Origin: Streptomyces sp. MBT53
GTDB lineage: Bacteria; Actinomycetota; Actinomycetes; Streptomycetales; Streptomycetaceae
Direction: 5' to 3'
DNA: 64,000 nucleotides
Assembly: GCF_016654115.1 (NCBI RefSeq)
Contig: NZ_JAEQAZ010000017.1
Coordinates: forward strand, 1-64,000
In this document: one piece after another, positions 1 through 64,000 of the stretch
Numbering within the stretch: position 1 is the stretch's first letter
Layout: each line of letters opens with the position of its first letter
Translations under genes and position numbers: made by a program
The notes under the pieces: model-generated
Databases searched by the model: none
Told to the model about the DNA's origin: nothing
What the model saw: the letters and a program-made list of their open reading frames with translations, nothing else

Positions 1-1
1 G

Positions 2-244
2 GCCCGCCCGGCCGAGGAGATCGGTGAGGCGGTGCTCGCGCTCGTCGCCGAGGGCCGCCGCCGCGAGATCAACGCCATGCTCGACGCCTACGTCCGGGTC
101 CGCACCCCCGAGGAGGCGGCCCGCAGCGTCGCGGCCGACCCCCAGCAACTCGTCCCCCTGCTGCTGGAGGCCGCCCAGGGCGTCTCGGACGAACGCCACT
201 GGGACCTGGTCCACGCCCTCCGGGTCGCGGGCTTCACTGCCTGA
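2..244 (+). CDS. C-terminal part of an unrecognised protein
   Basis: This is the last 80 residues of a gene that begins before the window, read in the frame starting at base 2 and ending at a TGA at 242-244. The piece is rich in Ala, Glu, Arg and Leu and looks fully alpha-helical (for example AEEIGEAVLALVAEGRRREI and LVPLLLEAAQ). There are no cysteines and no membrane segment. Codon use (GC-rich third positions) is that of a real gene. I do not recognise the family. A short perfect hairpin at 243-260 (GACCGGC, loop TGGG, GCCGGTC) overlaps the stop and may end its transcript. Confidence 0.6.
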   Translation, partial: ARPAEEIGEAVLALVAEGRRREINAMLDAYVRVRTPEEAARSVAADPQQLVPLLLEAAQGVSDERHWDLVHALRVAGFTA

Positions 245-354
245 CCGGCTGGGGCCGGTCGCCACAGACTCGCCCACCGGAGTGTGAAACGCGATCGACT
301 CCGCGGGTTAACGACGATGGTCTTGGCAAGGCTCCTCCGGAGGCTTACGTTCAT

Positions 355-387
355 GCCTCTACGGCCTTTGTCTACGGGCGTAGAGGC
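355..387. repeat. Inverted repeat upstream of first beta-ureidopropionase
   Basis: GCCTCTACG at 355-363 is answered by its exact complement CGTAGAGGC at 379-387, with a third TCTACGG copy between them at 371-377. The element lies 28 bases before the start codon of the next gene, just ahead of its ribosome site, so it could be an operator or a leader hairpin. A 10-base palindrome CCTCCGGAGG lies nearby at 334-343. That it regulates the operon is inference. Confidence 0.4.
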
Positions 388-415
388 TCTGACGTCCCCG
401 TCGAAGGAGCAGCTC

Positions 416-1258
416 ATGGCCAACGTCGTACGCGCCGCTCTGGTCCAGGCCACCTGGACCGGCGACACCGAGTCCATGGTGGCGAAACACGAGGAACACG
501 CCCGCGAGGCGGCCCGACAGGGGGCCAAGATCATCGGGTTCCAGGAAGTGTTCAACGCCCCCTACTTCTGTCAGGTCCAGGAACCGGAACACTACGACTG
601 GGCCGAGCCGGTGCCCGACGGGCCGACCGTGCGTCGTATGCAACAGCTCGCGCGCGAGACCGGCATGGTGATCGTCGTCCCGGTCTTCGAGATCGAGCAA
701 GACGGCTTCTACTACAACACCGCGGCCGTGATCGACGCCGACGGCACCTTCCTCGGCAAGTACCGCAAGCACCACATCCCCCAGGTCAAGGGCTTCTGGG
801 AGAAGTACTACTTCAGGCCGGGCAACGCCGGCTGGCCCGTCTTCGACACCGCGGTCGGCAAGGTCGGCGTCTACATCTGCTACGACCGCCACTTCCCCGA
901 GGGCTGGCGCCAACTCGGCCTCAACGGAGCCCAGTTGGTCTACAACCCGTCCGCCACCTCACGCGGCCTCTCCGCCTACCTCTGGCAGCTGGAGCAGCCC
1001 GCCGCGGCCGTCGCCAACGAGTACTTCATCGCCGCGATCAACCGGGTCGGCAAGGAGGAGTACGGGGACAACGACTTCTACGGGACGTCGTACTTCGTCA
1101 ACCCGCGGGGCCAGTTCGTCGGCGACGTCGCCAGTGACAAGGACGAGGAACTCGTCGTCCGCGACCTCGACTTCGGCCTCATCGAAGAAGTGCGGCAACA
1201 GTGGGCGTTCTACCGCGACCGCCGCCCCGACGCCTACGAAGGGCTGGTGCAGCCGTGA
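416..1258 (+). CDS. Beta-ureidopropionase / nitrilase-superfamily amidohydrolase (copy 1)
   Basis: A 280-residue carbon-nitrogen hydrolase, expected to hydrolyse N-carbamoyl-beta-alanine or related N-carbamoyl acids to the amino acid, CO2 and ammonia in the cytoplasm. The Glu-Lys-Cys triad is visible: E44 (FQEVF), K118 (KYRKHHIP) and C155 (VYICYDRHFPEG). Length is normal for the short bacterial forms. I chose the ATG at 416, preceded by GAAGGAG, because it gives the same length and N-terminus as the paralogue at 4287; a longer upstream reading lacks a ribosome site. Its stop overlaps the start of the next aminotransferase (GTGA), so the two are translationally coupled. The unusual point is the second copy 3 kb away, which shares all catalytic blocks without gaps; the two may differ in substrate (carbamoyl-beta-alanine versus carbamoyl-beta-aminoisobutyrate or carbamoyl alpha-amino acid). 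Confidence 0.9.
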   Translation: MANVVRAALVQATWTGDTESMVAKHEEHAREAARQGAKIIGFQEVFNAPYFCQVQEPEHYDWAEPVPDGPTVRRMQQLARETGMVIVVPVFEIEQDGFYYNTAAVIDADGTFLGKYRKHHIPQVKGFWEKYYFRPGNAGWPVFDTAVGKVGVYICYDRHFPEGWRQLGLNGAQLVYNPSATSRGLSAYLWQLEQPAAAVANEYFIAAINRVGKEEYGDNDFYGTSYFVNPRGQFVGDVASDKDEELVVRDLDFGLIEEVRQQWAFYRDRRPDAYEGLVQP

Positions 1259-2541
1259 CCAAGGATCTGCTGGGACGCCACAAGGCGGTGCTCCCGGACT
1301 GGCTCGCCCTCTACTACGACAACCCGCTCGAGATCACGCACGGCGAGGGCCGGCACGTCTGGGACGCCGAGGGCAACAAGTACCTCGACTTCTTCGGCGG
1401 CATCCTCACCACCATGACCGCGCACGCGCTCCCCGAGGTCACCAAGGCGGTCAGCGAGCAGGCCGGGCGGATCCTCCACTCGTCCACGCTCTACCTCAAC
1501 CGCCCGATGGTCGAACTCGCCGAGCGCGTCGCCCAGTTGTCCGGCATCCCCGACGCCCGTGTCTTCTTCACCACCTCGGGCACCGAGGCCAACGACACCG
1601 CGCTGATGCTCGCGACCTCGTACCGGCGCAGCAACCAGATCCTGGCCATGCGCAACAGCTACCACGGCCGCTCCTTCAGCGCGGTCGGCATCACCGGCAA
1701 CCGCGGCTGGTCCCCGACCTCGCTGTCCCCGCTCCAGACGCTGTACGTCCACGGCGGTGTGCGGACGCGCGGACCCTACGCCCAGCTGTCCGACGCCGAG
1801 TTCATCGCCGCCTGCGTGGCCGACCTGAAGGATCTCCTCGGTCACGTCCGGCCGCCCGCGGCCCTCATCGCCGAACCCGTCCAGGGCGTAGGCGGGTTCA
1901 CCTCCCCGCCCGACGGCCTGTACGCGGCCTTCCGCGAAGTCCTTGCCGAGCGCGGGGTGTTGTGGATCGCCGACGAGGTGCAGACCGGCTGGGGCCGCAC
2001 CGGCGACCACTTCTGGGGCTGGCAGGCGCACGCGCAGAACGGTCCGCCGGACATCCTCACCTTCGCCAAGGGTATCGGCAACGGCAGCTCGATCGGCGGT
2101 GTCGTCGCCCGCGCCGACATCATGAACTGCCTCGACTCCAACAGTATTTCGACCTTCGGCGGCACCCAGATCACCATGGCGGCGGGCCTCGCCAACCTCA
2201 GCTACCTCCTGGAGCACGACCTCCAGGGCAACGCCCGCCGCGTCGGCGGCCTCCTCATCGAGCGCCTGCGGGCCGCCGCGGCCAAGCATCCGGGCGTACG
2301 GGAAGTGCGCGGGCGCGGACTGATGATCGGCGTCGAACTGGTGAAACCGGGCACCGACGAGGCCGATCCGCAGGCCGCCTCCGCGGTGCTCGAAGCGGCC
2401 CGCGAGGGCGGGCTGTTGATCGGCAAGGGCGGCGGCCACGACACCAGCGCCCTGCGCATCGCCCCGCCGCTGTCCCTCACCGTCGCGGAGGCCGAAGAGG
2501 GCGCCGCCATCCTCGAACGGGCTCTGGCGAGCACGCAGTAG
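1255..2541 (+). CDS. Class III aminotransferase, probable beta-alanine / 3-aminoisobutyrate transaminase
   Basis: A 428-residue PLP-dependent class III (subgroup II) aminotransferase. The PLP lysine is K272 in ILTFAKGIGNG, the cofactor-ring aspartate is D240 in WIADEVQTGWGRTG, and the phosphate-binding TSGTEAND is near residue 107. The fold and motifs resemble AGXT2-type enzymes, which use glyoxylate or pyruvate as acceptor. Its place between two beta-ureidopropionases suggests it takes their product (beta-alanine or 3-aminoisobutyrate) to malonate or methylmalonate semialdehyde; this substrate is inference. The GTG at 1255 overlaps the upstream stop by four bases and is preferred over an in-frame start at 1201 that would lie inside the upstream gene. 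A PucR-type regulator follows after 27 bases. Confidence 0.85.
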   Translation: MTKDLLGRHKAVLPDWLALYYDNPLEITHGEGRHVWDAEGNKYLDFFGGILTTMTAHALPEVTKAVSEQAGRILHSSTLYLNRPMVELAERVAQLSGIPDARVFFTTSGTEANDTALMLATSYRRSNQILAMRNSYHGRSFSAVGITGNRGWSPTSLSPLQTLYVHGGVRTRGPYAQLSDAEFIAACVADLKDLLGHVRPPAALIAEPVQGVGGFTSPPDGLYAAFREVLAERGVLWIADEVQTGWGRTGDHFWGWQAHAQNGPPDILTFAKGIGNGSSIGGVVARADIMNCLDSNSISTFGGTQITMAAGLANLSYLLEHDLQGNARRVGGLLIERLRAAAAKHPGVREVRGRGLMIGVELVKPGTDEADPQAASAVLEAAREGGLLIGKGGGHDTSALRIAPPLSLTVAEAEEGAAILERALASTQ

Positions 2542-2568
2542 CAGCAGTACGAGCAAGGGAAACGCGCT

Positions 2569-4131
2569 ATGGCCACCACCCTCGACCCCCTGGAACCCGC
2601 TCTGTCGGTCCGTCAGGTCCTCGCCCTGGAACGGGTGCTGGCCGGGGAACCCGAGGTGGTGGCCGGCGCGAGCCAACTCGACCGCGCCGTGCGGTGGGTG
2701 CATGTCGCCGAGGCCGCCGACGTCGGCGTGATGCTCACCGGCGGCGAGATGGTCCTCACCACCGGAGTGCTCCTCGCCGGTGACGAGGGCGCCCAGGCCG
2801 AGTACATCCAGTCCCTGCACCGCGCGGAGGCCTCGGCCGTCGTCCTCGGTCTCGGCCGCGCCTTCCCCGCCCCGCCGGACGTGATGCGCCGCGCGGCCGA
2901 GCGGTGCGGGCTGCCCATGGTGGTGCTCCACCGCCCCTTCCCGTTCGCGGAGTTGACGGAAGAGGTCCAATCCCGGCTGGTACGGCGGAAGTTCGCCGCC
3001 GTCAGCCTCTCCGAGGCCGTACGGACCGCGCTCACCGGACTCATCACCGGCGGCGCCCCGCTGCAGAGCCTGCTCGACGAGGTCGCCGCGCACAGCGCCT
3101 GTCCCGTGGTCGTCACCAACCTCGCCCACCGCGTCCTGGCCACGGCGGGGGAGCGGTCGGCGGTGGACGACGTGCTGCGCGACTGGGAGCGCATCTCCCG
3201 GCAGGCCGGCGGCAGCGAGGGCGACGGCTGGATCCGCGCCGAACTGGGCGGACGCGGCGAACGCTGGGGCCAGATCATGCTCTGCGGCCACCGCGGCGAC
3301 ACCGCCACCGGCCGCCTTCTCGCCGACCGCGCCGCCGAGGCCCTCGTCCTGCACCGCATGCTCGGCGGCTCCGCCCACACCTGGGAGGAACAGTCAGCGC
3401 AGAGCCTGCTCACCGACCTGGCGAGCGGCGTCGTACCGGCCCGCCAACTCCTGCCCCGCGCCCGCGCGGCCGGACTCCCCGTCAACCGGCGCACCTTCGT
3501 ACCGATGGTCGTCCGCGACGGCGACACGGCCCAACTGGACCGGGTGCTACGGCTGTTGGGCCTGCCCGGACTCGTCGCCGAACTCGCCGACGGCGTCACC
3601 GCCGTCCTTCTCAGCCTCCCCCGCGACCAGGACGCGGACGCCCTCGCCGCGCACTTCGCGAGCCGGCTGCGCACCGAGTCGGGGGCGTTGAAGGCGGTCG
3701 TGGCCGCCGCCGGCCAGCGCACCGTCTGGGACGACGTGCCCGCCGGACTGCGCGAGGCACAGCACGTGGCCGACGCCGTAGCGGATTCCAGCGACGCCCT
3801 CGAACTCCCCACCGTCGTACGCCTCAAGGACGTCCATCTGCGCGGCCTGATCCGGCTGTTGCGGGACGACCCCCAGGTGCAGTCCTTCGCCGAACGGGAG
3901 TTGGACGGGCTGCTGTGCGCCGCCGACGAGGACCTGCTCGCCGTACTGCGCACGTATCTGGCCACCGGCCGCAACAAGTCGCGCACCGCGCAGCTCCACC
4001 ATGTGTCACGGCCCGCGCTGTACCGCCGGCTGGAGGCGATAGAGGGCCGGCTCGGCGTGGACCTCGACGACTTCGAGCAGGCCGCGTCGGTGCACATCGC
4101 GCTCCTCGCGCACGACGCGCAACAGGGGTGA
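2569..4131 (+). CDS. PucR-family transcriptional regulator
   Basis: A 520-residue regulator with the PucR layout. The N-terminal PucR ligand domain covers about residues 10-135 (LSVRQVLAL, GGEMVLTTG, AVVLGLGRAFPAPP). A GGDEF-like middle region follows, and a PucR C-terminal helix-turn-helix (HTH_30) covers about residues 450-515, with the typical LRTYLATGRNKSRTAQ and SRPALYRRLEAIEGRLG. Characterised family members control purine, allantoin, glutamine or GABA use; here the surrounding genes make dihydropyrimidine or hydantoin breakdown the likely target. The ATG start follows a weak GCAAGGGAAA site. The gene ends just before a 150-base control region carrying four GTGA(A/C)AC repeats ahead of the second beta-ureidopropionase, a plausible binding region for it. 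Confidence 0.88.
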   Translation: MATTLDPLEPALSVRQVLALERVLAGEPEVVAGASQLDRAVRWVHVAEAADVGVMLTGGEMVLTTGVLLAGDEGAQAEYIQSLHRAEASAVVLGLGRAFPAPPDVMRRAAERCGLPMVVLHRPFPFAELTEEVQSRLVRRKFAAVSLSEAVRTALTGLITGGAPLQSLLDEVAAHSACPVVVTNLAHRVLATAGERSAVDDVLRDWERISRQAGGSEGDGWIRAELGGRGERWGQIMLCGHRGDTATGRLLADRAAEALVLHRMLGGSAHTWEEQSAQSLLTDLASGVVPARQLLPRARAAGLPVNRRTFVPMVVRDGDTAQLDRVLRLLGLPGLVAELADGVTAVLLSLPRDQDADALAAHFASRLRTESGALKAVVAAAGQRTVWDDVPAGLREAQHVADAVADSSDALELPTVVRLKDVHLRGLIRLLRDDPQVQSFAERELDGLLCAADEDLLAVLRTYLATGRNKSRTAQLHHVSRPALYRRLEAIEGRLGVDLDDFEQAASVHIALLAHDAQQG

Positions 4132-4224
4132 AACATGGGACTACCTGCGAAAACGGCGGTGAAACATGCGGCCACGACAGGGTGACACCGTGGAACGCCG
4201 AGCCTCCGCAGACGTGACACCGTG
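4128..4224. promoter_or_regulatory. Four GTGA(A/C)AC direct repeats before the second catabolic operon
   Basis: GTGAAAC occurs at 4128 and 4159 (each within GGTGAAACATG, 31 bases apart). GTGACAC occurs at 4182 and 4214 (each within GTGACACCGTG, 32 bases apart). The 31-32 base periods equal about three DNA turns, so each pair faces the same side of the helix. They lie between the PucR-type regulator and the beta-ureidopropionase starting at 4287. A TAGGCT at 4252-4257 could be a -10 element. Regulator binding is inferred. Confidence 0.5.
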
Positions 4225-4286
4225 CAACTCAAAGACGACTTCCGGACTTCCTAGGCTCCTCCCACACCTAGCGACCGGAGGTCCCG

Positions 4287-5129
4287 ATGAGCACCGTGAT
4301 TCGTGCCGCCCTGTTCCAGACAGCCTGGACGGGCGACAAGGAGTCCATGATCCAGGTCCACGAGCAGGCGGTGCGCGATGCCGCCGCGCAGGGTGCTCAA
4401 GTCCTGTGCTTCCAGGAGCTGTTCTACGGACCGTACTTCTGCCAGGTCCAGGACAAGGCGTTCTACGAGTACGCCGAGGCGATCCCGGACGGCCCGATCG
4501 TCAAGCGCTTCCAGGCGCTCGCCAAGGAACACGGCATCGTGCTGGTCCTGCCGATGTACGAGGAGGAGCAGCCCGGCGTCCTCTACAACACGGCCGCCGT
4601 GATCGACGCGGACGGCTCCTACCTCGGCAAGTACCGCAAGCACCACATTCCCCAAGTCCCCGGATTCTGGGAGAAGTTCTACTTCCGCCCGGGCAACAGC
4701 GGCTGGCCGATCTTCGACACCAAGGTCGGCAAGATCGGTGTCTACATCTGCTACGACCGCCACTTCCCGGAGGGCTGGCGTGCGCTGGGCCTGGCGGGCG
4801 CGGAGATCGTCTTCAACCCGTCGGCGACCTCGCGCGGACTGTCGGCCTACCTGTGGCAGCTGGAGCAGCCCGCTGCCGCCGCCGCCAACGAGTACTTCGT
4901 CGGCGCCATCAACCGTGTCGGTGTCGAGGAGTTGGGCGACAACGACTTCTACGGCACGACCTACTTCGTCGACCCGGAGGCCCAGTTCGTCGGCGAGGTG
5001 GCCAGCGACAAGGAGCCCGAACTGGTCGTCCGCGACCTGGACTTGGCCAAGCTGCGGGAAGTCCGCGACCGCTGGCAGTTCTACCGCGACCGCCGCCCGG
5101 ACGCGTACGGCCCGTTGACCGCACCGTAA
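4287..5129 (+). CDS. Beta-ureidopropionase / nitrilase-superfamily amidohydrolase (copy 2)
   Basis: A 280-residue paralogue of the enzyme at 416, aligned end to end without gaps in the catalytic blocks: E44 (FQELF), K118 (KYRKHHIP) and C155 (VYICYDRHFPEG). Several long segments, such as SATSRGLSAYLWQLEQPAA, are identical in the two proteins, so the duplication is recent or under strong selection. The expected role is release of beta-amino acid, CO2 and ammonia from the carbamoyl compound made by the dihydropyrimidinase encoded next. The ATG follows CCGGAGGTCCCG, a good ribosome site. Differences cluster in the N-terminal 100 residues and in loops, so different carbamoyl substrates are possible. 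This copy opens the hydantoinase operon, whereas copy 1 opens the aminotransferase-regulator operon. Confidence 0.92.
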   Translation: MSTVIRAALFQTAWTGDKESMIQVHEQAVRDAAAQGAQVLCFQELFYGPYFCQVQDKAFYEYAEAIPDGPIVKRFQALAKEHGIVLVLPMYEEEQPGVLYNTAAVIDADGSYLGKYRKHHIPQVPGFWEKFYFRPGNSGWPIFDTKVGKIGVYICYDRHFPEGWRALGLAGAEIVFNPSATSRGLSAYLWQLEQPAAAAANEYFVGAINRVGVEELGDNDFYGTTYFVDPEAQFVGEVASDKEPELVVRDLDLAKLREVRDRWQFYRDRRPDAYGPLTAP

Positions 5130-5139
5130 GAGACCGTAG

Positions 5140-5192
5140 GTTCCCCCGCGCTTCTTTGGAGGGCGCAGCCCTCCCAAAGGGGCGCGGGGAAC
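5140..5192. repeat. Streptomyces REP-like intergenic hairpin
   Basis: An imperfect inverted repeat starts GTTCCCCCGCGC and ends GCGCGGGGAAC, with inner arms GGAGGGC and GCCCTCC around a GCAG loop. It is followed by ACTGCGCGACCAGCC. I recognise this as the small palindromic repeat found in many intergenic spaces of Streptomyces genomes. Here it separates the beta-ureidopropionase from the hydantoinase gene. It may stabilise or end the upstream message; function is unknown. Confidence 0.7.
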
Positions 5193-5247
5193 TGCGCGAC
5201 CAGCCCCCACCGACCCGCACCCGACCACAACCCAGCGGAGTCAATCG

Positions 5248-6651
5248 ATGAGCACCCGTACCGTAATCCGCGGCGGCCTAGTCATCACCGCGTCCGACGA
5301 ACTCCACGCCGACGTCCTCATCGAGGACGGCCGCATCGCAGCCCTGGCCACCTCCGGCACCCCGACGGCCGACGCCTGGACCGCCGAGCGGGTCATCGAC
5401 GCCACCGGGAAGTACGTCATCCCGGGCGGGGTCGACGCCCACACCCACATGGAGATGCCGTTCGGCGGCACCAAGGCCGCCGACACCTTCGAGACCGGCA
5501 CCCGGGCCGCCGCCTGGGGCGGTACGACGACCATCGTCGACTTCGCGATCCAGAGCGTCGGCGGAGCCCTCCGCGAGGGCCTCGACGCGTGGCACGCCAA
5601 GGCCGAGGGCAACTGCGCCATCGACTACGGCTTCCACATGATCGTCTCCGACGTCAACGAGGACACCCTCAAGGAGATGGACCTGCTGGTCGAGGAGGGC
5701 GTCACCTCCTTCAAGCAGTTCATGGCCTACCCGGGCGTCTTCTACAGCGACGACGGCCAGATCCTGCGCGCCATGCAACGCGCCGCCGACAACGGCGGGT
5801 TGATCATGATGCACGCCGAGAACGGCATCGCCATCGACGTGCTGGTCGAGCAGGCGCTGGCCCGCGGCGAGCGGGACCCCCGCTACCACGGCGAGGTCCG
5901 CAAGGCCCTCCTCGAAGCCGAGGCCACCCACCGCGCGATCAAGCTCGCGCAGGTCGCCGGCGCCCCGCTCTACGTCGTGCACGTCTCCGCGATGGAGGCC
6001 GTCGCCGAGCTGGCCAAGGCGCGCGACGAGGGCCTCCCCGTCTTCGGCGAGACCTGTCCGCAGTACCTGTTCCTCTCCACCGACAACCTCGCCGAGCCCG
6101 ACTTCGAGGGCGCGAAGTACGTGTGCAGCACGCCCCTTCGGCCGAAGGAGCACCAGGCCAAGCTCTGGCAGGGCCTGCGCACCAACGACCTCCAGGTGGT
6201 CTCCACCGACCACTGCCCCTTCTGCTTCGTGGGCCAGAAGGAACTCGGCCGGGGCGACTTCTCGAAGATCCCCAACGGTATGCCGGGCGTCGAGAACCGC
6301 ATGGACCTGCTCCACCAGGGCGTCGTCGACGGGCACATCAGCCGCCGCCGCTGGATCGAGATCGCCTGCGCCTCCCCGGCCCGGATGTTCGGCCTCTACC
6401 CGAAGAAGGGCACCATCGCCCCGGGCGCCGACGCCGATGTCGTCATCTACGACCCGCACGCCGAGCAGACCGTCTCCGCCGAGACCCACCACATGAACGT
6501 CGACTACTCGGCCTACGAGGGCAAGCGCCTCACCGGCCGCGTCGAGACCGTCCTCTCGCGCGGCGAACTCGTCATCACCGAGCGGGAGTACACCGGGCAC
6601 GCGGGCCACGGCGTCTACACCCCGCGCTCCACCAGTCAGTACCTCAACTAG
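5248..6651 (+). CDS. hydA: Dihydropyrimidinase / D-hydantoinase
   Basis: A 467-residue cyclic amidohydrolase that opens 5,6-dihydrouracil, dihydrothymine or 5-substituted hydantoins to the N-carbamoyl amino acid. The binuclear metal site is clear: HTH at residues 65-67 (GVDAHTHMEMPF), the carboxylated lysine K156 (TSFKQFMAYPG), H189 (MMHAENG), a histidine in YVVHVS, and the aspartate in STDHCPF. Length is typical of bacterial dihydropyrimidinases. The start is the ATG after AGCGGAGTCAATCG. The gene sits directly after a beta-ureidopropionase, the next enzyme in the reductive pyrimidine pathway, and 11 bases before an LLM flavoenzyme. Whether the physiological substrate is dihydropyrimidine or hydantoin cannot be told from sequence. 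Confidence 0.95.
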   Translation: MSTRTVIRGGLVITASDELHADVLIEDGRIAALATSGTPTADAWTAERVIDATGKYVIPGGVDAHTHMEMPFGGTKAADTFETGTRAAAWGGTTTIVDFAIQSVGGALREGLDAWHAKAEGNCAIDYGFHMIVSDVNEDTLKEMDLLVEEGVTSFKQFMAYPGVFYSDDGQILRAMQRAADNGGLIMMHAENGIAIDVLVEQALARGERDPRYHGEVRKALLEAEATHRAIKLAQVAGAPLYVVHVSAMEAVAELAKARDEGLPVFGETCPQYLFLSTDNLAEPDFEGAKYVCSTPLRPKEHQAKLWQGLRTNDLQVVSTDHCPFCFVGQKELGRGDFSKIPNGMPGVENRMDLLHQGVVDGHISRRRWIEIACASPARMFGLYPKKGTIAPGADADVVIYDPHAEQTVSAETHHMNVDYSAYEGKRLTGRVETVLSRGELVITEREYTGHAGHGVYTPRSTSQYLN

Positions 6652-6662
6652 GAGTGGCGCAC

Positions 6663-7682
6663 ATGGACTTCGGACTCGTCCTGCAGACCGACCCGCCGGC
6701 CTCGCGGGTCATCAGCCTGATGAAGCGCGCCGAGCGCAACGGCTTCACCTACGGCTGGACCTTCGACTCCGCCGTGCTGTGGCAGGAGCCGTTCGTGATC
6801 TACAGTCAGATCCTGGCCAACACCACGAAGTTGACGGTCGGCCCGATGGTCACCAACCCGGGCACCCGCACCTGGGAGGTCACCGCCTCCACCTTCGCCA
6901 CCCTGAACGACATGTTCGGCAACCGCACGGTCTGCGGCATCGGCCGCGGCGACTCCGCGATGCGCGTCGCGGGCCGCACCCCGAACACCCTGGCCCGGAT
7001 CAGCGAGGCCATGAAGGTCATCAGGGCGCTCGGCTCCGGCCAGGAGGCGGACCTCGGCGGCACGGTCATCAAGTTCCCCTGGGCCAAGGAGGACGCCCAA
7101 CTCCCGGTCTGGATGGCCGCGTACGGCCCCAAGGCCCTGAAGATGACCGGCGAGGAGGCCGACGGCTTCATCCTCCAGCTCTCGGACCTCTACCTCACCG
7201 AGTACATGGTCAAGGCGGTGAAGGACGCGGCCGTCGCCGCCGGGCGCGACCCGTCCGAGGTCAAGATCTGCGTCGCCGCCCCCGCCTACGTCACCGAGGA
7301 CGACTCGCCCGAGGCGCTCGCCCACGCGCGCGACCAGTGCCGCTGGTTCGGCGGCATGGTCGGCAACCACGTCGCCGACCTCGTCTCCAAGTACGGCGAA
7401 CACTCCGCCGCCGTACCCGAGGAACTCACGGACTACATCAAGGCCCGTGAGGGGTACGACTATTCGCACCACGGTCGCGCCGACAACCCCGACACCGCCT
7501 TCGTCCCCGACGAGATCGTCGACCGGTTCTGCATCATCGGCACGGCCGAGAAGCAGATCGAAAAGCTCAACGCCCTGCGGGAGTTGGGCGTCGACCAGTT
7601 CGCCGTCTACGACATGCACGACGCGCAGGAGGCCACGATCGACGCCTACGGCGCGAAGATCATCCCGGCCGTCAACGCCTGA
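6663..7682 (+). CDS. LLM-class flavin/F420-dependent oxidoreductase of the hydantoinase cluster
   Basis: A 339-residue luciferase-like (LLM) TIM-barrel oxidoreductase. The barrel start MDFGLVLQTDPPA and the segments MVTNPGTRTWEV, FGNRTVCGIGRGDS and PVWMAAYGPKAL are typical of the F420-dependent branch. The ATG at 6663 follows GGAGTGGCGCAC, 11 bases after the hydantoinase stop, so it is cotranscribed. I recall a subfamily of LLM proteins (TIGR03842) that travels with hydantoinases; its reaction is not established to my knowledge. No dihydropyrimidine dehydrogenase (PreA/PreT) is seen in the window, so this enzyme is a candidate for the redox step on the pyrimidine or hydantoin ring. That is inference. 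It uses FMN or F420; sequence alone does not decide. Confidence 0.85.
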   Translation: MDFGLVLQTDPPASRVISLMKRAERNGFTYGWTFDSAVLWQEPFVIYSQILANTTKLTVGPMVTNPGTRTWEVTASTFATLNDMFGNRTVCGIGRGDSAMRVAGRTPNTLARISEAMKVIRALGSGQEADLGGTVIKFPWAKEDAQLPVWMAAYGPKALKMTGEEADGFILQLSDLYLTEYMVKAVKDAAVAAGRDPSEVKICVAAPAYVTEDDSPEALAHARDQCRWFGGMVGNHVADLVSKYGEHSAAVPEELTDYIKAREGYDYSHHGRADNPDTAFVPDEIVDRFCIIGTAEKQIEKLNALRELGVDQFAVYDMHDAQEATIDAYGAKIIPAVNA

Positions 7683-7730
7683 GCCGCACCGCTGAAACCG
7701 CTCAACTCCCCGTCCCCCCACTCCAGTTCT

Positions 7731-7758
7731 CCCCCTCCCCACCGTCCTGGGGAGGGGG
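7731..7758 (+). terminator. Intercistronic hairpin between LLM enzyme and permease
   Basis: CCCCCTCCCC at 7731-7740 pairs perfectly with GGGGAGGGGG at 7749-7758 around an 8-base loop. No T-run follows, so it may be a partial terminator or a message-stabilising hairpin that lowers permease expression relative to the enzymes upstream. Confidence 0.5.
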
Positions 7759-7809
7759 GCCGGAGCCCCGCACGGCCTTTCCGGACCCACCTCATTGATT
7801 GGCCTGCCC

Positions 7810-9357
<1,548 letters not shown>

Positions 9358-9386
9358 GACTCGTCGTGCCGGAGGGTGCTGGGGCC

Positions 9387-9405
9387 GGGCCTGACGTACA
9401 GGCCC
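9387..9405. terminator. Bidirectional hairpin between convergent genes
   Basis: GGGCCTG at 9387-9393 pairs with CAGGCCC at 9399-9405 around ACGTA. It sits between the permease stop (9357) and the stop of the opposing gene (9405), the usual place for a shared terminator. Confidence 0.6.
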
Positions 9406-10142
9406 TAGCTGGCCTTGGCGCCCTCCAGCGCGGTCACCGCTTCCTTCGCGGCCTTGATCGCGCCCTTGTTGATGACGTCCGTGCTCGGCGCCTTCTTGTT
9501 CTCGAAGTCGCTGCCGTTGTAGGTGATGGTCACCAGCGCGTTGCCCGCGCGGACGACGACCGTGCCCTCACGCGTCTGCTGCTTGTCCTCCGTGGTGAGG
9601 TTCACGATGGAGTAGGCCGCGTCCCCGAGCCCGGGCACCACCCCGCCGCCGCTCTTCTCCGTAGTCGTCTCGGTGTACGACTTTTTCGCCGCTTCGTCCG
9701 ATTCCGTGATCTCGTACGACACGTCGAGCCAGCGGTAGTCGTAGCCCTTGAGCGCGTTCCACGAGCAGGTGCGGCGCACCTTCGTGTCCGTCGACGGGAT
9801 CTCCTTGCCGGCCGTCTTGGCGCCCGGAACCAGTGACTTGAGCGTCGCCACCGTCACACTTCCGCACGGGGCGGGGGACGTGGAGTACGCCTTGACCACG
9901 GGCGCCGTCGACGGGGCTGAGCTCCCGGACGAGGAGTCGGACTCGGGCGTCGCCTTGTGATCGGCGGTCGTCGTCGCGGCGAACGGACCGGACGTCAGGG
10001 CCCAGCCCATCGCGGCGAGCACGACGACCGGCGACAGACGCGCGGTGAGAGCGAGCGGCAGAGGTAGAGAACGCAAGTCGCACTTCTCGTGGGGGAAGGG
10101 TGCGGAGCGGGTCCGCACTGCGGACAGGAACGTCAGTGTCAC
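9405..10142 (-). CDS. Membrane-anchored or secreted protein, DUF3558-like
   Basis: A 245-residue protein with a basic N-terminus, one hydrophobic segment (ARLSPVVVLAAMGWALTSG, about residues 34-52), a Ser/Thr/Pro-rich linker, and an extracytoplasmic domain of about 165 residues. That domain begins SPAPCGSVTVATLKSLVPGA and contains a second cysteine (RRTCSWNA), suggesting a disulfide. This layout is like the DUF3558 solute-binding-like proteins of actinobacteria; the assignment is tentative. The GTG start at 10142 has AGGGAG four bases upstream; a TTG nearer the hydrophobic segment is an alternative. No lipobox cysteine is seen. No clear functional partner is adjacent. Confidence 0.65.
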   Translation of the reverse strand: MTLTFLSAVRTRSAPFPHEKCDLRSLPLPLALTARLSPVVVLAAMGWALTSGPFAATTTADHKATPESDSSSGSSAPSTAPVVKAYSTSPAPCGSVTVATLKSLVPGAKTAGKEIPSTDTKVRRTCSWNALKGYDYRWLDVSYEITESDEAAKKSYTETTTEKSGGGVVPGLGDAAYSIVNLTTEDKQQTREGTVVVRAGNALVTITYNGSDFENKKAPSTDVINKGAIKAAKEAVTALEGAKAS

Positions 10143-10253
10143 ATGACTCCCTGTGAGGCGGAAGTGTGAACTCGCTCCGTGCCTGTGCGGTGACAGTGCC
10201 TGACTGTGGACGCGTTGTGTGTCCTCTTATGTCCGTCCTCCTGTGTCCACGTG

Positions 10254-11249
10254 TCAGGTGCGAGCGGCCGGCACCCGCATCGTCGTCTCGATCCGTTCGA
10301 CGGCGGCGAACGCCCCGTACGCGACGAGCCGCACGAGACTCGCGTCACTCCGCGACGGCTCCCGCCAGGCGGCCACGTCCTCCTCCGTTATCCGGTACGG
10401 CGCGAGCGCGGCCAGTACCGCCAGTCGCGCCGCCGGCCGCTCCCGCCGGTTCGGGAAGCCGCGCAGCACGACCGGCGGATGCGATCCGTCCCAGGCCCAC
10501 AGCGTCTCCCGTACGAGGGTCAGGTCGTCCGTGTCGAGAAGGTCCGCGCCCGCGAGCGCCGCCGTGCGCAGGGCGTCGTAGGCCGGGCCCACCGGGGTTC
10601 CGGCCGCCCAGCCAGGGCCGGGGCCGGGCGTGTCGAGCAGGGGGAGTGCCGCTCCCGGTACGGCGCTGCGGCGCACGGTGCGGGCCACGCTGCGGCCGGC
10701 GAGGCTGCGTACGGCCCGGAACCGCTGGGCGTTGCCCGGCAGCAGCTGCTCGGTCAGCAGGGCCGACACGATGCGGTTGATGAAGTGGAAGGCGAGCGCG
10801 GTGCCGAGGTAGGCGGGTGCCTGCTCGGGCGGGAACGGGTACGGCGCCAGGTCCGCGCCCGGGACCCGGGTGCGGCGGCCCCAGTCGAGCACACGGGCGT
10901 GCTCCTCGTCCTCCGGTGTGCCGCCGCGCGCCAGGTGCTCGGCGAGGGCGTGGTCGCCGGTGGCGTGCAGCAGGACGGTGTGCGCGTCCGCGCAGAACGG
11001 GCACTTGTTGGCGAGCGAGACCCCGAGCGCGGCCAGCTCCTTGCCGGTGCGGCTGCCGTCGCCCGCGATCAGCGACTCCCGCATCAACGCCCAGGTGGGC
11101 GCCAGGAGTTCGGGCACGGAGGACAGGACCACGAAGGTCGGGGGCCGTTCGATCCCGAAGTCGACGGCGATCTGCTCGAAGACCTCGGCGGTGCGGCCGG
11201 TGGCGGACTTGGGCGACGGGGGCAGGGTGTGACGGAAGGGTGTGGGCAT
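10254..11249 (-). CDS. AhpD-like / carboxymuconolactone decarboxylase-family protein
   Basis: A 331-residue protein. Its first half is an AhpD-like domain with the redox motif CPFCADAHT (CxxC plus His, about residues 83-91) preceded by ALGVSLANK. Such domains reduce peroxides or act as disulfide carriers. The second half, from about residue 195, looks like a degenerate repeat of the same helical fold without the cysteines, which makes the protein about twice the usual length. The start is the ATG at 11249. It is divergent from the histidine kinase gene at 11416, which leaves a 166-base shared control region. The partner reductase is unknown. Confidence 0.75.
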   Translation of the reverse strand: MPTPFRHTLPPSPKSATGRTAEVFEQIAVDFGIERPPTFVVLSSVPELLAPTWALMRESLIAGDGSRTGKELAALGVSLANKCPFCADAHTVLLHATGDHALAEHLARGGTPEDEEHARVLDWGRRTRVPGADLAPYPFPPEQAPAYLGTALAFHFINRIVSALLTEQLLPGNAQRFRAVRSLAGRSVARTVRRSAVPGAALPLLDTPGPGPGWAAGTPVGPAYDALRTAALAGADLLDTDDLTLVRETLWAWDGSHPPVVLRGFPNRRERPAARLAVLAALAPYRITEEDVAAWREPSRSDASLVRLVAYGAFAAVERIETTMRVPAART

Positions 11250-11415
11250 GGCAGTAGCGTGCGCTGTCCGGGTGCCCCGGGTCGTCGTACGGCCGAAGCG
11301 AGTTGACGCTGCGTCGGCCGGGTGGCGCGGGGCCGGGGAGTACTGCGTGGGGAGTAGTCCAGGAGTTGTCCACAGGGCTGACGCCCGCGTCGGCGCGGCG
11401 GTCTACTGTGCGGTC

Positions 11416-12531
11416 ATGAGCGGGTACCCGGTCGATGTGACCCCACGCAGGCGCCTCGCCGACGCTTCCCTCGCGGTCGTGATCGGCGCCCTCGTCATGA
11501 CCGTCGCCGCCTTCGACGCGGACACGACCGCCGTCGACTACGCGCTGATGGCGCTCGCCTCGGTGACCCTGGCGTTCTACCAGACGGCTCCGCGCGCGGT
11601 CCTCGCCGTGGCCACACTGGGGGAGGCGGCCTACGTCCTGCACGCCCACCCGGGGCCGGTCGCCGGTCTGCCCGTGCTCGCCGCCATGCACACGGCGGCC
11701 CGCGCGGGACACCGCGGCTGGGCGGCCGGGGCGGGCGGGCTGTTCCTGGCCGCGTACTTCGCCACGGGCCCGACGACCCAGCAGGTGGTCGAGCGGACCG
11801 CGCTCATCGCCGGCTGGTTCCTGTGCGCGGTGGTCACCGGCCTCGCCGATCGCAACTGGCAGGCGTATCTGCGCCAGACCGAACAGCGCGCCCTGGAGGC
11901 CGAACGCACCCGCGAGGAGGTCGCGTTGCGCCGCGCGGGCGAGGAACGCCTGCGCATAGCGCGGGAGTTGCACGACTCCCTCACCCACAGCATCTCGATC
12001 GTCAAGCTCCAGGCGGGCGTCGCCGTCCACCTCGCCCGCAAGCGCGGCGAGGAGGTGCCACCCGCCCTGCTCGCCATCCAGGAGGCGGGCGGCGAGGCGA
12101 TGCGGGAGCTGCGCGCCACCCTGGAGATCCTGCGCACCACCGAGGAACCCACCGGCACCCCCGAGCTGCTCGTCGAGCGGGCCTGCGCGGCCGGCCTCGC
12201 CGTCGAACTCGCGGTGACGGGCGAGGAGCGCCCCCTCGCGGCGACGGTCGACCGCGCGGTGTACCGCATCGTCCAGGAGGCCCTGACCAACGCGGCCCGG
12301 CACGCGGGCCCGGCCAAGGTCAGCGTCCAACTCGACTACGGAGACGACGACTTGACGATCCGGGTGGAGGACGACGGAGCGGCCGACCCCGGCTGTCCGC
12401 CGAAGCCCGGAATCGGACTCACCGGCATGCGCGAGCGCGTCACGGCCCTGGGCGGCACCCTGCACACCGCCCCGCGCGCGGAGGGCGGCTTCGCGGTACG
12501 GGCCGAACTGCCACTGGGGGAGGCGGGATGA
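11416..12531 (+). CDS. Sensor histidine kinase, NarL-partner (HisKA_3) type
   Basis: A 371-residue membrane histidine kinase. The N-terminal 145 residues carry about four to five short hydrophobic helices with no large extracellular loop, so it may sense a membrane or intramembrane signal. A coiled segment (residues 148-178) leads to the dimerisation box with phospho-accepting H186 (ARELHDSLTHSISIVKLQAG). The ATP-binding domain has an N-box (VQEALTNAARHAGP), a G-box near VEDDGAADPG and GIGLTGMRERV. The start at 11416 gives the normal domain layout; a reading from 11242 adds an unlikely Arg-rich leader. Its stop overlaps the response regulator start (ATGA), so they are a coupled pair. Confidence 0.9.
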   Translation: MSGYPVDVTPRRRLADASLAVVIGALVMTVAAFDADTTAVDYALMALASVTLAFYQTAPRAVLAVATLGEAAYVLHAHPGPVAGLPVLAAMHTAARAGHRGWAAGAGGLFLAAYFATGPTTQQVVERTALIAGWFLCAVVTGLADRNWQAYLRQTEQRALEAERTREEVALRRAGEERLRIARELHDSLTHSISIVKLQAGVAVHLARKRGEEVPPALLAIQEAGGEAMRELRATLEILRTTEEPTGTPELLVERACAAGLAVELAVTGEERPLAATVDRAVYRIVQEALTNAARHAGPAKVSVQLDYGDDDLTIRVEDDGAADPGCPPKPGIGLTGMRERVTALGGTLHTAPRAEGGFAVRAELPLGEAG

Positions 12532-13235
12532 TCCGGGTCGTGGTCGTCGACGACCAGGCGCTGATGCGCGCGGGCTTCCGCGCTCTCCTCGACGCCGAGG
12601 ACGGCATCGAGGTGGTGGGCGAGGCGGCCGACGGCGAACAGGGCGTGGCCCTCGTCCGTGCGCAACTGCCCGACGTCGCGCTGATAGACGTACAGATGCC
12701 GGTCATGACGGGCATCGAGGCGACCCGCCGTATCGCCGCGGACCCCGCGCTCGCCGCGGTCCGGGTCGTCATCCTCACCAACTACGGTTTGGACGAGTAC
12801 GTCTTCGAGGCGCTGAGGGCGGGCGCCAGCGGCTTCCTCCTGAAGGACACCGATCCGGCGGACCTGCTCCAGGCGATCGGGATCGTCGCAGGCGGCGAGG
12901 CCCTGCTCTCCCCGTCGATCACCCGCACCCTCATCGGCGAGTTCGTCTCCCGGCCCCCCGACCGCTGCACCGCCACCGGCCTGGAACACCTCACCCGCCG
13001 CGAACGCGAGGTCACCGCCCTGGCCGCGCGTGGCCTCACCAACGAGGAGATCGCCGCCCACATGGTCATCAGCCCGTTCACGGCGAAGACCCACATCAGC
13101 CGGGCCATGACCAAGCTCGGCGCCCGCGACAGGGCCCAACTCGTGGTGTTCGCCTACGAGTCGGGCCTCGTGACGGCCCGCGCTCCGGAATCCCGTTGCG
13201 AGGCGGTGACGCCGGATCGCAGTCTGGGGCGATGA
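12528..13235 (+). CDS. NarL/FixJ-family response regulator
   Basis: A 235-residue two-domain regulator. The receiver domain (residues 1-120) has the acidic pair D8/D9, phospho-accepting D54 (ALIDVQMPVMTG) and the lysine in GFLLKDTDP. The LuxR-type helix-turn-helix (about residues 158-220) reads LTRREREVTALAARGLTNEE and later FTAKTHISRAMTKLGARDRA. It is the cognate partner of the kinase just upstream, joined by an ATGA overlap. Targets are unknown; the divergent AhpD-like gene and the downstream methyltransferase are obvious candidates. Confidence 0.93.
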   Translation: MIRVVVVDDQALMRAGFRALLDAEDGIEVVGEAADGEQGVALVRAQLPDVALIDVQMPVMTGIEATRRIAADPALAAVRVVILTNYGLDEYVFEALRAGASGFLLKDTDPADLLQAIGIVAGGEALLSPSITRTLIGEFVSRPPDRCTATGLEHLTRREREVTALAARGLTNEEIAAHMVISPFTAKTHISRAMTKLGARDRAQLVVFAYESGLVTARAPESRCEAVTPDRSLGR

Positions 13236-14059
13236 CCGAGACGACACGCGCACAAGGCCCTGCCGTCGCTATTCGCGAGGAGATCCTCGCCTACTACGCC
13301 GAGGGCAACGAGGACGGACGCCTCAGACAGGGCTCCGACCGGCTGGAGTTCTGGCGGACCCAGGACGTACTGCGGCGCCTGCTGTCGACGGCCCCCGCGA
13401 AGGTGCTGGACGTCGGCGGCGGCAGCGGCATCCACGCCGAGTGGCTCGCCAGGGACGGGTACGAGGTCGAACTCGTCGACCCCGTACCGCTGCACGTGGA
13501 ACAGGCGGGCCGGCTGCCGGGGGTCACCGCCCGTGCCGGGGACGCCAGGGCGCTGCCCGCCGAAGACGCGTCGTACGACGTGGTGCTGCTGCTCGGACCG
13601 CTCTACCACCTGCCCGAACGGGCGGACCGCGTACGGGCGTTGGGCGAGGCGCGTCGTGTCCTGCGACCGGGTGGGCTGGTGGTCGCGGCGACCATCAACC
13701 GGTTCGCGGGACTGCACGACATGCTCAGGCAGGAGTTGTACTTCATCGACCCGCATCGCACGCGGATCGACCGCGAGATGGAAGAGGGACGCCACGACTC
13801 CGAGGACGGCGGCCACTTCACGACCGCCTATTTCGCCCAACCCCACGAGGCCCCCGAGGAGTTCGAGGAGGCCGCACTCACCGTCGACGCTCAGTACGGC
13901 CTCGAAGGCGTCGCCTGGCTGATGGGTGGCATCGAGGACTGGCTGGACGACCCGGACCGCCGCGAGGCCGTCCTGGTGGCCAGCCGCCACATCGAGTGCG
14001 AGCCCACCCTGCTCGGCACCAGCGGCCATCTGCTCACCGCGGGCAGACGGCCCCGCTGA
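13232..14059 (+). CDS. Class I SAM-dependent methyltransferase
   Basis: A 275-residue methyltransferase with the SAM motif VLDVGGGSGIHAEWLA (about residues 58-73), an acidic end of strand 2 (VELVDPVP), and the UbiE/BioC-type motif SYDVVLLLGPLYHLPE. The acceptor substrate cannot be read from sequence. The ATG at 13232 overlaps the response regulator stop by four bases, so this gene is translated together with the two-component pair. That is unusual for a free-standing methyltransferase and hints that it serves the response. A reading from 13196 would begin within the regulator gene and is less likely. The opposing alpha-galactosidase gene ends 22 bases downstream. Confidence 0.85.
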   Translation: MTETTRAQGPAVAIREEILAYYAEGNEDGRLRQGSDRLEFWRTQDVLRRLLSTAPAKVLDVGGGSGIHAEWLARDGYEVELVDPVPLHVEQAGRLPGVTARAGDARALPAEDASYDVVLLLGPLYHLPERADRVRALGEARRVLRPGGLVVAATINRFAGLHDMLRQELYFIDPHRTRIDREMEEGRHDSEDGGHFTTAYFAQPHEAPEEFEEAALTVDAQYGLEGVAWLMGGIEDWLDDPDRREAVLVASRHIECEPTLLGTSGHLLTAGRRPR

Positions 14060-14081
14060 CCGTGCGCCTCGCCGCGTCCGG

Positions 14082-16265
14082 TCAGCGGGCCGTCCTCGTG
14101 AGTTCGAGGAGCAGGGCCTGCTCGGGGTTGAGGTTCGGCAGGGGCAGGCCGGCGACGGTGAGCACCGAACCGGGCAGCGACAGGCCGTCGTCGAGGGCGG
14201 CGGACAGCCAGGCCGGTTCCGCTGTCTCGTGGAAGGACGGCAGGCCCAACTCGGCGCGTACTCGCACCCGGTAGGTCGCCTCGGGGTCCAGGCCGGGCAA
14301 CTGCACTCGCCCGTACTGGCCCTCGGGGGACGTGGCGAGCCGCGCCCAGCAGTACAGCGCGGCCGACCCGTCGTGAGCCACGACTCCGTGCAGCAGCGTC
14401 GACTCGTCGGCCAGGTCGGCGCGGACCGTGCGGCCGCCGTGGAGCAGCGGGCGCAGTTCGCGGTGGAGGGCGGTCCAGGCGGTGAGGCGGGCCAGTTCCT
14501 CGGGGGAGCAGCGGGTGAGGTCCTGTTCGATGCCTGCGTGGCCGAACAGGGCGGTGCTCAGGCGGAGTTGGTCGGAGCTGACGCGGTCCGTGGTGTGGCT
14601 GGTGCGCGGGCCCACATGGGTGCCGACCAGTTCGGGGGGCAGCAGTTGCGCGGTCCAGCGTTGGATCGTCTGGCGCTCCACCGGGTCGTTGCAGTCCGAG
14701 GCCCAGACCCGGTCGGTCCGCTCCAGGATGCCCAGGTCGATCCGGCCGCCACCGGCGGCGCAGCTCTCGATCTCCAGCGCGGGATGGCGCTCCCGGAGGG
14801 CGTCGATCAGCCGGTAGAGGGCCAGGACCTGTGCGTGCGTCACGGGACGGTCGGCTGCGGAGTGCACGGTCTCGTGGAGGTCCCGGTTGTGGTCCCACTT
14901 GAGATAGGCGATGGCGTACTTCTCCACCAGCGCGTCCAGCGCGTCCAACAGGTACTGCCAGGCATCGGGGTTGGCCAGGTCCAGCACATGCTGATGGCGG
15001 GCCGCAGGGCCGACCCCGCGGGCGGGGCCCAGCACCCAGTCGGGGTGCTCGCGGGCCAGGTCGGAGTCCAGGTTGATCATCTCCGGTTCCACCCACAGCC
15101 CGAACTCCATGCCGAGCGACCGCACATGGTCCACCAGCGGGGTCAGTCCCTCGGGCCACACCACCGGGTCGACGGTCCAGTCGCCGAGCCCGGCGTCGTC
15201 CGAACGACGGCCCCGGAACCAGCCGTCGTCCAGCACGAACCGCTCGACACCGACCTCGGCGGCCCGGTCGGCCAGCCGTAGCAGCCGGTCCAGATCGTGG
15301 TCGAAGTACACCGCCTCCCAGCTGTTGAGGATCACCGGGCGGGGGCCGCGCGGATGCGTGGGGCGGGCCCGGAGGAGGGTGTGGAAGCGGTCGGCGAGCC
15401 CGTCCAGGCCCCGGTCGGACCAGGCGAAGTGACAGACCGGAGCGGTGTACGACTCGCCGGGCGCGAGCCGGATCTCCCCGGCCCGCAGGAGTTCGCCGCC
15501 GCCGAGCACCCCCGCATGGGCGCCCGCGCCCTCCGGCAACTGCTCGGCCAGATACCGCTGGTCGCCGCTCCAGGCCACATGAACGGCCCAGATCTCCCCG
15601 TCGCGGAACCCGAACCCGGGCACACCCACCGCCATGACGTACGGCGAGTCCACCCCCGGCTTGCCCCGCCGCACCTCACGGGCATGCGTGCCGAAGCCCA
15701 GCGGCTGCCGCTGCGGTGAACGTTCCCGGCTCCACTTGCCGGTGAAGTCTAGAACCTCGGACGCCCGGCGCGGCAGCGGCAGCAGCGTCGTGAGGCCCGC
15801 CAGGTCGTACGGCACCGGGTCGGCGTCCGGCCGGCGGGTGAGCGTGGTCCGTACCCCCAGTACCCCGGAGGGCTCCAGAACGTAGGAGAGCGTGACGTCG
15901 AGTCCGGTGCCGGAGTCGGTGAGGTGAAGGGTCAACTCCCCGCCCGCAGAACGGGGTTGGTGTGAACTGCCGGTCAGGGTCAGCCGGGGTGCGGCGAACG
16001 CGCCCGCGAGATGGCCCTCCTGGGCCGGGGTGCCGGACCAGGCGTCGGCCTCGGTGGGCCAGACGGTGAACCGGCGCGGGATGTCGACGGAGTTGTTGAG
16101 CACGGCGGGCTCGCCGGTCAGGGCGAGCGCGGCCAGGGCGTCCTGCGGGAGGTCGCCGAGGTCGGCCCCCCAGTGCAGCACCCTGGGCACCGGTTCGGTG
16201 AGCTCCACGACGAGGGCGGTGCCCGCCGCGCGCAGGATGTGGATCCGCGCCGTGGTGTCCGGCAT
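14082..16265 (-). CDS. GH36 alpha-galactosidase
   Basis: A 727-residue glycoside hydrolase family 36 enzyme that removes alpha-linked galactose from oligosaccharides, probably in the cytoplasm since no signal peptide is present. The order is an N-terminal beta-sandwich (about 1-300), a TIM barrel (about 310-640) and a C-terminal beta domain. The nucleophile is D458 (AYLKWDHNRD) and the acid/base is D524 (RVWASDCNDP). ESCAAGGGRID and VLDDGWF also match the family, and the size fits bacterial GH36. It is the last gene of the minus-strand glycan operon, 95 bases after the binding-protein gene and beyond a strong hairpin, so it may be made in smaller amounts. Confidence 0.93.
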   Translation of the reverse strand: MPDTTARIHILRAAGTALVVELTEPVPRVLHWGADLGDLPQDALAALALTGEPAVLNNSVDIPRRFTVWPTEADAWSGTPAQEGHLAGAFAAPRLTLTGSSHQPRSAGGELTLHLTDSGTGLDVTLSYVLEPSGVLGVRTTLTRRPDADPVPYDLAGLTTLLPLPRRASEVLDFTGKWSRERSPQRQPLGFGTHAREVRRGKPGVDSPYVMAVGVPGFGFRDGEIWAVHVAWSGDQRYLAEQLPEGAGAHAGVLGGGELLRAGEIRLAPGESYTAPVCHFAWSDRGLDGLADRFHTLLRARPTHPRGPRPVILNSWEAVYFDHDLDRLLRLADRAAEVGVERFVLDDGWFRGRRSDDAGLGDWTVDPVVWPEGLTPLVDHVRSLGMEFGLWVEPEMINLDSDLAREHPDWVLGPARGVGPAARHQHVLDLANPDAWQYLLDALDALVEKYAIAYLKWDHNRDLHETVHSAADRPVTHAQVLALYRLIDALRERHPALEIESCAAGGGRIDLGILERTDRVWASDCNDPVERQTIQRWTAQLLPPELVGTHVGPRTSHTTDRVSSDQLRLSTALFGHAGIEQDLTRCSPEELARLTAWTALHRELRPLLHGGRTVRADLADESTLLHGVVAHDGSAALYCWARLATSPEGQYGRVQLPGLDPEATYRVRVRAELGLPSFHETAEPAWLSAALDDGLSLPGSVLTVAGLPLPNLNPEQALLLELTRTAR

Positions 16266-16295
16266 GAAGAGTCCTTTCCGAGCGCCCGGATCTCA

Positions 16296-16327
16296 CCGGA
16301 CGGGCCCGGCTCAGTGGGCCCGTCCGG
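16296..16327 (-). terminator. Strong intercistronic hairpin between binding protein and GH36
   Basis: CCGGACGGGCCC at 16296-16307 pairs perfectly with GGGCCCGTCCGG at 16316-16327 around an 8-base loop. In bacterial sugar ABC operons a hairpin after the binding-protein gene often protects its message and reduces read-through. No T-run follows, so partial termination is the likely role. Confidence 0.6.
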
Positions 16328-16360
16328 CGGCCGGACAGGGAGTGCGGAGGAGTGGTGGGG

Positions 16361-17722
16361 TCACTTCTTGGCGAGCAGCTGCTTGCTCTGCTTCTGCATG
16401 TCCGTGAAGACGGAGTCGCTCTTCTGCCCGGCGAAGTAGGCCTGGAACAGCGGCTGGAACGCGTCCTGGAGGGCCGCGCCGTTGCCGTAGACCGGGGACG
16501 GGTAGAGCACCTTGTCCTTGATCATGTCCGTGAAGACGGACAGGTCCACGCCCGTCTTGGCCAGCGCCGCGGCCGAGGCGTCCATGGAGGCCGGGATCGA
16601 CGGGAAGAAGGTACCGGTCAGGGAGGCCTTGGACTGGCAGGCCTCACTGCCCATGTAGGAGACCCACTTCCAGGTCTGCTCGGGGTTCTTGGTGCCGGCC
16701 CAGATGTTGTTCCCGTTGGAGTTGCTCAGCACGGACCTGGTCTTGCCGTCCGGGCCGTAGGGGGTGGGCGCGATGCCGACCTTGAGGCCGGGAATCTTCA
16801 CGAAGGTCGAGGCCTCCCACGAACCGCCGGTCTCCATCGCGACCTTGCCGGAGGAGAGCAGGTCGACATCGCTGACGCTGTCGTTGAACTGTCCGATCTT
16901 GGGCGCGTAGCCCTTGTCGGTCAGGGAGCGGATCCAGTCCATGGTCTTCACGAACCGCGGGTCGGCGTAGTTGAACACCGTCGGCCAGGTGGTCTTGTCG
17001 CCCAGCCGCCAACCCGTGGTGCTGACCAGCGGGTTCCAGGTGAACTGGCCGATGAAGTCCTTCGACGCGACCTCCCCGTAGCCGTACGTCTTGACGTGGG
17101 ACTTGTCGAAGCCCTTCTCGTCGCCGCGACGGCCCTTGGTGTCGATCGACAGGTGGGCGATCATCTTGCCGAGCGTGCCGCCGTTGTCCGGGTTCCAGTT
17201 CAGCGACTTGACGTCCTGGTCGGTGTATCCGGCCTTCTTTACGGCGTCCTCGTTGAAGTAGACGCCGGACGCGGCCCAGTCCAGCGGCAGGGCGTACTGC
17301 TTGCCGTCGGTGAACTTCCAGGCGTCCACACCCACCGAGAACCGGGACAGGTCGAAATTGTCCTTCTTGATGAAGTCGTCCATCGCCAGCAGTTGGTGCT
17401 GGGAGGCGTACGCCTGGAAGAACTGGACGCTGTTCTGGAAGGCGTCGGGCGCGTTGCCGGCCACGAACCCGGCGGTCAGCTTGGTGAAGTAGTCGTTGAC
17501 GTTGTACTGGGTGATCTTCACCTTGATGTCGGGGTTGGCCTTCTCGAAGTCCGTGGCGCACACCTTGTACGCGGCGGCCTGCTTGTCGTCCCAGGTCCAC
17601 CAGTTGACGGTCTTCGAACCACCGGCGGAGGAGGCGCCGTTGGAGCACGCGGAGAGCAGCGCGGCCAGCGTGAGCGTGGCGCCCAGCGCGACCGTCTTCC
17701 GAACTCCCTTGATTCTTCTCAT
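16361..17722 (-). CDS. ABC transporter sugar-binding lipoprotein
   Basis: A 453-residue extracellular solute-binding protein (family 1, SBP_bac_1). The lipoprotein signal is clear: MRRIKGVRKTVALG, a hydrophobic stretch, then LLSAC with the lipidated cysteine near residue 26. The mature protein starts with a Ser/Gly linker and contains VNWWTWDD, APDAFQNSVQ and GSWEAST, typical of oligosaccharide binders. The start at 17722 follows GAAGGAAC and overlaps the stop of the esterase gene upstream (ATGA). It delivers sugar to the two permeases encoded earlier in the operon. No ATPase gene is present; Streptomyces sugar importers commonly share the MsiK ATPase, so that is expected. Confidence 0.93.
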   Translation of the reverse strand: MRRIKGVRKTVALGATLTLAALLSACSNGASSAGGSKTVNWWTWDDKQAAAYKVCATDFEKANPDIKVKITQYNVNDYFTKLTAGFVAGNAPDAFQNSVQFFQAYASQHQLLAMDDFIKKDNFDLSRFSVGVDAWKFTDGKQYALPLDWAASGVYFNEDAVKKAGYTDQDVKSLNWNPDNGGTLGKMIAHLSIDTKGRRGDEKGFDKSHVKTYGYGEVASKDFIGQFTWNPLVSTTGWRLGDKTTWPTVFNYADPRFVKTMDWIRSLTDKGYAPKIGQFNDSVSDVDLLSSGKVAMETGGSWEASTFVKIPGLKVGIAPTPYGPDGKTRSVLSNSNGNNIWAGTKNPEQTWKWVSYMGSEACQSKASLTGTFFPSIPASMDASAAALAKTGVDLSVFTDMIKDKVLYPSPVYGNGAALQDAFQPLFQAYFAGQKSDSVFTDMQKQSKQLLAKK

Positions 17723-18756
17723 TGTTCCTTCTTTCGGGATGACGCGGTCGGTGCGGGGGACGGCTGCACCAGCGGATGGGACGACGTCTTGAGGAGGGCG
17801 CCGAACGCGCCCAGTGCGATGGCCAGGTCCTCGGGCCCGCCGGCGTCGTGGCCGTTGAACTCCCAGAGCCGCAGCTCCTTCTGGCCGGCGTAGGCGTGGT
17901 AGGCGGCGATCGCGGTGACGGCAGGGCACACCTCGTCGCGCAGCCCGGCGGAGAACCAGGCCGGGGCGTTCGCGCGGCGGGCGAAGGCGAGTCCGTCGAA
18001 GTAGCCGAGGGTGTCGAAGGTCTGCTCCACCCGGTCCCGGCGGGCACCCAGATAGCCGACGATCTCGGCGTAGGGCTCGGCGGAGGTGAGCCGGGTGGCG
18101 TGCCGGATGTCGCAGAGGAACGGCGACTGGAAGTGCGCCGCCGCCAGGTCGGGCACCAGTCCGGCGACCGCGAGGGCGATACCGCCGCCCTGGCTGGGGC
18201 CGACCACGGCGACCCGCTCCGGGTCGACGAGATCGGTGCGGGCGCGCAGCGCGTCCACGGCCCGGACGGCGTCGGTGAACACCCGCCGGTAGACGTAAGT
18301 TTCCTTGTCCTCGATGCCCCGGGTGAGGAAACCGGGATGCGCCGGACCGCTGCCGACCGGGTCGGGGGTCGCGCCCCCGCCCGCCCAGGCCCCGCCCTGG
18401 CCGCGTGCGTCCACCAGCAGATGCGCGTACCCGGCGGACGCCCACAGCAGGTCGTCGATCGGGGCGCCGCGCCCGCTGCCATAACCGTGGAACTGGACCA
18501 CGGCGGGCAGTTGGCCGCTCCGCCGCCGGGGCATCCGCAGCCAGGCGCGGACGGGGTGGCCGCCGAAGCCGGGCAGCACGGCGTCGTGGACGTCGACCGT
18601 CTCCAACCCGGTGGCGACCTCGGTCAGTTGGAGAGTGGCCTGCTGTCCGGCGCGGGTCTCGGCGAGAGTGCCCTTCCAGAACGTGTCGAAGTCGGCGGGT
18701 TCGCGATAGGCGCTGCGATAGGCGAACAACTCGGGGACGTCCTGCTCGGTCAGCAC
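17719..18756 (-). CDS. CE7-type acetyl (xylan) esterase / cephalosporin-C deacetylase-like hydrolase
   Basis: A 345-residue alpha/beta hydrolase of the acetyl xylan esterase (AXE1, CE7) family. The catalytic residues are S188 in GPSQGGGIA, D274 in GLRDEVCP and H303 in FNGHDAGG; HGYGSGRG and RGQGG form the oxyanion region. No signal peptide is present, so it should deacetylate imported oligosaccharides in the cytoplasm, as known CE7 members do. Its start overlaps the GH95 gene by 7 bases and its stop overlaps the binding-protein start, so it is tightly coupled in the operon. An esterase here implies that the natural substrate is O-acetylated. Confidence 0.9.
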   Translation of the reverse strand: MLTEQDVPELFAYRSAYREPADFDTFWKGTLAETRAGQQATLQLTEVATGLETVDVHDAVLPGFGGHPVRAWLRMPRRRSGQLPAVVQFHGYGSGRGAPIDDLLWASAGYAHLLVDARGQGGAWAGGGATPDPVGSGPAHPGFLTRGIEDKETYVYRRVFTDAVRAVDALRARTDLVDPERVAVVGPSQGGGIALAVAGLVPDLAAAHFQSPFLCDIRHATRLTSAEPYAEIVGYLGARRDRVEQTFDTLGYFDGLAFARRANAPAWFSAGLRDEVCPAVTAIAAYHAYAGQKELRLWEFNGHDAGGPEDLAIALGAFGALLKTSSHPLVQPSPAPTASSRKKEQ

Positions 18757-21203
18757 GGCACCGGCTCCCCTCGGGGCCGAAGCTCGGCGTCCAACTCGAC
18801 CTGGTGACCGGCCGGAAGCAGCAGCTCGGTCGTCCGGTCGCGGTACCGGACCCGCACGGTCTCACCGGAGTCACCCGCGTGCCGGCGTACGGTCGCACCG
18901 GTCAACTCGCCCTCGTTCCAGGCGAAGTCGACGGCCAGCCCGCCCCGGCAGCGCAGGTCCCTGGCCTCGCCCTCGGCCCACTGCACGGGCAGCGCGGGCA
19001 GCAGATCGAGGGTGCCGGTGTGGCTCTGCACCACCATCTCGGCGATGCCCGCCATCAGCCCGTAGTTGCCGTCGATCTGGAACGGCGGATGCGTGGAGAA
19101 CAGGTTGGGCAGCAGTCCGCCCCAACGCGAGCCGTCCACGGGGGCGTTCACTCCCGAGTCGCCGTCAAGTGGCTGTACGGCCTCGAGGAACAGCGAGCGC
19201 GCGGTGGGGGCATCACGCAGCCACGCCCGCAGAGCGATCTTCCAGGACCACGACCAGCCCATCGCCCCGGGCCCGCGCCGGTCCATCGACTTCCTTGCCG
19301 CGGCGGCCAGTTCAGGGGTCGAGTCGGGATCGATCAGACCCAGCGGGTGTACGGCGATCAGGTGCGAGAGGTGCCGGTGGTGCGGGTCGGCCTCGGTCAG
19401 ATCCTCGGCCCACTCCTGGAGCCGGCCCTCCGGAGAGACCGGCAGGCGGCGCAGTCGGGGCAGCGCCGCGCGTATCTCGCCGGTCAGCGGGGTGTCCAGA
19501 CCCAGCAACTCGGCTGCCGCCAGGGTCCGTTGGAAGGTGGCCCGGATCAACGCCAGGTCCATGGTCGCGGTGCGGGTCAGCGACCTCGGGACGCCGTCGG
19601 CCAGGAACAGGTTCTCCGGAGAGGTCGACGGCAGGGTGTCCAGACAGCCACTTCCGTCGTCGACGAGCCAGTCGAGCAGGAACTCCGCGCAGCCACTGAG
19701 CAACGGCCAGGCCCGCTCCTGCAGGAAGACGGGGTCGCGGGTGAACTCGTAGTGGTCCCACAGGTGTTGGGACAGCCAGGCGCCGCCCATCATCCACAGC
19801 GCCCACGAGGTGTTGCCGTGCCCCATGCCGACCGGCAGCGCCCATCCCCACGGATCGGTGTTGTGATGCGCCACCCAGCCCCGCGCGCCGTACAACTCCC
19901 GTGCCACGGACGCGCCTTGGACGGCCACGCGGTCGAGCAGGTCGAACAGGGGCGCGTGACAGTCGCTGAGCCCGACCGTCTCCGCGCCCCAGTAGTTCAT
20001 CTGGGTGTTGATGTTGATCGTGTAGTTGGACGACCAGGCGGGTCGCAGCTCCGCGTTCCAGATGCCCTGGAGGTTGGCCGGGGGGCCGGTGTGCGGGCGG
20101 GAGGCGGTGGCCAGGAGATGGCGGCCGAGCTGGAACAGCACGGTGGCGGTGAGGAGTTCGTCGTCGCCGCCGAGGATGTCGCGGGCGACGTCGAAAGTGC
20201 CGGAGCGGCGCGGCCCGACACGAAGGGACGTGCCGCCCGACAGGGCCCATACGTCGGCCTCGTGGTCCTTGAGGAGACGGTCGGCGCCCTGCGCCACGGC
20301 CCGTGCCGCGAGGTCGCCCGCGGTGGCCAGATGGGCGGCGCGGGCCACGGCCGGGGCCCCGCTCCAGTCGCGGTCGGCCGCGGTGGAACTGGCCAGGGTG
20401 AGCAGGACGTGCGAGGCGCCGGTGACGCGCAGACCTCCCTCGTCGTCCGCGGTCGTCTTGCCGTCGGTGTGCGCGGCGAGCGCGAGGGCGCCGAAGGGGT
20501 CGTAGCCGTCGACGGGACCGTCCGCGTAGCGCAGCGGTTCCGCGACCTCGGGTTCGTGGGCGGGGGCGCCGTCCACGGGAATCTCGATGCCCAGGGTGAT
20601 GCCGTCGGGCGCGGCCGAGCGGAGTATCTCCCGCAGGGGAGTGGAGAGTTCGACGGCCAGGTCGACCGTGCCGCCGTCCGCGTCCAGGGTCGCGCACAGG
20701 GCGCCGGTGACGGCGTCGGCCCAGACCCGGCGCCGAACCGTCGTCCCTCGAAGGTCGAAGGAGTCCTCGGCGACCGCCGTGTCCAGGTCGAGCGTCCTGC
20801 CGTGGTAGGTGGCGTGCTCGCTGCCCGACACCGTCAAGTACAGGTCGGCGTACGGCAGATACTCCTGGCTGTAGGGGCCCTCGAAGGTCATGAGGAGGGA
20901 CTCGGCGCGGTCCTGGTCGCCGGCGCGCAGCGCGGCGCGGACCTCTTCGAGCCGCTCCGGGCCTGCCCCTTGCGCGCGGAGTGCGGCGAGGGCGGTCGCC
21001 GGTCCGGAGGGGGTGCCGGACCAGACGGTGGAGTCGTTGATCTGGATACGGGTCCGGCCGGTGCCGCCGAAGACCATCGCGCCGATCCTGCCGTTGCCGA
21101 CCGGGGCGGCCTCCGTCCAGGTGGCGGCGGGCGCGGGCCAGCTCAGCACCAGGTCGCTGGAGTGCATGGCTGTGTCGTCCAATCGAGGGGTACGGCCGGT
21201 CAC
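18750..21203 (-). CDS. GH95 alpha-L-fucosidase / alpha-L-galactosidase
   Basis: An 817-residue family GH95 enzyme. The N-terminal beta-sandwich opens LVLSWPAPAATWTEAAPVGN and continues GRIGAMVFGG. The (alpha/alpha)6 barrel carries the family's catalytic asparagines in NINTQMNYWGAE, the acid region around WLSQHLWDHYEF and IDGNYGLMAGIAEM. Inverting 1,2-alpha-L-fucosidases and alpha-L-galactosidases share this sequence signature, so either sugar is possible. There is no signal peptide, so action on imported oligosaccharide is expected. The GTG at 21203 overlaps the permease stop (GTGA); an ATG at 21167 is an alternative that starts nearer the conserved domain. No close upstream ribosome site is seen, which suggests coupled translation. 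Confidence 0.92.
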   Translation of the reverse strand: MTGRTPRLDDTAMHSSDLVLSWPAPAATWTEAAPVGNGRIGAMVFGGTGRTRIQINDSTVWSGTPSGPATALAALRAQGAGPERLEEVRAALRAGDQDRAESLLMTFEGPYSQEYLPYADLYLTVSGSEHATYHGRTLDLDTAVAEDSFDLRGTTVRRRVWADAVTGALCATLDADGGTVDLAVELSTPLREILRSAAPDGITLGIEIPVDGAPAHEPEVAEPLRYADGPVDGYDPFGALALAAHTDGKTTADDEGGLRVTGASHVLLTLASSTAADRDWSGAPAVARAAHLATAGDLAARAVAQGADRLLKDHEADVWALSGGTSLRVGPRRSGTFDVARDILGGDDELLTATVLFQLGRHLLATASRPHTGPPANLQGIWNAELRPAWSSNYTININTQMNYWGAETVGLSDCHAPLFDLLDRVAVQGASVARELYGARGWVAHHNTDPWGWALPVGMGHGNTSWALWMMGGAWLSQHLWDHYEFTRDPVFLQERAWPLLSGCAEFLLDWLVDDGSGCLDTLPSTSPENLFLADGVPRSLTRTATMDLALIRATFQRTLAAAELLGLDTPLTGEIRAALPRLRRLPVSPEGRLQEWAEDLTEADPHHRHLSHLIAVHPLGLIDPDSTPELAAAARKSMDRRGPGAMGWSWSWKIALRAWLRDAPTARSLFLEAVQPLDGDSGVNAPVDGSRWGGLLPNLFSTHPPFQIDGNYGLMAGIAEMVVQSHTGTLDLLPALPVQWAEGEARDLRCRGGLAVDFAWNEGELTGATVRRHAGDSGETVRVRYRDRTTELLLPAGHQVELDAELRPRGEPVPC

Positions 21204-22138
21204 TTGAGGCCGGAGAAGCCGATGGAGTTGACGATGCGCTTGCCGAAGGCGACGAACAGCAGCAGCATCGGCAGGGCCGCGACCAGGGCGGCGGCCATCA
21301 ACCCGGCCCAGTCGGGGGCGGCTTGGGGCGAGGACTGCTTGAAGACGCCGAGCGCGAGCGTCAGCGGCTCCACGTTCTCGCTGTTGGTGATCAGCAGCGG
21401 CCAGAAGTAGTCGTTCCAGGCGTTGACGAACATCAGCAGCGACACCGTCGCGATCGGTGCCGTCGACATCGGCAGGATGATCCGGAAGAAGATCCGCAGC
21501 GGGCCCGCGCCGTCGATGATGGCGGCTTCCTCGACCTCCGTGCTCAGGCCCAGCATGAACTGCCGCAGGAAGAACAGCGTGAACGCCTGGAAGAGTGCCC
21601 CGGGCAGGATCAGTCCGGCGAACGTGTTCGTCAGGCCGAGGTCTTTCACGAAGACGAAGTTGGGCAGCAGCGTGAAGACGCTGGGCACCATCAGCGCGGT
21701 GATCAGGATGTTGAACACCAGGTTGCGGCCACGCCAGTGCAGCCGGGAGAACGCGTAGGCGCCGGCCGAGGCGAACAGCACGATCAGCACCGTCTGCACG
21801 GACGCGTAGATCAGCGAATTGCGCAGGTACAGCGCGATGTTGATGGCCGCGCCCGAGCCGCCCTGGGCCTGTGCGTCGGCGGTGGAGGCGATCCCGAGGA
21901 CGCGTTCGAAGGCGCCCCAGGTGAAACCGACCGGCAGCGGCGAGGACGGGTGCGTCGACAGCTTGTAGTTGTTGGACAGCGCGGTGCGCAGGATCCAGTA
22001 GAACGGGAAGAGCGTGATCAGGACGATGATGCCCAGATAGATCCAGGCGACGATCCTGCCGGGGGAGAGGCTTCTGCGGTTCTTCCGGGGCCGGGGCCGC
22101 GCGGTGGCCGCCGGGCCGGGGGCGAGGGTGACTGCCAT
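21200..22138 (-). CDS. Sugar ABC transporter permease, MalG type
   Basis: A 312-residue inner-membrane permease with six predicted helices. The first is GRIVAWIYLGIIVLITLFPF; the ATPase-contact EAA loop is EVEEAAIIDGAGPLRIFFRI; the C-terminus is FGKRIVNSIGFSGLK. These are typical of CUT1 transporter subunits. The ATG at 22138 follows GAAGGAGCCCGTC. It lies 11 bases after its partner permease and overlaps the GH95 start, so the transporter and hydrolase are made together. The energising ATPase is not in the operon. Confidence 0.92.
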   Translation of the reverse strand: MAVTLAPGPAATARPRPRKNRRSLSPGRIVAWIYLGIIVLITLFPFYWILRTALSNNYKLSTHPSSPLPVGFTWGAFERVLGIASTADAQAQGGSGAAINIALYLRNSLIYASVQTVLIVLFASAGAYAFSRLHWRGRNLVFNILITALMVPSVFTLLPNFVFVKDLGLTNTFAGLILPGALFQAFTLFFLRQFMLGLSTEVEEAAIIDGAGPLRIFFRIILPMSTAPIATVSLLMFVNAWNDYFWPLLITNSENVEPLTLALGVFKQSSPQAAPDWAGLMAAALVAALPMLLLFVAFGKRIVNSIGFSGLK

Positions 22139-22149
22139 GACGGGCTCCT

Positions 22150-23175
22150 TCAGCTCAGGTCGGATTCGTTGGCGCGGGCGAGCCGCAGCTGGGTGAAGGT
22201 GACCGTGATGAGCAGGGCGAACAGGGCGAGCGAGAGGGTGGCCGCGTAGCCGAAGTCGAACTGCCTGAACGCCTTGCTGTAGATGTACATCTGCAGCACG
22301 TTCGAGGCGTTGGCCGGGCCGCCCTGGGTGGTGACCTGCACGATGTCGAACACCTGGAAGGAGTTGATCACCGTCAGGACGACCACCATGACCAGGATCG
22401 GCCGCAGCAGGGGCACCGTGAGGCGCCGGAACATCTGCACCTCGCTGGCGCCGTCCACCCGGCCGGCCTCGTAGACGGTGGCCGGGATGGTCTGCAGTCC
22501 GGCGAAGATCAGCAGGGAGTAGTAGCCCATCCACTTCCAGATGCTGATCGCGGCGAGGGACGGGATGGCCCAGGCGCTGCTGCCGAAGAAGAGAATGGAG
22601 TGGCCCGTCAGATGCTGCAGGACGAGGCTGACGACACCGAGGGACGGGTCGAGCATCCACTGCCAGACCAGCGCGGCGATCACGTTGGAGATCAGGAACG
22701 GCAGCAGGATCACTCCGCGCAGCGCCGACGACTTGGTCACCCGGTGCAGCACCACCGCCGTCACCAACGAGGCCAGGGTGTCGAAGACGACGGCCAGGAT
22801 CACGAAGTAGACGGTGACGAGCAGCGAGTGCCAGAAGACGTCGTCGCCGAACATCTGGTGGAAGTTGGCCAGTCCCACCCAGTTCGGCGGGGTGAGGACA
22901 TGGAAGTCGGTGAAGCTGAGGTAGATGCCTCGGAGGGTCGGATAGGCGTAGAAGACCGCGAATCCGACGACGGACGGGATGATCAGCAGGAGTGCGACCG
23001 GCAGGTCGCGGCGGCGGGCCGCCGCGGACCTGGTCGGCGCGTTGCGGCTCGCTCTGCGGGCCGAACGGGTCTTGCGGACGTGGGGGGTTGGGCCGGGGGC
23101 GGTGGCCGTGGTGGTCACCGCGGCGGACGGCGGTGTGGTCGGCGTCTTGGGCTCGCCCTGTGATGTGACCACCAC
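22150..23175 (-). CDS. Sugar ABC transporter permease, MalF type
   Basis: A 341-residue permease. A basic, Thr/Pro-rich cytoplasmic N-terminus of about 55 residues precedes six helices (first LPVALLLIIPSVVGFAVFYA). The EAA loop is ATVYEAGRVDGASEVQMFRR. It pairs with the MalG-type subunit. The GTG start at 23175 has GGAGAG four bases upstream. It begins 56 bases after the secreted GH27 gene, with no terminator between, so it should be on the same message. Confidence 0.92.
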   Translation of the reverse strand: MVVTSQGEPKTPTTPPSAAVTTTATAPGPTPHVRKTRSARRASRNAPTRSAAARRRDLPVALLLIIPSVVGFAVFYAYPTLRGIYLSFTDFHVLTPPNWVGLANFHQMFGDDVFWHSLLVTVYFVILAVVFDTLASLVTAVVLHRVTKSSALRGVILLPFLISNVIAALVWQWMLDPSLGVVSLVLQHLTGHSILFFGSSAWAIPSLAAISIWKWMGYYSLLIFAGLQTIPATVYEAGRVDGASEVQMFRRLTVPLLRPILVMVVVLTVINSFQVFDIVQVTTQGGPANASNVLQMYIYSKAFRQFDFGYAATLSLALFALLITVTFTQLRLARANESDLS

Positions 23176-23231
23176 GGAACTCTCCTCGGATGTCGGTCGG
23201 TTGGAGGCTGGTCAGGTCGGACGGACGACGG

Positions 23232-25301
23232 TCAGAGGACGATCCGGTCCACGTCGGCGGCGTAGTCCGTGGCGTTGCCGAAGGTGATCGTGTTGTCGCC
23301 GGCCTTCAGCTGGACGGGCACGGTGATAGAACTCGGCTGTCCCCAGACGTTGTCGTTGCTGCCGGGCAGGAACTGCTGGAAGGACGTGCCGCCGGTGGTG
23401 ATGATCATCGTGCGGCCGGTGTCGCCGTCGGTGTAGTCGAGCTTCATCAGGTACGTGCCGTCCCGGGGCGCGGTGACGTGGTTGACCGCCACGGTTCCGG
23501 TGCCGCCGAGGTTGCCGACCTTCTTGCCGCCCGAGCACGCGGAGCAGTCGCCCACGGAGGCGTTGCCGCTGAGGGTGTTCCCGGAGGCCTCGGACTCGTA
23601 GGACACCGGTCCGCCGGCCGCCGGGGTGGTGACGTCAACTCCCTTGCTGGGGGCGGACTTTCGTCCCTTGGCGTCATGCGCGACCACGGTGAGGGAGTAG
23701 GCGGTGCCCGCCTTCAGACCGCTCACGGTGGCGGAGGTGCCGGTGACGGTGGCCTTCTTGGTGCCGTTGGCGTACACGTCGTAACCGGTGGTCTTCGTAC
23801 CGGAGTTGACCGCGCTCCAGGCGAGCGAGACGCTGCCGGCCGTCGACGCGGTGCCGTGCACGTTCAGCGGCACACCCGGGTGGCTGCCGGTGCTCGGCGG
23901 TGTGATGCGCAGCAGACGCGAGCCGTGCGGGGCCAGGTTGGCGGTGAACTTGCCGCTCGCCGAGGCGAGGTTCTTGTGGCTCCACAGGTCGCGGACCTTG
24001 GCCTTGCCGGTGATGCCGAGGTCGCTGAAGTCCGCGGTCACGTCCGAGTAGCCCTTGCCCAGGTTGAACAGGGCCACGGTGTAACTGCCGTCGGCGTTGC
24101 GGGTGTACCAGGTCTGCTGCGGGGTCTTCTGGCTGACCGGCCGGGCGGGGGTGCCCGCCTGGTCGACGGCGATGACCTCGTCGTTGGTGAGCAGCTTCAG
24201 GCCGTACTTGTCGAGCTTGGTGAGGTCGTCACCGATGTACAGCGGCGCGGCCTCGATGGCCCACAGCGTCATGTAGCTCTGCCGCTCGGTCTGGTTGACG
24301 CCGTCCATGACGTCCGAACCCACGTCGAGCGAGTCGAGGTTGTTCCAGTGGCCGGGCCCGGCGTCGTCGATCCACGGCACGACGTCGTTCCAGCGCGCCT
24401 TCACCGAGTTGTTCCACGTCACCAGGGTGTCGCAGTAGCACTCGACGTCCGTGTCGATGCGCCAGCCGTTGGAGTTGGCCTTCCAGACGTCGGCCTGGTT
24501 GTGGCTGAGCGACCAGGACAGGGTGAACTCGATGGGCCGCCCGGTGTTCTTCAGGGCGGTGTGCCAGGCCTGGATGTCGGGGACGTTGTTGTGCGCCGCG
24601 TCGCCCTGGTTGGAACCGGGGCCCACGCCGTCGATCTTGAGGAAGTCGACGCCGAAGGAGGCCAGTTGATCAGCCTCGGACTGGATGTACTTGGTGGTGC
24701 AGGGGCTGGAGAAGTTCAGCTGGTAGGAGACGTCGTCCCAGCCGCTGGTCTTGCGCAGGTCCGGGTAGACGATGTCCTTGGTGGTGCAGCCCGGCGCGTT
24801 GTAGATGGGCGTCTTGCCGTCGTTGTACGCCTGCTGGTAGAGGCCCACGGCCAGATAGAGGCCGAACTTCAGTCCCTTGCGGTGGAGTTGGTCCGCGAGG
24901 TACTTCATCCCGTGCGGGAACTTCGTCAGGTTCGGGGTCGGCCGGGCGTAGGCGTCGCCCTTGGCGTCGTTCCAACCGGCGTCCACGTTCACGTAGTTGT
25001 AGCCGTGCGACTTCAACTTCGAGGACAGCACGTCCGCCTGTTGCAGGACGTGCGCCTCGGTGAGCCAGTCCCCGCCGTAGCCGGGGAAGTTGGTGGATTC
25101 GACGCTCCAAGTGCTGTAGCCCATATAGGGCTTGGCGGCCACGACGGGCGCGGTCGTGGCAGTCGTGGTACCGGATGCCCGGGCCCCCGAGGCGTCCGCG
25201 GTGGTCGCGGCCCGTGCGGAGGCGGGCACGACGAGCGCCGCCGTCAGCGCGGTGAGGCAGGTGAGAGTTCTCAGACGGGTGGATCGAGCTGGACGAGGCA
25301 T
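23232..25301 (-). CDS. Secreted GH27 alpha-galactosidase-like enzyme with FN3 and carbohydrate-binding domain
   Basis: A 689-residue exported enzyme. The Sec-type signal peptide ends near ASARA (about residue 31). A GH27 TIM barrel covers about 55-350 with PYMGYSTWSVES, YVNVDAGWND, nucleophile D224 (FLKIDGVG) and acid/base region WRIDTDVE (D283/D285). A C-terminal GH27 beta domain runs to about 475, then a fibronectin type III module (about 480-560), then a beta-sandwich resembling CBM35 (about 570-689, starting VSYESEASGNTLSG). GH27 includes alpha-galactosidases, beta-L-arabinopyranosidases and isomalto-dextranases; KIDG in place of the common KYDN puts it in a divergent branch. It is the first gene of the operon and the only secreted hydrolase, so it probably makes the first cut outside the cell. 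The start follows CGGAGTACACAC. Confidence 0.88.
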   Translation of the reverse strand: MPRPARSTRLRTLTCLTALTAALVVPASARAATTADASGARASGTTTATTAPVVAAKPYMGYSTWSVESTNFPGYGGDWLTEAHVLQQADVLSSKLKSHGYNYVNVDAGWNDAKGDAYARPTPNLTKFPHGMKYLADQLHRKGLKFGLYLAVGLYQQAYNDGKTPIYNAPGCTTKDIVYPDLRKTSGWDDVSYQLNFSSPCTTKYIQSEADQLASFGVDFLKIDGVGPGSNQGDAAHNNVPDIQAWHTALKNTGRPIEFTLSWSLSHNQADVWKANSNGWRIDTDVECYCDTLVTWNNSVKARWNDVVPWIDDAGPGHWNNLDSLDVGSDVMDGVNQTERQSYMTLWAIEAAPLYIGDDLTKLDKYGLKLLTNDEVIAVDQAGTPARPVSQKTPQQTWYTRNADGSYTVALFNLGKGYSDVTADFSDLGITGKAKVRDLWSHKNLASASGKFTANLAPHGSRLLRITPPSTGSHPGVPLNVHGTASTAGSVSLAWSAVNSGTKTTGYDVYANGTKKATVTGTSATVSGLKAGTAYSLTVVAHDAKGRKSAPSKGVDVTTPAAGGPVSYESEASGNTLSGNASVGDCSACSGGKKVGNLGGTGTVAVNHVTAPRDGTYLMKLDYTDGDTGRTMIITTGGTSFQQFLPGSNDNVWGQPSSITVPVQLKAGDNTITFGNATDYAADVDRIVL

Positions 25302-25328
25302 GTGTGTACTCCGTCAGGGCGCGGCTGC

Positions 25329-25404
25329 AGGCGGGGTTCCCGCCTGAGGTGTCGAGGTGCGGGGAGCCTCTCGGTGGTGGTCGTCCCGGGACATCACCGA
25401 GAGG
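25329..25404 (-). promoter_or_regulatory. Structured 5' leader of the glycan operon
   Basis: The roughly 190-base untranslated leader holds two clean hairpins: AGGCGGG/CCCGCCT with loop GTT (25329-25345), and CCTCTCGGTG/CACCGAGAGG (25367-25404) whose loop contains GTCCCGGGAC. A role in message stability or attenuation is inferred. Confidence 0.4.
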
Positions 25405-25494
25405 GTTCGCTGGGACCAACGGGCGAGTGGGTGGGGGCCACACACTCCTCACCGGCGCAGGACCGTCCCGTCCGCCCCGACGAGGAGTGCGGCG

Positions 25495-25524
25495 AATCTA
25501 GGCTTAGTTTCCTTCCAGCGTCAA
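25495..25524 (-). promoter_or_regulatory. Promoter of the glycan operon with regulator site in the spacer
   Basis: On the minus strand TTGACG (25519-25524) is followed after 18 bases by TAGATT (25495-25500), a good Streptomyces vegetative promoter. The spacer contains GGAAACTAAG, whose complement CTTAGTTTCC (25503-25512) recurs exactly at 25639 before the ROK gene. A regulator bound here would block polymerase. A second TTGACT lies just upstream (25529-25534). Confidence 0.65.
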
Positions 25525-25638
25525 CATAGTCAACGCCCAGAAAACTCCGACCTTTGTGTGGCCTGGTGGGGGGTTTCAGCCACCTGCTGCCGAATGACCT
25601 GCGGTTTCAGGCCCATAGGGCCGATGAATATCCCTTGT

Positions 25639-25656
25639 CTTAGTTTCCAAAGGAAA
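25639..25656 (+). promoter_or_regulatory. Operator-like site before the ROK regulator
   Basis: CTTAGTTTCC at 25639-25648 repeats the 10 bases at 25503-25512. Here it forms the palindrome TTTCC-AAA-GGAAA (25644-25656), overlapping the purine-rich ribosome site (AAAGGAAAGG) of the regulator gene. The AT-rich site stands out from its surroundings. Autoregulation by the ROK protein is inferred. Confidence 0.6.
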
Positions 25657-25670
25657 GGTAACGTCGCCCC

Positions 25671-26825
25671 ATGACCCTCGCCGACCAGCCCCCCGCGGCC
25701 GCACTCGTCCTGCAGACCCTGCTCCAGCACGGTCCGCTGAGTCGCGCCGAGATCGGCCGGCGGACCGGACTGACCGCGGGAGCCGTCACCAAGGTGGCCA
25801 CCTCGCTGATGGCCGACGGATGGATCACCGAGGGCGGCAGGACCGCCACCGAGCGGACGAACGGCCGCCCGGCGACCCCGGTCGAAGTACGGCCCGAACG
25901 CGCCCTGTTCGCCGGTGTGAAGGTCACCGGCGAGGAACTCATCGGCGTACTCGCCGATCTGACGGCCCGTCCGCTGGCCTCCCGGCGCGTCCGCCTCGAC
26001 TCGCGTGACGTGGGCACCGTGGTGCTGGCCATCGCCCGGCTCGTCGACGAACTGCGCACGGCGGCGAACCCGGCGGGCGCCGCCGACCTCCACGGCGTCG
26101 GGGTCACCATCTCCGGTGACGTGGACAGCCAGTCGGGCACGGTCCAGTACTCGCCCTTCCTCAACTGGCGCCGGGTACCGCTCGCCCAGCTCGTCGAGAC
26201 GGCCACCGGGACACCCACGGTCATCGAGAACGACGTACGCGCGCTGACCGTGGCCGAGCAGTGGTTCGGCGCCGGTGTCGGACTGTCGATCTTCGCCCTG
26301 GTCACCGTCGGCGCCGGCATCGGCGCCGGGCTCTGTGTCGCCGGCCGGGTCGTCTCCGGAGCGCACGGCGTCGCGGGCGAGGTGGGACACCTCCCGGTGA
26401 GCGGCACCGACCGCATCTGCACCTGCGGCAACACCGGGTGCGTCGAGGCGGTCGCCTCCACCCACGCGATCGTCGAACAGGCCCGACAGGCCACCGGCGA
26501 CGCGGAGTTGACCATGGACGGCGCGATCCGCCTCGCCCACACCGGCGACCCCGCCGTGCGGGCCGTCTTCGCCCGCGCAGGCCACGCGGTCGGCCTCGCC
26601 CTCGCCTGCGTCGCCAACCTGATCGGACCGGAGCGGATCATCATCTCCGGCGAGGGCGTCGCCTCCTACGACCTGTTCGCCGACCACATCCGGCAGGCCT
26701 TCGTGGACCACGCCTTCGGCGCGGCGGTGGACTGCGATCTCGTGGTCCGCCCCCTGCCGTTCGAGGAGTGGGCACGCGGCGGTGCGGTGGTCGCGGCGCA
26801 ACGCGTGTTCGCGCCCGCGAAGTAG
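25671..26825 (+). CDS. ROK-family transcriptional regulator
   Basis: A 384-residue ROK repressor. The N-terminal winged helix (about residues 10-70) contains HGPLSRAEIGRRTGLTAGAV and RTNGRPATPVEV. The ROK sugar-kinase-like domain follows, with the inducer-binding segment HGVAGEVGHLPVSG and the zinc-type motif CTCGNTGCVEAV. Members repress sugar-use genes and release DNA on binding a sugar. It is divergent from the glycan operon, separated by about 370 bases that contain two identical CTTAGTTTCC sites, so it is the likely local regulator. Inducer candidates are galactose, fucose or a derived oligosaccharide. Confidence 0.93.
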   Translation: MTLADQPPAAALVLQTLLQHGPLSRAEIGRRTGLTAGAVTKVATSLMADGWITEGGRTATERTNGRPATPVEVRPERALFAGVKVTGEELIGVLADLTARPLASRRVRLDSRDVGTVVLAIARLVDELRTAANPAGAADLHGVGVTISGDVDSQSGTVQYSPFLNWRRVPLAQLVETATGTPTVIENDVRALTVAEQWFGAGVGLSIFALVTVGAGIGAGLCVAGRVVSGAHGVAGEVGHLPVSGTDRICTCGNTGCVEAVASTHAIVEQARQATGDAELTMDGAIRLAHTGDPAVRAVFARAGHAVGLALACVANLIGPERIIISGEGVASYDLFADHIRQAFVDHAFGAAVDCDLVVRPLPFEEWARGGAVVAAQRVFAPAK

Positions 26826-26905
26826 GAAGGTGACGTGTGCACGCCCCCGGTCGATAGTCTGCTGCCCGATCAGGACGACCACGCGCGCGACCGCAGAGGT
26901 GAGAC

Positions 26906-28708
26906 ATGTCCTTCACCACCCGCCCCACCCTCCAGGGCACCTTCGGCATGGTGTCCTCCACTCACTGGCTGGCCTCGCAGTCGGCGATGGCCGTCCTGGA
27001 GGACGGCGGCAACGCCTACGACGCCGCCGTCGCCGGGGCCTTCGTCCTGCACGTCGTGGAGCCGCACCTCAACGGCCCGGCCGGCGAGGTGCCCGTCCTG
27101 CTCGCCCCGGCCGGCGGCGAGGTCCGGGTGCTGTGCGGACAGGGCGTCGCCCCCGCCGGAGCCACGATCGACCACTACAGGGGACTCGGTCTGGATCTCG
27201 TACCCGGCACGGGCCCCCTCGCCGCGGCCGTCCCCGGCGCCTTCGACGCCTGGATGCTGCTGCTCCGCGACCACGGCACGAAGTCCCTCGCCGACGTCCT
27301 GAAGTACGCCATCGGGTACGCCGAGGACGGGCACGCGTGCGTGGAGAACGTCGGCGCGACCGTGGAGACCGTACGGCCCCTCTTCGAGACGGAGTGGACC
27401 TCGTCGGCGGACGTGTACCTCCCCGGCGGGAAGGCGCCCCGCCCCGGAGAGCTGTTCCGCAACCCCGCCCTCGCCGCCACCTGGAAGCGGCTGCTCGCCG
27501 AGGTCTCCGGGGCGGGCGACCGGGAGGCCCAGATCGAGGCGGCACGGGCGGTGTGGCGGTCCGGGTTCATCGCCGAGGCCCTCGTACGGCAGTCCGGGCG
27601 GCCCACCATGGACACCAGCGGCGAACGCCACACCGGCACCCTCACGGCCGCCGACCTCGCCTCCTGGTCCGCGTCCTACGAGGCCCCGGCGACCTACGAC
27701 TGGAACGGCTGGACACTCTGCAAGGCCGGCCCCTGGAGCCAGGGCCCGGCCTTCCTCCAGCAACTCGCGCTCCTTCCGCCCGAGTTGCCGCCCTACGGGT
27801 CCGCCGACTACGTCCACCTCCTGATCGAGGGCTGCAAGCTCGCGATGGCCGACCGGGAGGCCTGGTACGGGGACGCGGGCGAAGAGGCCGTACCGCTGGG
27901 GGAGTTGCTGTCGGCGGAGTACAACGCGGCGCGGCGGGAGCTGATCGACGAGAAGGCCTCGCACGAGCTGCGGCCCGGCAGCCCCGGAGGGCGCGTTCCG
28001 CGGCTGAGCGGGCACGCGCGCGTGGTGGCGCCCGCGGAGTCCGGGTTCGACCCGCTGGGGGCGGGGGAGCCGACCGTCGCGCGGGTCACGGCCGACGGCG
28101 GCACCCGGGGCGACACCTGCCACCTGGACGTCGTCGACCGCTGGGGCAACATGATCGCGGCCACGCCCAGCGGCGGCTGGCTCCAGTCCAACCCCGTGGT
28201 GCCCGAACTGGGCTTCCCCCTCGGTACCCGGCTGCAGATGGCCTGGCTGGAACCGGGGCTGCCCAACTCCCTTGCCCCGGGCCGCCGTCCGCGCACCACG
28301 CTCACGCCGTCGATCGCCCTGCGCGACGGAGTGCCGGTCCTGGCGTTCGGCACACCGGGCGGGGACCAGCAGGACCAGTGGCAGCTGCACTTCTTCCTCG
28401 CGGTCGCCACGCGCGCGAAGGCACGCGGCGGCCTCGACCTCCAGGGCGCGATCGACGCCCCGAACTGGCACAACGACAGCTTCCCCGGCTCCTTCTACCC
28501 GCGCGGCATGCGACCGGGCAGCGTGACTGTCGAGTCCCGCATGGACGAGGGGGTGGTGGAGGAGCTGCGGCGGCGCGGCCACGACGTGACCGTCGGGGAC
28601 GCCTGGTCGGAGGGACGGCTGTGCGCGGTCGCCCGGGAACCGGCGGCCGGGATCCTCTCGGCGGCGGCGAATCCCCGGGGCATGCAGGGGTATGCCGTCG
28701 GACGCTGA
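26906..28708 (+). CDS. Gamma-glutamyltransferase-family protein
   Basis: A 600-residue Ntn-hydrolase of the gamma-glutamyltranspeptidase family, which transfers or hydrolyses gamma-glutamyl groups and can also include cephalosporin acylases. After self-cleavage the new N-terminal nucleophile would be T404 in GDTCHLDVVDRWGN, followed by AATPSGGW and TPSIALRDG. The N-terminal part has SSTHWLASQSAMAVLEDGGN AYDAA (broken here by a space only). No signal peptide is visible, so it may be cytoplasmic, unlike the exported E. coli enzyme. The ATG follows GAGGTGAGAC. It starts 80 bases after the ROK gene on the same strand, but its function does not obviously belong to the glycan system. Confidence 0.85.
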   Translation: MSFTTRPTLQGTFGMVSSTHWLASQSAMAVLEDGGNAYDAAVAGAFVLHVVEPHLNGPAGEVPVLLAPAGGEVRVLCGQGVAPAGATIDHYRGLGLDLVPGTGPLAAAVPGAFDAWMLLLRDHGTKSLADVLKYAIGYAEDGHACVENVGATVETVRPLFETEWTSSADVYLPGGKAPRPGELFRNPALAATWKRLLAEVSGAGDREAQIEAARAVWRSGFIAEALVRQSGRPTMDTSGERHTGTLTAADLASWSASYEAPATYDWNGWTLCKAGPWSQGPAFLQQLALLPPELPPYGSADYVHLLIEGCKLAMADREAWYGDAGEEAVPLGELLSAEYNAARRELIDEKASHELRPGSPGGRVPRLSGHARVVAPAESGFDPLGAGEPTVARVTADGGTRGDTCHLDVVDRWGNMIAATPSGGWLQSNPVVPELGFPLGTRLQMAWLEPGLPNSLAPGRRPRTTLTPSIALRDGVPVLAFGTPGGDQQDQWQLHFFLAVATRAKARGGLDLQGAIDAPNWHNDSFPGSFYPRGMRPGSVTVESRMDEGVVEELRRRGHDVTVGDAWSEGRLCAVAREPAAGILSAAANPRGMQGYAVGR

Positions 28709-28817
28709 TGCATCCACTGGTTCGGTCGGTGATCGCGAATCCGGGTGTTCATGGTGATTCCACCCGGAGTGCACCGGGCGGGTGTGGATTGTCAGTGGCC
28801 CGTGCTCTCATGGAGAC

Positions 28818-29660
28818 ATGATCGAAGACACCGAAACCATCGACGAGTTTCTCGTACAGCACACGGCCGACGTCGCGGACGCGATCCGCAAGGCGGCGGC
28901 GGCCGAGATCATGCCCCGCTTCCGGCAGCTCGCCGCGCACGAGATAGACCAGAAGAGCGGCCCGCACGACCTGGTCACGGACGCCGACCGCAACGCCGAG
29001 CGGTATCTGACGAAGGAACTCGGCATCCTCCTGCCCGGCTCGGTCGTGGTCGGCGAGGAAGCGGTGCACGCCGACCCGGAGACCTACGAGGCGATACAGG
29101 GCGACGCCCCGGTCTGGATCGTCGACCCGGTCGACGGCACCCGCCAGTTCGTGCGCGGCGAGACCGGCTTCTGCACCCTGGTCGCGCTCGCCCGGCACGG
29201 CGAACTGCTCGCGTCCTGGACCTACGCCCCCGCCCGCGACCAACTGGCCACGGCGGTGAAGGGCCGCGGCGCCTTCCTCGACGGCGTCCGGCTGCACTCC
29301 GGAGCCCCCGACCCCGCCCGGGACCTGGAAGTGGCCACCTCCCACCCCGACTACACGACGGACGCCCAGAAGCGCGCCCTGCTCGGTCTGTGGGCGGACG
29401 GGGTGCGCACGCGCCCGTGCGGATCGGCCGGACTGGAGTATCTGGCCATCGCCCGGGGCGAGTTGGACGCCACGGCCTTCTCCTGGGAGGCCGCCTGGGA
29501 CCACGCGGCGGGCCTGCTCCTCGTCGAGGAGGCGGGCGGCGCCCACCTCACGCTCACCGGAGAGCCCTTCCGCATCACGGGCGGCAACGCACTGCCGTTC
29601 ACGGCGGCCCGGGACGCGGCGACGGCCCGCCGCGTCATGGAGCTGCTGAGGGCGTCGTAG
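28818..29660 (+). CDS. Inositol-monophosphatase-family phosphatase
   Basis: A 280-residue magnesium-dependent phosphatase of the inositol monophosphatase/FBPase/CysQ superfamily. The metal residues are seen in GEEAVHADPETYEA, WIVDPVDGTRQFVRGE (the DPxDGT signature, about residues 110-116) and SWEAAWDHAAGLLLV. In actinobacteria such proteins act on inositol phosphate, histidinol phosphate or adenosine bisphosphate; sequence context does not choose. The ATG at 28818 has GGAG just upstream; a reading from 28782 is less likely. Confidence 0.88.
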   Translation: MIEDTETIDEFLVQHTADVADAIRKAAAAEIMPRFRQLAAHEIDQKSGPHDLVTDADRNAERYLTKELGILLPGSVVVGEEAVHADPETYEAIQGDAPVWIVDPVDGTRQFVRGETGFCTLVALARHGELLASWTYAPARDQLATAVKGRGAFLDGVRLHSGAPDPARDLEVATSHPDYTTDAQKRALLGLWADGVRTRPCGSAGLEYLAIARGELDATAFSWEAAWDHAAGLLLVEEAGGAHLTLTGEPFRITGGNALPFTAARDAATARRVMELLRAS

Positions 29661-29755
29661 GGTCACGGGTTCCGCACACTGGACGGACCGGCCCCGGCGA
29701 TGTCGGTCCTGCGGCATATCCTGGCCCCCAGGGCTGACGAAGAAGGGGTCCGAAG

Positions 29756-31174
29756 GTGCCGTCGATGCTCGATGCGGTCGTGGTGGGTGCGGGGCCGAAC
29801 GGACTGACGGCTGCCGTGGAGCTGGCCCGGCGCGGCTTCTCCGTGGCCGTGTTCGAGGCCCGGGACACCGTGGGCGGCGGCGCCCGCACCGAGGAGCTCA
29901 CCCTCCCCGGCTTCCGGCACGACCCCTGCGCGGCGGCGCACCCGCTCGGCATCAACTCGCCCGCGTTCCGCGCCCTGCCCCTGGAGCGCTACGGCCTGGA
30001 ATGGCTGCACGCCGAGCTGCCCATGGCGCACCCCTTCACCGACGGCAGCGCGGCCGTGCTCTCCCGGTCCGTCGCGGAGACGGCCGCCTCCTTCGGACCG
30101 CGCGACGCGGGGACGTACCGGAGGCTGGTCGAGCCCTTCCTCCCCAAGTGGGACACCCTGGTCCGCGACTTCATGTCCCTGCCGTCCACCTCGCTGCCCC
30201 GCGACCCGGTCACCCTCGCCCGCTTCGGCCTCGCCGGACTGCCCCCGTCGACCTGGCTGACGGGCCGCTTCCGCGACGAGCGGGCCAAGACCCTGTTCGC
30301 CGGACTGGTCGGCCATGTCATGGCCCCGCTCAACGGCTTCGCCACCGGCGCCATCGGCCTGGTCTTCGCCCTCGCGGCACACGCGCGCGGCTGGCCGGTG
30401 GCCCGCGGCGGCTCCCAGTCCATCTCGGACGCCCTCGCCGCCTACCTCAGGGACCTCGGCGGCGAGATCCACACCGACTACGAGGTCAAGCGCCTCGACG
30501 ACCTCCCCCCGGCCCGCGCCTACGTCTTCGACACCTCGCCAACCGCCCTGGCGAAGATCGCGGGCTTCGGCAACCACTACGACAGCTACCGCTACGGCCC
30601 CGGCGTCTTCAAGATCGACTACGCGCTGGACGGCCCGGTGCCCTGGACCGCCAAGGAGGCGCGCACCGCCGGCACCGTGCAGATCGGCGCCGACAGCACG
30701 GAGATCGGCAACGCCCTGCGCGCCGCGTCCCGCGAGAACCGAGCCCCCGAGCGGCCGTTCATGATCACCGTGCAGCCCAGCGTCGTCGACCCCACCCGGG
30801 CCCCGGCCGGCAAGCAGGTCTTCTGGGCCTACGGCCACGTCCCCAGCGGCTGGACCGGCGACCTCACGGACGCCCTGGAACGCCAACTGGAGCGCTTCGC
30901 CCCGGGTTTCCGCGACCGCGTCCTTGCCCGCGCGACCGCGGGCCCGCCCGAACTCGCCGCCCGCAACGCCAACTACGTCGGCGGCGACATCGGCACCGGA
31001 GCGGTCTCCGGACTCCAGATCCTCCTCCGCCCCAAACTCTCCCTCTCTCCCTACGGCACCCCGCACCCGGCCGTCTTCATCTGCTCCTCGGCGACCCCGC
31101 CGGGACCCGGTGTGCACGGCATGTCGGGCCATAACGCGGCGAAGGCCGTCTGGCGCAGACTGAGGCAGGCATGA
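29756..31174 (+). CDS. FAD-dependent oxidoreductase, phytoene desaturase/CrtI-like
   Basis: A 472-residue flavoprotein. The N-terminal dinucleotide-binding fold is [20 protein letters not shown] with the following GGGARTEEL typical of CrtI and amine-oxidase relatives. The C-terminal FAD segment is [18 protein letters not shown]. Bacterial proteins of this type are often labelled NAD(P)/FAD-dependent oxidoreductase or phytoene-desaturase-like without known substrate. No carotenoid genes lie nearby, so a carotenoid role is doubtful. The GTG at 29756 follows AGAAGGGGTCCGAAG; an ATG at 29765 is possible. Its stop overlaps the macro-domain start (ATGA), so the two proteins are coupled. Confidence 0.83.
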
Positions 31175-31689
31175 CCACCAGCACCACCATCAAGCTCGTC
31201 CGGGGCGACATCACCCGCCAGAGTGCCGACGCGATCGTCAACGCGGCCAACTCCTCGCTCCTGGGCGGCGGAGGCGTGGACGGCGCGATCCACCGCCGGG
31301 GCGGCCCCGCGATCCTGGAGGCCTGCCGAAAACTCCGCGCCTCGCACTACGGCAAGGGCCTGCGTACCGGGCAGGCGGTCGCGACGACGGCCGGCGAGCT
31401 GGACGCCCAGTGGGTGATCCACACCGTGGGCCCCGTCCACTCCCGCGAGGAGGACCGCTCGGACCAACTCGCCTCCTGCTACCGGGAGTCGCTGCGCGTC
31501 GCCGACGAACTCGGCGCCCGCACGGTCGCGTTCCCCGCGGTCTCCGCCGGGATCTACGGCTGGCCGATGGACGACGCGGCCCGCATCGCCGTGGAGACGG
31601 TGCGGGATACGCCGTCGGCGGTGGAGGAGGTCACGTTCGTGCTGTTCGACGAGGCGGCGTACGAGGCGTTCGGTCGGCTGGTGCGCTGA
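31171..31689 (+). CDS. Macro-domain O-acetyl-ADP-ribose deacetylase-like protein
   Basis: A 172-residue single macro domain of the MacroD/YmdB type. It has the ADP-ribose-binding motifs [34 protein letters not shown] and [12 protein letters not shown]. Family members remove ADP-ribose from acidic residues or hydrolyse O-acetyl-ADP-ribose, a sirtuin product. A sirtuin (44174-44911) and an ADP-ribosylglycohydrolase (49580-50656) lie elsewhere in this window. It begins within the last codons of the FAD oxidoreductase, so its closest genetic tie is to a flavoenzyme of unknown substrate. Confidence 0.92.
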
Positions 31690-31693
31690 GGGC

Positions 31694-31724
31694 GGTCGGG
31701 GAGCGGGTGCTCAACTCCCCGTCC
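31694..31724. terminator. Hairpin between convergent macro-domain and kinase genes
   Basis: GGTCGGGGAG at 31694-31703 pairs with CTCCCCGTCC at 31715-31724 with one mismatch. It lies exactly between the two convergent stops (31689 and 31726), suggesting a shared terminator. Confidence 0.55.
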
Positions 31725-31725
31725 G

Positions 31726-33489
31726 TCAGGGCGTCTTCCAGAGGGTCAGCTCGGTGACGTAGTCGCGGGCCTCGACGCCGGAGGCGTCCTTCCGGACGAC
31801 GACGTCCTTGATGTCGAGCAGCGCCAGGTTCTTCTCGTCGGTGACGGTGCACAACAGTGTGCCCTTGGTCAGTTCCTTGCCCTGGTCGGCGTCGGCGAGT
31901 TGGGAGGGCAGCGCGTTCGCCGCCGCGCCCTGGGCGCACTGTTCCGGCGTGGGGCCCGCGCTCTTGCCCATGGTCGTCACGAGGTTCAGGGTGTGGGCGG
32001 TGCCCCACTCCGCGTACTGCAGCTCGGCCCCGGTCGTCGAGCTGGAGGCGTGGGTGTCGATCCGCGGTGCGTCCAGGTCGACGTTGGTGTACGAGCTGCG
32101 GCCGGTCGTGAACTGGGCGCGCAGGGTGAGGGGTTCGGCCTTGAAGACCGTGGTGTAGCCGTTCGGTGTTGCGGTCGTGTTCGTGCCTGCGCTCGTGCTG
32201 GGGGACGAGGCGGTCTTTCCGCCGCCTCCCTGTGCGGCGGTGTCCTTGCCCTTGTCGTCGTCGCGGGTGAGGACCCAGGCCGCGGTGGCCACAACCACCA
32301 CGGCGAGCGCGGCGGCGCCGACGACCAGCGGGGTTCGCCTGCGGGTCGGTACCGTCGGTACCGAAGCGGAAGCCGAAGCCGAAGCCGGGGGCGCCGGGTC
32401 GGCCGGGGGCCGGGGCGGCCGTGTCGGGGCATGCTGCGTCGGCTCGCCGGGCCCCGACCCCGGTACGTGGGTGGGTGTGTACCCGTCGGGCGGTACGGTC
32501 GTCGCGCCGGCCGCACCCGCACCCGTGGAGGCACCCGCGACGCTCACATCGCCGCCCGACACCCCCTCCTCAAGCGCGAGTTGCTCCTGCCGGGCGATGT
32601 CCTCCGCGACCGCGGCGGGCAGCCAGCCGGTGAAGTCCCGCAAGGGGCGGCCCGCCGACTCCTGGCACAGGTCGGCCAGTTCGGCCGGGGTCGGGCGGGC
32701 AGCCGGGTCGGCGATGAGGGTGCGTTCCAGGATCGTGCGCAGCGGCTCGGGGTACGAGGACAGGTCCGGTGGGCGGAACTCGGTGTTGGCGATCTTCGTG
32801 GCCAGCGTGATGGCCCCCGAGTCGCCGTACGGATGGCGGCCGGTCGCGGCCACGGCGGCGATCAGGCCGAGGGAGAAGACATCGGCGGCCGGGGTCTGTT
32901 CCTGGCCGTTCGCGTGCTCCGGCGACATGAACTGCGGGGTGCCGATGAGCCCGCCGCTGCGGGTGAGCTGGGTCGCGTCGGCGGCCCGTGCGATGCCGAA
33001 GTCGATGATCCAGGGGCCGTCGGAGCCGACGAGGACGTTGCTCGGCTTCATGTCCCGGTGGATGACACCGGCCTTGTGCACGGCCTGCAGCGCCTCCGCC
33101 GCGCAGCCGGTCAGCTGGAGCACCGTGGGCAGCGGGAGCGTCCCGTACCGGGCGAGGACCCGGTCCAGGGCGAGGCCGGGGACATAGACGGTGGCGAGCC
33201 AGGGCTGTGGCCCGGTGGTGTCGTGGTCGACGACCGGGACGATGTGGTAACCCTGCACCCGGCGGGCGGCGGCCGCCTCCTGCTCGAAACGGCGGCGGAA
33301 CTCCTCGTCCTCGGCGTACTCCCGGCGGATCACCTTCAGGGCGACCGGCTGGTTGCCGCGGGTGCGCGAGAGATAGACGGACCCCATGCCGCCCTCGCCG
33401 ATCCGGGCGAGCAGTCGGTAACCGGCCACGTCCTGCGGGTCGTCGGGACCCAACGGTCTCAAGTGGCCAGCGTTTCCAGCGTCGTTCAA
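31726..33489 (-). CDS. Membrane Ser/Thr protein kinase (PknB-like)
   Basis: A 587-residue Hanks-type kinase. The kinase domain covers residues 24-280: glycine loop GEGGMGSVYL (31-40), ATP lysine K52, catalytic HRDMKPSN (144-151), DFG at 163-165, and GTPQFMSPE in the activation segment. A juxtamembrane region rich in Pro, Ala and Ser precedes one membrane helix (about 387-407, TPLVVGAAALAVVVVATAAW). The roughly 180-residue extracellular domain has no PASTA repeats that I can see and begins with a Gly/Ser/Thr linker, so its ligand is unknown. It is divergent from a gene for an FHA-domain protein, which is the natural type of partner for a Ser/Thr kinase. Confidence 0.93.
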   Translation of the reverse strand: MNDAGNAGHLRPLGPDDPQDVAGYRLLARIGEGGMGSVYLSRTRGNQPVALKVIRREYAEDEEFRRRFEQEAAAARRVQGYHIVPVVDHDTTGPQPWLATVYVPGLALDRVLARYGTLPLPTVLQLTGCAAEALQAVHKAGVIHRDMKPSNVLVGSDGPWIIDFGIARAADATQLTRSGGLIGTPQFMSPEHANGQEQTPAADVFSLGLIAAVAATGRHPYGDSGAITLATKIANTEFRPPDLSSYPEPLRTILERTLIADPAARPTPAELADLCQESAGRPLRDFTGWLPAAVAEDIARQEQLALEEGVSGGDVSVAGASTGAGAAGATTVPPDGYTPTHVPGSGPGEPTQHAPTRPPRPPADPAPPASASASASVPTVPTRRRTPLVVGAAALAVVVVATAAWVLTRDDDKGKDTAAQGGGGKTASSPSTSAGTNTTATPNGYTTVFKAEPLTLRAQFTTGRSSYTNVDLDAPRIDTHASSSTTGAELQYAEWGTAHTLNLVTTMGKSAGPTPEQCAQGAAANALPSQLADADQGKELTKGTLLCTVTDEKNLALLDIKDVVVRKDASGVEARDYVTELTLWKTP

Positions 33490-33630
33490 GATGATCGGCC
33501 CCCCTCGCCAGGCGAGTGATCGTACCGGTGCAACCCGGTCATCCGGAAGGGCCCGAGGAGATCAAGGAATCAAGGCGAAGTTCGGGGAGAATCAGGGCAG
33601 TTGACGGTCACGTCGGACGGTGAGGCGCGC

Positions 33631-34776
33631 ATGGAACACCACCTGGTCCCTTCGGCGGAGGGCGCCGACTATCTGCTGGAACTCTCCAACGTCGTACGCC
33701 AGACCTCCATCGGCCCCCGAGGACCGCGCTCGCTGCGCCGACTCGACCTCGTCCTGCGGGCGTTGACGGAACTCACGGGGGACCCCGATGTCTCCGTCTA
33801 CCTCGTCGCCGACACCAGTCTGCTGGGCGGGCACCGGGAGTTCGGCGATCCGGCCGAGGTCCGGCGGCTGCGCCGGTGGGTGGCCGAGGGGCTGGTCGAG
33901 GAGGTGGACGACGCCGACGAGCGCGTCCTGGACCTGGCGCGGATGACCGGTACCCGGGTCGTCACCGGGGACCAGTACGTCGACCATCGCGTGGAACACC
34001 CGTGGATCCAGGGGAACACCTGGCAGTTCCTCAGACCCGAGCCCCGCCCCGACGGCTCGGTCGCCCTCGTGGCCATGGACATGGGCGTGCGCACGGAGGC
34101 CGAGATCTCCTACCGCATGGAACTCGCGGCCCTGAAGAAACAGGGCCTGCTCGGCCCGGCCCGCACCCCGCTGACCGAGGTCGTCATGCGCAACTGGCGC
34201 TGCCCGGAACCCCGTTGCACGCTCTACGACGTCCACCGGGGTGACCGCGTCCTGCTGCCGCGCATGCGGCGCGGTGTCCCCACCTGCGAACTGCACGGCG
34301 CCCCGCTGGCCGACGAGGGGCCGAGGCCCGCCGCCGCCCAGCTCAAGGTCGTCATCGACCGTGTCTGCGTGGCCCGTTACACCCTCGCCGAGGGTTCCGA
34401 GGCCCATGTCGGACGGCTGCCGGGACCTGAGGGCATCGCCCTGCACAGTCTGCTGTCGCCGGAGGTCGCCGCGCGGGTCAGCCGCCGGCATGTGGCGCTC
34501 TCCGCGCGGGGCGGGACGCTCCTGGTCCGAGATGTCAGCACCTACGGGACACGGATGCGCGGCGCCGGCCGTAGAGGTGTGCCCGGCCCCTGGGAGACGC
34601 TGCCGCCCGGAGTGGACCGGTCCTTTCGGCCCGGCGACGAGGTCGAACTCGCCCCCGGGGTCGTGCTCGTCCGCAGCGGCCGGCGTTTCCCCGCCGAACT
34701 CGCCGACGCCTGGCGTACGGAGGCCGGCGGGACCGTCGTACCGCCGGCCGCTGTGGCACCCACACGACGGGTCTGA
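33631..34776 (+). CDS. Predicted PIN/NYN nuclease - zinc ribbon - FHA fusion
   Basis: A 381-residue protein. Residues 10-135 resemble a PIN/NYN (Zc3h12a-like) nuclease domain. LLELSNVV stands where the family has the DG(S/A)NV start. VSVYLVADTSLL (D61) follows, and then DDADERVLDLARMTGTRVVT with GDQYVDH (D114, D118). A likely zinc ribbon follows (CPEPRC at 191-196, C219, H222). The C-terminal FHA domain (about 240-350) has GRLPGPEG, SRRHVAL and DVSTYGTRMR, the phosphothreonine-binding signature. I infer RNA cleavage controlled by threonine phosphorylation, with the divergent kinase as the obvious candidate. The first acidic residue is Glu (E17) rather than Asp. The ATG at 33631 (GTGAGG before it) is preferred; a TTG at 33601 is the alternative start. 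Confidence 0.78.
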   Translation: MEHHLVPSAEGADYLLELSNVVRQTSIGPRGPRSLRRLDLVLRALTELTGDPDVSVYLVADTSLLGGHREFGDPAEVRRLRRWVAEGLVEEVDDADERVLDLARMTGTRVVTGDQYVDHRVEHPWIQGNTWQFLRPEPRPDGSVALVAMDMGVRTEAEISYRMELAALKKQGLLGPARTPLTEVVMRNWRCPEPRCTLYDVHRGDRVLLPRMRRGVPTCELHGAPLADEGPRPAAAQLKVVIDRVCVARYTLAEGSEAHVGRLPGPEGIALHSLLSPEVAARVSRRHVALSARGGTLLVRDVSTYGTRMRGAGRRGVPGPWETLPPGVDRSFRPGDEVELAPGVVLVRSGRRFPAELADAWRTEAGGTVVPPAAVAPTRRV

Positions 34777-34782
34777 CCGCAG

Positions 34783-34814
34783 AGGGGGGTCGGCGTGCCA
34801 CCGCCAACCCCCCT
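34783..34814. terminator. Bidirectional terminator hairpin
   Basis: AGGGGGGT at 34783-34790 pairs with ACCCCCCT at 34807-34814, with an inner GGCG/CGCC extension. It sits between the convergent FHA-protein and peptidase genes. Confidence 0.65.
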
Positions 34815-34829
34815 TCCGCCGGCCGATGA

Positions 34830-36689
34830 TCAGCCGATGATGCGGTGTGTCGTCCAGAACGAGGTCAGGTCCGTGGTCGTCGCGGCCTGGGCCGCCGCCT
34901 TGAACTCGGCCGTGGTCGAGACGCCGTACCAGTGCGAAGTGGCGTAGTCCTTCAGGAGTTTGGCCATCACCGTGTCACCGAGGGTGCGGCGCAGGTCGTG
35001 CAGGGCGCACTTGCCGTAGCCGTAGACGACGGTGGAGTAGCGGGACGAGTGGGCGTCCCAGTACGCCATCGAGTTGGTGATGTTCTCCGCCGAGGACGCC
35101 CAGGAGACGCTGTTCCAGCAGTTGGTGCCGGTCAGGCCCTGGGCCAGGTCGGTGGCGTAGTCGGTGAACGCCTCGTCCAGCCAGGGGCTGTTGTACTCGT
35201 CGTCGCCGACGATGCCGTAGAACCACTGGTGGCCGATCTCATGGGTGAGGGCCGTGGTGCTGACCAGGTCGAGGACGAAGCCGGGGTACTCCATGCCGCC
35301 GAACCAGAAGTTGTTGTCGATGACGGCGTCCAACTCGCCGTACGGGTAGGCCCCGAAGCGGCCCGCGTGGGCGTCGACTGCTGATTTGGCCGTGGTCAGC
35401 ATCGACTGGGCGTTGGCCGAACTGATGCCCGTCACCGAGTAGATGTTGATCGGGGTGCCCGCCGTCGACGTACCCGAGATCTTGGTGAACGGGCCCGCCG
35501 CCCACGCGAAGTCGCGGACCTTGGAGGCGGTGGCCGTGGTGATCGTGCGGCCGCTGGAGCCGGCGGTGTCGACCGACGCGCCGGTGGCCGGGACCAGCAG
35601 GGTGGTCGGGTGGTCCAGGGTCACCTTGAAGTCGGCGGCCAGGGAGTAGAAGGACTCGCCGTTGTTCGTGTACGGGTCCAGGTGCCAGCCCGAGCCGTCC
35701 TTGATCGCGAGGACCGGCAGCGCGTTGCCGATCATGCTGAACGCGCCGTCGTAGCCGAACCGGTCGGCGCCGCTGGGGACAGTGATCCCCAAGTCGAAGC
35801 CGATCGTGGTGGATTGGCCCTGCGCGAGCGGGGTCGGCAGCGCGATCTGGAGGGCCGTGCAGGCGACCGAGAGGGCGCCCGCGGTGCCGCCGGTGACATT
35901 GGTGACCGTGATCGGCGGGGCGGTGCAGGTGCCGTGGTAGTTGTCCCACAGCCGCAGGTACACCTCGGTCAGCGGAGTGGCCGAGGCGTTGGTGAAGGTC
36001 GTGCTCTCGTGGCCGGTCCAGACCGTGCCGGCGGTGTTGCTGCTCAGGCTCACGGTGTACGCCGGGGCGGCCGGTGTACGCGTCGAGTCGGCCGGCGGGG
36101 CGGTGTCGCCCGAGGTGTTGAGGGCGATGTCGTCCACGACGAAGCTCGTCTGGAGGCTGGAGTCCTCGACACCGGAGAAGGCGAGGCTCACGGTCTGGCC
36201 CGCGAACGACGACACGTCGAACGACTTCTGAACGTATCCGGTGGCCTTGTTCAGGTTCGAGTAGGTCGCCAGCGTCGTGCTGCCGATCTTCGCCGTGAGC
36301 TTGTCGTACGCGGTGGACGAGGTCGTCTCGGCGGTGTCGATGTGCAGCCAGAAGGTCAGCGTGGCGCTGGCGCAGCCGGACGGGATCGTCACGCTCTGGG
36401 AGAGCGTGTCGGTGTGCGTGCCGCCGGTGCCGTCCAGCCAGGCGAAGCTGGTGCCGCCGTGGGCGCTCTGCCCGGTGCGGCTGGTGATGACGGTCGTCGA
36501 GGACTGGGTCCAGGACGTGGTGCCGCTCTCGAAGCCGCCGTTGGCGACCACCTGCGCCGGGGCACAGGCGGCGGCCACGGGAGCCGCGTCCGGTGCCGCG
36601 GCGGCCGGGGTGACGGGGAGCGAGAGGGCGGCCACCGCGGCGACGGCGAAGACGCCGGCTGCGAGAGCCTTGTGGGGGGTCGGTCTCAC
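34830..36689 (-). CDS. Secreted M1-family zinc metallopeptidase with N-terminal beta-sandwich domain
   Basis: A 619-residue exported peptidase. The signal peptide is [20 protein letters not shown] and continues to AAAA near residue 26. A jelly-roll, carbohydrate-binding-like domain follows (about 35-190; [25 protein letters not shown]). The M1 N-terminal beta domain and catalytic domain have [11 protein letters not shown] (replacing GAMEN) and the zinc motif HEIGH at 483-487 with E506 18 residues later ([10 protein letters not shown]). It should cut N-terminal residues from peptides outside the cell. The GTG at 36689 has AAGGAG six bases upstream. It is divergent from the phosphate transporter gene across a region rich in repeats. 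Confidence 0.9.
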
Positions 36690-36818
36690 ACGGAACTCCT
36701 TATACGGCGGCCGGGATTCCGGCCTGCTCGGTGGCCGCCCGGCCGGACTGGGTGTGCCGGCGGGTGGCCTCGGGAACGCGCGTAGCTGGTGCGTGATCGC
36801 GGGGGAAGCTTCGCAGAT

Positions 36819-36927
36819 TTGACCGGGCCATGCCATAAAAAGAAGGAAGTGTGCGCATGGAGTGGAGGAAGGTGCGAACGAGGGCCGGAGTGTGCCGTAC
36901 GTAGGCCTACGTTGACCGGGCCATGCC
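36819..36927. repeat. 16-bp direct repeat and 14-bp palindrome in a divergent control region
   Basis: TTGACCGGGCCATGCC occurs at 36819-36834 and again at 36912-36927, 93 bases apart. A perfect palindrome ACGTAGGCCTACGT (36899-36912) abuts the second copy. The region lies between the peptidase and the phosphate transporter. TTGACC could serve as a -35 element, but I find no convincing -10 at the right distance. It does not match the direct-repeat GTTCACC pattern of Streptomyces PHO boxes. Confidence 0.5.
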
Positions 36928-36981
36928 TGGATTTGGCCTCCGGTTGGCCGAATGTACGCCTTCGATTGCTTCCATCGAGCG

Positions 36982-38136
36982 ATGGACCACATCACGTTCC
37001 TCGTGGCCGTCGTCATCGTCACGGCCTTGGCCTTCGACTTCACCAATGGATTCCACGACACCGCAAACGCGATGGCGACATCCATCGCCACCGGGGCGCT
37101 GAAGCCCAAAACGGCGGTCCTGATCAGTGGGGCCCTCAACATCGGCGGCGCCTTCCTGTCCACGGAAGTCGCCAAGACGATCTCCGGTGGCATCGTCGAC
37201 GACACCCTGGTCACACCGGGGATGATCTTCGCGGGGCTCGTCGGAGCGATCCTCTGGAATCTCCTGACCTGGCTGCTGGGACTCCCGTCCAGTTCCTCGC
37301 ACGCGCTCTTCGGTGGCCTGATCGGTGCCGTCTGGGTCGGCGCGGGCTCCAACGGCGTCCACTTCGACAAGGTCGTGGAGAAGATCCTGATCCCGGCGGT
37401 GGCCTCCCCGCTCGTGGCCGGAATCGCCGCTCTCCTCGCCACCTACCTCGCCTACAAGATCACCGCCCGGGCCCGCAAGGACTCGGTCACCAAGGGCTTC
37501 CGGATCGGCCAGATCGCCTCGGCCTCGCTGGTCTCCCTCGCGCACGGCACGAACGACGCGCAGAAGACGATGGGCGTCATCACCCTGACCCTGATCTCCG
37601 TGGGCGCGCTCGGCCACGACGCCGGTCCGCCGGTGTGGGTCATCGCCTCGGCGGGCCTCGCGATCGGCCTCGGCACCTACATCGGCGGCTGGCGCATCAT
37701 CCGCACGATGGGCAAGGGCCTCACCGACATCGAGTCGCCGCAGGGCTTCGCGGCCGAGGCCGCCTCCACGACCGTCATCCTCACCTCCGCCCACCTCGGC
37801 TTCGCGCTCTCCACCACCCAGGTCTGCTCCGGCGGCATCCTGGGCGCGGGCCTCGGCAGGCGCCTCGCCGAGGTGCGCTGGGGTACGGCCGGCCGTATGG
37901 TCATCGCCTGGCTGGTCACCCTTCCGGCCGCCGCCGCGGTCGGCGGTCTGTCCGCGAGCGTCGTCAAGCACGGCGGCAACCTCGGTACGGCCCTGATCGC
38001 GCTGATCGCCGCCGCCGTGGCCGGATTCATCGTGATCGCCTCGCGCCGCAACCCCGTGCACGCGGACAACGTCAATGAGACCCACGAGGTCACCATCCGC
38101 GGTGGCGCGTCCTCGGACGTCCGTACGGCCGCCTGA
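36982..38136 (+). CDS. pit: PiT-family inorganic phosphate transporter
   Basis: A 384-residue membrane carrier of the PiT/PHO4 family, importing metal-phosphate with protons. Both signature repeats are present: [20 protein letters not shown] near the N-terminus and [16 protein letters not shown] in the middle. [15 protein letters not shown] and [18 protein letters not shown] are also typical. About ten membrane segments are predicted. The ATG at 36982 begins the membrane part directly; an ATG at 36952 would add ten polar residues. Neither has a strong ribosome site. It is followed by a small membrane protein and a polyphosphate kinase 2 gene, which suggests a phosphate/polyphosphate operon. 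Confidence 0.92.
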
Positions 38137-38153
38137 GTCAAGGGAGTTGACTG

Positions 38154-38387
38154 ATGAGTGTGGACTGGAACGCCCTCGGCGAGGTCTTCGCGGTGAGTGT
38201 CGGAGTGACCGTCGGTGTGGTCGTCGTCTTCGCGCTGGGGGTGCTCGGCATCGCCCAGGTCGAGGCCGCCCGCGAACAGGACGGCGGCACCCACGCCCTC
38301 GGATTTGCCCAGGCGGGGTTGTGCTTTCTCGCCTGTGCGGCTGTCGTGGCATACGGCATATATCTCATCGTGCCGCAGTTCCACTGA
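38154..38387 (+). CDS. Small two-helix membrane protein between PiT and PPK2
   Basis: A 77-residue protein with two predicted membrane helices (VFAVSVGVTVGVVVVFALGV and AGLCFLACAAVVAYGIYLIV). They are joined by a charged loop containing QVEAAREQDGGTHA. The ATG at 38154 has AGGGAG about eight bases upstream and starts 17 bases after the transporter stop, and the PPK2 gene follows after 50 bases. I do not recognise the family. Position suggests an accessory subunit of the phosphate carrier or a membrane anchor for the kinase; both are guesses. Confidence 0.8.
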   Translation: MSVDWNALGEVFAVSVGVTVGVVVVFALGVLGIAQVEAAREQDGGTHALGFAQAGLCFLACAAVVAYGIYLIVPQFH

Positions 38388-38437
38388 ATACCGCTGATAC
38401 CAGTGATCAACCGAACACCATCGAGAAGGAGGCCGGG

Positions 38438-39328
38438 ATGACTGAGCTGTTGTCGGGGCTGCGCGTCGACTACACGGACCAGGACGACCCGGTGCTGATC
38501 CGGCCCGACGGCAGCCCGGTGGACACCTGGCGGGAGAACTACCCGTACGAAGAGCGCATGGAGCGCAAGGAGTACGACTGGCACAAGCGGCTCCAGCAGA
38601 TCGAACTGCTGAAGCTCCAGCGCTGGGTCAAGGAGACCGGCCGTCGTCTCGTCATCGTGTGCGAGGGGCGCGACGCGGCCGGCAAGGGCGGCACGATCAA
38701 ACGGTTCACCGAGCACCTGAACCCGCGTGGTGCCCGTGTGGTGGCGCTCGAGAAGCCGAGCGAGCGCGAGAGCGGTCAGTGGTACTTCCAGCGCTACGTC
38801 CAGCATCTGCCGACCGCAGGCGAGATCGTGCTGTTCGACCGGTCCTGGTACAACCGGGCCGGCGTGGAGCGCGTGATGGGGTTCTGCTCGGACGACGAGT
38901 ACCGCCGCTTCATGCGCCAGGCCCCGCTGTTCGAGCGGATGCTGGCGGACGACGGCATCGACCTGATCAAGTTCTGGTTCTCCGTCTCACAGGGTGAACA
39001 GCGCACCCGTTTCACGATCCGCCAGGTGGATCCTGTACGGCAGTGGAAGCTCAGTGCGATGGACCTGGAGTCCCTGGACCGCTGGGACGACTACACGGCC
39101 GCCAAGGTCGCCATGTTCCGGGAGACCGACACCGAGCAGGCGCCCTGGACCGTGGTGAAGAGCAACGACAAGAAGCGGGCCCGTGTCGAGGCCATGCGCA
39201 GCGTGCTCGCCCGCTTCGACTACGCCGACAAGGACGAGGAGGTCGTCGGCAGCCCCGACCCACGCATCGTGGGCGCGGCGGCGACCTTGCTGGAGGCGGG
39301 GGAGGACGACACGGCGGCGGTGTTCTAG
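38438..39328 (+). CDS. ppk2: Polyphosphate kinase 2
   Basis: A 296-residue single-domain PPK2. Walker A is CEGRDAAGKGGTIKR, Walker B is EIVLFDRSWYNRAGVE, and the lid region is SQGEQRTRFTIR. These enzymes transfer phosphate between polyphosphate and nucleotides (class I makes GTP or ATP from the diphosphate). The class cannot be fixed by eye, but length and N-terminal extension fit class I. The ATG follows AGAAGGAGGCCGGG, a strong ribosome site. It is downstream of a phosphate importer, linking uptake to polyphosphate use. Confidence 0.93.
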   Translation: MTELLSGLRVDYTDQDDPVLIRPDGSPVDTWRENYPYEERMERKEYDWHKRLQQIELLKLQRWVKETGRRLVIVCEGRDAAGKGGTIKRFTEHLNPRGARVVALEKPSERESGQWYFQRYVQHLPTAGEIVLFDRSWYNRAGVERVMGFCSDDEYRRFMRQAPLFERMLADDGIDLIKFWFSVSQGEQRTRFTIRQVDPVRQWKLSAMDLESLDRWDDYTAAKVAMFRETDTEQAPWTVVKSNDKKRARVEAMRSVLARFDYADKDEEVVGSPDPRIVGAAATLLEAGEDDTAAVF

Positions 39329-39352
39329 GGGCGAGGTCCTTTTGGACCGGTC

Positions 39353-39739
39353 CTAGTCGCCGTCGCGCGGCACGAGTGTCACCCGGTGGAAGTTGCACCC
39401 GGTCATGGGCGGGTTCCCGGAAGGGGGCCCGCCCGCGTGTGCCTTGAGGGCGACGCTGACCAGGCTCAGCAGCAGGTCGACGTCCGTCTCGCAGTCCAGG
39501 TGGACGGTCACCCAGCGGGAGCCCGGGATGATCCGGATCGCCGTCGACTCACTGAGATCATGATGGAACCGCAGGATCGCCCCGACGGTGAGATGCAGAT
39601 CCACATCGTGGTCGGAGTGGAAGTGCACGATCTCGCTGTGGACGGATCGCAGCGCCCGCCCCGTGCCACAGCTGGCCGGGCCCGGACTGAGGTCGGGCCA
39701 GCCTGTCAGTCGCTGCATGGCTCTCTCGGCCAGGGTCAT
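39353..39739 (-). CDS. Luciferase-family (DUF5519-like) protein
   Basis: A 128-residue protein I recognise as the small family labelled 'luciferase' or DUF5519 in actinobacterial genomes. Typical blocks are MTLAERAMQRLTGWPDLS, CGTGRALRS, EIVHFHSDHDVDLHLT and IRIIPGSRWVTVHLDCETD. Despite the label it has no sequence link to the FMN-dependent LLM enzymes, and no function is established. Conserved His residues (HFHSDHDVDLH) may bind metal. It is convergent with PPK2 with 24 bases between stops. Confidence 0.75.
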   Translation of the reverse strand: MTLAERAMQRLTGWPDLSPGPASCGTGRALRSVHSEIVHFHSDHDVDLHLTVGAILRFHHDLSESTAIRIIPGSRWVTVHLDCETDVDLLLSLVSVALKAHAGGPPSGNPPMTGCNFHRVTLVPRDGD

Positions 39740-39802
39740 GTCCCCATCGTGGACTGCTCACCGCTTCGCAACCAGAGGTTGAGCGATTTGTAACCGTGGC
39801 GT

Positions 39803-39844
39803 GAGGTACCGCACACCTCCGGGACGTCCGGTGTGCGGTGCCTC
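39803..39844 (-). terminator. Strong terminator of the aminotransferase gene
   Basis: GAGGTACCGCACACC at 39803-39817 pairs with GGTGTGCGGTGCCTC at 39830-39844 (15 pairs, one G-T wobble) just after the stop of the minus-strand aminotransferase. Confidence 0.8.
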
Positions 39845-39852
39845 GCACCGGG

Positions 39853-41139
39853 TCAACTCGCGTCCGCCACCAGCTTTTCGTAGCCCACGAGCCGTACACA
39901 CGTGGCCACCCCGTCGATGATCTCCTCGATCTCCGAGGCGTCCGGGAAGGAGGGGGCGATCCGGATCGTACGGTCCTGGGGGTCGTCGCCGTACGGGTGG
40001 GTGGCGCCCGCCGGCGTGAGCGCGAGACCGGCGTCCGCCGCGCGGCGCACCACCTCGCGGGCGCAGCCGTCGGGGACGTCGAGGGTGATGAAGTAACCGC
40101 CCCTGGGCGTCGACCAGGTGGCGAGACCGGTGTCTCCCAGCCGGTCGGCGAGGATGCGCAGCACGGTGTCGAACTTCGGCCGCAGCAGCTCACGGTGCTT
40201 GCGCATATGGGCACGCACCCCGTCGGGATCGCGCAGGAACATCGCGTGCCGCAGCTGGTTGACCTTGTCGGGGCCGATGGAACGCTTGGCGCTGTAGCCG
40301 CGCAGCCAGGCCACGTTGGCCGGGGACGAGCCGAAGAACGCCACGCCCGCACCGCCGAGCGTGATCTTCGAGGTGGACCCGAAGACGAAGACCCGGTCGG
40401 GGCTGCCGTGTTCGGCGCAGGCCGCCAACAGGTCGGCGATCTCCACCTCTTCCTCGGTGAGGTGGTGCACGGCGTAGGCGTTGTCCCAGAAGATCCGGAA
40501 GTCGGGCGCCGCCGTCGGCATCGCGGCGAGCCGTCGTACGGTCTCGTCGCTGTAGCAAGTCCCGTCCGGGTTGCTGTACTTGGGCACGCACCAGATGCCC
40601 TTGACCGCCGGGTCCTCGGCGACCAGGCGCTCCACCACGTCCATGTCGGGACCCTCGGCGGTCATCGGCACCGGGATCATCTCGATGCTGAACCGCTCGC
40701 ACAGCGCGAAGTGCCGGTCGTAGCCGGGGACCGGGCACAGGAACGCGACCCGCTCCTCGTCCGCCCAGCGGCGCGCCGCTCCGGGAAGCGTGCCGAGCAG
40801 TGCGTGCACCAGGCAGTCGTGCATCAGCTCCAGGCTGGAGTTGCCCACGGCGAGCAGTTGCGCTGCCGGTACCTGGAGGAACCCGGAGAAGATCTCCCGG
40901 AGCTCCGACAGCCCTTCCGCGCCACCGTAGTTGCGGCAGTCCGTGCCGTCGGCGGCGGTGTACCGGTCGCCGGGCAGCGAGAGGAGTTCGGCGGAGAGGT
41001 CGAGCTGCCGCGCGGAGGGCTTGCCGCGGGTCAGGTCGAGCGACAGTTTCTTCGCGAGGAGGGCTTCGTAGTCGCTCCGGGCCGCGTCGAGGCGGGCCGG
41101 GAGGGAATCGGCGCTGTGCGAGGGTGAGGGAGGGGTCAC
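39853..41139 (-). CDS. Class I aminotransferase, aspartate aminotransferase of the MocR-like (PF12897) subgroup
   Basis: A 428-residue PLP-dependent fold-type I aminotransferase. It starts with LDLTRGKPSARQLDLSAELL, a signature of the actinobacterial aspartate aminotransferase subgroup, and has the PLP lysine in VFGSTSKITLGGAGV, NAYAVHHL and the C-terminal arginine region RTIRIAPSFP. It should interconvert aspartate and 2-oxoglutarate with oxaloacetate and glutamate, probably as a housekeeping enzyme. The GTG at 41139 is the first plausible start; no ribosome site is obvious, so the start is less certain. It is divergent from the DNA-repair operon. Confidence 0.85.
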   Translation of the reverse strand: MTPPSPSHSADSLPARLDAARSDYEALLAKKLSLDLTRGKPSARQLDLSAELLSLPGDRYTAADGTDCRNYGGAEGLSELREIFSGFLQVPAAQLLAVGNSSLELMHDCLVHALLGTLPGAARRWADEERVAFLCPVPGYDRHFALCERFSIEMIPVPMTAEGPDMDVVERLVAEDPAVKGIWCVPKYSNPDGTCYSDETVRRLAAMPTAAPDFRIFWDNAYAVHHLTEEEVEIADLLAACAEHGSPDRVFVFGSTSKITLGGAGVAFFGSSPANVAWLRGYSAKRSIGPDKVNQLRHAMFLRDPDGVRAHMRKHRELLRPKFDTVLRILADRLGDTGLATWSTPRGGYFITLDVPDGCAREVVRRAADAGLALTPAGATHPYGDDPQDRTIRIAPSFPDASEIEEIIDGVATCVRLVGYEKLVADAS

Positions 41140-41286
41140 GGAGGTCGACGCTACAAAGCCGCGTCTCACACCACAAACCGATAAGCCCGGCCTCCACCGG
41201 CACCGACCGGGGCGAGGACCAGGCCACGCGACGTCGATGTCGGATTCCCGCCAGCCCGAGCCCGGCCCGTATCGGATGCTGGACAT

Positions 41287-42765
41287 ATGCAGAACGGGAT
41301 GCACACCGATACGGAGCGCTGTGTACGCGCGGTCCAGTCCAAGGACGCGCGCTTCGACGGCTGGTTCTTCACGGCCGTCCTGACCACCCGCATCTACTGC
41401 CGGCCCAGCTGCCCGGTCGTACCGCCCAAGCCCGAGAACATGACGTTCTACCCGAGCGCGGCGGCCTGCCAGCAGGCGGGCTTCCGGGCCTGCAAGCGCT
41501 GCCGCCCCGACACCAGCCCCGGGTCCCCGGAGTGGAACCAGCGGGCCGACCTGGTCGCCCGCGCGATGCGCCTGATCGCCGACGGAACGGTGGACCGCGA
41601 GGGCGTCCCCGGCCTCGCCGCCCGCCTCGGCTACAGCACCCGGCAGATCGAACGCCAGCTCCTCGCCGAACTCGGCGCCGGCCCCCTCGCCCTGGCCCGC
41701 GCCCAACGCGCCCAGACGGCAAGGCTGTTGATCGAGACGACCGCGCTCCCGATGGCGGAGATCGCCTTCGCCGCCGGCTTCTCCTCGATCCGCACCTTCA
41801 ACGACACCGTGCGCGAGGTCTTCGCCCTCTCCCCGAGCGAGCTGCGCAACAGGCGCCCGAGGACGACCGTCCTCACCCCCGGCACGCTCACCCTCCGCCT
41901 GCCGTTCCGCGCCCCCCTCAACCCCGACAACCTCTTCGGCCACCTGGCGGCGACCGCCGTACCGGGCGTCGAGGAGTGGCGGGCCGGCGCGTACCGCCGC
42001 ACCCTCCGCCTCCCCTACGGCCACGGCATCGCGTCGCTCACCCCCCAGCCCGACCACATCGCCTGCCGCCTCACGCTCAGCGACCTGCGCGACCTGCCCG
42101 TGGCCATCAGCCGCTGCCGCCGCATGCTCGACCTGGACGCCGACCCGGTCGCGGTGGACGACCAGCTCCGTACGGACCCCGTCCTGGCCCCGCTGGTGGA
42201 CAAGGCACCGGGCCGCCGCGTCCCGCGCACGGTCGACGAGGCCGAGTTCGCCGTACGGGCCGTACTCGGCCAGCAGGTCTCCACGGCGGCGGCCCGCACC
42301 CACGCGGCCCGCCTGGTCACCGCCCACGGCGAACCGGTCGACGACCCCGAGGGCGGCCTGACCCACCTGTTCCCGTCCCCGCAGGCACTGGCGGCCGTGA
42401 ACCCGGAGTCGCTCGCCATGCCGAACACCCGCCGCACCACGTTCACCACGCTCGTCGCCCAACTGGCCGACGGGACGCTCCACTTGGGAGTGGAGAGCGA
42501 CTGGGCGGAGGCGCGAGCCCAACTGCTGAACCTTCCCGGCTTCGGCCCCTGGACGGTCGACGTCATCGCCATGCGTGCCCTCGGCGACCCCGACGCCTTC
42601 CTCCCCACCGACCTCGGAATCCGGCGCGCCGCACAGGAGTTGGGCCTCCCGTCGACCCCGGCCGCCCTCACCGCCCGCGCGGCGGCCTGGCGGCCGTGGC
42701 GGGCGTACGCGGTCCAGTACCTGTGGGCGACCGACACCCACCCGATCAACTTCCTCCCCGTATAA
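41287..42765 (+). CDS. alkA: AdaA-AlkA fusion: methylation-responsive regulator and 3-methyladenine DNA glycosylase
   Basis: A 492-residue repair protein with three parts. The Ada metal-binding N-domain (1-80) has zinc cysteines C38, C42, C69 and C72 at the same numbering as E. coli Ada, and C38 is the methylphosphotriester acceptor. An AraC-type helix-turn-helix covers about 90-185 (LAARLGYSTRQIERQLLAEL, IAFAAGFSSIRTFN). An AlkA-type HhH-GPD glycosylase covers about 200-490 with LPGFGPWTVDVIAMRALGD and catalytic Asp in LPTDLGIRRA. It should sense alkylated DNA, switch on its own operon and remove alkylated bases. The methyl-acceptor for O6-methylguanine is absent here and supplied by the next gene, as I recall for mycobacterial adaA-alkA/ogt. 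Confidence 0.93.
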   Translation: MQNGMHTDTERCVRAVQSKDARFDGWFFTAVLTTRIYCRPSCPVVPPKPENMTFYPSAAACQQAGFRACKRCRPDTSPGSPEWNQRADLVARAMRLIADGTVDREGVPGLAARLGYSTRQIERQLLAELGAGPLALARAQRAQTARLLIETTALPMAEIAFAAGFSSIRTFNDTVREVFALSPSELRNRRPRTTVLTPGTLTLRLPFRAPLNPDNLFGHLAATAVPGVEEWRAGAYRRTLRLPYGHGIASLTPQPDHIACRLTLSDLRDLPVAISRCRRMLDLDADPVAVDDQLRTDPVLAPLVDKAPGRRVPRTVDEAEFAVRAVLGQQVSTAAARTHAARLVTAHGEPVDDPEGGLTHLFPSPQALAAVNPESLAMPNTRRTTFTTLVAQLADGTLHLGVESDWAEARAQLLNLPGFGPWTVDVIAMRALGDPDAFLPTDLGIRRAAQELGLPSTPAALTARAAAWRPWRAYAVQYLWATDTHPINFLPV

Positions 42766-42795
42766 GGGAATCGCAGACAGCGGAGTACGGACGAC

Positions 42796-43281
42796 ATGAA
42801 GCACCACACCGTGATCGACAGCCCCTACGGCCCGTTGACCCTCGTCGCGGACGAGGACGGCGCCCTGTGCGGCCTCTACATGGTCGACCAGCGCCACCGC
42901 CCCCCGGAGGAGTCCTTCGGCACTCCCGACGACACCCCCTTCGCCGAGACGACCGCCCAACTACAGGCGTACTTCGCGGGCGAGTTGAAGGAGTTCACCC
43001 TCGAACTGCGCCTGCACGGAACCCCGTTCCAACGCACCGTCTGGGACCAGCTCCGCCGCATCCCCTACGGCGAGACCCGCTCCTACGGCGACCTCGCCGA
43101 CGCCCTCGGCAACCCGGGCGCCTCCCGCGCGGTCGGCCTCGCCAACGGCAAGAACCCCATCGGGATCATCGTCCCCTGCCACCGGGTCGTCGGCGCGAAC
43201 GGCAGCCTCACGGGCTACGGCGGCGGCCTGGACCGCAAGCAGCGCCTGCTGGACTTCGAGAGCGGGGCGGCGCTTTTCTGA
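42796..43281 (+). CDS. ogt: Methylated-DNA-[protein]-cysteine S-methyltransferase
   Basis: A 161-residue suicide alkyltransferase that takes methyl groups from O6-methylguanine. The acceptor is C128 in IIVPCHRVVGANG; FQRTVWDQLRRIPYGETRSY is the DNA-binding helix region, and NGKNP the N-hinge. It starts 30 bases after the AdaA-AlkA gene and is surely in the same operon, giving a two-gene adaptive response to alkylation damage. Confidence 0.95.
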   Translation: MKHHTVIDSPYGPLTLVADEDGALCGLYMVDQRHRPPEESFGTPDDTPFAETTAQLQAYFAGELKEFTLELRLHGTPFQRTVWDQLRRIPYGETRSYGDLADALGNPGASRAVGLANGKNPIGIIVPCHRVVGANGSLTGYGGGLDRKQRLLDFESGAALF

Positions 43282-43376
43282 GCGCTCGCCCGACGGGCGC
43301 CGGATCCCGCCAAAGTGCTTTGCGGGCACGGGAGTTGAAAGGAGTCGTTCGGCAGGTCCGTGTAGTGTCCTGTCGC

Positions 43377-44177
43377 GTGCTGGCCGAACAACGACACCAA
43401 CTCATCCTGCGGGCCCTGCGATCCGGCGGCACTGTCACCGTGACGGATCTCGCCGGCCGCTTGGACGCCAGTGCCGCGACGATCCGTCGTGACCTCCTCA
43501 AGCTGGAAGCGGACGGGCTGCTCACGCGGGTTCATGGCGGAGCGGTCGTGGAGGAGGCTCCCGCACCGTTCACCGAGGCTGCCGAGGCCCAGGTGGACGT
43601 GAAGGACGCCATAGCCGCCGAGGCGGTCAGGATGATCGAGGACGGTCAGTCGATCATCCTGGACTCCGGCTCGACGGTTCACCGGCTCGCCCGGCGGTTG
43701 CACGGGCGCCGGATCACCGTGATCACCAACAACCTGGCGGTGTACGAGGAACTCGTCCAGGACGAGCACGTCCAGCTCATGCTGCTCGGCGGCATGGTCG
43801 TACGGGAGTCGCGCATGCTGGACGGCTTCATGGCGGAGGACAACCTTCGCCAGGTGCACGCCGACTGGCTCTTCATGGGAGCCTGCGGGGTCCGCGCGGG
43901 TGCTCAGGTCATGGACACCACGGTCGCCGAAGTGCCCGCGAGACGGGCCATGATCGCGGCCAGTGACAAGGTGGCGCTGCTCGTCGACGACACCAAGTTC
44001 CCCGGAACCGGCATGGTGAAGATCTGCGGTCCGGAGGACCTGGATGTCGTCGTGACCGACGCGGTGCCCGGCGCCGCGGCCTGGACGGCTTTCGAGGAAG
44101 CGGGCGTGGACGTGATCCGGGCGAAACCCGTTGGAGCGGTCCAAACCGCTGCTGTCGTCGATGCCGTCGGCGCCTAG
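43377..44177 (+). CDS. DeoR/GlpR-family transcriptional regulator
   Basis: A 266-residue repressor. The N-terminal helix-turn-helix (residues 1-57) reads MLAEQRHQLILRALRSGG and DASAATIRRDLLKLEADG, and the C-terminal sugar-phosphate sensor (DeoRC) has DSGSTVHRLARRL, TVITNNLAV, GGMVVRESRMLDG and DTTVAEVPARRAMI. It probably responds to a phosphorylated sugar. The GTG at 43377 has no ribosome site, and TAGTGT at 43363-43368 could be a -10 placing transcription start at the GTG, so a leaderless message is possible. No sugar operon is adjacent; its targets are elsewhere. Its stop shares CTAG with the opposing sirtuin gene. Confidence 0.9.
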   Translation: MLAEQRHQLILRALRSGGTVTVTDLAGRLDASAATIRRDLLKLEADGLLTRVHGGAVVEEAPAPFTEAAEAQVDVKDAIAAEAVRMIEDGQSIILDSGSTVHRLARRLHGRRITVITNNLAVYEELVQDEHVQLMLLGGMVVRESRMLDGFMAEDNLRQVHADWLFMGACGVRAGAQVMDTTVAEVPARRAMIAASDKVALLVDDTKFPGTGMVKICGPEDLDVVVTDAVPGAAAWTAFEEAGVDVIRAKPVGAVQTAAVVDAVGA

Positions 44178-44911
44178 GAGTCCCGCTCCTGGCTCAGCCG
44201 GTGCAGCAGCTCGGGCAGAGCCGTCCCGATCGGCTCTCGTACGACCTCGTCGGCGAGTTCGTCGTACGGCGTCGGCTCGGCGTTGACGATGATCAGGCGG
44301 GCGCCGTGGTCGGCGGCGACGCCGGCGAGGCCCGCGGCGGGCTGGACCTGGAGGCTGGTACCGACGGCGATGAAGACCTGGCAGGCCTTGGTGATGGCGA
44401 CGGCCTCGCCGAGGACCGCCGGGTCGAGGCGTTCGCCGAACATCACGGTCGCCGACTTCAGGATTCCGCCGCACTCCAGACACGGCGGGTCCGCCTCGCC
44501 GGCCGCGACGCGGGCCAGGGCGTCCTGCATCGGGCCCCGCACATGACACTTCGTGCACACGAAACTCCGTGCGCTGCCATGGAGTTCGAGCACTTTGCGG
44601 GCGGGCACACCGCCGAGCTGGTGGAGTCCGTCGACGTTCTGTGTGATGACCCTGACCGGTACCCCGGACCGTTCCAACTCGGCCACCGCCCGGTGCGCGG
44701 CGTTCGGCTCGGCCCGGAGCGCGCGGTTGTCGCGGCGCATCTGCCACGACCGGCGGCGGATCTCGGGGTCGCCCATGTAGTACTCGTACGTCACGAGTTT
44801 CTCGGCCTCGGGGTCGCGCCGCCACAGCCCGTTGGGGCCGCGATAGTCGGGGATGCCGGAGTCGGTGGAGATGCCCGCGCCACTCAGGAGGGCGACGAGA
44901 GGCTTGTTCAT
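44174..44911 (-). CDS. Sir2-family NAD-dependent protein deacylase
   Basis: A 245-residue sirtuin, removing acyl groups from lysines with NAD and producing O-acyl-ADP-ribose. Motifs are GAGISTDSGIPDYRG, catalytic VITQNVDGLHQLGG with HG in LELHGSARS, the zinc cysteines CTKC and CLEC, and AVGTSLQVQPAAG. The ATG at 44911 begins MNKPLVALLSGAG, right before the conserved fold; the longer Arg-rich reading is not credible. It overlaps the stop of the DeoR gene by four bases. Confidence 0.95.
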   Translation of the reverse strand: MNKPLVALLSGAGISTDSGIPDYRGPNGLWRRDPEAEKLVTYEYYMGDPEIRRRSWQMRRDNRALRAEPNAAHRAVAELERSGVPVRVITQNVDGLHQLGGVPARKVLELHGSARSFVCTKCHVRGPMQDALARVAAGEADPPCLECGGILKSATVMFGERLDPAVLGEAVAITKACQVFIAVGTSLQVQPAAGLAGVAADHGARLIIVNAEPTPYDELADEVVREPIGTALPELLHRLSQERDS

Positions 44912-44954
44912 GGGCCGAGGGTAGGTCGCCCGGGCGCCGGGAGGCGAACGGATA

Positions 44955-45266
44955 TCAACCGCCCGTCGCCCAGCGGATCGCCGCGATCGCACCGGCCAGT
45001 ACGGCGGGGCCCGTCCACCACCAGCCCGTGATCCGCCGCACGGACGGCAGCGAGCACACCGCCACCACCGCACCGGCGGCACCGATCGCGAGGACGCACG
45101 AGAGGACGATCCCGGCGTACGCGTCGCCGTCCCAGGGCCCCGACGGGCGGATGGTCAGCGCCGTCCAGCAGCACAACACGGCGGTGAGGGTGAGCAGGAC
45201 GAGCGGTACGGCGAGGACCAGACGCAGGCAACCGCGGTCGTCGTCCACGGGGGAAGGGCCGGTCAT
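44955..45266 (-). CDS. Small integral membrane protein of unknown function
   Basis: A 103-residue protein with three predicted membrane helices (LRLVLAVPLVLLTLTAVLCC, GIVLSCVLAIGAAGAVVAVC and WTGPAVLAGAIAAIRWATGG). I recognise no motif. The start at 45266 places MTGPSPVDDDRG before the first helix; an upstream extension overlaps the divergent VapB-like gene and is unlikely. It lies 43 bases upstream of the sirtuin gene on the same strand and may be its operon partner. Confidence 0.6.
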   Translation of the reverse strand: MTGPSPVDDDRGCLRLVLAVPLVLLTLTAVLCCWTALTIRPSGPWDGDAYAGIVLSCVLAIGAAGAVVAVCSLPSVRRITGWWWTGPAVLAGAIAAIRWATGG

Positions 45267-45320
45267 CGGTGCGGTGGATTCCTTGCCTCGTGCGGATGTT
45301 CGGGGCGCGCCGGCGGGTGC

Positions 45321-45326
45321 TAGCGT
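45321..45326 (+). promoter_or_regulatory. Possible -10 element for a leaderless VapB-like gene
   Basis: TAGCGT ends six bases before the ATG at 45333, with no ribosome site between. That spacing fits a message that starts at or near its own initiation codon, common in Streptomyces. The -35 is weak. Confidence 0.35.
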
Positions 45327-45332
45327 CCACGC

Positions 45333-45533
45333 ATGGCCAAGGTGAACGTCTCGCTCGACGCAGCGCTCGTCGTGGAAGTCATGGTCCTCGCAGGAGTGAA
45401 CAACCCGCAGGACGCCGTCGAACTCGTCGTCCGCGACTACATCCAGCGCGGCCACCGCACCGAGGCCAGGGCCGAGGCCCGCGACGACGCGCGGCGCGAG
45501 GTGGACGTGAAACCCCGCGAGGTCGAGGGCTGA
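45333..45533 (+). CDS. VapB-like antitoxin without adjacent toxin
   Basis: A 66-residue protein with the N-terminal pattern MAKVNVSLDAALVVEVMVLA and NNPQDAVELVVRDYIQRG, like the VapB (DUF2191) antitoxin ribbon-helix-helix family. The C-terminal third is charged (EARAEARDDARREVDVKPRE) and would be the toxin-wrapping tail. No PIN-domain toxin gene lies on either side: a NUDIX gene follows on the opposite strand and a membrane protein precedes. It may be a retained orphan that binds DNA or neutralises a distant toxin. Confidence 0.75.
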   Translation: MAKVNVSLDAALVVEVMVLAGVNNPQDAVELVVRDYIQRGHRTEARAEARDDARREVDVKPREVEG

Positions 45534-45559
45534 GACCGGCGGGGCCGTCGGGAAGGGGC

Positions 45560-46057
45560 TCAGCCCACCCGTCGCCCGTTCTCCAGCTCCGCCGTCCCCG
45601 CCCCCTCCGCCAGTACGTCGAGCCCGACCAGGACCCGGAGTCCCAGGGAACCCGGCAGGTACTCGGTGAGTTCGTCGCGCGGGACGAGGCGCCAGGACAG
45701 GAGTTCCTCCTCCTGGAGCCGGATCGACTTGAGGTCGTTCGCGGTGAGGACTCCGCCGTCGTAGAGGTAGGCCACCAGTGGCGGGTACTCCGGCCCGTGG
45801 TAGATCCAGTCCACGGCGAGGAGTTGCCCGAGTTCGACGTCGAGGCCGATCTCCTCCAGCGTCTCGCGGCGCGCTCCCTGGCGCGGTGTCTCGCCGTCGT
45901 CCGACTCGATGGTGCCGCCCGGAAGAGCCCAGCCCTCACGGTAGTTGGGCTCGACGAGCAGGACGTTGCCCTCGGTGTCGCGAAAGAGCGCGGCGGCCCC
46001 GGCGAGGATGCGGGGGAGTCCGGCGAGGTACGTGGCGAAATCTGGCGTGGTGGTCAT
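45560..46057 (-). CDS. NUDIX hydrolase
   Basis: A 165-residue NUDIX protein. The box begins GGTIESDDGETPRQGARRET and ends LEEIGLD (GX5EX7REUXEEXGU pattern, about residues 47-70). It hydrolyses a nucleoside diphosphate linked to another group; the substrate is not predictable here. Its start overlaps the stop of the upstream helix-turn-helix regulator (ATGA-type), so the two are cotranscribed. Confidence 0.9.
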   Translation of the reverse strand: MTTTPDFATYLAGLPRILAGAAALFRDTEGNVLLVEPNYREGWALPGGTIESDDGETPRQGARRETLEEIGLDVELGQLLAVDWIYHGPEYPPLVAYLYDGGVLTANDLKSIRLQEEELLSWRLVPRDELTEYLPGSLGLRVLVGLDVLAEGAGTAELENGRRVG

Positions 46058-46911
46058 TCAGGAAGGGTAACCAGCCCGCGCAGCCGTCTCTCCGACTCGC
46101 TGCCGGGCTCCGGGAAGTGACAGATCAGGCTCAGCCAGGGCGCTTCCTGCACCGCGAGCCGTACGTACGACACCTCGATGTCACCCGCGGAGGGGTGGCG
46201 GTAGCGGCGCACGGAGGAGCGGAACTCCACCACTTCGTGTGCTTCCCACAGACGTGCGAAGTGCGGGCTGGTGGTGGTGAGTTCGTCGATCAGCTCGGCG
46301 AAGCGCGGGTTGTCCAGTTCGTACGCCGCCTGCTGCCGCAGCAGGCCCGCCATCCACTCCGTCTCCGCCTCCCACTCGGGCATCAGGGCGCGGATGCCGG
46401 GTTCCCTGAACAGCAGCCAGGCGCTGTTGAGTTCACGGCGCGGCCGGTCGAGGAGGGCGGCGCCGAGGACGGCCTCCTGGGCCCGGTTCCAGGCCAGGAC
46501 GTCGAAGCAGCGGTCGATGACGAACGCGGGGTTCGGCATCAGCGTGTCGAGGAACGCCCGTACGGCGTCCGGTACTTGGAGGGACCGCTCGGCCGGCTCG
46601 GGCGCCGGCCTGCCCGCCAGCCGGAACAGGTGGGCGCGTTCCACCTCGTCCAACTGCAGCGCGCGGGCCAGGGCGAGCAGGATCTGCGGGGAGACGTTGA
46701 TGTCACGGCCCTGCTCCAGCCACGTGTACCAGGTCAGGCTGACACCCGAGAGGAGGGAGACTTCTTCGCGGCGCAGACCGGGAGTTCGGCGCCGGCCACC
46801 CGCGGGCAGCCCCGTACCGTCCGGGTCGGCGCGCTCACGGCGGGACCGCAGGAAGGCGGCGAGGGCCTTGCGGCCGTGATCCCCGGATTCTGGTGGTGGT
46901 GTCGCTGGCAC
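46054..46911 (-). CDS. XRE-type regulator with MmyB-like ligand domain
   Basis: A 285-residue regulator of the common Streptomyces type. The N-terminal helix-turn-helix (about residues 12-85) has LRREEVSLLSGVSLTWYTWL and EQGRDINVSPQILLALARAL. The C-terminal MmyB-like PAS-related domain (about 110-280) has FVIDRCFDVLAWNRA, EFRSSVRRYRHPSAGDIEVS and AVQEAPWLSLICHFPEPGS. Such domains may bind a fatty acid or similar ligand. It is divergent from a short-chain dehydrogenase gene 101 bases away, the arrangement usually seen when this regulator type controls a neighbouring SDR. Confidence 0.9.
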   Translation of the reverse strand: MPATPPPESGDHGRKALAAFLRSRRERADPDGTGLPAGGRRRTPGLRREEVSLLSGVSLTWYTWLEQGRDINVSPQILLALARALQLDEVERAHLFRLAGRPAPEPAERSLQVPDAVRAFLDTLMPNPAFVIDRCFDVLAWNRAQEAVLGAALLDRPRRELNSAWLLFREPGIRALMPEWEAETEWMAGLLRQQAAYELDNPRFAELIDELTTTSPHFARLWEAHEVVEFRSSVRRYRHPSAGDIEVSYVRLAVQEAPWLSLICHFPEPGSESERRLRGLVTLPE

Positions 46912-47012
46912 CAGTCAATTCTGCACTCTTCAACCGGGCGGCCCACCGGCGCAGGGTGAGAGGGACACCGGTCTCCATGGTGTTCTGAACTCCCTTGTGA
47001 AAGGCGGCCCTT

Positions 47013-47903
<891 letters not shown>

Positions 47904-48465
47904 GATCGAGGATCCGCCCGGCCCGCTCCTCCGAGCCCGGCCGCGCCGGATCGATCCGCCACAACACGCTGAGCTGGAGCAGCACATCCTCCGGGTCGAT
48001 ACCGGACTTCAGCGAACCGTCGGCGGCCCCGGCCTTCAGGAGGACGTCGATCGCGGCCACGAAGGGCGCGAAGTACTCGTCGTCCGCGCCCCCGTCGGTC
48101 GCCGCGTGGATGACCTCGGCGACGCCGTATTTGAGCCGCCCGTAGTGGGCGACTTCGTCAAACCAGAGTCGTAGCGCTGCGAGCGGCGGATGTTCGGCCA
48201 GCAGCGCGGGCGCGCGGTCGATCAGGTGCTGGATGTCGTGCCGGTACAGCTCCAGGATCAGCGCCTCCCGGGTGGGGAAGTGCCGGTAGAGCGTCCCGAT
48301 GCCGACGCCCGCCTGCTTGGCGATCGCGGTGAGGGAGGCGCCGCTCGACGCGGCGACGGCCTCGCGGGCGACGGCCAGGATGCGCTCCCGGTTGTCGAGG
48401 GCGTCGCGGCGGGTCGGTTTCGGGTTCACGGGTGCGGGTCGTCCGTCCGGTGTCGGATTGCTAAG

Positions 48466-48511
48466 CGGAGGGCCCTCCGGTACGTTGGTGAATGTACCGG
48501 AGGGGCCTCCG
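48466..48511. promoter_or_regulatory. 46-bp palindromic operator between TetR and reductase genes
   Basis: CGGAGGGCCCTCCGGTAC (48466-48483) and GTACCGGAGGGGCCTCCG (48494-48511) are complementary at 17 of 18 positions around GTTGGTGAAT. Each arm itself contains a near-perfect palindrome (CGGAGGGCCCTCCG, CGGAGGGGCCTCCG). The arm centres are about 28 bases apart, so two repressor dimers could bind on similar faces. Confidence 0.75.
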
Positions 48512-48563
48512 TTTCGCTCTCCATTCTGGCACACCCCCACCCGACACCGCAGGGAGCACCGTC

Positions 48564-49583
48564 ATGCCCGAACTCGTCCTGGTCACCGGAGGCAGCGGCT
48601 ACATCGCCGGCTGGTGCATCGCGGAACTGCTGCGCCGCGGCTACGACGTCCGTACGACCGTCCGCGCCAAGGGCAAGGAGCGCGCGGTCACCGACGCCGT
48701 CGCGACCGTGGCCGACCCCGCCGGGCGGCTGAGCTTCGCCGTCGCCGACCTCACGGCCGACGCGGGCTGGGACGCCGCGCTCAAGGGCGTCGACTACGTC
48801 CTGCACGTCGCCTCCCCGCTCGGCGCCGCCTCGGACGACCCCGACGCTCTGATCGCCCCGGCCCGCGACGGCGCCCTGCGCGTCCTGCGCGCGGCCACCG
48901 AGGCGGGCGTACGACGCGTCGTGATGACCTCGGCCGCGAACGCCGCGAGCCCCTCGTCGTACGCCTCGGAAGGTGTCACCGACGAGACGCTTTGGACCGA
49001 TCCAGACGACCCGACCCTGATCCCGTACCGCCGCTCGAAGACCCTCGCCGAGCGGGCCGCCTGGGACTTCATGAGCGGCTACGACGGCCCGACCGAGCTG
49101 ACCACCGTGCTCCCCGGCGCCGTCTTTGGACCGGTCCTCACCACCGCGAACCTCGGCTCCGTCGGCATCATCGCGCGCATGGTGAGCGGCAAGATGCCCG
49201 GCGTCCCGCGCATCGGCCTCGAGGTCGTGGACGTCCGGGACCTGGTCGACGTACACCTCCGGGCGATGACGTCACCGGAGGCCGCCGGTCAACGCTTCCT
49301 GGCCACCGGGGAGTTCGTGTGGATGGCGGACATCGCGCGCACCCTGCGCGACGGCCTCGGCGAGCACGGTCGTACCGTCTCCACGCGCCGCCTCCCGGAC
49401 TTCGCGGTCCGTCTCGCCGCCCGCTTCTTGGACCGGTCCCTCCGTGAGATCATCCCCGCGCTCGGCCGCCGCAACCGCCACAGCACGGAGAAGGCGCGCC
49501 GCGTCCTCGGCTGGGAACCGCGCCCGGCGCGGGAGGCCGCCCTCGACTGCGCCCGGAGTCTTGTCGCCCAGGGGGCCGTCTAG
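48564..49583 (+). CDS. NAD-dependent epimerase/dehydratase-family reductase (dihydroflavonol-reductase-like)
   Basis: A 339-residue extended SDR. The N-terminal motif is LVLVTGGSGYIAGWCIAELL, the catalytic residues lie in VVMTSAANAAS and YRRSKTLAERAAWDF (YxxxK), and VLPGAVFGPVLTTANLGS is typical of the dihydroflavonol/cinnamoyl/aldehyde-reductase branch. The substrate is probably a carbonyl compound. The ATG follows CAGGGAGCACCGTC. Its control region carries the large palindrome shared with the divergent TetR gene. It ends sharing CTAG with the convergent ADP-ribosylglycohydrolase. Confidence 0.9.
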   Translation: MPELVLVTGGSGYIAGWCIAELLRRGYDVRTTVRAKGKERAVTDAVATVADPAGRLSFAVADLTADAGWDAALKGVDYVLHVASPLGAASDDPDALIAPARDGALRVLRAATEAGVRRVVMTSAANAASPSSYASEGVTDETLWTDPDDPTLIPYRRSKTLAERAAWDFMSGYDGPTELTTVLPGAVFGPVLTTANLGSVGIIARMVSGKMPGVPRIGLEVVDVRDLVDVHLRAMTSPEAAGQRFLATGEFVWMADIARTLRDGLGEHGRTVSTRRLPDFAVRLAARFLDRSLREIIPALGRRNRHSTEKARRVLGWEPRPAREAALDCARSLVAQGAV

Positions 49584-50656
49584 TTGTCGGCGGTCTGCGC
49601 CAACTGCACTGTCCGCTCGGCGAGTTCACTGATCCGTACCCCGTCGAACCCGAACACCGCACTGCGCACGGTGTTTTCGAGCGGGTCCTTCCACTGTGCC
49701 GGGATCGCGGCGGCGCCGTTCAGCACCCCGGCGACGGAACCGGCGGTCGCGCCGTTCGAGTCGGTGTCGAGGCCGCCGCGGACGGTGAGCGTGATGGTGC
49801 GGGTGAAGTCGCCGTCGCCGTACAGGAGTCCGGCGGTGAGGACGGCCGCGTTCGGGATCGTGTGGATCCAGCCGAGGCCCGCCGTCTCCTCGGACAGTGT
49901 GGTGAGCGTGTCCTCCCAGGTCATCCGGGTCTCGTGGAGCGTGAGCACCCGGCGCACGGTGCGGGCGAGACGGCAGCCCGGCGGGATCACGGTCAGCGCC
50001 GTGTCCAGCGCGTGCCGCACGGTCGGCGCGGTGAACGCCGCCGAGATCAGGGCTGCGGCCCACATCGAGCCGTAGACACCGTTCCCCGTGTGGGACAACA
50101 CGGCGTCCCTGCGCGCCAGTTGGGCCGCGCGGCGCGGGGCACCAGGGTTGGTCCAGCCGTGGATGTCGGCGCGGATCAGGGCGCCGATCCACTCCTGGTA
50201 CGGGTTGTCGTACGTCGCCGTCAGCGGTGGCTTGAGGCCGTTGGCGAGGTTGCGGTAGGCGGCGCGCTCGGCCGTGTACGTCTGGAGGTACGGGAGGCGC
50301 AGCAGCCACAGTTCGCCGACCTGCTCGGTGCTGAAGCCGAAGCCGTGGGTCTCCAGGAGGTCGAGGCCGAGAATGGCGTAGTCGACGTCGTCGTCACGGC
50401 AGCTGCCGTGGATCCGGCCGCGCACGCACCGCTGCCACTCGGGGCGCAGCTCGAAGCCGTCGTCCTCGCCGGGCGGCTCCGGCAGGTAGTCGGTGAGCGG
50501 CAGGGCGGCGGCCCGCCGGAGATAGCGGTCGATGCGGTCGCGGGTCCACAGGTCGCCCTGCTCGACGGGCTTGCCGAGCATGTTGCCCGCGATCCGGCCC
50601 AGCCAGCCCCCGAGGACACGGTCCGCGAGCGCCTGCTCAGTACCTACTGGGGTCAT
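49580..50656 (-). CDS. ADP-ribosylglycohydrolase-family protein
   Basis: A 358-residue enzyme of the DraG/ARH fold, removing ADP-ribose from proteins or small molecules with two magnesium ions. The metal motifs are CRDDDVDYAILGLDLLE (about residues 85-101) and GLDTDSNGATAGSVAGVL near residue 300; GGWLGRIAGNMLGKP starts the fold. NGVYGSMWAAA is also typical. The substrate may be ADP-ribosylated arginine, or a nucleoside-like metabolite, since many family members are orphan. The ATG follows CCGGAGAC. Together with the macro domain and the sirtuin it is the third ADP-ribose-related gene in 20 kb, though they are not in one operon. Confidence 0.9.
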   Translation of the reverse strand: MTPVGTEQALADRVLGGWLGRIAGNMLGKPVEQGDLWTRDRIDRYLRRAAALPLTDYLPEPPGEDDGFELRPEWQRCVRGRIHGSCRDDDVDYAILGLDLLETHGFGFSTEQVGELWLLRLPYLQTYTAERAAYRNLANGLKPPLTATYDNPYQEWIGALIRADIHGWTNPGAPRRAAQLARRDAVLSHTGNGVYGSMWAAALISAAFTAPTVRHALDTALTVIPPGCRLARTVRRVLTLHETRMTWEDTLTTLSEETAGLGWIHTIPNAAVLTAGLLYGDGDFTRTITLTVRGGLDTDSNGATAGSVAGVLNGAAAIPAQWKDPLENTVRSAVFGFDGVRISELAERTVQLAQTADN

Positions 50657-50821
50657 GTCTCCGGTCTACCCGATTCCGGGCCCGGCAGCGGCACAGCGGA
50701 CGCTCAGCCCGGTCCCAGCGTTCGGTCGGGGCATGACGGCGGGGGCGTCGGCCGGTTAGGGTCGCAAGCGGCGCGACTGGCCCTGAAGTGTGCGGGGCCC
50801 GTAGAGCAAGGGGATCGCAAG

Positions 50822-51973
50822 GTGGCGGACGCTGCACAGAGGGGCACCCACAGGGTGCTCATCGCCGCGGACAAGTTCAAGGGGTCGCTGACGGCCGTGC
50901 AGGTCGCCGAGCGGGTGACGGCCGGGCTGCGCCGGGTCGTACCCGATCTGGAGGTCGCCGCGATGCCGGTCGCCGACGGCGGCGACGGCACGGTGGACGC
51001 GGCCGTCGCGGCCGGGTTCGAGCGACGGGAGATACGGGTCGCCGGACCCCTCGGCGACGAGGTCACCGCGGCCTTCGCGGTCCGCGGCGACACGGCCGTC
51101 GTGGAGATGGCCGAGGCGAGCGGGCTGCAGAGACTGCCCAAGGGCGTCTTCGCCCCGCTCACCTCCTCGACGTACGGCTCCGGCGAACTGCTGCGGGCCG
51201 CACTCGACGCGGGCGCCCGCACGATCGTGTTCGGCGTCGGCGGCAGCGCCACGACCGACGGCGGCGCGGGCATGCTCTCCGCGCTCGGCGCCCGCTTCCT
51301 GGACGCGGACGGCGAACCGGTGCCCCCGGGCGGCGGCGCCCTGATCGACCTGGCCTCGGCCGACCTCTCGGGCCTCGACCCGCGCCTCGCCTCCGTCGCC
51401 CTCGTCCTCGCCAGCGACGTCGACAACCCGCTCACCGGCCCCAAGGGCGCCGCCGCGGTCTACGGCCCCCAGAAGGGCGCCGCACCGGACGACGTGGACG
51501 CCCTCGACGCGGCCCTCGGCCACTACGCGAAGATCCTCGAGGAGTCGATCGGCGCTCGGGCCGCCGAGTACGCCATCGCGCCCGGCGCGGGCGCGGCGGG
51601 TGGCATCGGCTACGGCGCGCTCCTCCTCGGCGCCCGCTTCCGCCCCGGCATCGAGGTCATGCTCGACGTCCTCGGCTTCGCCTCCGCGCTGGAGGGCGCC
51701 ACCCTCGTCATCACCGGCGAGGGCTCCCTCGACGAACAGACCCTGCACGGCAAGGCCCCGGCCGGAGTCGCCGCGGCGGCCCGCGCGGAGGGCAAGGAGG
51801 TCGTCGCCGTCTGCGGCCGCCTCGCCCTGCCCCCACAGGCCCTCGGCCACGCCGGCATCCGCCGCGCCTACCCCCTCACGTCCGTCGAACCGGACGTCGT
51901 GAAGTGCATCGCCGACGCGGGCCCGATCCTGGAGCGGGTGGCGGAGAACATCGCGCGGGACTTTCTGGTCTGA
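50822..51973 (+). CDS. Glycerate 2-kinase (GlxK/GarK type)
   Basis: A 383-residue glycerate kinase of the class II (GarK/GlxK) family, making 2-phosphoglycerate from glycerate and ATP. Signatures are VLIAADKFKGSLTAVQVAER, PVADGGDGTVDA, GVGGSATTDGGAGMLSALGA, LASDVDNPLTGPKGAA, and ITGEGSLDEQTLHGKAP. The GTG at 50822 follows AAGGGGATCGCAAG. It stands alone, with a clear terminator downstream, and would feed products of glyoxylate or sugar-acid metabolism to glycolysis. Confidence 0.93.
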   Translation: MADAAQRGTHRVLIAADKFKGSLTAVQVAERVTAGLRRVVPDLEVAAMPVADGGDGTVDAAVAAGFERREIRVAGPLGDEVTAAFAVRGDTAVVEMAEASGLQRLPKGVFAPLTSSTYGSGELLRAALDAGARTIVFGVGGSATTDGGAGMLSALGARFLDADGEPVPPGGGALIDLASADLSGLDPRLASVALVLASDVDNPLTGPKGAAAVYGPQKGAAPDDVDALDAALGHYAKILEESIGARAAEYAIAPGAGAAGGIGYGALLLGARFRPGIEVMLDVLGFASALEGATLVITGEGSLDEQTLHGKAPAGVAAAARAEGKEVVAVCGRLALPPQALGHAGIRRAYPLTSVEPDVVKCIADAGPILERVAENIARDFLV

Positions 51974-51993
51974 GTCCCGCACGAGGAACGCTG

Positions 51994-52025
51994 AAGGGCC
52001 CCGAGCCAAGCGGCTCGGGGCCCTT
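51994..52025. terminator. Terminator after glycerate kinase
   Basis: AAGGGCCCCGAGCC (51994-52007) pairs perfectly with GGCTCGGGGCCCTT (52012-52025) around AAGC, followed by CGTTCTTGTC. It lies between the convergent glycerate kinase and pssA genes and should work in both directions. Confidence 0.9.
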
Positions 52026-52052
52026 CGTTCTTGTCTGCTACGACCGCTGCGA

Positions 52053-52907
52053 CTACGGCTGCGCTGCTCGCGCCTCGCGCCGGTTGTCGCGGAAGTTGTT
52101 CACGCGGCGGGCCGTCGCGAACAGGGGGATCACCGCGCCCATGACCAGCTGGAGCGCGCAGCCCGTCTGGAGGAGCAGTTGGCCGCTCGGGGCGTCGAAC
52201 GCCCAGGCCGCCAGCAGGCCCATCGACAGGACGATCCAGGCGAGCATCGCGACCGCGAGGCGACCGCGCGGCTTCGGGTACTCGACCCGGCTCACCATCA
52301 GCCAGGCGGTGCCCAGGATCGCCATGAGCGTTGCCACGAAGGGCAGCTCGAGGAGCACGATCGAGACCACCGTCAGCGCGCCGAACGGGGAGGGCATGCC
52401 CTGGAACATGCCGTTCGGCGGGGTCACGCACGAGAAGCGGGCGAGTCTCAGCACCACGGCCAGCAACACCACGATCGCACCGACCGCGGCCACTCTCTGG
52501 TGCGCGTCGTCCGCGACCATGCCGTAGACGAGGACGAAGTACGCCGGTGCGAGGCCGAAGCTGATCAGGTCCGACAGGTTGTCCAGCTCCGCGCCCATGG
52601 GGGAGGAGCGCAGCTTGCGGGCGACGAGGCCGTCGAAGAGGTCGAAGACCGCCGCGCACAGCATCAGGATGACCGCGGTGGCCGCGCTGTGGCGGGCCAT
52701 GCCGGTCGACTCGTCGTTGCCCGTCAGGTGCGGGATCAGGATGCCGGTGGTGGTGAAGTACACCGCCATGAAGCCGCAGGTGGCGTTGCCGAGGGTGAGG
52801 GTGTCCGCTATTGAGAGGCGGAGAGAAAGAGGCATCTCCTCCTCGTCGTCCACCTCATCGGCCTCGGGCACCCAGCCCGCCTGTGTCTCCGGATCAATCA
52901 CGGTCAA
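52053..52907 (-). CDS. pssA: CDP-diacylglycerol-serine O-phosphatidyltransferase
   Basis: A 284-residue membrane enzyme joining serine to CDP-diacylglycerol. The CDP-alcohol phosphotransferase motif is FDLFDGLVARKLRSSPMGAE followed by LDNLSD, with six to eight membrane helices and a charged N-terminus (VPEADEVDDEEEMP). It starts at a TTG that overlaps the psd gene by 14 bases, an efficient coupling of synthase and decarboxylase; a GTG at 52901 is an alternative start. Product flows to phosphatidylethanolamine via the neighbouring gene. Confidence 0.93.
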   Translation of the reverse strand: MTVIDPETQAGWVPEADEVDDEEEMPLSLRLSIADTLTLGNATCGFMAVYFTTTGILIPHLTGNDESTGMARHSAATAVILMLCAAVFDLFDGLVARKLRSSPMGAELDNLSDLISFGLAPAYFVLVYGMVADDAHQRVAAVGAIVVLLAVVLRLARFSCVTPPNGMFQGMPSPFGALTVVSIVLLELPFVATLMAILGTAWLMVSRVEYPKPRGRLAVAMLAWIVLSMGLLAAWAFDAPSGQLLLQTGCALQLVMGAVIPLFATARRVNNFRDNRREARAAQP

Positions 52908-53550
52908 TGCGAGTCACCCCAGCCACCGTCTTCTGACCGACCTCCACGTCCACCTCGACACCCTCGGGGAGGTAGATGTCGACACGCGAACCGAAGCGGA
53001 TCAGTCCGATGCGCTCGCCCTGCTCGACCTTCGTGCCCTGCGGGACGTAGGGGACGATGCGGCGGGCGACGGCGCCGGCGATCTGGATCATCTCGATGTC
53101 ACCGAGCTCGGTGTCGAAGTGCCAGACGACCCGCTCGTTGTTCTCGCTCTCCTTGTTGAACGCGGGAACGAAACCGCCCGGGATGTGCTCGACCGAAGTC
53201 ACCGTGCCGGAGAGCGGCGCGCGGTTGACGTGGACGTTCAGCGGGCTCATGAAGATGGCGACGCGGGTGCGACCGTCCTTCCACGGCATGATGCTCTGCA
53301 CCACACCGTCGGCGGGCGAGATGACCCGGCCCCGGGTGATCTCGCGCTCGGGGTCGCGGAAGAACCACAGCATGCCCGCCGCGAGCGCGGTGGCGGGTAC
53401 GGCCACGGCCTTGGCGGCGCCGGACTTGCGCGCACGTACCAGGCTGAGGGCTGCGGTGGCGACGGTCGGCAGGAGCCACGGCGATGCTCCGCGCGCGAGG
53501 CGTACGCCTGCCAGGCTGTCGCGTGGTGCAGAGGTTTGGCTGTGGGGCAT
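52894..53550 (-). CDS. psd: Phosphatidylserine decarboxylase (short, soluble-like type)
   Basis: A 218-residue pyruvoyl enzyme making phosphatidylethanolamine. Self-cleavage is expected between G187 and S188 (IRFGSRVDIYLPEG) to form the pyruvoyl group. Other family blocks are FFRDPERE, SPADGVVQ, FMSPLNVHVNRAPLSG, PGGFVPAFNKES and NERVVWHF. A hydrophobic N-terminal region (about 28-65) anchors it to the membrane. The ATG at 53550 is preferred, with GAAGGTCATCC before it; the longer reading lacks support. It is transcribed with pssA and lies just downstream of the ethylmalonyl-CoA operon terminator. Confidence 0.94.
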   Translation of the reverse strand: MPHSQTSAPRDSLAGVRLARGASPWLLPTVATAALSLVRARKSGAAKAVAVPATALAAGMLWFFRDPEREITRGRVISPADGVVQSIMPWKDGRTRVAIFMSPLNVHVNRAPLSGTVTSVEHIPGGFVPAFNKESENNERVVWHFDTELGDIEMIQIAGAVARRIVPYVPQGTKVEQGERIGLIRFGSRVDIYLPEGVEVDVEVGQKTVAGVTRIDRD

Positions 53551-53674
53551 GGATGACCTTCGTAGCGGATGATGCCGCACTGTAACGGGGGACGGCGGCT
53601 TTCCCGGGATCGTACCGGTCGTGAGCCACAACTGGCTAAGCCAGTAAGTCGAGTCGGCGGCTGAAGAGCGTTGA

Positions 53675-53709
53675 CGGGGTGTGATCTTCTTCTCGAAGAA
53701 AACACCCCG
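53675..53709 (-). terminator. Hairpin at the end of the ethylmalonyl-CoA operon
   Basis: CGGGGTGT (53675-53682) pairs with ACACCCCG (53702-53709), with an inner TTCTT/AAGAA stem, starting 11 bases after the acyl-CoA dehydrogenase stop on the minus strand. It separates this operon from psd-pssA. Confidence 0.6.
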
Positions 53710-53719
53710 AAACGGACAA

Positions 53720-54925
53720 TCAGCCCTGGAATCGATACTCTTCGAGCAACCTGCGCCCGATGATCATTTTCTGGATTTCGGCGGTACCTTCGCCGATCAA
53801 CAGCATCGGCGCCTCGCGGTAAAGGCGTTCGATCTCGTACTCCTTGGAGAACCCGTACCCGCCGTGGATCCGGAAGGCGTCCTCCACGACCTCCTTGCAG
53901 TACTCGGAGGCGAGGTACTTCGCCATCCCTGCCTCAAGGTCGTTTCGTTCGCCGGAGTCCTTTTTGCGTGCCGCATTTACCATCATCGCATGGGCGGCCT
54001 CGACCTTGGTGGCCATCTCCGCCAGCTTGAACTGGATCGCCTGGTGCTGGGCGATCGGCTTCCCGAACGTGTGACGCTGCTGCGCGTAGGAGACGCCCAG
54101 CTCGAAGGCACGCTGAGCGACGCCGCAGCCACGCGCCGCCACATTCACGCGGCCCACCTCGACTCCGTCCATCATTTGGTAAAAACCTCGGCCGGTCTGG
54201 CCGCCGAGCACACGGTCGGCCGGGATCCGTAGACCGTCCATGATCAACTCGGTGGTGTCGACGCCCTTGTAGCCCATCTTGTCGATCTTCCCGGGGATGG
54301 TGAGACCGGGCCGGACCTCCCCGAAACCGGGCTCCTTCTCCACCAGGAAGGTCGTCATCGACTTGTGCGGCGCGGTGCCCTCCGGGTGCCCTTCGTCACT
54401 GCGTACGAGTACGGCCACGAGCGACGACGTGCCGCCGTTCGTCAGCCACATCTTCTGACCGGTCAGGACGTACTCGTCGCCGTCCTTCACCGCCTTCGAC
54501 GTGATCGCCGAGACGTCCGAACCGAGCGCCGGCTCCGACATGGAGAACGCGCCCCGGATGTCGCCTGCCGCCATGCGCGGCAGGAAGTGGTCCTTCTGCT
54601 CCTGCGTGCCGTGCTGCTTGAGCATGTACGCCACGATGAAGTGCGTGTTGACGATGCCGGACACCGACATCCACCCGCGCGCGATCTCCTCCACACACAG
54701 GGCGTACGTCAGCAACGACTCGCCCAGGCCGCCGTACTCCTCCGGGATCATCAGGCCGAACAGGCCCAACTCCTTGAGCCCGTCGACGATCTGCTGCGGA
54801 TACTCGTCGCGGTGCTCCAGCTCGGTGGCGACCGGGAGGATCTCCTTGTCCACGAAGTCGCGGACGGTGGACAGGATTTCCCGCTGGATGTCGGTGAGAC
54901 CGGCGGTCTGGGCGAGTCGCGCCAT
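53720..54925 (-). CDS. mcd: Acyl-CoA dehydrogenase, probable methylsuccinyl-CoA dehydrogenase
   Basis: A 401-residue FAD acyl-CoA dehydrogenase. The N-terminal helical domain has FGLMIPEEYGGLGESLL, the middle domain FSMSEPALGSDVSA and KMWLTNGG, and the C-terminal domain contains DAFRIHGGYGFSKEYEIERL. Its position as last gene after ccr, ecm, lyase and MaoC genes makes it the methylsuccinyl-CoA dehydrogenase of the ethylmalonyl-CoA pathway, giving mesaconyl-CoA; the assignment is by context. It starts 2 bases after the MaoC stop with AAGGAGCAGGAG upstream. The C-terminus ends RRLLEEYRFQG. Confidence 0.9.
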   Translation of the reverse strand: MARLAQTAGLTDIQREILSTVRDFVDKEILPVATELEHRDEYPQQIVDGLKELGLFGLMIPEEYGGLGESLLTYALCVEEIARGWMSVSGIVNTHFIVAYMLKQHGTQEQKDHFLPRMAAGDIRGAFSMSEPALGSDVSAITSKAVKDGDEYVLTGQKMWLTNGGTSSLVAVLVRSDEGHPEGTAPHKSMTTFLVEKEPGFGEVRPGLTIPGKIDKMGYKGVDTTELIMDGLRIPADRVLGGQTGRGFYQMMDGVEVGRVNVAARGCGVAQRAFELGVSYAQQRHTFGKPIAQHQAIQFKLAEMATKVEAAHAMMVNAARKKDSGERNDLEAGMAKYLASEYCKEVVEDAFRIHGGYGFSKEYEIERLYREAPMLLIGEGTAEIQKMIIGRRLLEEYRFQG

Positions 54926-54927
54926 GG

Positions 54928-55440
54928 CTACTTCTCCTGCTCCTTGAGCTGGGGGCGGCCGGGCTGCTCGCCGCCGCGCTCCTTGATGTACGTCTCGGTC
55001 GGCACCATCACCTTGCGGCGGAACACACAGACCAGCGTGCCGTCCTGCTTGTAGCCCTTGGTCTCCACGTAGACGATCCCGCGGTCGTTCTTCGACTTCG
55101 AGGGCGTCTTGTCGAGGACCGTCGTCTCGCCGTAGATCGTGTCCCCGTGGAAGGTCGGCGCCACGTGCTTCAGCGACTCGATCTCCAGGTTGGCGATCGC
55201 CTTGCCCGACACGTCCGGCACCGACATGCCCAGCAGCAGCGAGTAGATGTAGTTGCCGACCACCACGTTCTTGCCGAAGTCCGTCGTGTTCTCGGCGTAG
55301 TTGGAGTCCAGGTGGAGCGGGTGGTGGTTCATCGTCAGGAGACAGAAGAGGTGGTCGTCGTACTCCGTGACCGTCTTCCCGGGCCAGTGCTTGTAGACCG
55401 CGCCGACCTCGAACTCCTCGTAGGTGCGTCCGAACTGCAT
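54928..55440 (-). CDS. mch: MaoC-family mesaconyl-CoA hydratase
   Basis: A 170-residue hot-dog hydratase. The MaoC-type catalytic Asp/His region is MNHHPLHLDSNYAENTTDFG, and VVVGNYIYSLLLGMSVPDVS follows. In the ethylmalonyl-CoA pathway it hydrates mesaconyl-CoA to beta-methylmalyl-CoA. This is a single hot-dog protein, shorter than the two-domain Mch of Rhodobacter (about 340 residues), so it may act as a dimer with one site per pair. The ATG at 55440 follows GGAGGCGTGACC and lies 2 bases after the lyase stop. Confidence 0.85.
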   Translation of the reverse strand: MQFGRTYEEFEVGAVYKHWPGKTVTEYDDHLFCLLTMNHHPLHLDSNYAENTTDFGKNVVVGNYIYSLLLGMSVPDVSGKAIANLEIESLKHVAPTFHGDTIYGETTVLDKTPSKSKNDRGIVYVETKGYKQDGTLVCVFRRKVMVPTETYIKERGGEQPGRPQLKEQEK

Positions 55441-55442
55441 GG

Positions 55443-56414
55443 TCACGCCTCCGGAATCTCGAACTCGGTGGTGCGCTTCATGCCCGCCGCGCGCCCCTTG
55501 CCGGAGATGACCAGCGCCATCTTGCGGCTGGCCTCGTCGATCATCTCGTCGCCGAGCATCGCCGAGCCCTTCTTGCCTCCGGCCTCGGACGTGTAGTAGT
55601 CGTACGCGTCCAGGATCAACTCGGCGTGGTCGAAGTCCTCCTGGGACGGCGAGAAGATCTCGTTGGACGCCTCGACCTGGCCCGGGTGCAGCACCCACTT
55701 GCCGTCGAAGCCGAGCGCGGCGGCCCGCTGGGCGACCGCGCGGTAGCCGTCGAGGTTGCGGATCTGCAGGTAGGGGCCGTCGATCGCCTGGAGGTTGTTG
55801 GCACGGGCGGCCATCAGGATCTTCATCAGGATGTAGTGATAGGCGTCCGCCGGGTAGCCGGGCGGCTGCTCGCCCACGACGAGGGACTTCATGTTGATCG
55901 ACGCCATGAAGTCGGCCGGGCCGAAGATGATCGTCTCGACACGTTGACTGGCTTGAGCGATGGCATTGACGTTGTTGAGTCCCTGCGCGTTCTCGATCTG
56001 CGCCTCAATACCGATCTTGCCGACCTCGAAGCCCATGGTCTTCTCGATCTGCGTCAACAGGAGATCGAGCGCCACGACCTGCTGGGCGTCCTGCACCTTC
56101 GGCAGCATGATGCAGTCGAGGTTCTGGCCCGCGCCCTCGACGACCGTGACGACGTCGCGGTACGTCCACTCGGTCGTCCAGTCGTTGACGCGCACGACCC
56201 GCGTCTTGCCCGTCCAGTCGCCCTCGTTGAGGAACTTGACGATGGTGTGCCGCGCGTCGGGCTTGGCCAGCGGCGCGCACGCGTCCTCCAGGTCCAGGAA
56301 GACCTGGTCGGCCGGGAGGCCCTGCGCCTTCTCCAGGAAGCGCGGGTTGCTGCCCGGGACCGCGAGACAGGAGCGCCGCGGGCGAAGCCGGTTGACGGGG
56401 GCGGGCGTGGTCAT
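55443..56414 (-). CDS. mcl1: HpcH/HpaI CoA-ester lyase, probable beta-methylmalyl-CoA / malyl-CoA lyase
   Basis: A 323-residue CitE-like lyase. It begins RLRPRRSCLAVPGSNPRFLE, with metal and substrate motifs FLDLEDACAPLAKPDAR, RVNDWTTEW, IGIEAQIENAQGL and IIFGPADFMASI. It should cleave beta-methylmalyl-CoA to glyoxylate and propionyl-CoA, and may also handle malyl-CoA. The start overlaps the ecm stop (ATGA). Confidence 0.9.
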   Translation of the reverse strand: MTTPAPVNRLRPRRSCLAVPGSNPRFLEKAQGLPADQVFLDLEDACAPLAKPDARHTIVKFLNEGDWTGKTRVVRVNDWTTEWTYRDVVTVVEGAGQNLDCIMLPKVQDAQQVVALDLLLTQIEKTMGFEVGKIGIEAQIENAQGLNNVNAIAQASQRVETIIFGPADFMASINMKSLVVGEQPPGYPADAYHYILMKILMAARANNLQAIDGPYLQIRNLDGYRAVAQRAAALGFDGKWVLHPGQVEASNEIFSPSQEDFDHAELILDAYDYYTSEAGGKKGSAMLGDEMIDEASRKMALVISGKGRAAGMKRTTEFEIPEA

Positions 56415-58450
56415 GCGGGGACCTCCAAGGGGTCGAGCAGGGGGTCGAGCTTGTTCGCCTTCCGGATCTCGTCGACGATGCGGCCGATGATTCCGGTGAT
56501 GTCGAAGTCCTTCGGGGTGAAGACCGCGGCGACCCCGGCAGCCCTGAGCTGCTCGGCGTCGCCATTGGGGATGATCCCACCGGCGATGACAGGTATGTCT
56601 GTGGCACCGGCCACACGGAGCCGTTCGAGCACGTCCGGCACCAGCTGGGCGTGCGAGCCGGACAGGATGGACAGGCCGACCGCGTGCACGTCCTCTGCGA
56701 GTGCCGCGTCCACGATCTGCTCCGGGGTCAGCCGGATGCCCTGGTACACCACCTCGAAGCCGGCGTCACGCGCGCGGACGGCGATCTGCTCGGCGCCGTT
56801 GGAGTGCCCGTCCAGGCCCGGCTTGCCGACCAGGAAGCGCAGCTTGCCGACGCCCATCTCGCGCGCCGTCACGTCCACCTTGCGGCGGACCCCGGCCATC
56901 GCCGAGCCCTCCTCCGCGGGGACCGCGACCGGTGCCGACGAGACGCCCGTGGGCGCCCGGAACTCGCCGAACACCTCCCGCAGGGCCCCGGCCCACTCGC
57001 CGGTCGTGACACCGGCGCGGGCGCACTCCAGGGTGGCCTCCATGAGGTTGTCCGTGCCCTTGGCGGCCTCCTTCAGCCGCTCCAGCGCCTTGCACGGGCG
57101 CGGGTGGTTGAACGGCGGCTGGTAACGCGTGTCACGCCACCGCTGCAACGACGCGACGACCCGGGCCTCGACGGCCGGGTCGACCGTCTGGATCGCTTGA
57201 TCAAGGTCGGCGGTGAGTGGATTCGGCTCGGTCGTGTTGAAGATGTTGACTCCGACGATCTTCTCTTGACCGGACTCAATACGGCCCCGCCGCTCCGCGT
57301 GCGAGGACACGAGCTGCGACTTCAGATAGCCCGACTCGACGGCGGCCATCGCGCCGCCCATCTCCTCGATGCGGTCGATCTCGGCGAGGGACTCCTCGAC
57401 CAGGGAGGCCACCTTCGCCTCGATGACGTGCGAGCCCTCGAAGATGTCCGCGTACTCCAGCAGGTCGCTCTCGTGCGCCAGCACCTGCTGGATGCGCAGC
57501 GACCACTGCTGGTCCCAGGGCCGGGGGAGCCCCAACGCCTCGTTCCACGCCGGGAGTTGCACGGCACGCGCGCGTGCGTCCTTCGACAGCGTCACGGCCA
57601 GCATCTCCAGCACGATCCGCTGGACGTTGTTCTCCGGCTGCGCCTCGGTCAGGCCGAGCGAGTTGACCTGGACGCCGTAGCGGAACCGGCGCTGCTTCGG
57701 GTCCTCGATGCCGTAGCGCTCGCGCGTGATCTCGTCCCAGATGCGGCCGAAGGCGCGCATCTTGCACATCTCCTCGATGAAGCGGACGCCCGCGTTCACG
57801 AAGAAGGAGATACGGGCGACGACATCGCCCCTGCGGTCCTCGGGGATCTGCCCGGACGCGAACACCGCGTCCAGGACGGCGATCGCCGTGGACATCGCGT
57901 ACGCGATCTCCTGGACCGGCGTGGCTCCCGCCTCCTGGAGGTGGTAGCTGCAGATGTTGATCGGGTTCCACTTGGGGATGTGGTTGACCGTGTAGCAGAT
58001 CATGTCGGTCGTCAGCCGGAGCGAGGGGACCGGCGGGAACACGTGCGTGCCCCGCGACAGGTACTCCTTGACGATGTCGTTCTGGGTCGTCCCCTGGAGC
58101 TGGGTGATGTCGACGCCCTGCTCCTCGGCGACGACCTGATAGAGCGCCAGCAGCCACATGGCGGTGGCGTTGATGGTCATCGAGGTGTTCATCTGGTCCA
58201 GGGGGATGTCCTGGAACAGCCGGCGCATGTCACCGACGTGGGCCACCGGCACGCCGACCCGGCCGACCTCGCCGCGGGCGAGGATGTGGTCGGAGTCGTA
58301 GCCGGTCTGCGTCGGCAGGTCGAACGCGACCGACAGACCGGTCTGGCCCTTGGCGAGATTGCGCCGGTACAGCTCGTTGGACGCCTCGGCCGTGGAGTGA
58401 CCGGCGTACGTGCGCATGAGCCACGGCCGGTCTTTCTGGCGCTCAGTCAT
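56411..58450 (-). CDS. ecm: Ethylmalonyl-CoA mutase (MeaA-type)
   Basis: A 679-residue single-chain B12-dependent acyl-CoA mutase. The substrate TIM barrel (about 1-500) starts RQKDRPWLMRTYAGHSTAEA and has SVAFDLPTQTGYDSD and SMTINATAMWLLALY. The cobalamin domain (about 545-670) has the base-off motif GLDGHSNGAEQ (DxHxxG). MeaA-type proteins of this length convert (2R)-ethylmalonyl-CoA to methylsuccinyl-CoA. The ATG at 58450 is 17 bases after ccr. Placement directly after ccr is the classical arrangement and supports this over methylmalonyl-CoA mutase. Confidence 0.94.
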   Translation of the reverse strand: MTERQKDRPWLMRTYAGHSTAEASNELYRRNLAKGQTGLSVAFDLPTQTGYDSDHILARGEVGRVGVPVAHVGDMRRLFQDIPLDQMNTSMTINATAMWLLALYQVVAEEQGVDITQLQGTTQNDIVKEYLSRGTHVFPPVPSLRLTTDMICYTVNHIPKWNPINICSYHLQEAGATPVQEIAYAMSTAIAVLDAVFASGQIPEDRRGDVVARISFFVNAGVRFIEEMCKMRAFGRIWDEITRERYGIEDPKQRRFRYGVQVNSLGLTEAQPENNVQRIVLEMLAVTLSKDARARAVQLPAWNEALGLPRPWDQQWSLRIQQVLAHESDLLEYADIFEGSHVIEAKVASLVEESLAEIDRIEEMGGAMAAVESGYLKSQLVSSHAERRGRIESGQEKIVGVNIFNTTEPNPLTADLDQAIQTVDPAVEARVVASLQRWRDTRYQPPFNHPRPCKALERLKEAAKGTDNLMEATLECARAGVTTGEWAGALREVFGEFRAPTGVSSAPVAVPAEEGSAMAGVRRKVDVTAREMGVGKLRFLVGKPGLDGHSNGAEQIAVRARDAGFEVVYQGIRLTPEQIVDAALAEDVHAVGLSILSGSHAQLVPDVLERLRVAGATDIPVIAGGIIPNGDAEQLRAAGVAAVFTPKDFDITGIIGRIVDEIRKANKLDPLLDPLEVPA

Positions 58451-58467
58451 GTAGGGGACCTCAGCCC

Positions 58468-59811
58468 TCAGATGTTCCGGAAGCGGTTGATGGCGTCGAT
58501 GTGCTGCGCGCGCTTCTCCTCGTCGCGCACACCGAGGCCTTCCTCGGGGGCGAGGCACAGGACGCCGACCTTGCCCTGGTGGAGGTTGCGGTGGACGTCG
58601 TAGGCGGCCTGGCCGGTCTCCTCCAGGGAGTACACCTTGGAGAGCGTCGGGTGGATCTTGCCCTTCGCGACCAGCCGGTTGGCCTCCCAGGCCTCGCGGT
58701 AGTTGGCGAAGTGCGAGCCGATGATCCGCTTCAGGGACATCCACAGGTAGCGGTTGTCGTACTCGTGGTTGAACCCGGAGGTCGAGGCGCAGGTGACGAT
58801 CGTGCCGCCCTTGCGGGTGACGTAAACGCTTGCGCCGAAGGTCTCGCGGCCCGGGTGCTCGAAGACGATGTCCACGTCCTCGCCGCCGGTGAGTTCACGG
58901 ATACGCTTGCCGAACCGCTTCCACTCGCGCGGGTCCTGGTTGTGCTCGTCCTTCCAGAACCGGTAGTCCTCGGCGTTGCGGTCGATGATCGCCTCGGCGC
59001 CCATCGCCCGGCAGATGTCCGCCTTCTGGGGCGAGGACACGACACAGATGGGGTTGGCGCCGCCCGCGAGCGCGAACTGCGTGGCGTAGGAGCCGAGTCC
59101 GCCGCTCGCGCCCCAGATCAGGACGTTGTCGCCCTGCTTCATGCCGGCGCCGTTGCGGGAGACCAGCTGCCGGTAGGCGGTGGAGTTCACGAGCCCCGGG
59201 GCGGCGGCCTCCTCCCAGGAGAGGTGGTCCGGCTTGGGCATCAGCTGGTTGGACTTGACGAGCGCGATCTCGGCGAGCCCGCCGAAGTTGGTCTCGAAGC
59301 CCCAGATCCGCTGCTCCGGGTCGAGCATCGTGTCGTTGTGCCCGTCGGAGGACTCCAGCTCGACGGACAGGCAGTGCGCGACGACCTCGTCGCCGGGCTT
59401 CCAGGCGTTGACGCCCGGGCCGGTGCGCAGGACGACGCCCGCGAGGTCGGAGCCGATCACGTGGTACGGCAGGTCGTGCCGCTTGGTCAGCTCGCTGAGC
59501 TTGCCGTAGCGCTCCAGGAAGCCGAAGGTCGACAGCGGCTCGAAGATCGAGGTCCACACGGAGTTGTAGTTGACACTCGATGCCATGACGGCCACGAGGG
59601 CTTCGCCCGGGCCGAGTTCGGGCACCGGGACGTCGTCCAGGTGGATCGACTTGCGGGGGTCCTTGTCGCGGGTGCTGAGGCCCGCGAACATCTCCGTCTC
59701 GTCCTTGTGCACGGTGATCGCGCGGTACGACTCGGGGAGCGGCAGGGCGGCGAAATCGGCCGGAGTCGAGTCCGGCGACTGGATCGCGGCGAGGATGTCC
59801 TTCACGGTCAC
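58468..59811 (-). CDS. ccr: Crotonyl-CoA carboxylase/reductase
   Basis: A 447-residue medium-chain dehydrogenase/reductase that reduces crotonyl-CoA with NADPH and fixes CO2 to give (2S)-ethylmalonyl-CoA. Blocks include VNYNSVWTSIFEPLSTFGFL, HVIGSDLAGVVLRTGPG, LVNSTAYRQLVSRNGAGMKQ, the NADPH fold IWGASGGLGSYATQFALAGG, and VFEHPGRETFGASVYVTRKG. It is the first gene of the operon and the source of ethylmalonyl-CoA for polyketides. The GTG at 59811 has GGAGG seven bases upstream. Its promoter appears to lie about 230 bases upstream with a palindromic operator in the spacer. Confidence 0.96.
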   Translation of the reverse strand: MTVKDILAAIQSPDSTPADFAALPLPESYRAITVHKDETEMFAGLSTRDKDPRKSIHLDDVPVPELGPGEALVAVMASSVNYNSVWTSIFEPLSTFGFLERYGKLSELTKRHDLPYHVIGSDLAGVVLRTGPGVNAWKPGDEVVAHCLSVELESSDGHNDTMLDPEQRIWGFETNFGGLAEIALVKSNQLMPKPDHLSWEEAAAPGLVNSTAYRQLVSRNGAGMKQGDNVLIWGASGGLGSYATQFALAGGANPICVVSSPQKADICRAMGAEAIIDRNAEDYRFWKDEHNQDPREWKRFGKRIRELTGGEDVDIVFEHPGRETFGASVYVTRKGGTIVTCASTSGFNHEYDNRYLWMSLKRIIGSHFANYREAWEANRLVAKGKIHPTLSKVYSLEETGQAAYDVHRNLHQGKVGVLCLAPEEGLGVRDEEKRAQHIDAINRFRNI

Positions 59812-60044
59812 GGTGTTGCCTCCGGCGAAGTGCGCCCTGAGGGAGGGGCGCCGATGGTTACGTCGGTGCTGCTGCTGAGGGTGGGTGGAGAGGTGCCGTC
59901 GGTTCGGCGGGTGGTGCTTCGGCAGCGCTTTGTGGCGCGGGAGGGTGCCTGTGACGCAGGCGTCCGGGCGCGCAGCCCAGTGGTGGGTTGCGGGGACAGC
60001 CGACGTACGGGAGATCTCTGTACGCCGGCCGCCCGGACACCTTC
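59812..60044 (-). other. Long untranslated leader of the ethylmalonyl-CoA operon
   Basis: About 230 bases lie between the predicted promoter and the ccr GTG. They contain the palindrome GAGATCTC at 60011-60018 and no credible reading frame on either strand. I looked for a cobalamin-riboswitch core because ecm needs B12 but saw none. Confidence 0.4.
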
Positions 60045-60073
60045 AACGTATGACACTGCGTGTCACCCCGCAA
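60045..60073 (-). promoter_or_regulatory. ccr operon promoter with perfect palindrome in the spacer
   Basis: On the minus strand TTGCGG (60068-60073) is separated by 17 bases from TACGTT (60045-60050). The spacer is filled by TGACAC-TGC-GTGTCA (60051-60065), a perfect inverted repeat of the size bound by TetR dimers. The neighbouring TetR gene at 60230 is the first candidate regulator. Confidence 0.6.
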
Positions 60074-60184
60074 GGCACCGAGTGCCATGAATCGCTCTCA
60101 GGTGAAATCTTTACGTAACAAATGAGCGATGATCGATCGAACGGGGTCTGAAAGGTGCGTGAAAAGGGGCTCTGACATGCCAAA

Positions 60185-60208
60185 ACGGCCACCCCGGAGG
60201 GTGGCCGT
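60185..60208 (-). terminator. Rho-independent terminator of the TetR gene
   Basis: ACGGCCACCC pairs perfectly with GGGTGGCCGT around a 4-base loop; on the minus strand a TTTTG run follows. It lies 21 bases beyond the TetR stop and before the ccr promoter, so ccr is not read from the regulator. Confidence 0.85.
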
Positions 60209-60229
60209 CATCACATGGTGCAGGGCGGG

Positions 60230-61039
60230 TCAGCGGTCCCTGAGTGCCTCTTCGATGGTCCGCATGACCTCATCCAGCGGGGCGTCGGTGCGGGCGACCG
60301 TCACCAGGACCTCACCCTGCTGGTGCACCATCGCCGTGGCCGGCTTGGGGGTCGTGGTGCGGCCGGCGCCGATGCCGCTGCCGAAGGTCTTCCGTACGAT
60401 CCCGAAGGCGTGGTCGAGCTGTGCCTCGACGTCGCCCTGGCCGCCGGCCCGCAGCCAGCGCCGCAGCACGTGGTTGTGGGCGGTGACCACGGCCGAGGCG
60501 GCGACCTCGGCGAGCAGCGGGTCGTCGTTGGCGTCGTCGTCGTGCGCGTGCTCGTCGAAGTGGCCGAGGAGATAGCGGGTGAACAGCCGCTCGTAGCGGG
60601 CCACCGACGCGATCTCGGCCTCGCGCAGGGTGGGCACCTCGCGCGTCAGCTTGTAGCGGGCGACCGAGATCTCCGGCTGCGCCGCGTACATGCGCATGAC
60701 TTCCTTGATGCCCCGGCACACCGTGTCGAGCGGGTGCTCGTGCGCGGGGGCGGCGTTGAGGACCGCCTCGGCCCGGATCAAGGTGTCGTCGTGGTCCGGG
60801 AAGATCGCCTCTTCCTTGGAGCGGAAGTGGCGGAAGAACGTCCGGCGTGCGACCCCGGCCGCGGCGGCGATCTCGTCGACGGTGGTCGCCTCGTACCCCT
60901 TCGTCGCGAACAGCTCCATCGCCGCGGCCGCCAGTTCGCGCCGCATCTTGAGGCGCTGGGCGGCGGCACGACTCCCCGCGGCACTCTCCGGTGCGTCGGG
61001 CGCGGCTGCGGTACGTGAGGGCTTGGCGGGCTGGGGCAT
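60230..61039 (-). CDS. TetR-family regulator next to the ethylmalonyl-CoA operon
   Basis: A 269-residue TetR protein with a disordered Ala/Pro-rich N-terminal tail. The helix-turn-helix follows (MRRELAAAAMELFATKGYEA, then TVDEIAAAAGVARRTFFRHF). The long C-terminal domain has EVPTLREAEIASVARYERLF and ends MRTIEEALRDR. The start is uncertain: ATG at 61039 (MPQPAKPS) is chosen, with ATG at 61057 or 61201 also in frame and none with a clear ribosome site. It sits upstream of ccr on the same strand, separated by a terminator and a promoter containing a TetR-like palindrome. It probably controls acyl-CoA genes here; its ligand may be an acyl-CoA. Confidence 0.87.
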   Translation of the reverse strand: MPQPAKPSRTAAAPDAPESAAGSRAAAQRLKMRRELAAAAMELFATKGYEATTVDEIAAAAGVARRTFFRHFRSKEEAIFPDHDDTLIRAEAVLNAAPAHEHPLDTVCRGIKEVMRMYAAQPEISVARYKLTREVPTLREAEIASVARYERLFTRYLLGHFDEHAHDDDANDDPLLAEVAASAVVTAHNHVLRRWLRAGGQGDVEAQLDHAFGIVRKTFGSGIGAGRTTTPKPATAMVHQQGEVLVTVARTDAPLDEVMRTIEEALRDR

Positions 61040-61187
61040 GACCCGAACGTACTGCATGTGCGCAGCCTGCCGCGCACGTCGGGGGTTTCCCCCGCCCGCC
61101 AGGGGCAGGGGCCCTCCGGTGGGGTCGAGCAGCCCGCCCCAGTCCCCGTCGCCGTCCTCGTCGTCCCCGAACCAGTCGCCGGGACGA

Positions 61188-62993
61188 TCAGCGGCGGGCA
61201 TATTCGCGGAAGCCGCGGCCCGTCTTGCGGCCGAGGCAGCCCGCGGCCACCAGGTGCTCCAGGAGCGGCGCCGGAGCCAGGCCCGGGTCGCGGAACTCGC
61301 GGTGCAGGACCTTCTCGATGGCCAGGGAGACGTCGAGCCCGACGACGTCCAGCAGCTCGAAGGGGCCCATCGGGTAGCCGCCGCCCAGCTTCATCGCCGC
61401 GTCAATGTCGTCAAGAGATGCATAGTGCTCCTGCACCATCTTGATCGCGTTGTTGAGGTACGGGAAAAGCAGTGCATTGACGATGAATCCAGCTCGGTCA
61501 CCACAGTCGACGGCATGCTTCTTGATCTTGACGCAGACCTCGTGAACTGTTGAGTGGACGTCAACATCCGTCAACACTGTACGGACGACCTCGACCAGCT
61601 TCATCGCCGGTGCGGGGTTGAAGAAGTGCATGCCGATCACGTCCTGCGGACGCGAGGTGGCACGGGCGCACGCGACGACCGGCAGCGACGAGGTCGTGGT
61701 CGCCAGGACCGCCCCCGGCTTGCAGACCTTGTCCAGCGTCGCGAACAGCTGCTGCTTGACCTCCAGATCCTCGGCGACCGCCTCGACGGCCAGATCGACG
61801 TCCGCGAACGCGTCGTAGGAGCCCGCCGGAGTGATCCGCGCCAGGGTCTCCGCGGCGGCCTCGGCGGTCATCCGCCCCCGGTCGACAGAGCGCGAAAGCG
61901 ACTTGCCGATACGGGACTTGGCGACCTGCGCCTTCTCCTCGCTGCGCGCGGCGAGCACGACCTCGTACCCGGCCTTGGCGAAGACCTCGGCGATACCCGA
62001 CGCCATGGTCCCGGAACCGGCGACCCCGACCGAGCGGACCGTACGGCCCGGGGTGAGCCGCGCGCCCTCCGGCGGGGTGAGCGCGTCTCGCACGACGGTC
62101 GCGCTGCCGGGTGCCTCGTAGGAGTAGAAGCCGCGGCCCGTCTTGCGGCCGGTCAGGCCCGCCTCGCTGAGCTGCTTGAGGATCGGCGCGGGGGCGTGCA
62201 GACGGTCGTGGGACTCGGCGTACATGGCCTCCAGGACCGTGCGCGCGGTGTCGACGCCGATCAGGTCGAGCAGCGCGAGCGGGCCCATGGGCAGTCCGCA
62301 GCCGAGCCGCATCGCCGCGTCGATGTCCTCGCGGGAGGCGTACTTCGCCTCGTACATCGCGGCGGCCTGGTTGAGATAGCCGAACAGCAGCCCGTCCGCG
62401 ACGAAGCCGGGGCGGTCGCCGACCGCGACGGGCTCCTTGCCCAGCTCGATCGCCAGCTCGGTGACGGCGGCGACGGCGGTGGGCGCCGTCAGCACCGAGG
62501 AGACGACCTCGACCAGCTTCATCGCGGGCGCCGGGTTGAAGAAGTGCAGCCCGAGCACCCGCTCAGGCCGCGCCGAGTCGGCGGCAAGACGCGTGACGGA
62601 CAGGGCGTTCGTGCCGGTCGCGAGAATCGTCTCGGTGCGCACGATCCCGTCCAGCTCACGGAAGATCTGGTGCTTGATCTCGTACGACTCCGGGGCCACC
62701 TCGATGACCAGGTCGGCGTCGGCCGCCGCGCTCAGGTCGGTGGAGGTGCGGACCCGGGCCAGGGCGTCGGTGCGCTCCTGCTCGGTCAGCCGGCCGCGCC
62801 GCACGGCGTGGGCGGTCGCGGTCTCCAGGGCGGCGACGGCGTGCGCGGTCGCGGCCTCGCTGACGTCGATGCCGACGACCTCGCGGCCGGCCCGGGCGAG
62901 GACCTCGGTGATACCGGTGCCCATGGTGCCGAGACCGACGACGGCAATGGTCTTGAACGGGGACAGGGGAGCGTCGGACAGGGGAGCTGCCAT
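61188..62993 (-). CDS. Tandem-duplicated 3-hydroxyacyl-CoA dehydrogenase
   Basis: A 601-residue protein made of two full 3-hydroxybutyryl/3-hydroxyacyl-CoA dehydrogenase units offset by about 306 residues. Each has a Rossmann motif (GLGTMGTG near 21, GSGTMASG near 326), the block HFFNPAPAMKLVEVV (from 150 and 456, identical), and a helical dimerisation domain ending KTGRGFYSYE or KTGRGFREYA. It should interconvert 3-hydroxy- and 3-oxoacyl-CoA. In the first unit the catalytic serine block reads TGTNALS, with Asn where the second unit has TTTSSLP, so the two units may differ in activity. The ATG follows GGAGTCCCGCG. Confidence 0.92.
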   Translation of the reverse strand: MAAPLSDAPLSPFKTIAVVGLGTMGTGITEVLARAGREVVGIDVSEAATAHAVAALETATAHAVRRGRLTEQERTDALARVRTSTDLSAAADADLVIEVAPESYEIKHQIFRELDGIVRTETILATGTNALSVTRLAADSARPERVLGLHFFNPAPAMKLVEVVSSVLTAPTAVAAVTELAIELGKEPVAVGDRPGFVADGLLFGYLNQAAAMYEAKYASREDIDAAMRLGCGLPMGPLALLDLIGVDTARTVLEAMYAESHDRLHAPAPILKQLSEAGLTGRKTGRGFYSYEAPGSATVVRDALTPPEGARLTPGRTVRSVGVAGSGTMASGIAEVFAKAGYEVVLAARSEEKAQVAKSRIGKSLSRSVDRGRMTAEAAAETLARITPAGSYDAFADVDLAVEAVAEDLEVKQQLFATLDKVCKPGAVLATTTSSLPVVACARATSRPQDVIGMHFFNPAPAMKLVEVVRTVLTDVDVHSTVHEVCVKIKKHAVDCGDRAGFIVNALLFPYLNNAIKMVQEHYASLDDIDAAMKLGGGYPMGPFELLDVVGLDVSLAIEKVLHREFRDPGLAPAPLLEHLVAAGCLGRKTGRGFREYARR

Positions 62994-63222
62994 CGCGGGA
63001 CTCCTGGAATGAGGGTGACGACTGGGAGCGCGCGCCGTACGCCGAAGGGGCGCACGGAGTGCGAGAAGGAGTGCGGGTGGTGCCGGGCAACGAGCGCACA
63101 CGCCCGGCGAGTTGAGAGTTCCGACCGGCCCTGTCCCAAGCCGTGTCGTACTGCGGCACACGAGGTGCCGAACCGACTGCACTCGCCGCGGCTGCGTCAC
63201 CAGGCCACGGCAAGGAGATACA

Positions 63223-63264
63223 CGAGTGGGTAACTCGCTCACCTGAGCTTAACCGGTGGGTAAC
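63223..63264. promoter_or_regulatory. Paired GTGGGTAAC sites
   Basis: GTGGGTAAC occurs at 63226-63234 and 63256-63264, exactly 30 bases apart (about three helix turns). The first is inside CGAGT-GGGTA-ACTCG (63223-63237) and the second inside TTAACC-GGT-GGGTAA (63249-63263), both near-palindromes. They lie upstream of both divergent genes and are good operator candidates for an unidentified acyl-CoA regulator. Confidence 0.5.
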
Positions 63265-63320
63265 GAGCGCGCCAGCCCCCGGAGTTTGTGATGTAGGTCC
63301 CGTCTGTCCCGCGACCCCCA

Positions 63321-63326
63321 TAGGCT
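63321..63326 (+). promoter_or_regulatory. -10 element for a leaderless HEAT-repeat gene
   Basis: TAGGCT ends seven bases before the ATG at 63334. There is no ribosome site between, so transcription probably starts at or next to the start codon. The -35 region is not recognisable. Confidence 0.45.
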
Positions 63327-63333
63327 CGGTTTC

Positions 63334-63909
63334 ATGGACGAAGAGTTGCGATCACTCACGGAGCGCTTACGGCAGGAGTCGGGAGGAGCGGCGCCGTACG
63401 AGCGACTTGTGTCGACCGACGACCTCGACGAACTGGCGGAGGTGCTCACGGCCGTCGGACAACCGCTCTGGGCCCGGGAGTTGGCCGCGTTCCGGCTCGG
63501 CCTCGCGGGCGACCCGCGCGCCTTCGAGTCCCTCGTCCTGTTCCTCAACCACCGCGACCCACCGCGCTGCGCCTCCGCCGCGTACGCCCTGGCCCGCCTC
63601 GACGACCCCCGCACCGCCCGCGCGGCAGCCGCCCTCGCCACCAACGAACTCCGCGTCGCCTACGCCCTCCACCCCGTCCGACTCCTGGCCGACCTCCACG
63701 CCCCCGAGTCCGTCCCCGCCCTCATCACCACCCTGGAGCGACGCCTGCGCCCCCACGACCCGTACCGCCGCGTGGCCCTCGCCTGCGTACAGGGCCTCGG
63801 CGAACTGGGCGACCCCCGCGCCAGACCCGTCCTGAACGACGCCCTCGCCCACCCCGCACTGGCGGAGGCGGCGGTGCACGCACTGGGGCGGATTCCACGC
63901 CAGGGCTGA
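63334..63909 (+). CDS. HEAT-repeat protein with an N-terminal TTA codon
   Basis: A 191-residue alpha-solenoid protein with about four HEAT-like repeats (LAAFRLGLAGDPRAFESLVL, ASAAYALARLDDPRTARAAA, LACVQGLGELGDPRARPVLN, EAAVHALGRIP). Such proteins act as scaffolds or phycobilisome-lyase-like adaptors; no enzyme motif is present. Codon 12 is TTA (63367-63369), the rare leucine codon read by the bldA tRNA, so translation should depend on development. I found no other in-frame TTA in the genes of this window. It is divergent from the duplicated hydroxyacyl-CoA dehydrogenase. Confidence 0.85.
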   Translation: MDEELRSLTERLRQESGGAAPYERLVSTDDLDELAEVLTAVGQPLWARELAAFRLGLAGDPRAFESLVLFLNHRDPPRCASAAYALARLDDPRTARAAAALATNELRVAYALHPVRLLADLHAPESVPALITTLERRLRPHDPYRRVALACVQGLGELGDPRARPVLNDALAHPALAEAAVHALGRIPRQG

Positions 63910-63926
63910 GCCCGCCTACCGCCCCC

Positions 63927-64000
63927 TCAACGCGTCAGCTTCCTTACGTACCGGATCTCCGGCACCAGGACCCCGTCCACCTCGTACGGCTCCTCCGTCC
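63927..64000 (-). CDS. C-terminal end of an unrecognised gene
   Basis: On the minus strand an open frame enters from the right edge and ends at TGA (63927-63929), encoding at least TEEPYEVDGVLVPEIRYVRK followed by LTR. The opposing HEAT gene ends 17 bases away, a normal convergent spacing. The piece is too short to assign a family. Confidence 0.5.
   Translation of the reverse strand, partial: TEEPYEVDGVLVPEIRYVRKLTR

Follow-up and report, generated by a model that had tools for sequence, protein, structure and literature searches.

Introduction

Most Ser/Thr kinases of Streptomyces have no known output. Regnase-like enzymes are known mainly as immune regulators of eukaryotes. Among actinobacterial FHA proteins, GarA/OdhI is small, carries an N-terminal ETTS motif and has no enzyme domain. 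The ETTS motif is treated in a paper on OdhI and PknG (PMC8546545), in which a further paper with an intramolecular switch in its title is also named. According to the accessible part of a further study, PIN domains are combined with FHA domains in vWA effector polypeptides of vWA-MoxR systems, and kinase-PP2C-vWA gene sets occur in actinobacteria (Kaur et al. 2020, PMC7159879). The ArnA/ArnB set-up of Sulfolobus, as presented in the accessible sections of PMC6509490, comprises a zinc finger-FHA protein, a vWA partner and Ser/Thr kinases and acts in archaellum gene control. A pair of an NYN-FHA gene and a kinase gene is not described in the accessible parts of the openly licensed full-text literature on NYN/PIN, FHA, vWA/PP2C and kinase combinations, and nothing on it is contained in those of PMC8195603, PMC10853773 and PMC3482391. 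Here we describe such a pair, found in a stretch of 64,000 nucleotides from Streptomyces sp. MBT53 which is referred to as the window in the following.

Results

The gene and its surroundings

The gene for the NYN-zinc ribbon-FHA protein extends from an ATG at position 33631 to a stop codon ending at 34776 (33631..34776, plus strand) and encodes a product of 381 amino acids. An earlier note on this DNA had placed the start at 33490. In relatives, the similarity begins at the Met encoded by ATG 33631, and some of them carry a stop codon a few codons upstream of it. Thus, the gene starts at 33631 and not at 33490, and positions 33490..33630 form the intergenic stretch between this gene and the divergently oriented kinase gene. 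No sigma-70 consensus promoter was detected in 33400-34900, and the stability of RNA structure in 33490-33630 was not above that of shuffled sequences (z 1.11). The six other neighbouring genes in the window are ordinary; by Pfam they encode a FAD oxidoreductase, a macrodomain protein, an M1 peptidase, a phosphate transporter, an inositol monophosphatase and a PPK2, and a scan of these six gave no match to vWA or PP2C at E<=1e-5. The macrodomain gene (PF01661, 31171-31689) is convergent with the kinase gene, and its family is absent among the neighbour clusters that are kept in many loci.

Fold and active site of the N-terminal domain

The earlier note had compared the N-terminus with Zc3h12a-type RNases, and this likeness is supported at the level of both profiles and structure. 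The NYN/PIN-like ribonuclease domain comprises residues 10-150 (33658..34080, plus strand) and contains E17, N20, D61, D96 and D114. The structure predicted for residues 1-242 has a mean pLDDT of 90.8, and the 26 PDB chains that match the model with E<=0.001 all belong to ZC3H12A/B/C or to the plant PRORP RNases. Re-alignment of the model (VIA) yielded Z scores of 12.4 for PRORP2, 11.4 for ZC3H12C, 11.3 for Regnase and 10.5 for KHNYN, followed by the nuclease chains of human mitochondrial RNase P (8.0 to 6.9) and by FEN-type and other PIN folds (<=6.9). In the structure alignment with MCPIP1/Regnase, residues 10..150 of the model pair with residues 134..281.

The assignment to the NYN domains needed wider profiles in addition to the fold. 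Single-sequence searches of Pfam, NCBIfam, PADLOC and the PDB sequences with the window protein returned a sub-threshold FHA match alone, without a Pfam match to PF11977 (RNase_Zc3h12a). PF11977 also found nothing in the window's own genome, so that database annotation alone would miss the NYN domain. At E<=1, PF11977 matched five of the 41 aligned proteins described below. The best match (5.6e-5) was to the second NYN-FHA protein of locus L051, which is matched weakly by FHA as well and was, among the scores seen, the only one to pass the cut-off (23.4 vs 23 bits). A profile of ten family members retrieved no NYN structure from the PDB sequences at E<=10; it gave the PIN toxin VapC6 at 1.5 and reached FHA structures weakly. 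In other actinobacteria the same profile found matches to the N-terminal domain only (loci L074-L077 and L080), with E values of 2e-8 to 2e-6 for each genome and of 3e-10 to 4e-8 when a small local set was searched. Of these NYN proteins, the four that were scanned exceeded the PF11977 cut-off (E 2e-10 to 7e-7). The window protein was also retrieved by a profile of the second NYN-FHA type (E 1.3e-10). With a 17-row profile of the window and related NYN domains, ZC3H12C, ZC3H12B and ZC3H12A (2e-6 to 4e-5; ZC3H12C at 2e-6 and ZC3H12A at 9e-6) were matched in the PDB, together with KHNYN (1.5e-4 and 3.7e-4) and PRORP2 (0.0037). The reading as a simple VapC-type PIN toxin was discarded, as VapC6 appeared only weakly with the 17-row profile (E 0.096). 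The NYN proteins of L074, L075, L076, L077 and L080 are related to the nuclease domain of the window protein; some have an S1 domain and Lys-rich tails.

Conservation was assessed in an alignment of 41 rows, i.e. the window protein, proteins from 37 of 46 named loci and three proteins of a second type (38 first-type and 3 second-type rows). L027, L028, L030, L035, L036 and L049 were left out as near copies, as were L040 (internal TGA), L066 (truncated) and L070 (frame ends early). A further alignment drew on 36 chosen rows. D61, D96 and D114 are present in all 41 rows, N20 in 40, and position 17 is acidic throughout, with Glu in 12 rows, which are the clade of the window, and Asp in 29. In the profile alignment E17, N20, A95, D96 and D114 fall on what we take to be D141, N144, D225, D226 and D244 of Regnase; the codons of D96 and D114, which presumably correspond to D226 and D244 of Regnase-1, are located at 33916..33918 and 33970..33972 (plus strand). 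All 41 rows have Ala at position 95, so that one Regnase acid is missing, for which D61 may stand in. The acidic cluster D114/D118 named in the earlier note stands for its first member, whereas D118 is found in 23 of 41 rows; to judge from the alignment, D96 or D114 would be sensible positions for a mutant and D118 would not.

The protein is likely to have RNase activity. The alternative that the NYN domain has lost its nuclease function and serves as the RNA-binding part of a phospho-dependent adaptor would fit with Glu17 of the window's clade and Ala95 of all rows, both of which differ from Regnase, and with the distant relative L073, in which, judged by eye, most catalytic positions are lost. 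We consider it improbable, since the presence of D61, D96, D114 and an acid at position 17 in every one of the 41 rows argues for kept chemistry. The L073 gene (L124 8539-9690) encodes an FHA domain, a PTM tail motif and a degenerate-looking nuclease site and has no adjacent kinase gene.

Zinc ribbon and FHA domain

The Cys/His zinc site and the C-terminal FHA domain that had been read from the window sequence were both borne out by the relatives. The zinc ribbon comprises residues 187-231 (34189..34323, plus strand) with C191, C196, C219 and H222. C196 and C219 are present in 41 of 41 rows, C191 in 40 (His in the remaining one), and at position 222 His is found in 38 rows and Cys in the other 3. 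The FHA domain (residues about 235-354; 34333..34692, plus strand) contains the binding residues G261, R262, S284, R285 and H287. In the window protein it stays below the Pfam cut-off (E 0.016, 16 vs 20.7 bits), and PF00498 matches 20 of the 41 aligned proteins at E<=1, with a best E of 2.9e-6. A 19-row C-terminal profile of chosen rows, from which L062 was left out for its lost FHA residues, gave FHA domains on top of the PDB matches (best E 0.0014), with TB39.8 (Rv0020c), OdhI and GarA among them. The G, R, S, R and H of the binding site are invariant in this alignment; in the 41 rows GR is present throughout and S284, R285 and H287 in 40 rows each. The usual Asn before the Gly of the FHA NG/T motif is Tyr in the window protein. 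Taken together, the architecture NYN-zinc ribbon-FHA is close to certain.

Pairing with Ser/Thr kinase genes

Two patterns were run against 84,980 species genomes and yielded 46 named loci, a number which is a lower bound and in which two genomes are present twice. The loci are mostly from Streptomyces; the other hosts are Kitasatospora, Frankia, Nocardiopsis, Actinacidiphila, Acrocarpospora, Dactylosporangium and one metagenome-assembled actinomycete. A survey of the gene pair had been proposed in the earlier note, and a kinase gene indeed co-occurs in 42 of the 46 loci, directly adjacent in 38 and in four as part of a divergent operon together with vWA and second NYN-FHA genes. No kinase match was found within the locus stretch of the remaining four, L043, L046, L062 (decayed) and L066 (truncated). 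The kinase gene is divergent as in the window in 21 loci (including L034 and L045, whose open frames run on and whose kinase domains are divergent), directly upstream on the same strand in eight (including L054, which was counted from an ectodomain match alone at the start of its contig, and L058, whose kinase frame ends early) and directly downstream in nine. In six of the eight kinase-upstream loci (L052, L053, L055, L056, L057 and L070) the kinase stop is separated from the start of the FHA-protein match by 14-35 bases.

While the kinase stays, its type and the gene order vary among the loci. The ectodomain of the window's kinase, described below, has a match in all but one of the 21 divergent loci (the contig of L040 ends inside the gene) and in seven of the eight upstream loci; L052 has two tandem multi-span kinases and no kinase with a window-type ectodomain. 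Kinases without a predicted membrane span are found in L061 and L063-L065, where L065, the one scanned, has TPR and weaker Sel1 matches (Pfam), and other kinases without a predicted span in L067-L069 and L071. L044 has a WD40 kinase. In L050, L051, L059 and L060 a further kinase type is accompanied by a second NYN-FHA gene and a vWA gene (4/4), and a SpoIIE/PP2C-like gene was called in three of these operons and a coiled-coil gene in two; no span was predicted in the two kinases tested. The operon lies at about 3.7-9.0 kb in each of the four loci, on the minus strand and divergent from the first NYN-FHA gene, and it is possible that it represents a larger system in its own right. The outside signal postulated in the earlier note would thus fit only the lineages with the membrane kinase. 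Elsewhere the partners have no predicted span (TPR/Sel1, WD40, short soluble and vWA-operon kinases), so that the input is not generally extracellular, and an extracellular signal was dismissed as a general rule.

It might be argued that the pairing is due to neighbourhood hitch-hiking in related genomes and has no functional meaning, as many loci are closely related and share further neighbours, and as loci retrieved with two patterns make up a set which is neither complete nor independent. This we regard as very improbable and, like chance adjacency, as largely refuted by the persistence of the kinases through changing arrangements. The kinases stay while orientation, order and kinase family change (the six arrangement labels need nine changes on the 41-row tree, the least possible being five), and other neighbours do not persist. 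In a neighbourhood clustering of 59 sequences, with crude gene calls and some genomes present twice, 45 sequences included a kinase. The second most frequent neighbour family occurred in eight, which form a closely related group. Furthermore, with 40 kinase-domain matches over the 11.3 Mb of the window's genome, a kinase should rarely be a neighbour by chance (about 1% as a rough estimate). Thus, the NYN-FHA protein very probably works with a kinase.

The distribution also bears on an anti-phage function by abortive infection, where the kinase would sense infection and host RNA would be cleaved. This would be in line with the patchy presence, 12 of 199 genus genomes having any match (one of the 12, G126, with E 9e-4 over residues 269-380 only, is probably without the gene), and with a kinase-nuclease module amid otherwise changing surroundings. 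In addition, the window kinase matches the PD-T4-6 models of PADLOC, and vWA, PP2C-like and kinase genes adjoin in relatives, resembling the TerY-P triads as far as these are covered in the accessible part of PMC11090510. However, PD-T4-6 consists of kinase models, which also matched the kinases of L044 and L050 although these are unrelated; the match is through the kinase domain only and is not usable for an assignment to this defence system. PADLOC gave no match for the NYN-FHA, vWA or PP2C-like proteins submitted, searches of 72,556 plasmid records and 50,697 phage records gave no match to the protein (E<=1e-5), and an ectodomain sensor would be odd for the sensing of infection. We therefore consider abortive infection unlikely, with some room left for it.

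Several further copies were noted. L024 contains a very diverged NYN-zinc-FHA gene (9395-10498); its genome, G030, also holds a truncated window-type copy, and a divergent kinase gene is located about 5 kb downstream of the L024 gene. Streptomyces canus V4I20 has two very similar copies (L033 and L035) near opposite ends of a 10.5 Mb contig, perhaps in terminal repeats. The Streptomyces aurantiacus copy (L040, also L005 and L017) has one internal TGA, reflecting decay or a sequencing error.

The membrane kinase and its ectodomain

The kinase gene (31726..33489, minus strand, TTG start) encodes 587 amino acids. Residues 24-271 match Pkinase (E 1.5e-38), and hydropathy indicates a single membrane span at about residues 385-408. 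The ectodomain, residues 432-587 (31729..32196, minus strand), contains two invariant Cys and was modelled with a pLDDT of 90.4. Its Foldseek matches were poor (best E 0.016, TM-scores < 0.5). Upon re-alignment, the top eight structures were HmuY, PinO, BfrB, BfrC and related proteins with Z scores of 9.4 to 5.7, the next row being at 3.5; values of Z 7 to 8 are, however, common for models that lack a clear match. The ectodomain thus resembles HmuY haemophores with modest scores. The HmuY-like fold is familiar from haemophores of Bacteroidetes, and the resemblance is seen here on an actinobacterial kinase. Haem ligands differ within the HmuY-like family. No His or Met occupies an invariant or nearly invariant position in an ectodomain alignment of 20 chosen rows (L058, with a stop in the range, was left out), and therefore haem binding by the ectodomain is not supported. 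That the ectodomain might be a common Streptomyces domain was examined within the window's genome, where its own copy is the only match (E<=0.01).

A conserved threonine near the C-terminus

The fourth residue from the C-terminus of the window protein, T378 (34762..34764, plus strand), is a candidate phosphosite and FHA ligand which the earlier note had missed and which is new here. Thr occupies exactly this position in 27 of 38 proteins and in 15 of 22 representatives under 75% identity, and at nine other tail positions tested it was found in 0-7 of 38; a binomial p for this excess ignores relatedness. The tail Thr is preceded by an Ala/Pro-rich linker of varying length. Ten of the 11 proteins without Thr at the exact position have one elsewhere in the tail, as judged after the fact, and L062 has none. 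In the second NYN-FHA type, a Thr tail of this kind is absent. The residue is a plausible kinase substrate and FHA ligand.

L062 has retained neither the SRxH residues of the FHA domain nor the tail Thr, and no kinase match is present in its locus. As the decay of this protein is general (N20 is replaced by Asp and a stretch is missing), these losses are not a clean test of a link between Thr, FHA domain and kinase. L043 and L046 have kept the FHA domain and the tail Thr without a local kinase match, and their genomes contain five and eight other kinases, respectively, of the broad type of the window kinase (E<=1e-60).

The FHA domain might instead bind the autophosphorylated kinase, at the activation loop or in the Thr-rich segment before the span, and thereby hold the nuclease at the membrane, with a minor role for the tail Thr. 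FHA docking on PknB-type kinases is known, and the divergent-type kinases inspected have an activation loop of the form [QR]LTRSGG..GTP and a Thr-rich segment preceding the membrane span, with HAPTR motifs in close relatives. However, the protein is also paired with kinases of other families and with kinases that have no predicted span, and most of the kinase-pairing groups have retained the tail Thr. Docking thus appears to us rather unlikely as the main role of the FHA domain, and a role of the tail Thr as the switch is a reasoned proposal to which we give a little less than an even chance.

Discussion

In the work presented here, sequence and structure comparison identifies an NYN-zinc ribbon-FHA protein that has been accompanied in its evolution by Ser/Thr kinase genes, whose type and order change. 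Judged from conservation and structure models, the protein is most likely a kinase-controlled RNase effector. The fuller proposal, that the pair is a kinase-controlled ribonuclease module in which the tail Thr is read by the FHA domain as a switch, is in our estimation as probable as not. According to this proposal, the sensor of the kinase (the ectodomain in the window, other inputs in relatives) would fire, and the kinase would phosphorylate the C-terminal Thr of the NYN-FHA protein, T378 in the window. The FHA domain would then bind the phosphothreonine of its own tail or that of a neighbouring chain. This binding would alter the shape, oligomeric state or location of the nuclease and so switch RNA cutting. 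We lean towards phosphorylation turning the nuclease on, through assembly by FHA-phosphothreonine contacts.

Since the module is patchy and accessory, its purpose is likely a stress or defence response. Tentatively, it could be part of an undescribed signalling or defence system, in which a constant phosphothreonine-gated RNase of the NYN-zinc ribbon-FHA type, with a C-terminal Thr of its own, is plugged by different lineages into interchangeable Ser/Thr kinases that convert varied signals into RNA cutting. The corresponding sensors would, equally tentatively, be the HmuY-like ectodomain, multi-span membrane kinases, TPR/Sel1, WD40 and the vWA/PP2C operon.

Streptomyces genomes contain dozens of Ser/Thr kinases, with 40 kinase-domain matches in the genome analysed here. 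A kinase gene beside a gene for a nuclease with a phosphothreonine reader and a candidate phosphosite offers a directly testable output, namely RNA cleavage. If the proposal is true, a bacterial relative of Regnase under the control of a Ser/Thr kinase would add bacteria to the organisms with phospho-controlled RNA decay. Furthermore, the combination of one effector with changing kinase types is a natural experiment on the rewiring of signalling modules.

Comparison with known systems

The window protein shares the fold and the order of the active-site acids with Regnase-1/ZC3H12 and PRORP, and as in ZC3H12 a zinc element follows the NYN domain. It differs from these enzymes by its FHA domain and its pairing with a kinase, by A95 in place of Regnase D225 and by the extra D61, and its zinc site is of the C-x4-C..C-x2-H type, in contrast to the CCCH finger of ZC3H12. 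GarA/OdhI is similar in that an FHA protein is under the control of Ser/Thr kinases via a Thr motif outside the FHA domain, for which the window protein has a candidate Thr; here, this Thr is at the C-terminal end and a nuclease is attached. The ArnA/ArnB set-up, as far as presented in the accessible sections of PMC6509490, is like the extended operons of L050, L051, L059 and L060, but no nuclease domain is described there, whereas the window protein has an NYN domain. The vWA, PP2C and kinase genes of the TerY-P triads, in the accessible part of PMC11090510, have their counterpart beside the second NYN-FHA gene in L050, L051 and L059, whereas a kinase gene alone, without vWA or PP2C, adjoins the gene in the window. 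Going by the accessible part of PMC7159879, the nearest precedent is the PIN-FHA vWA effectors of the vWA-MoxR systems; these serve a vWA component, whereas the window protein is without a vWA domain and has a kinase as its partner.
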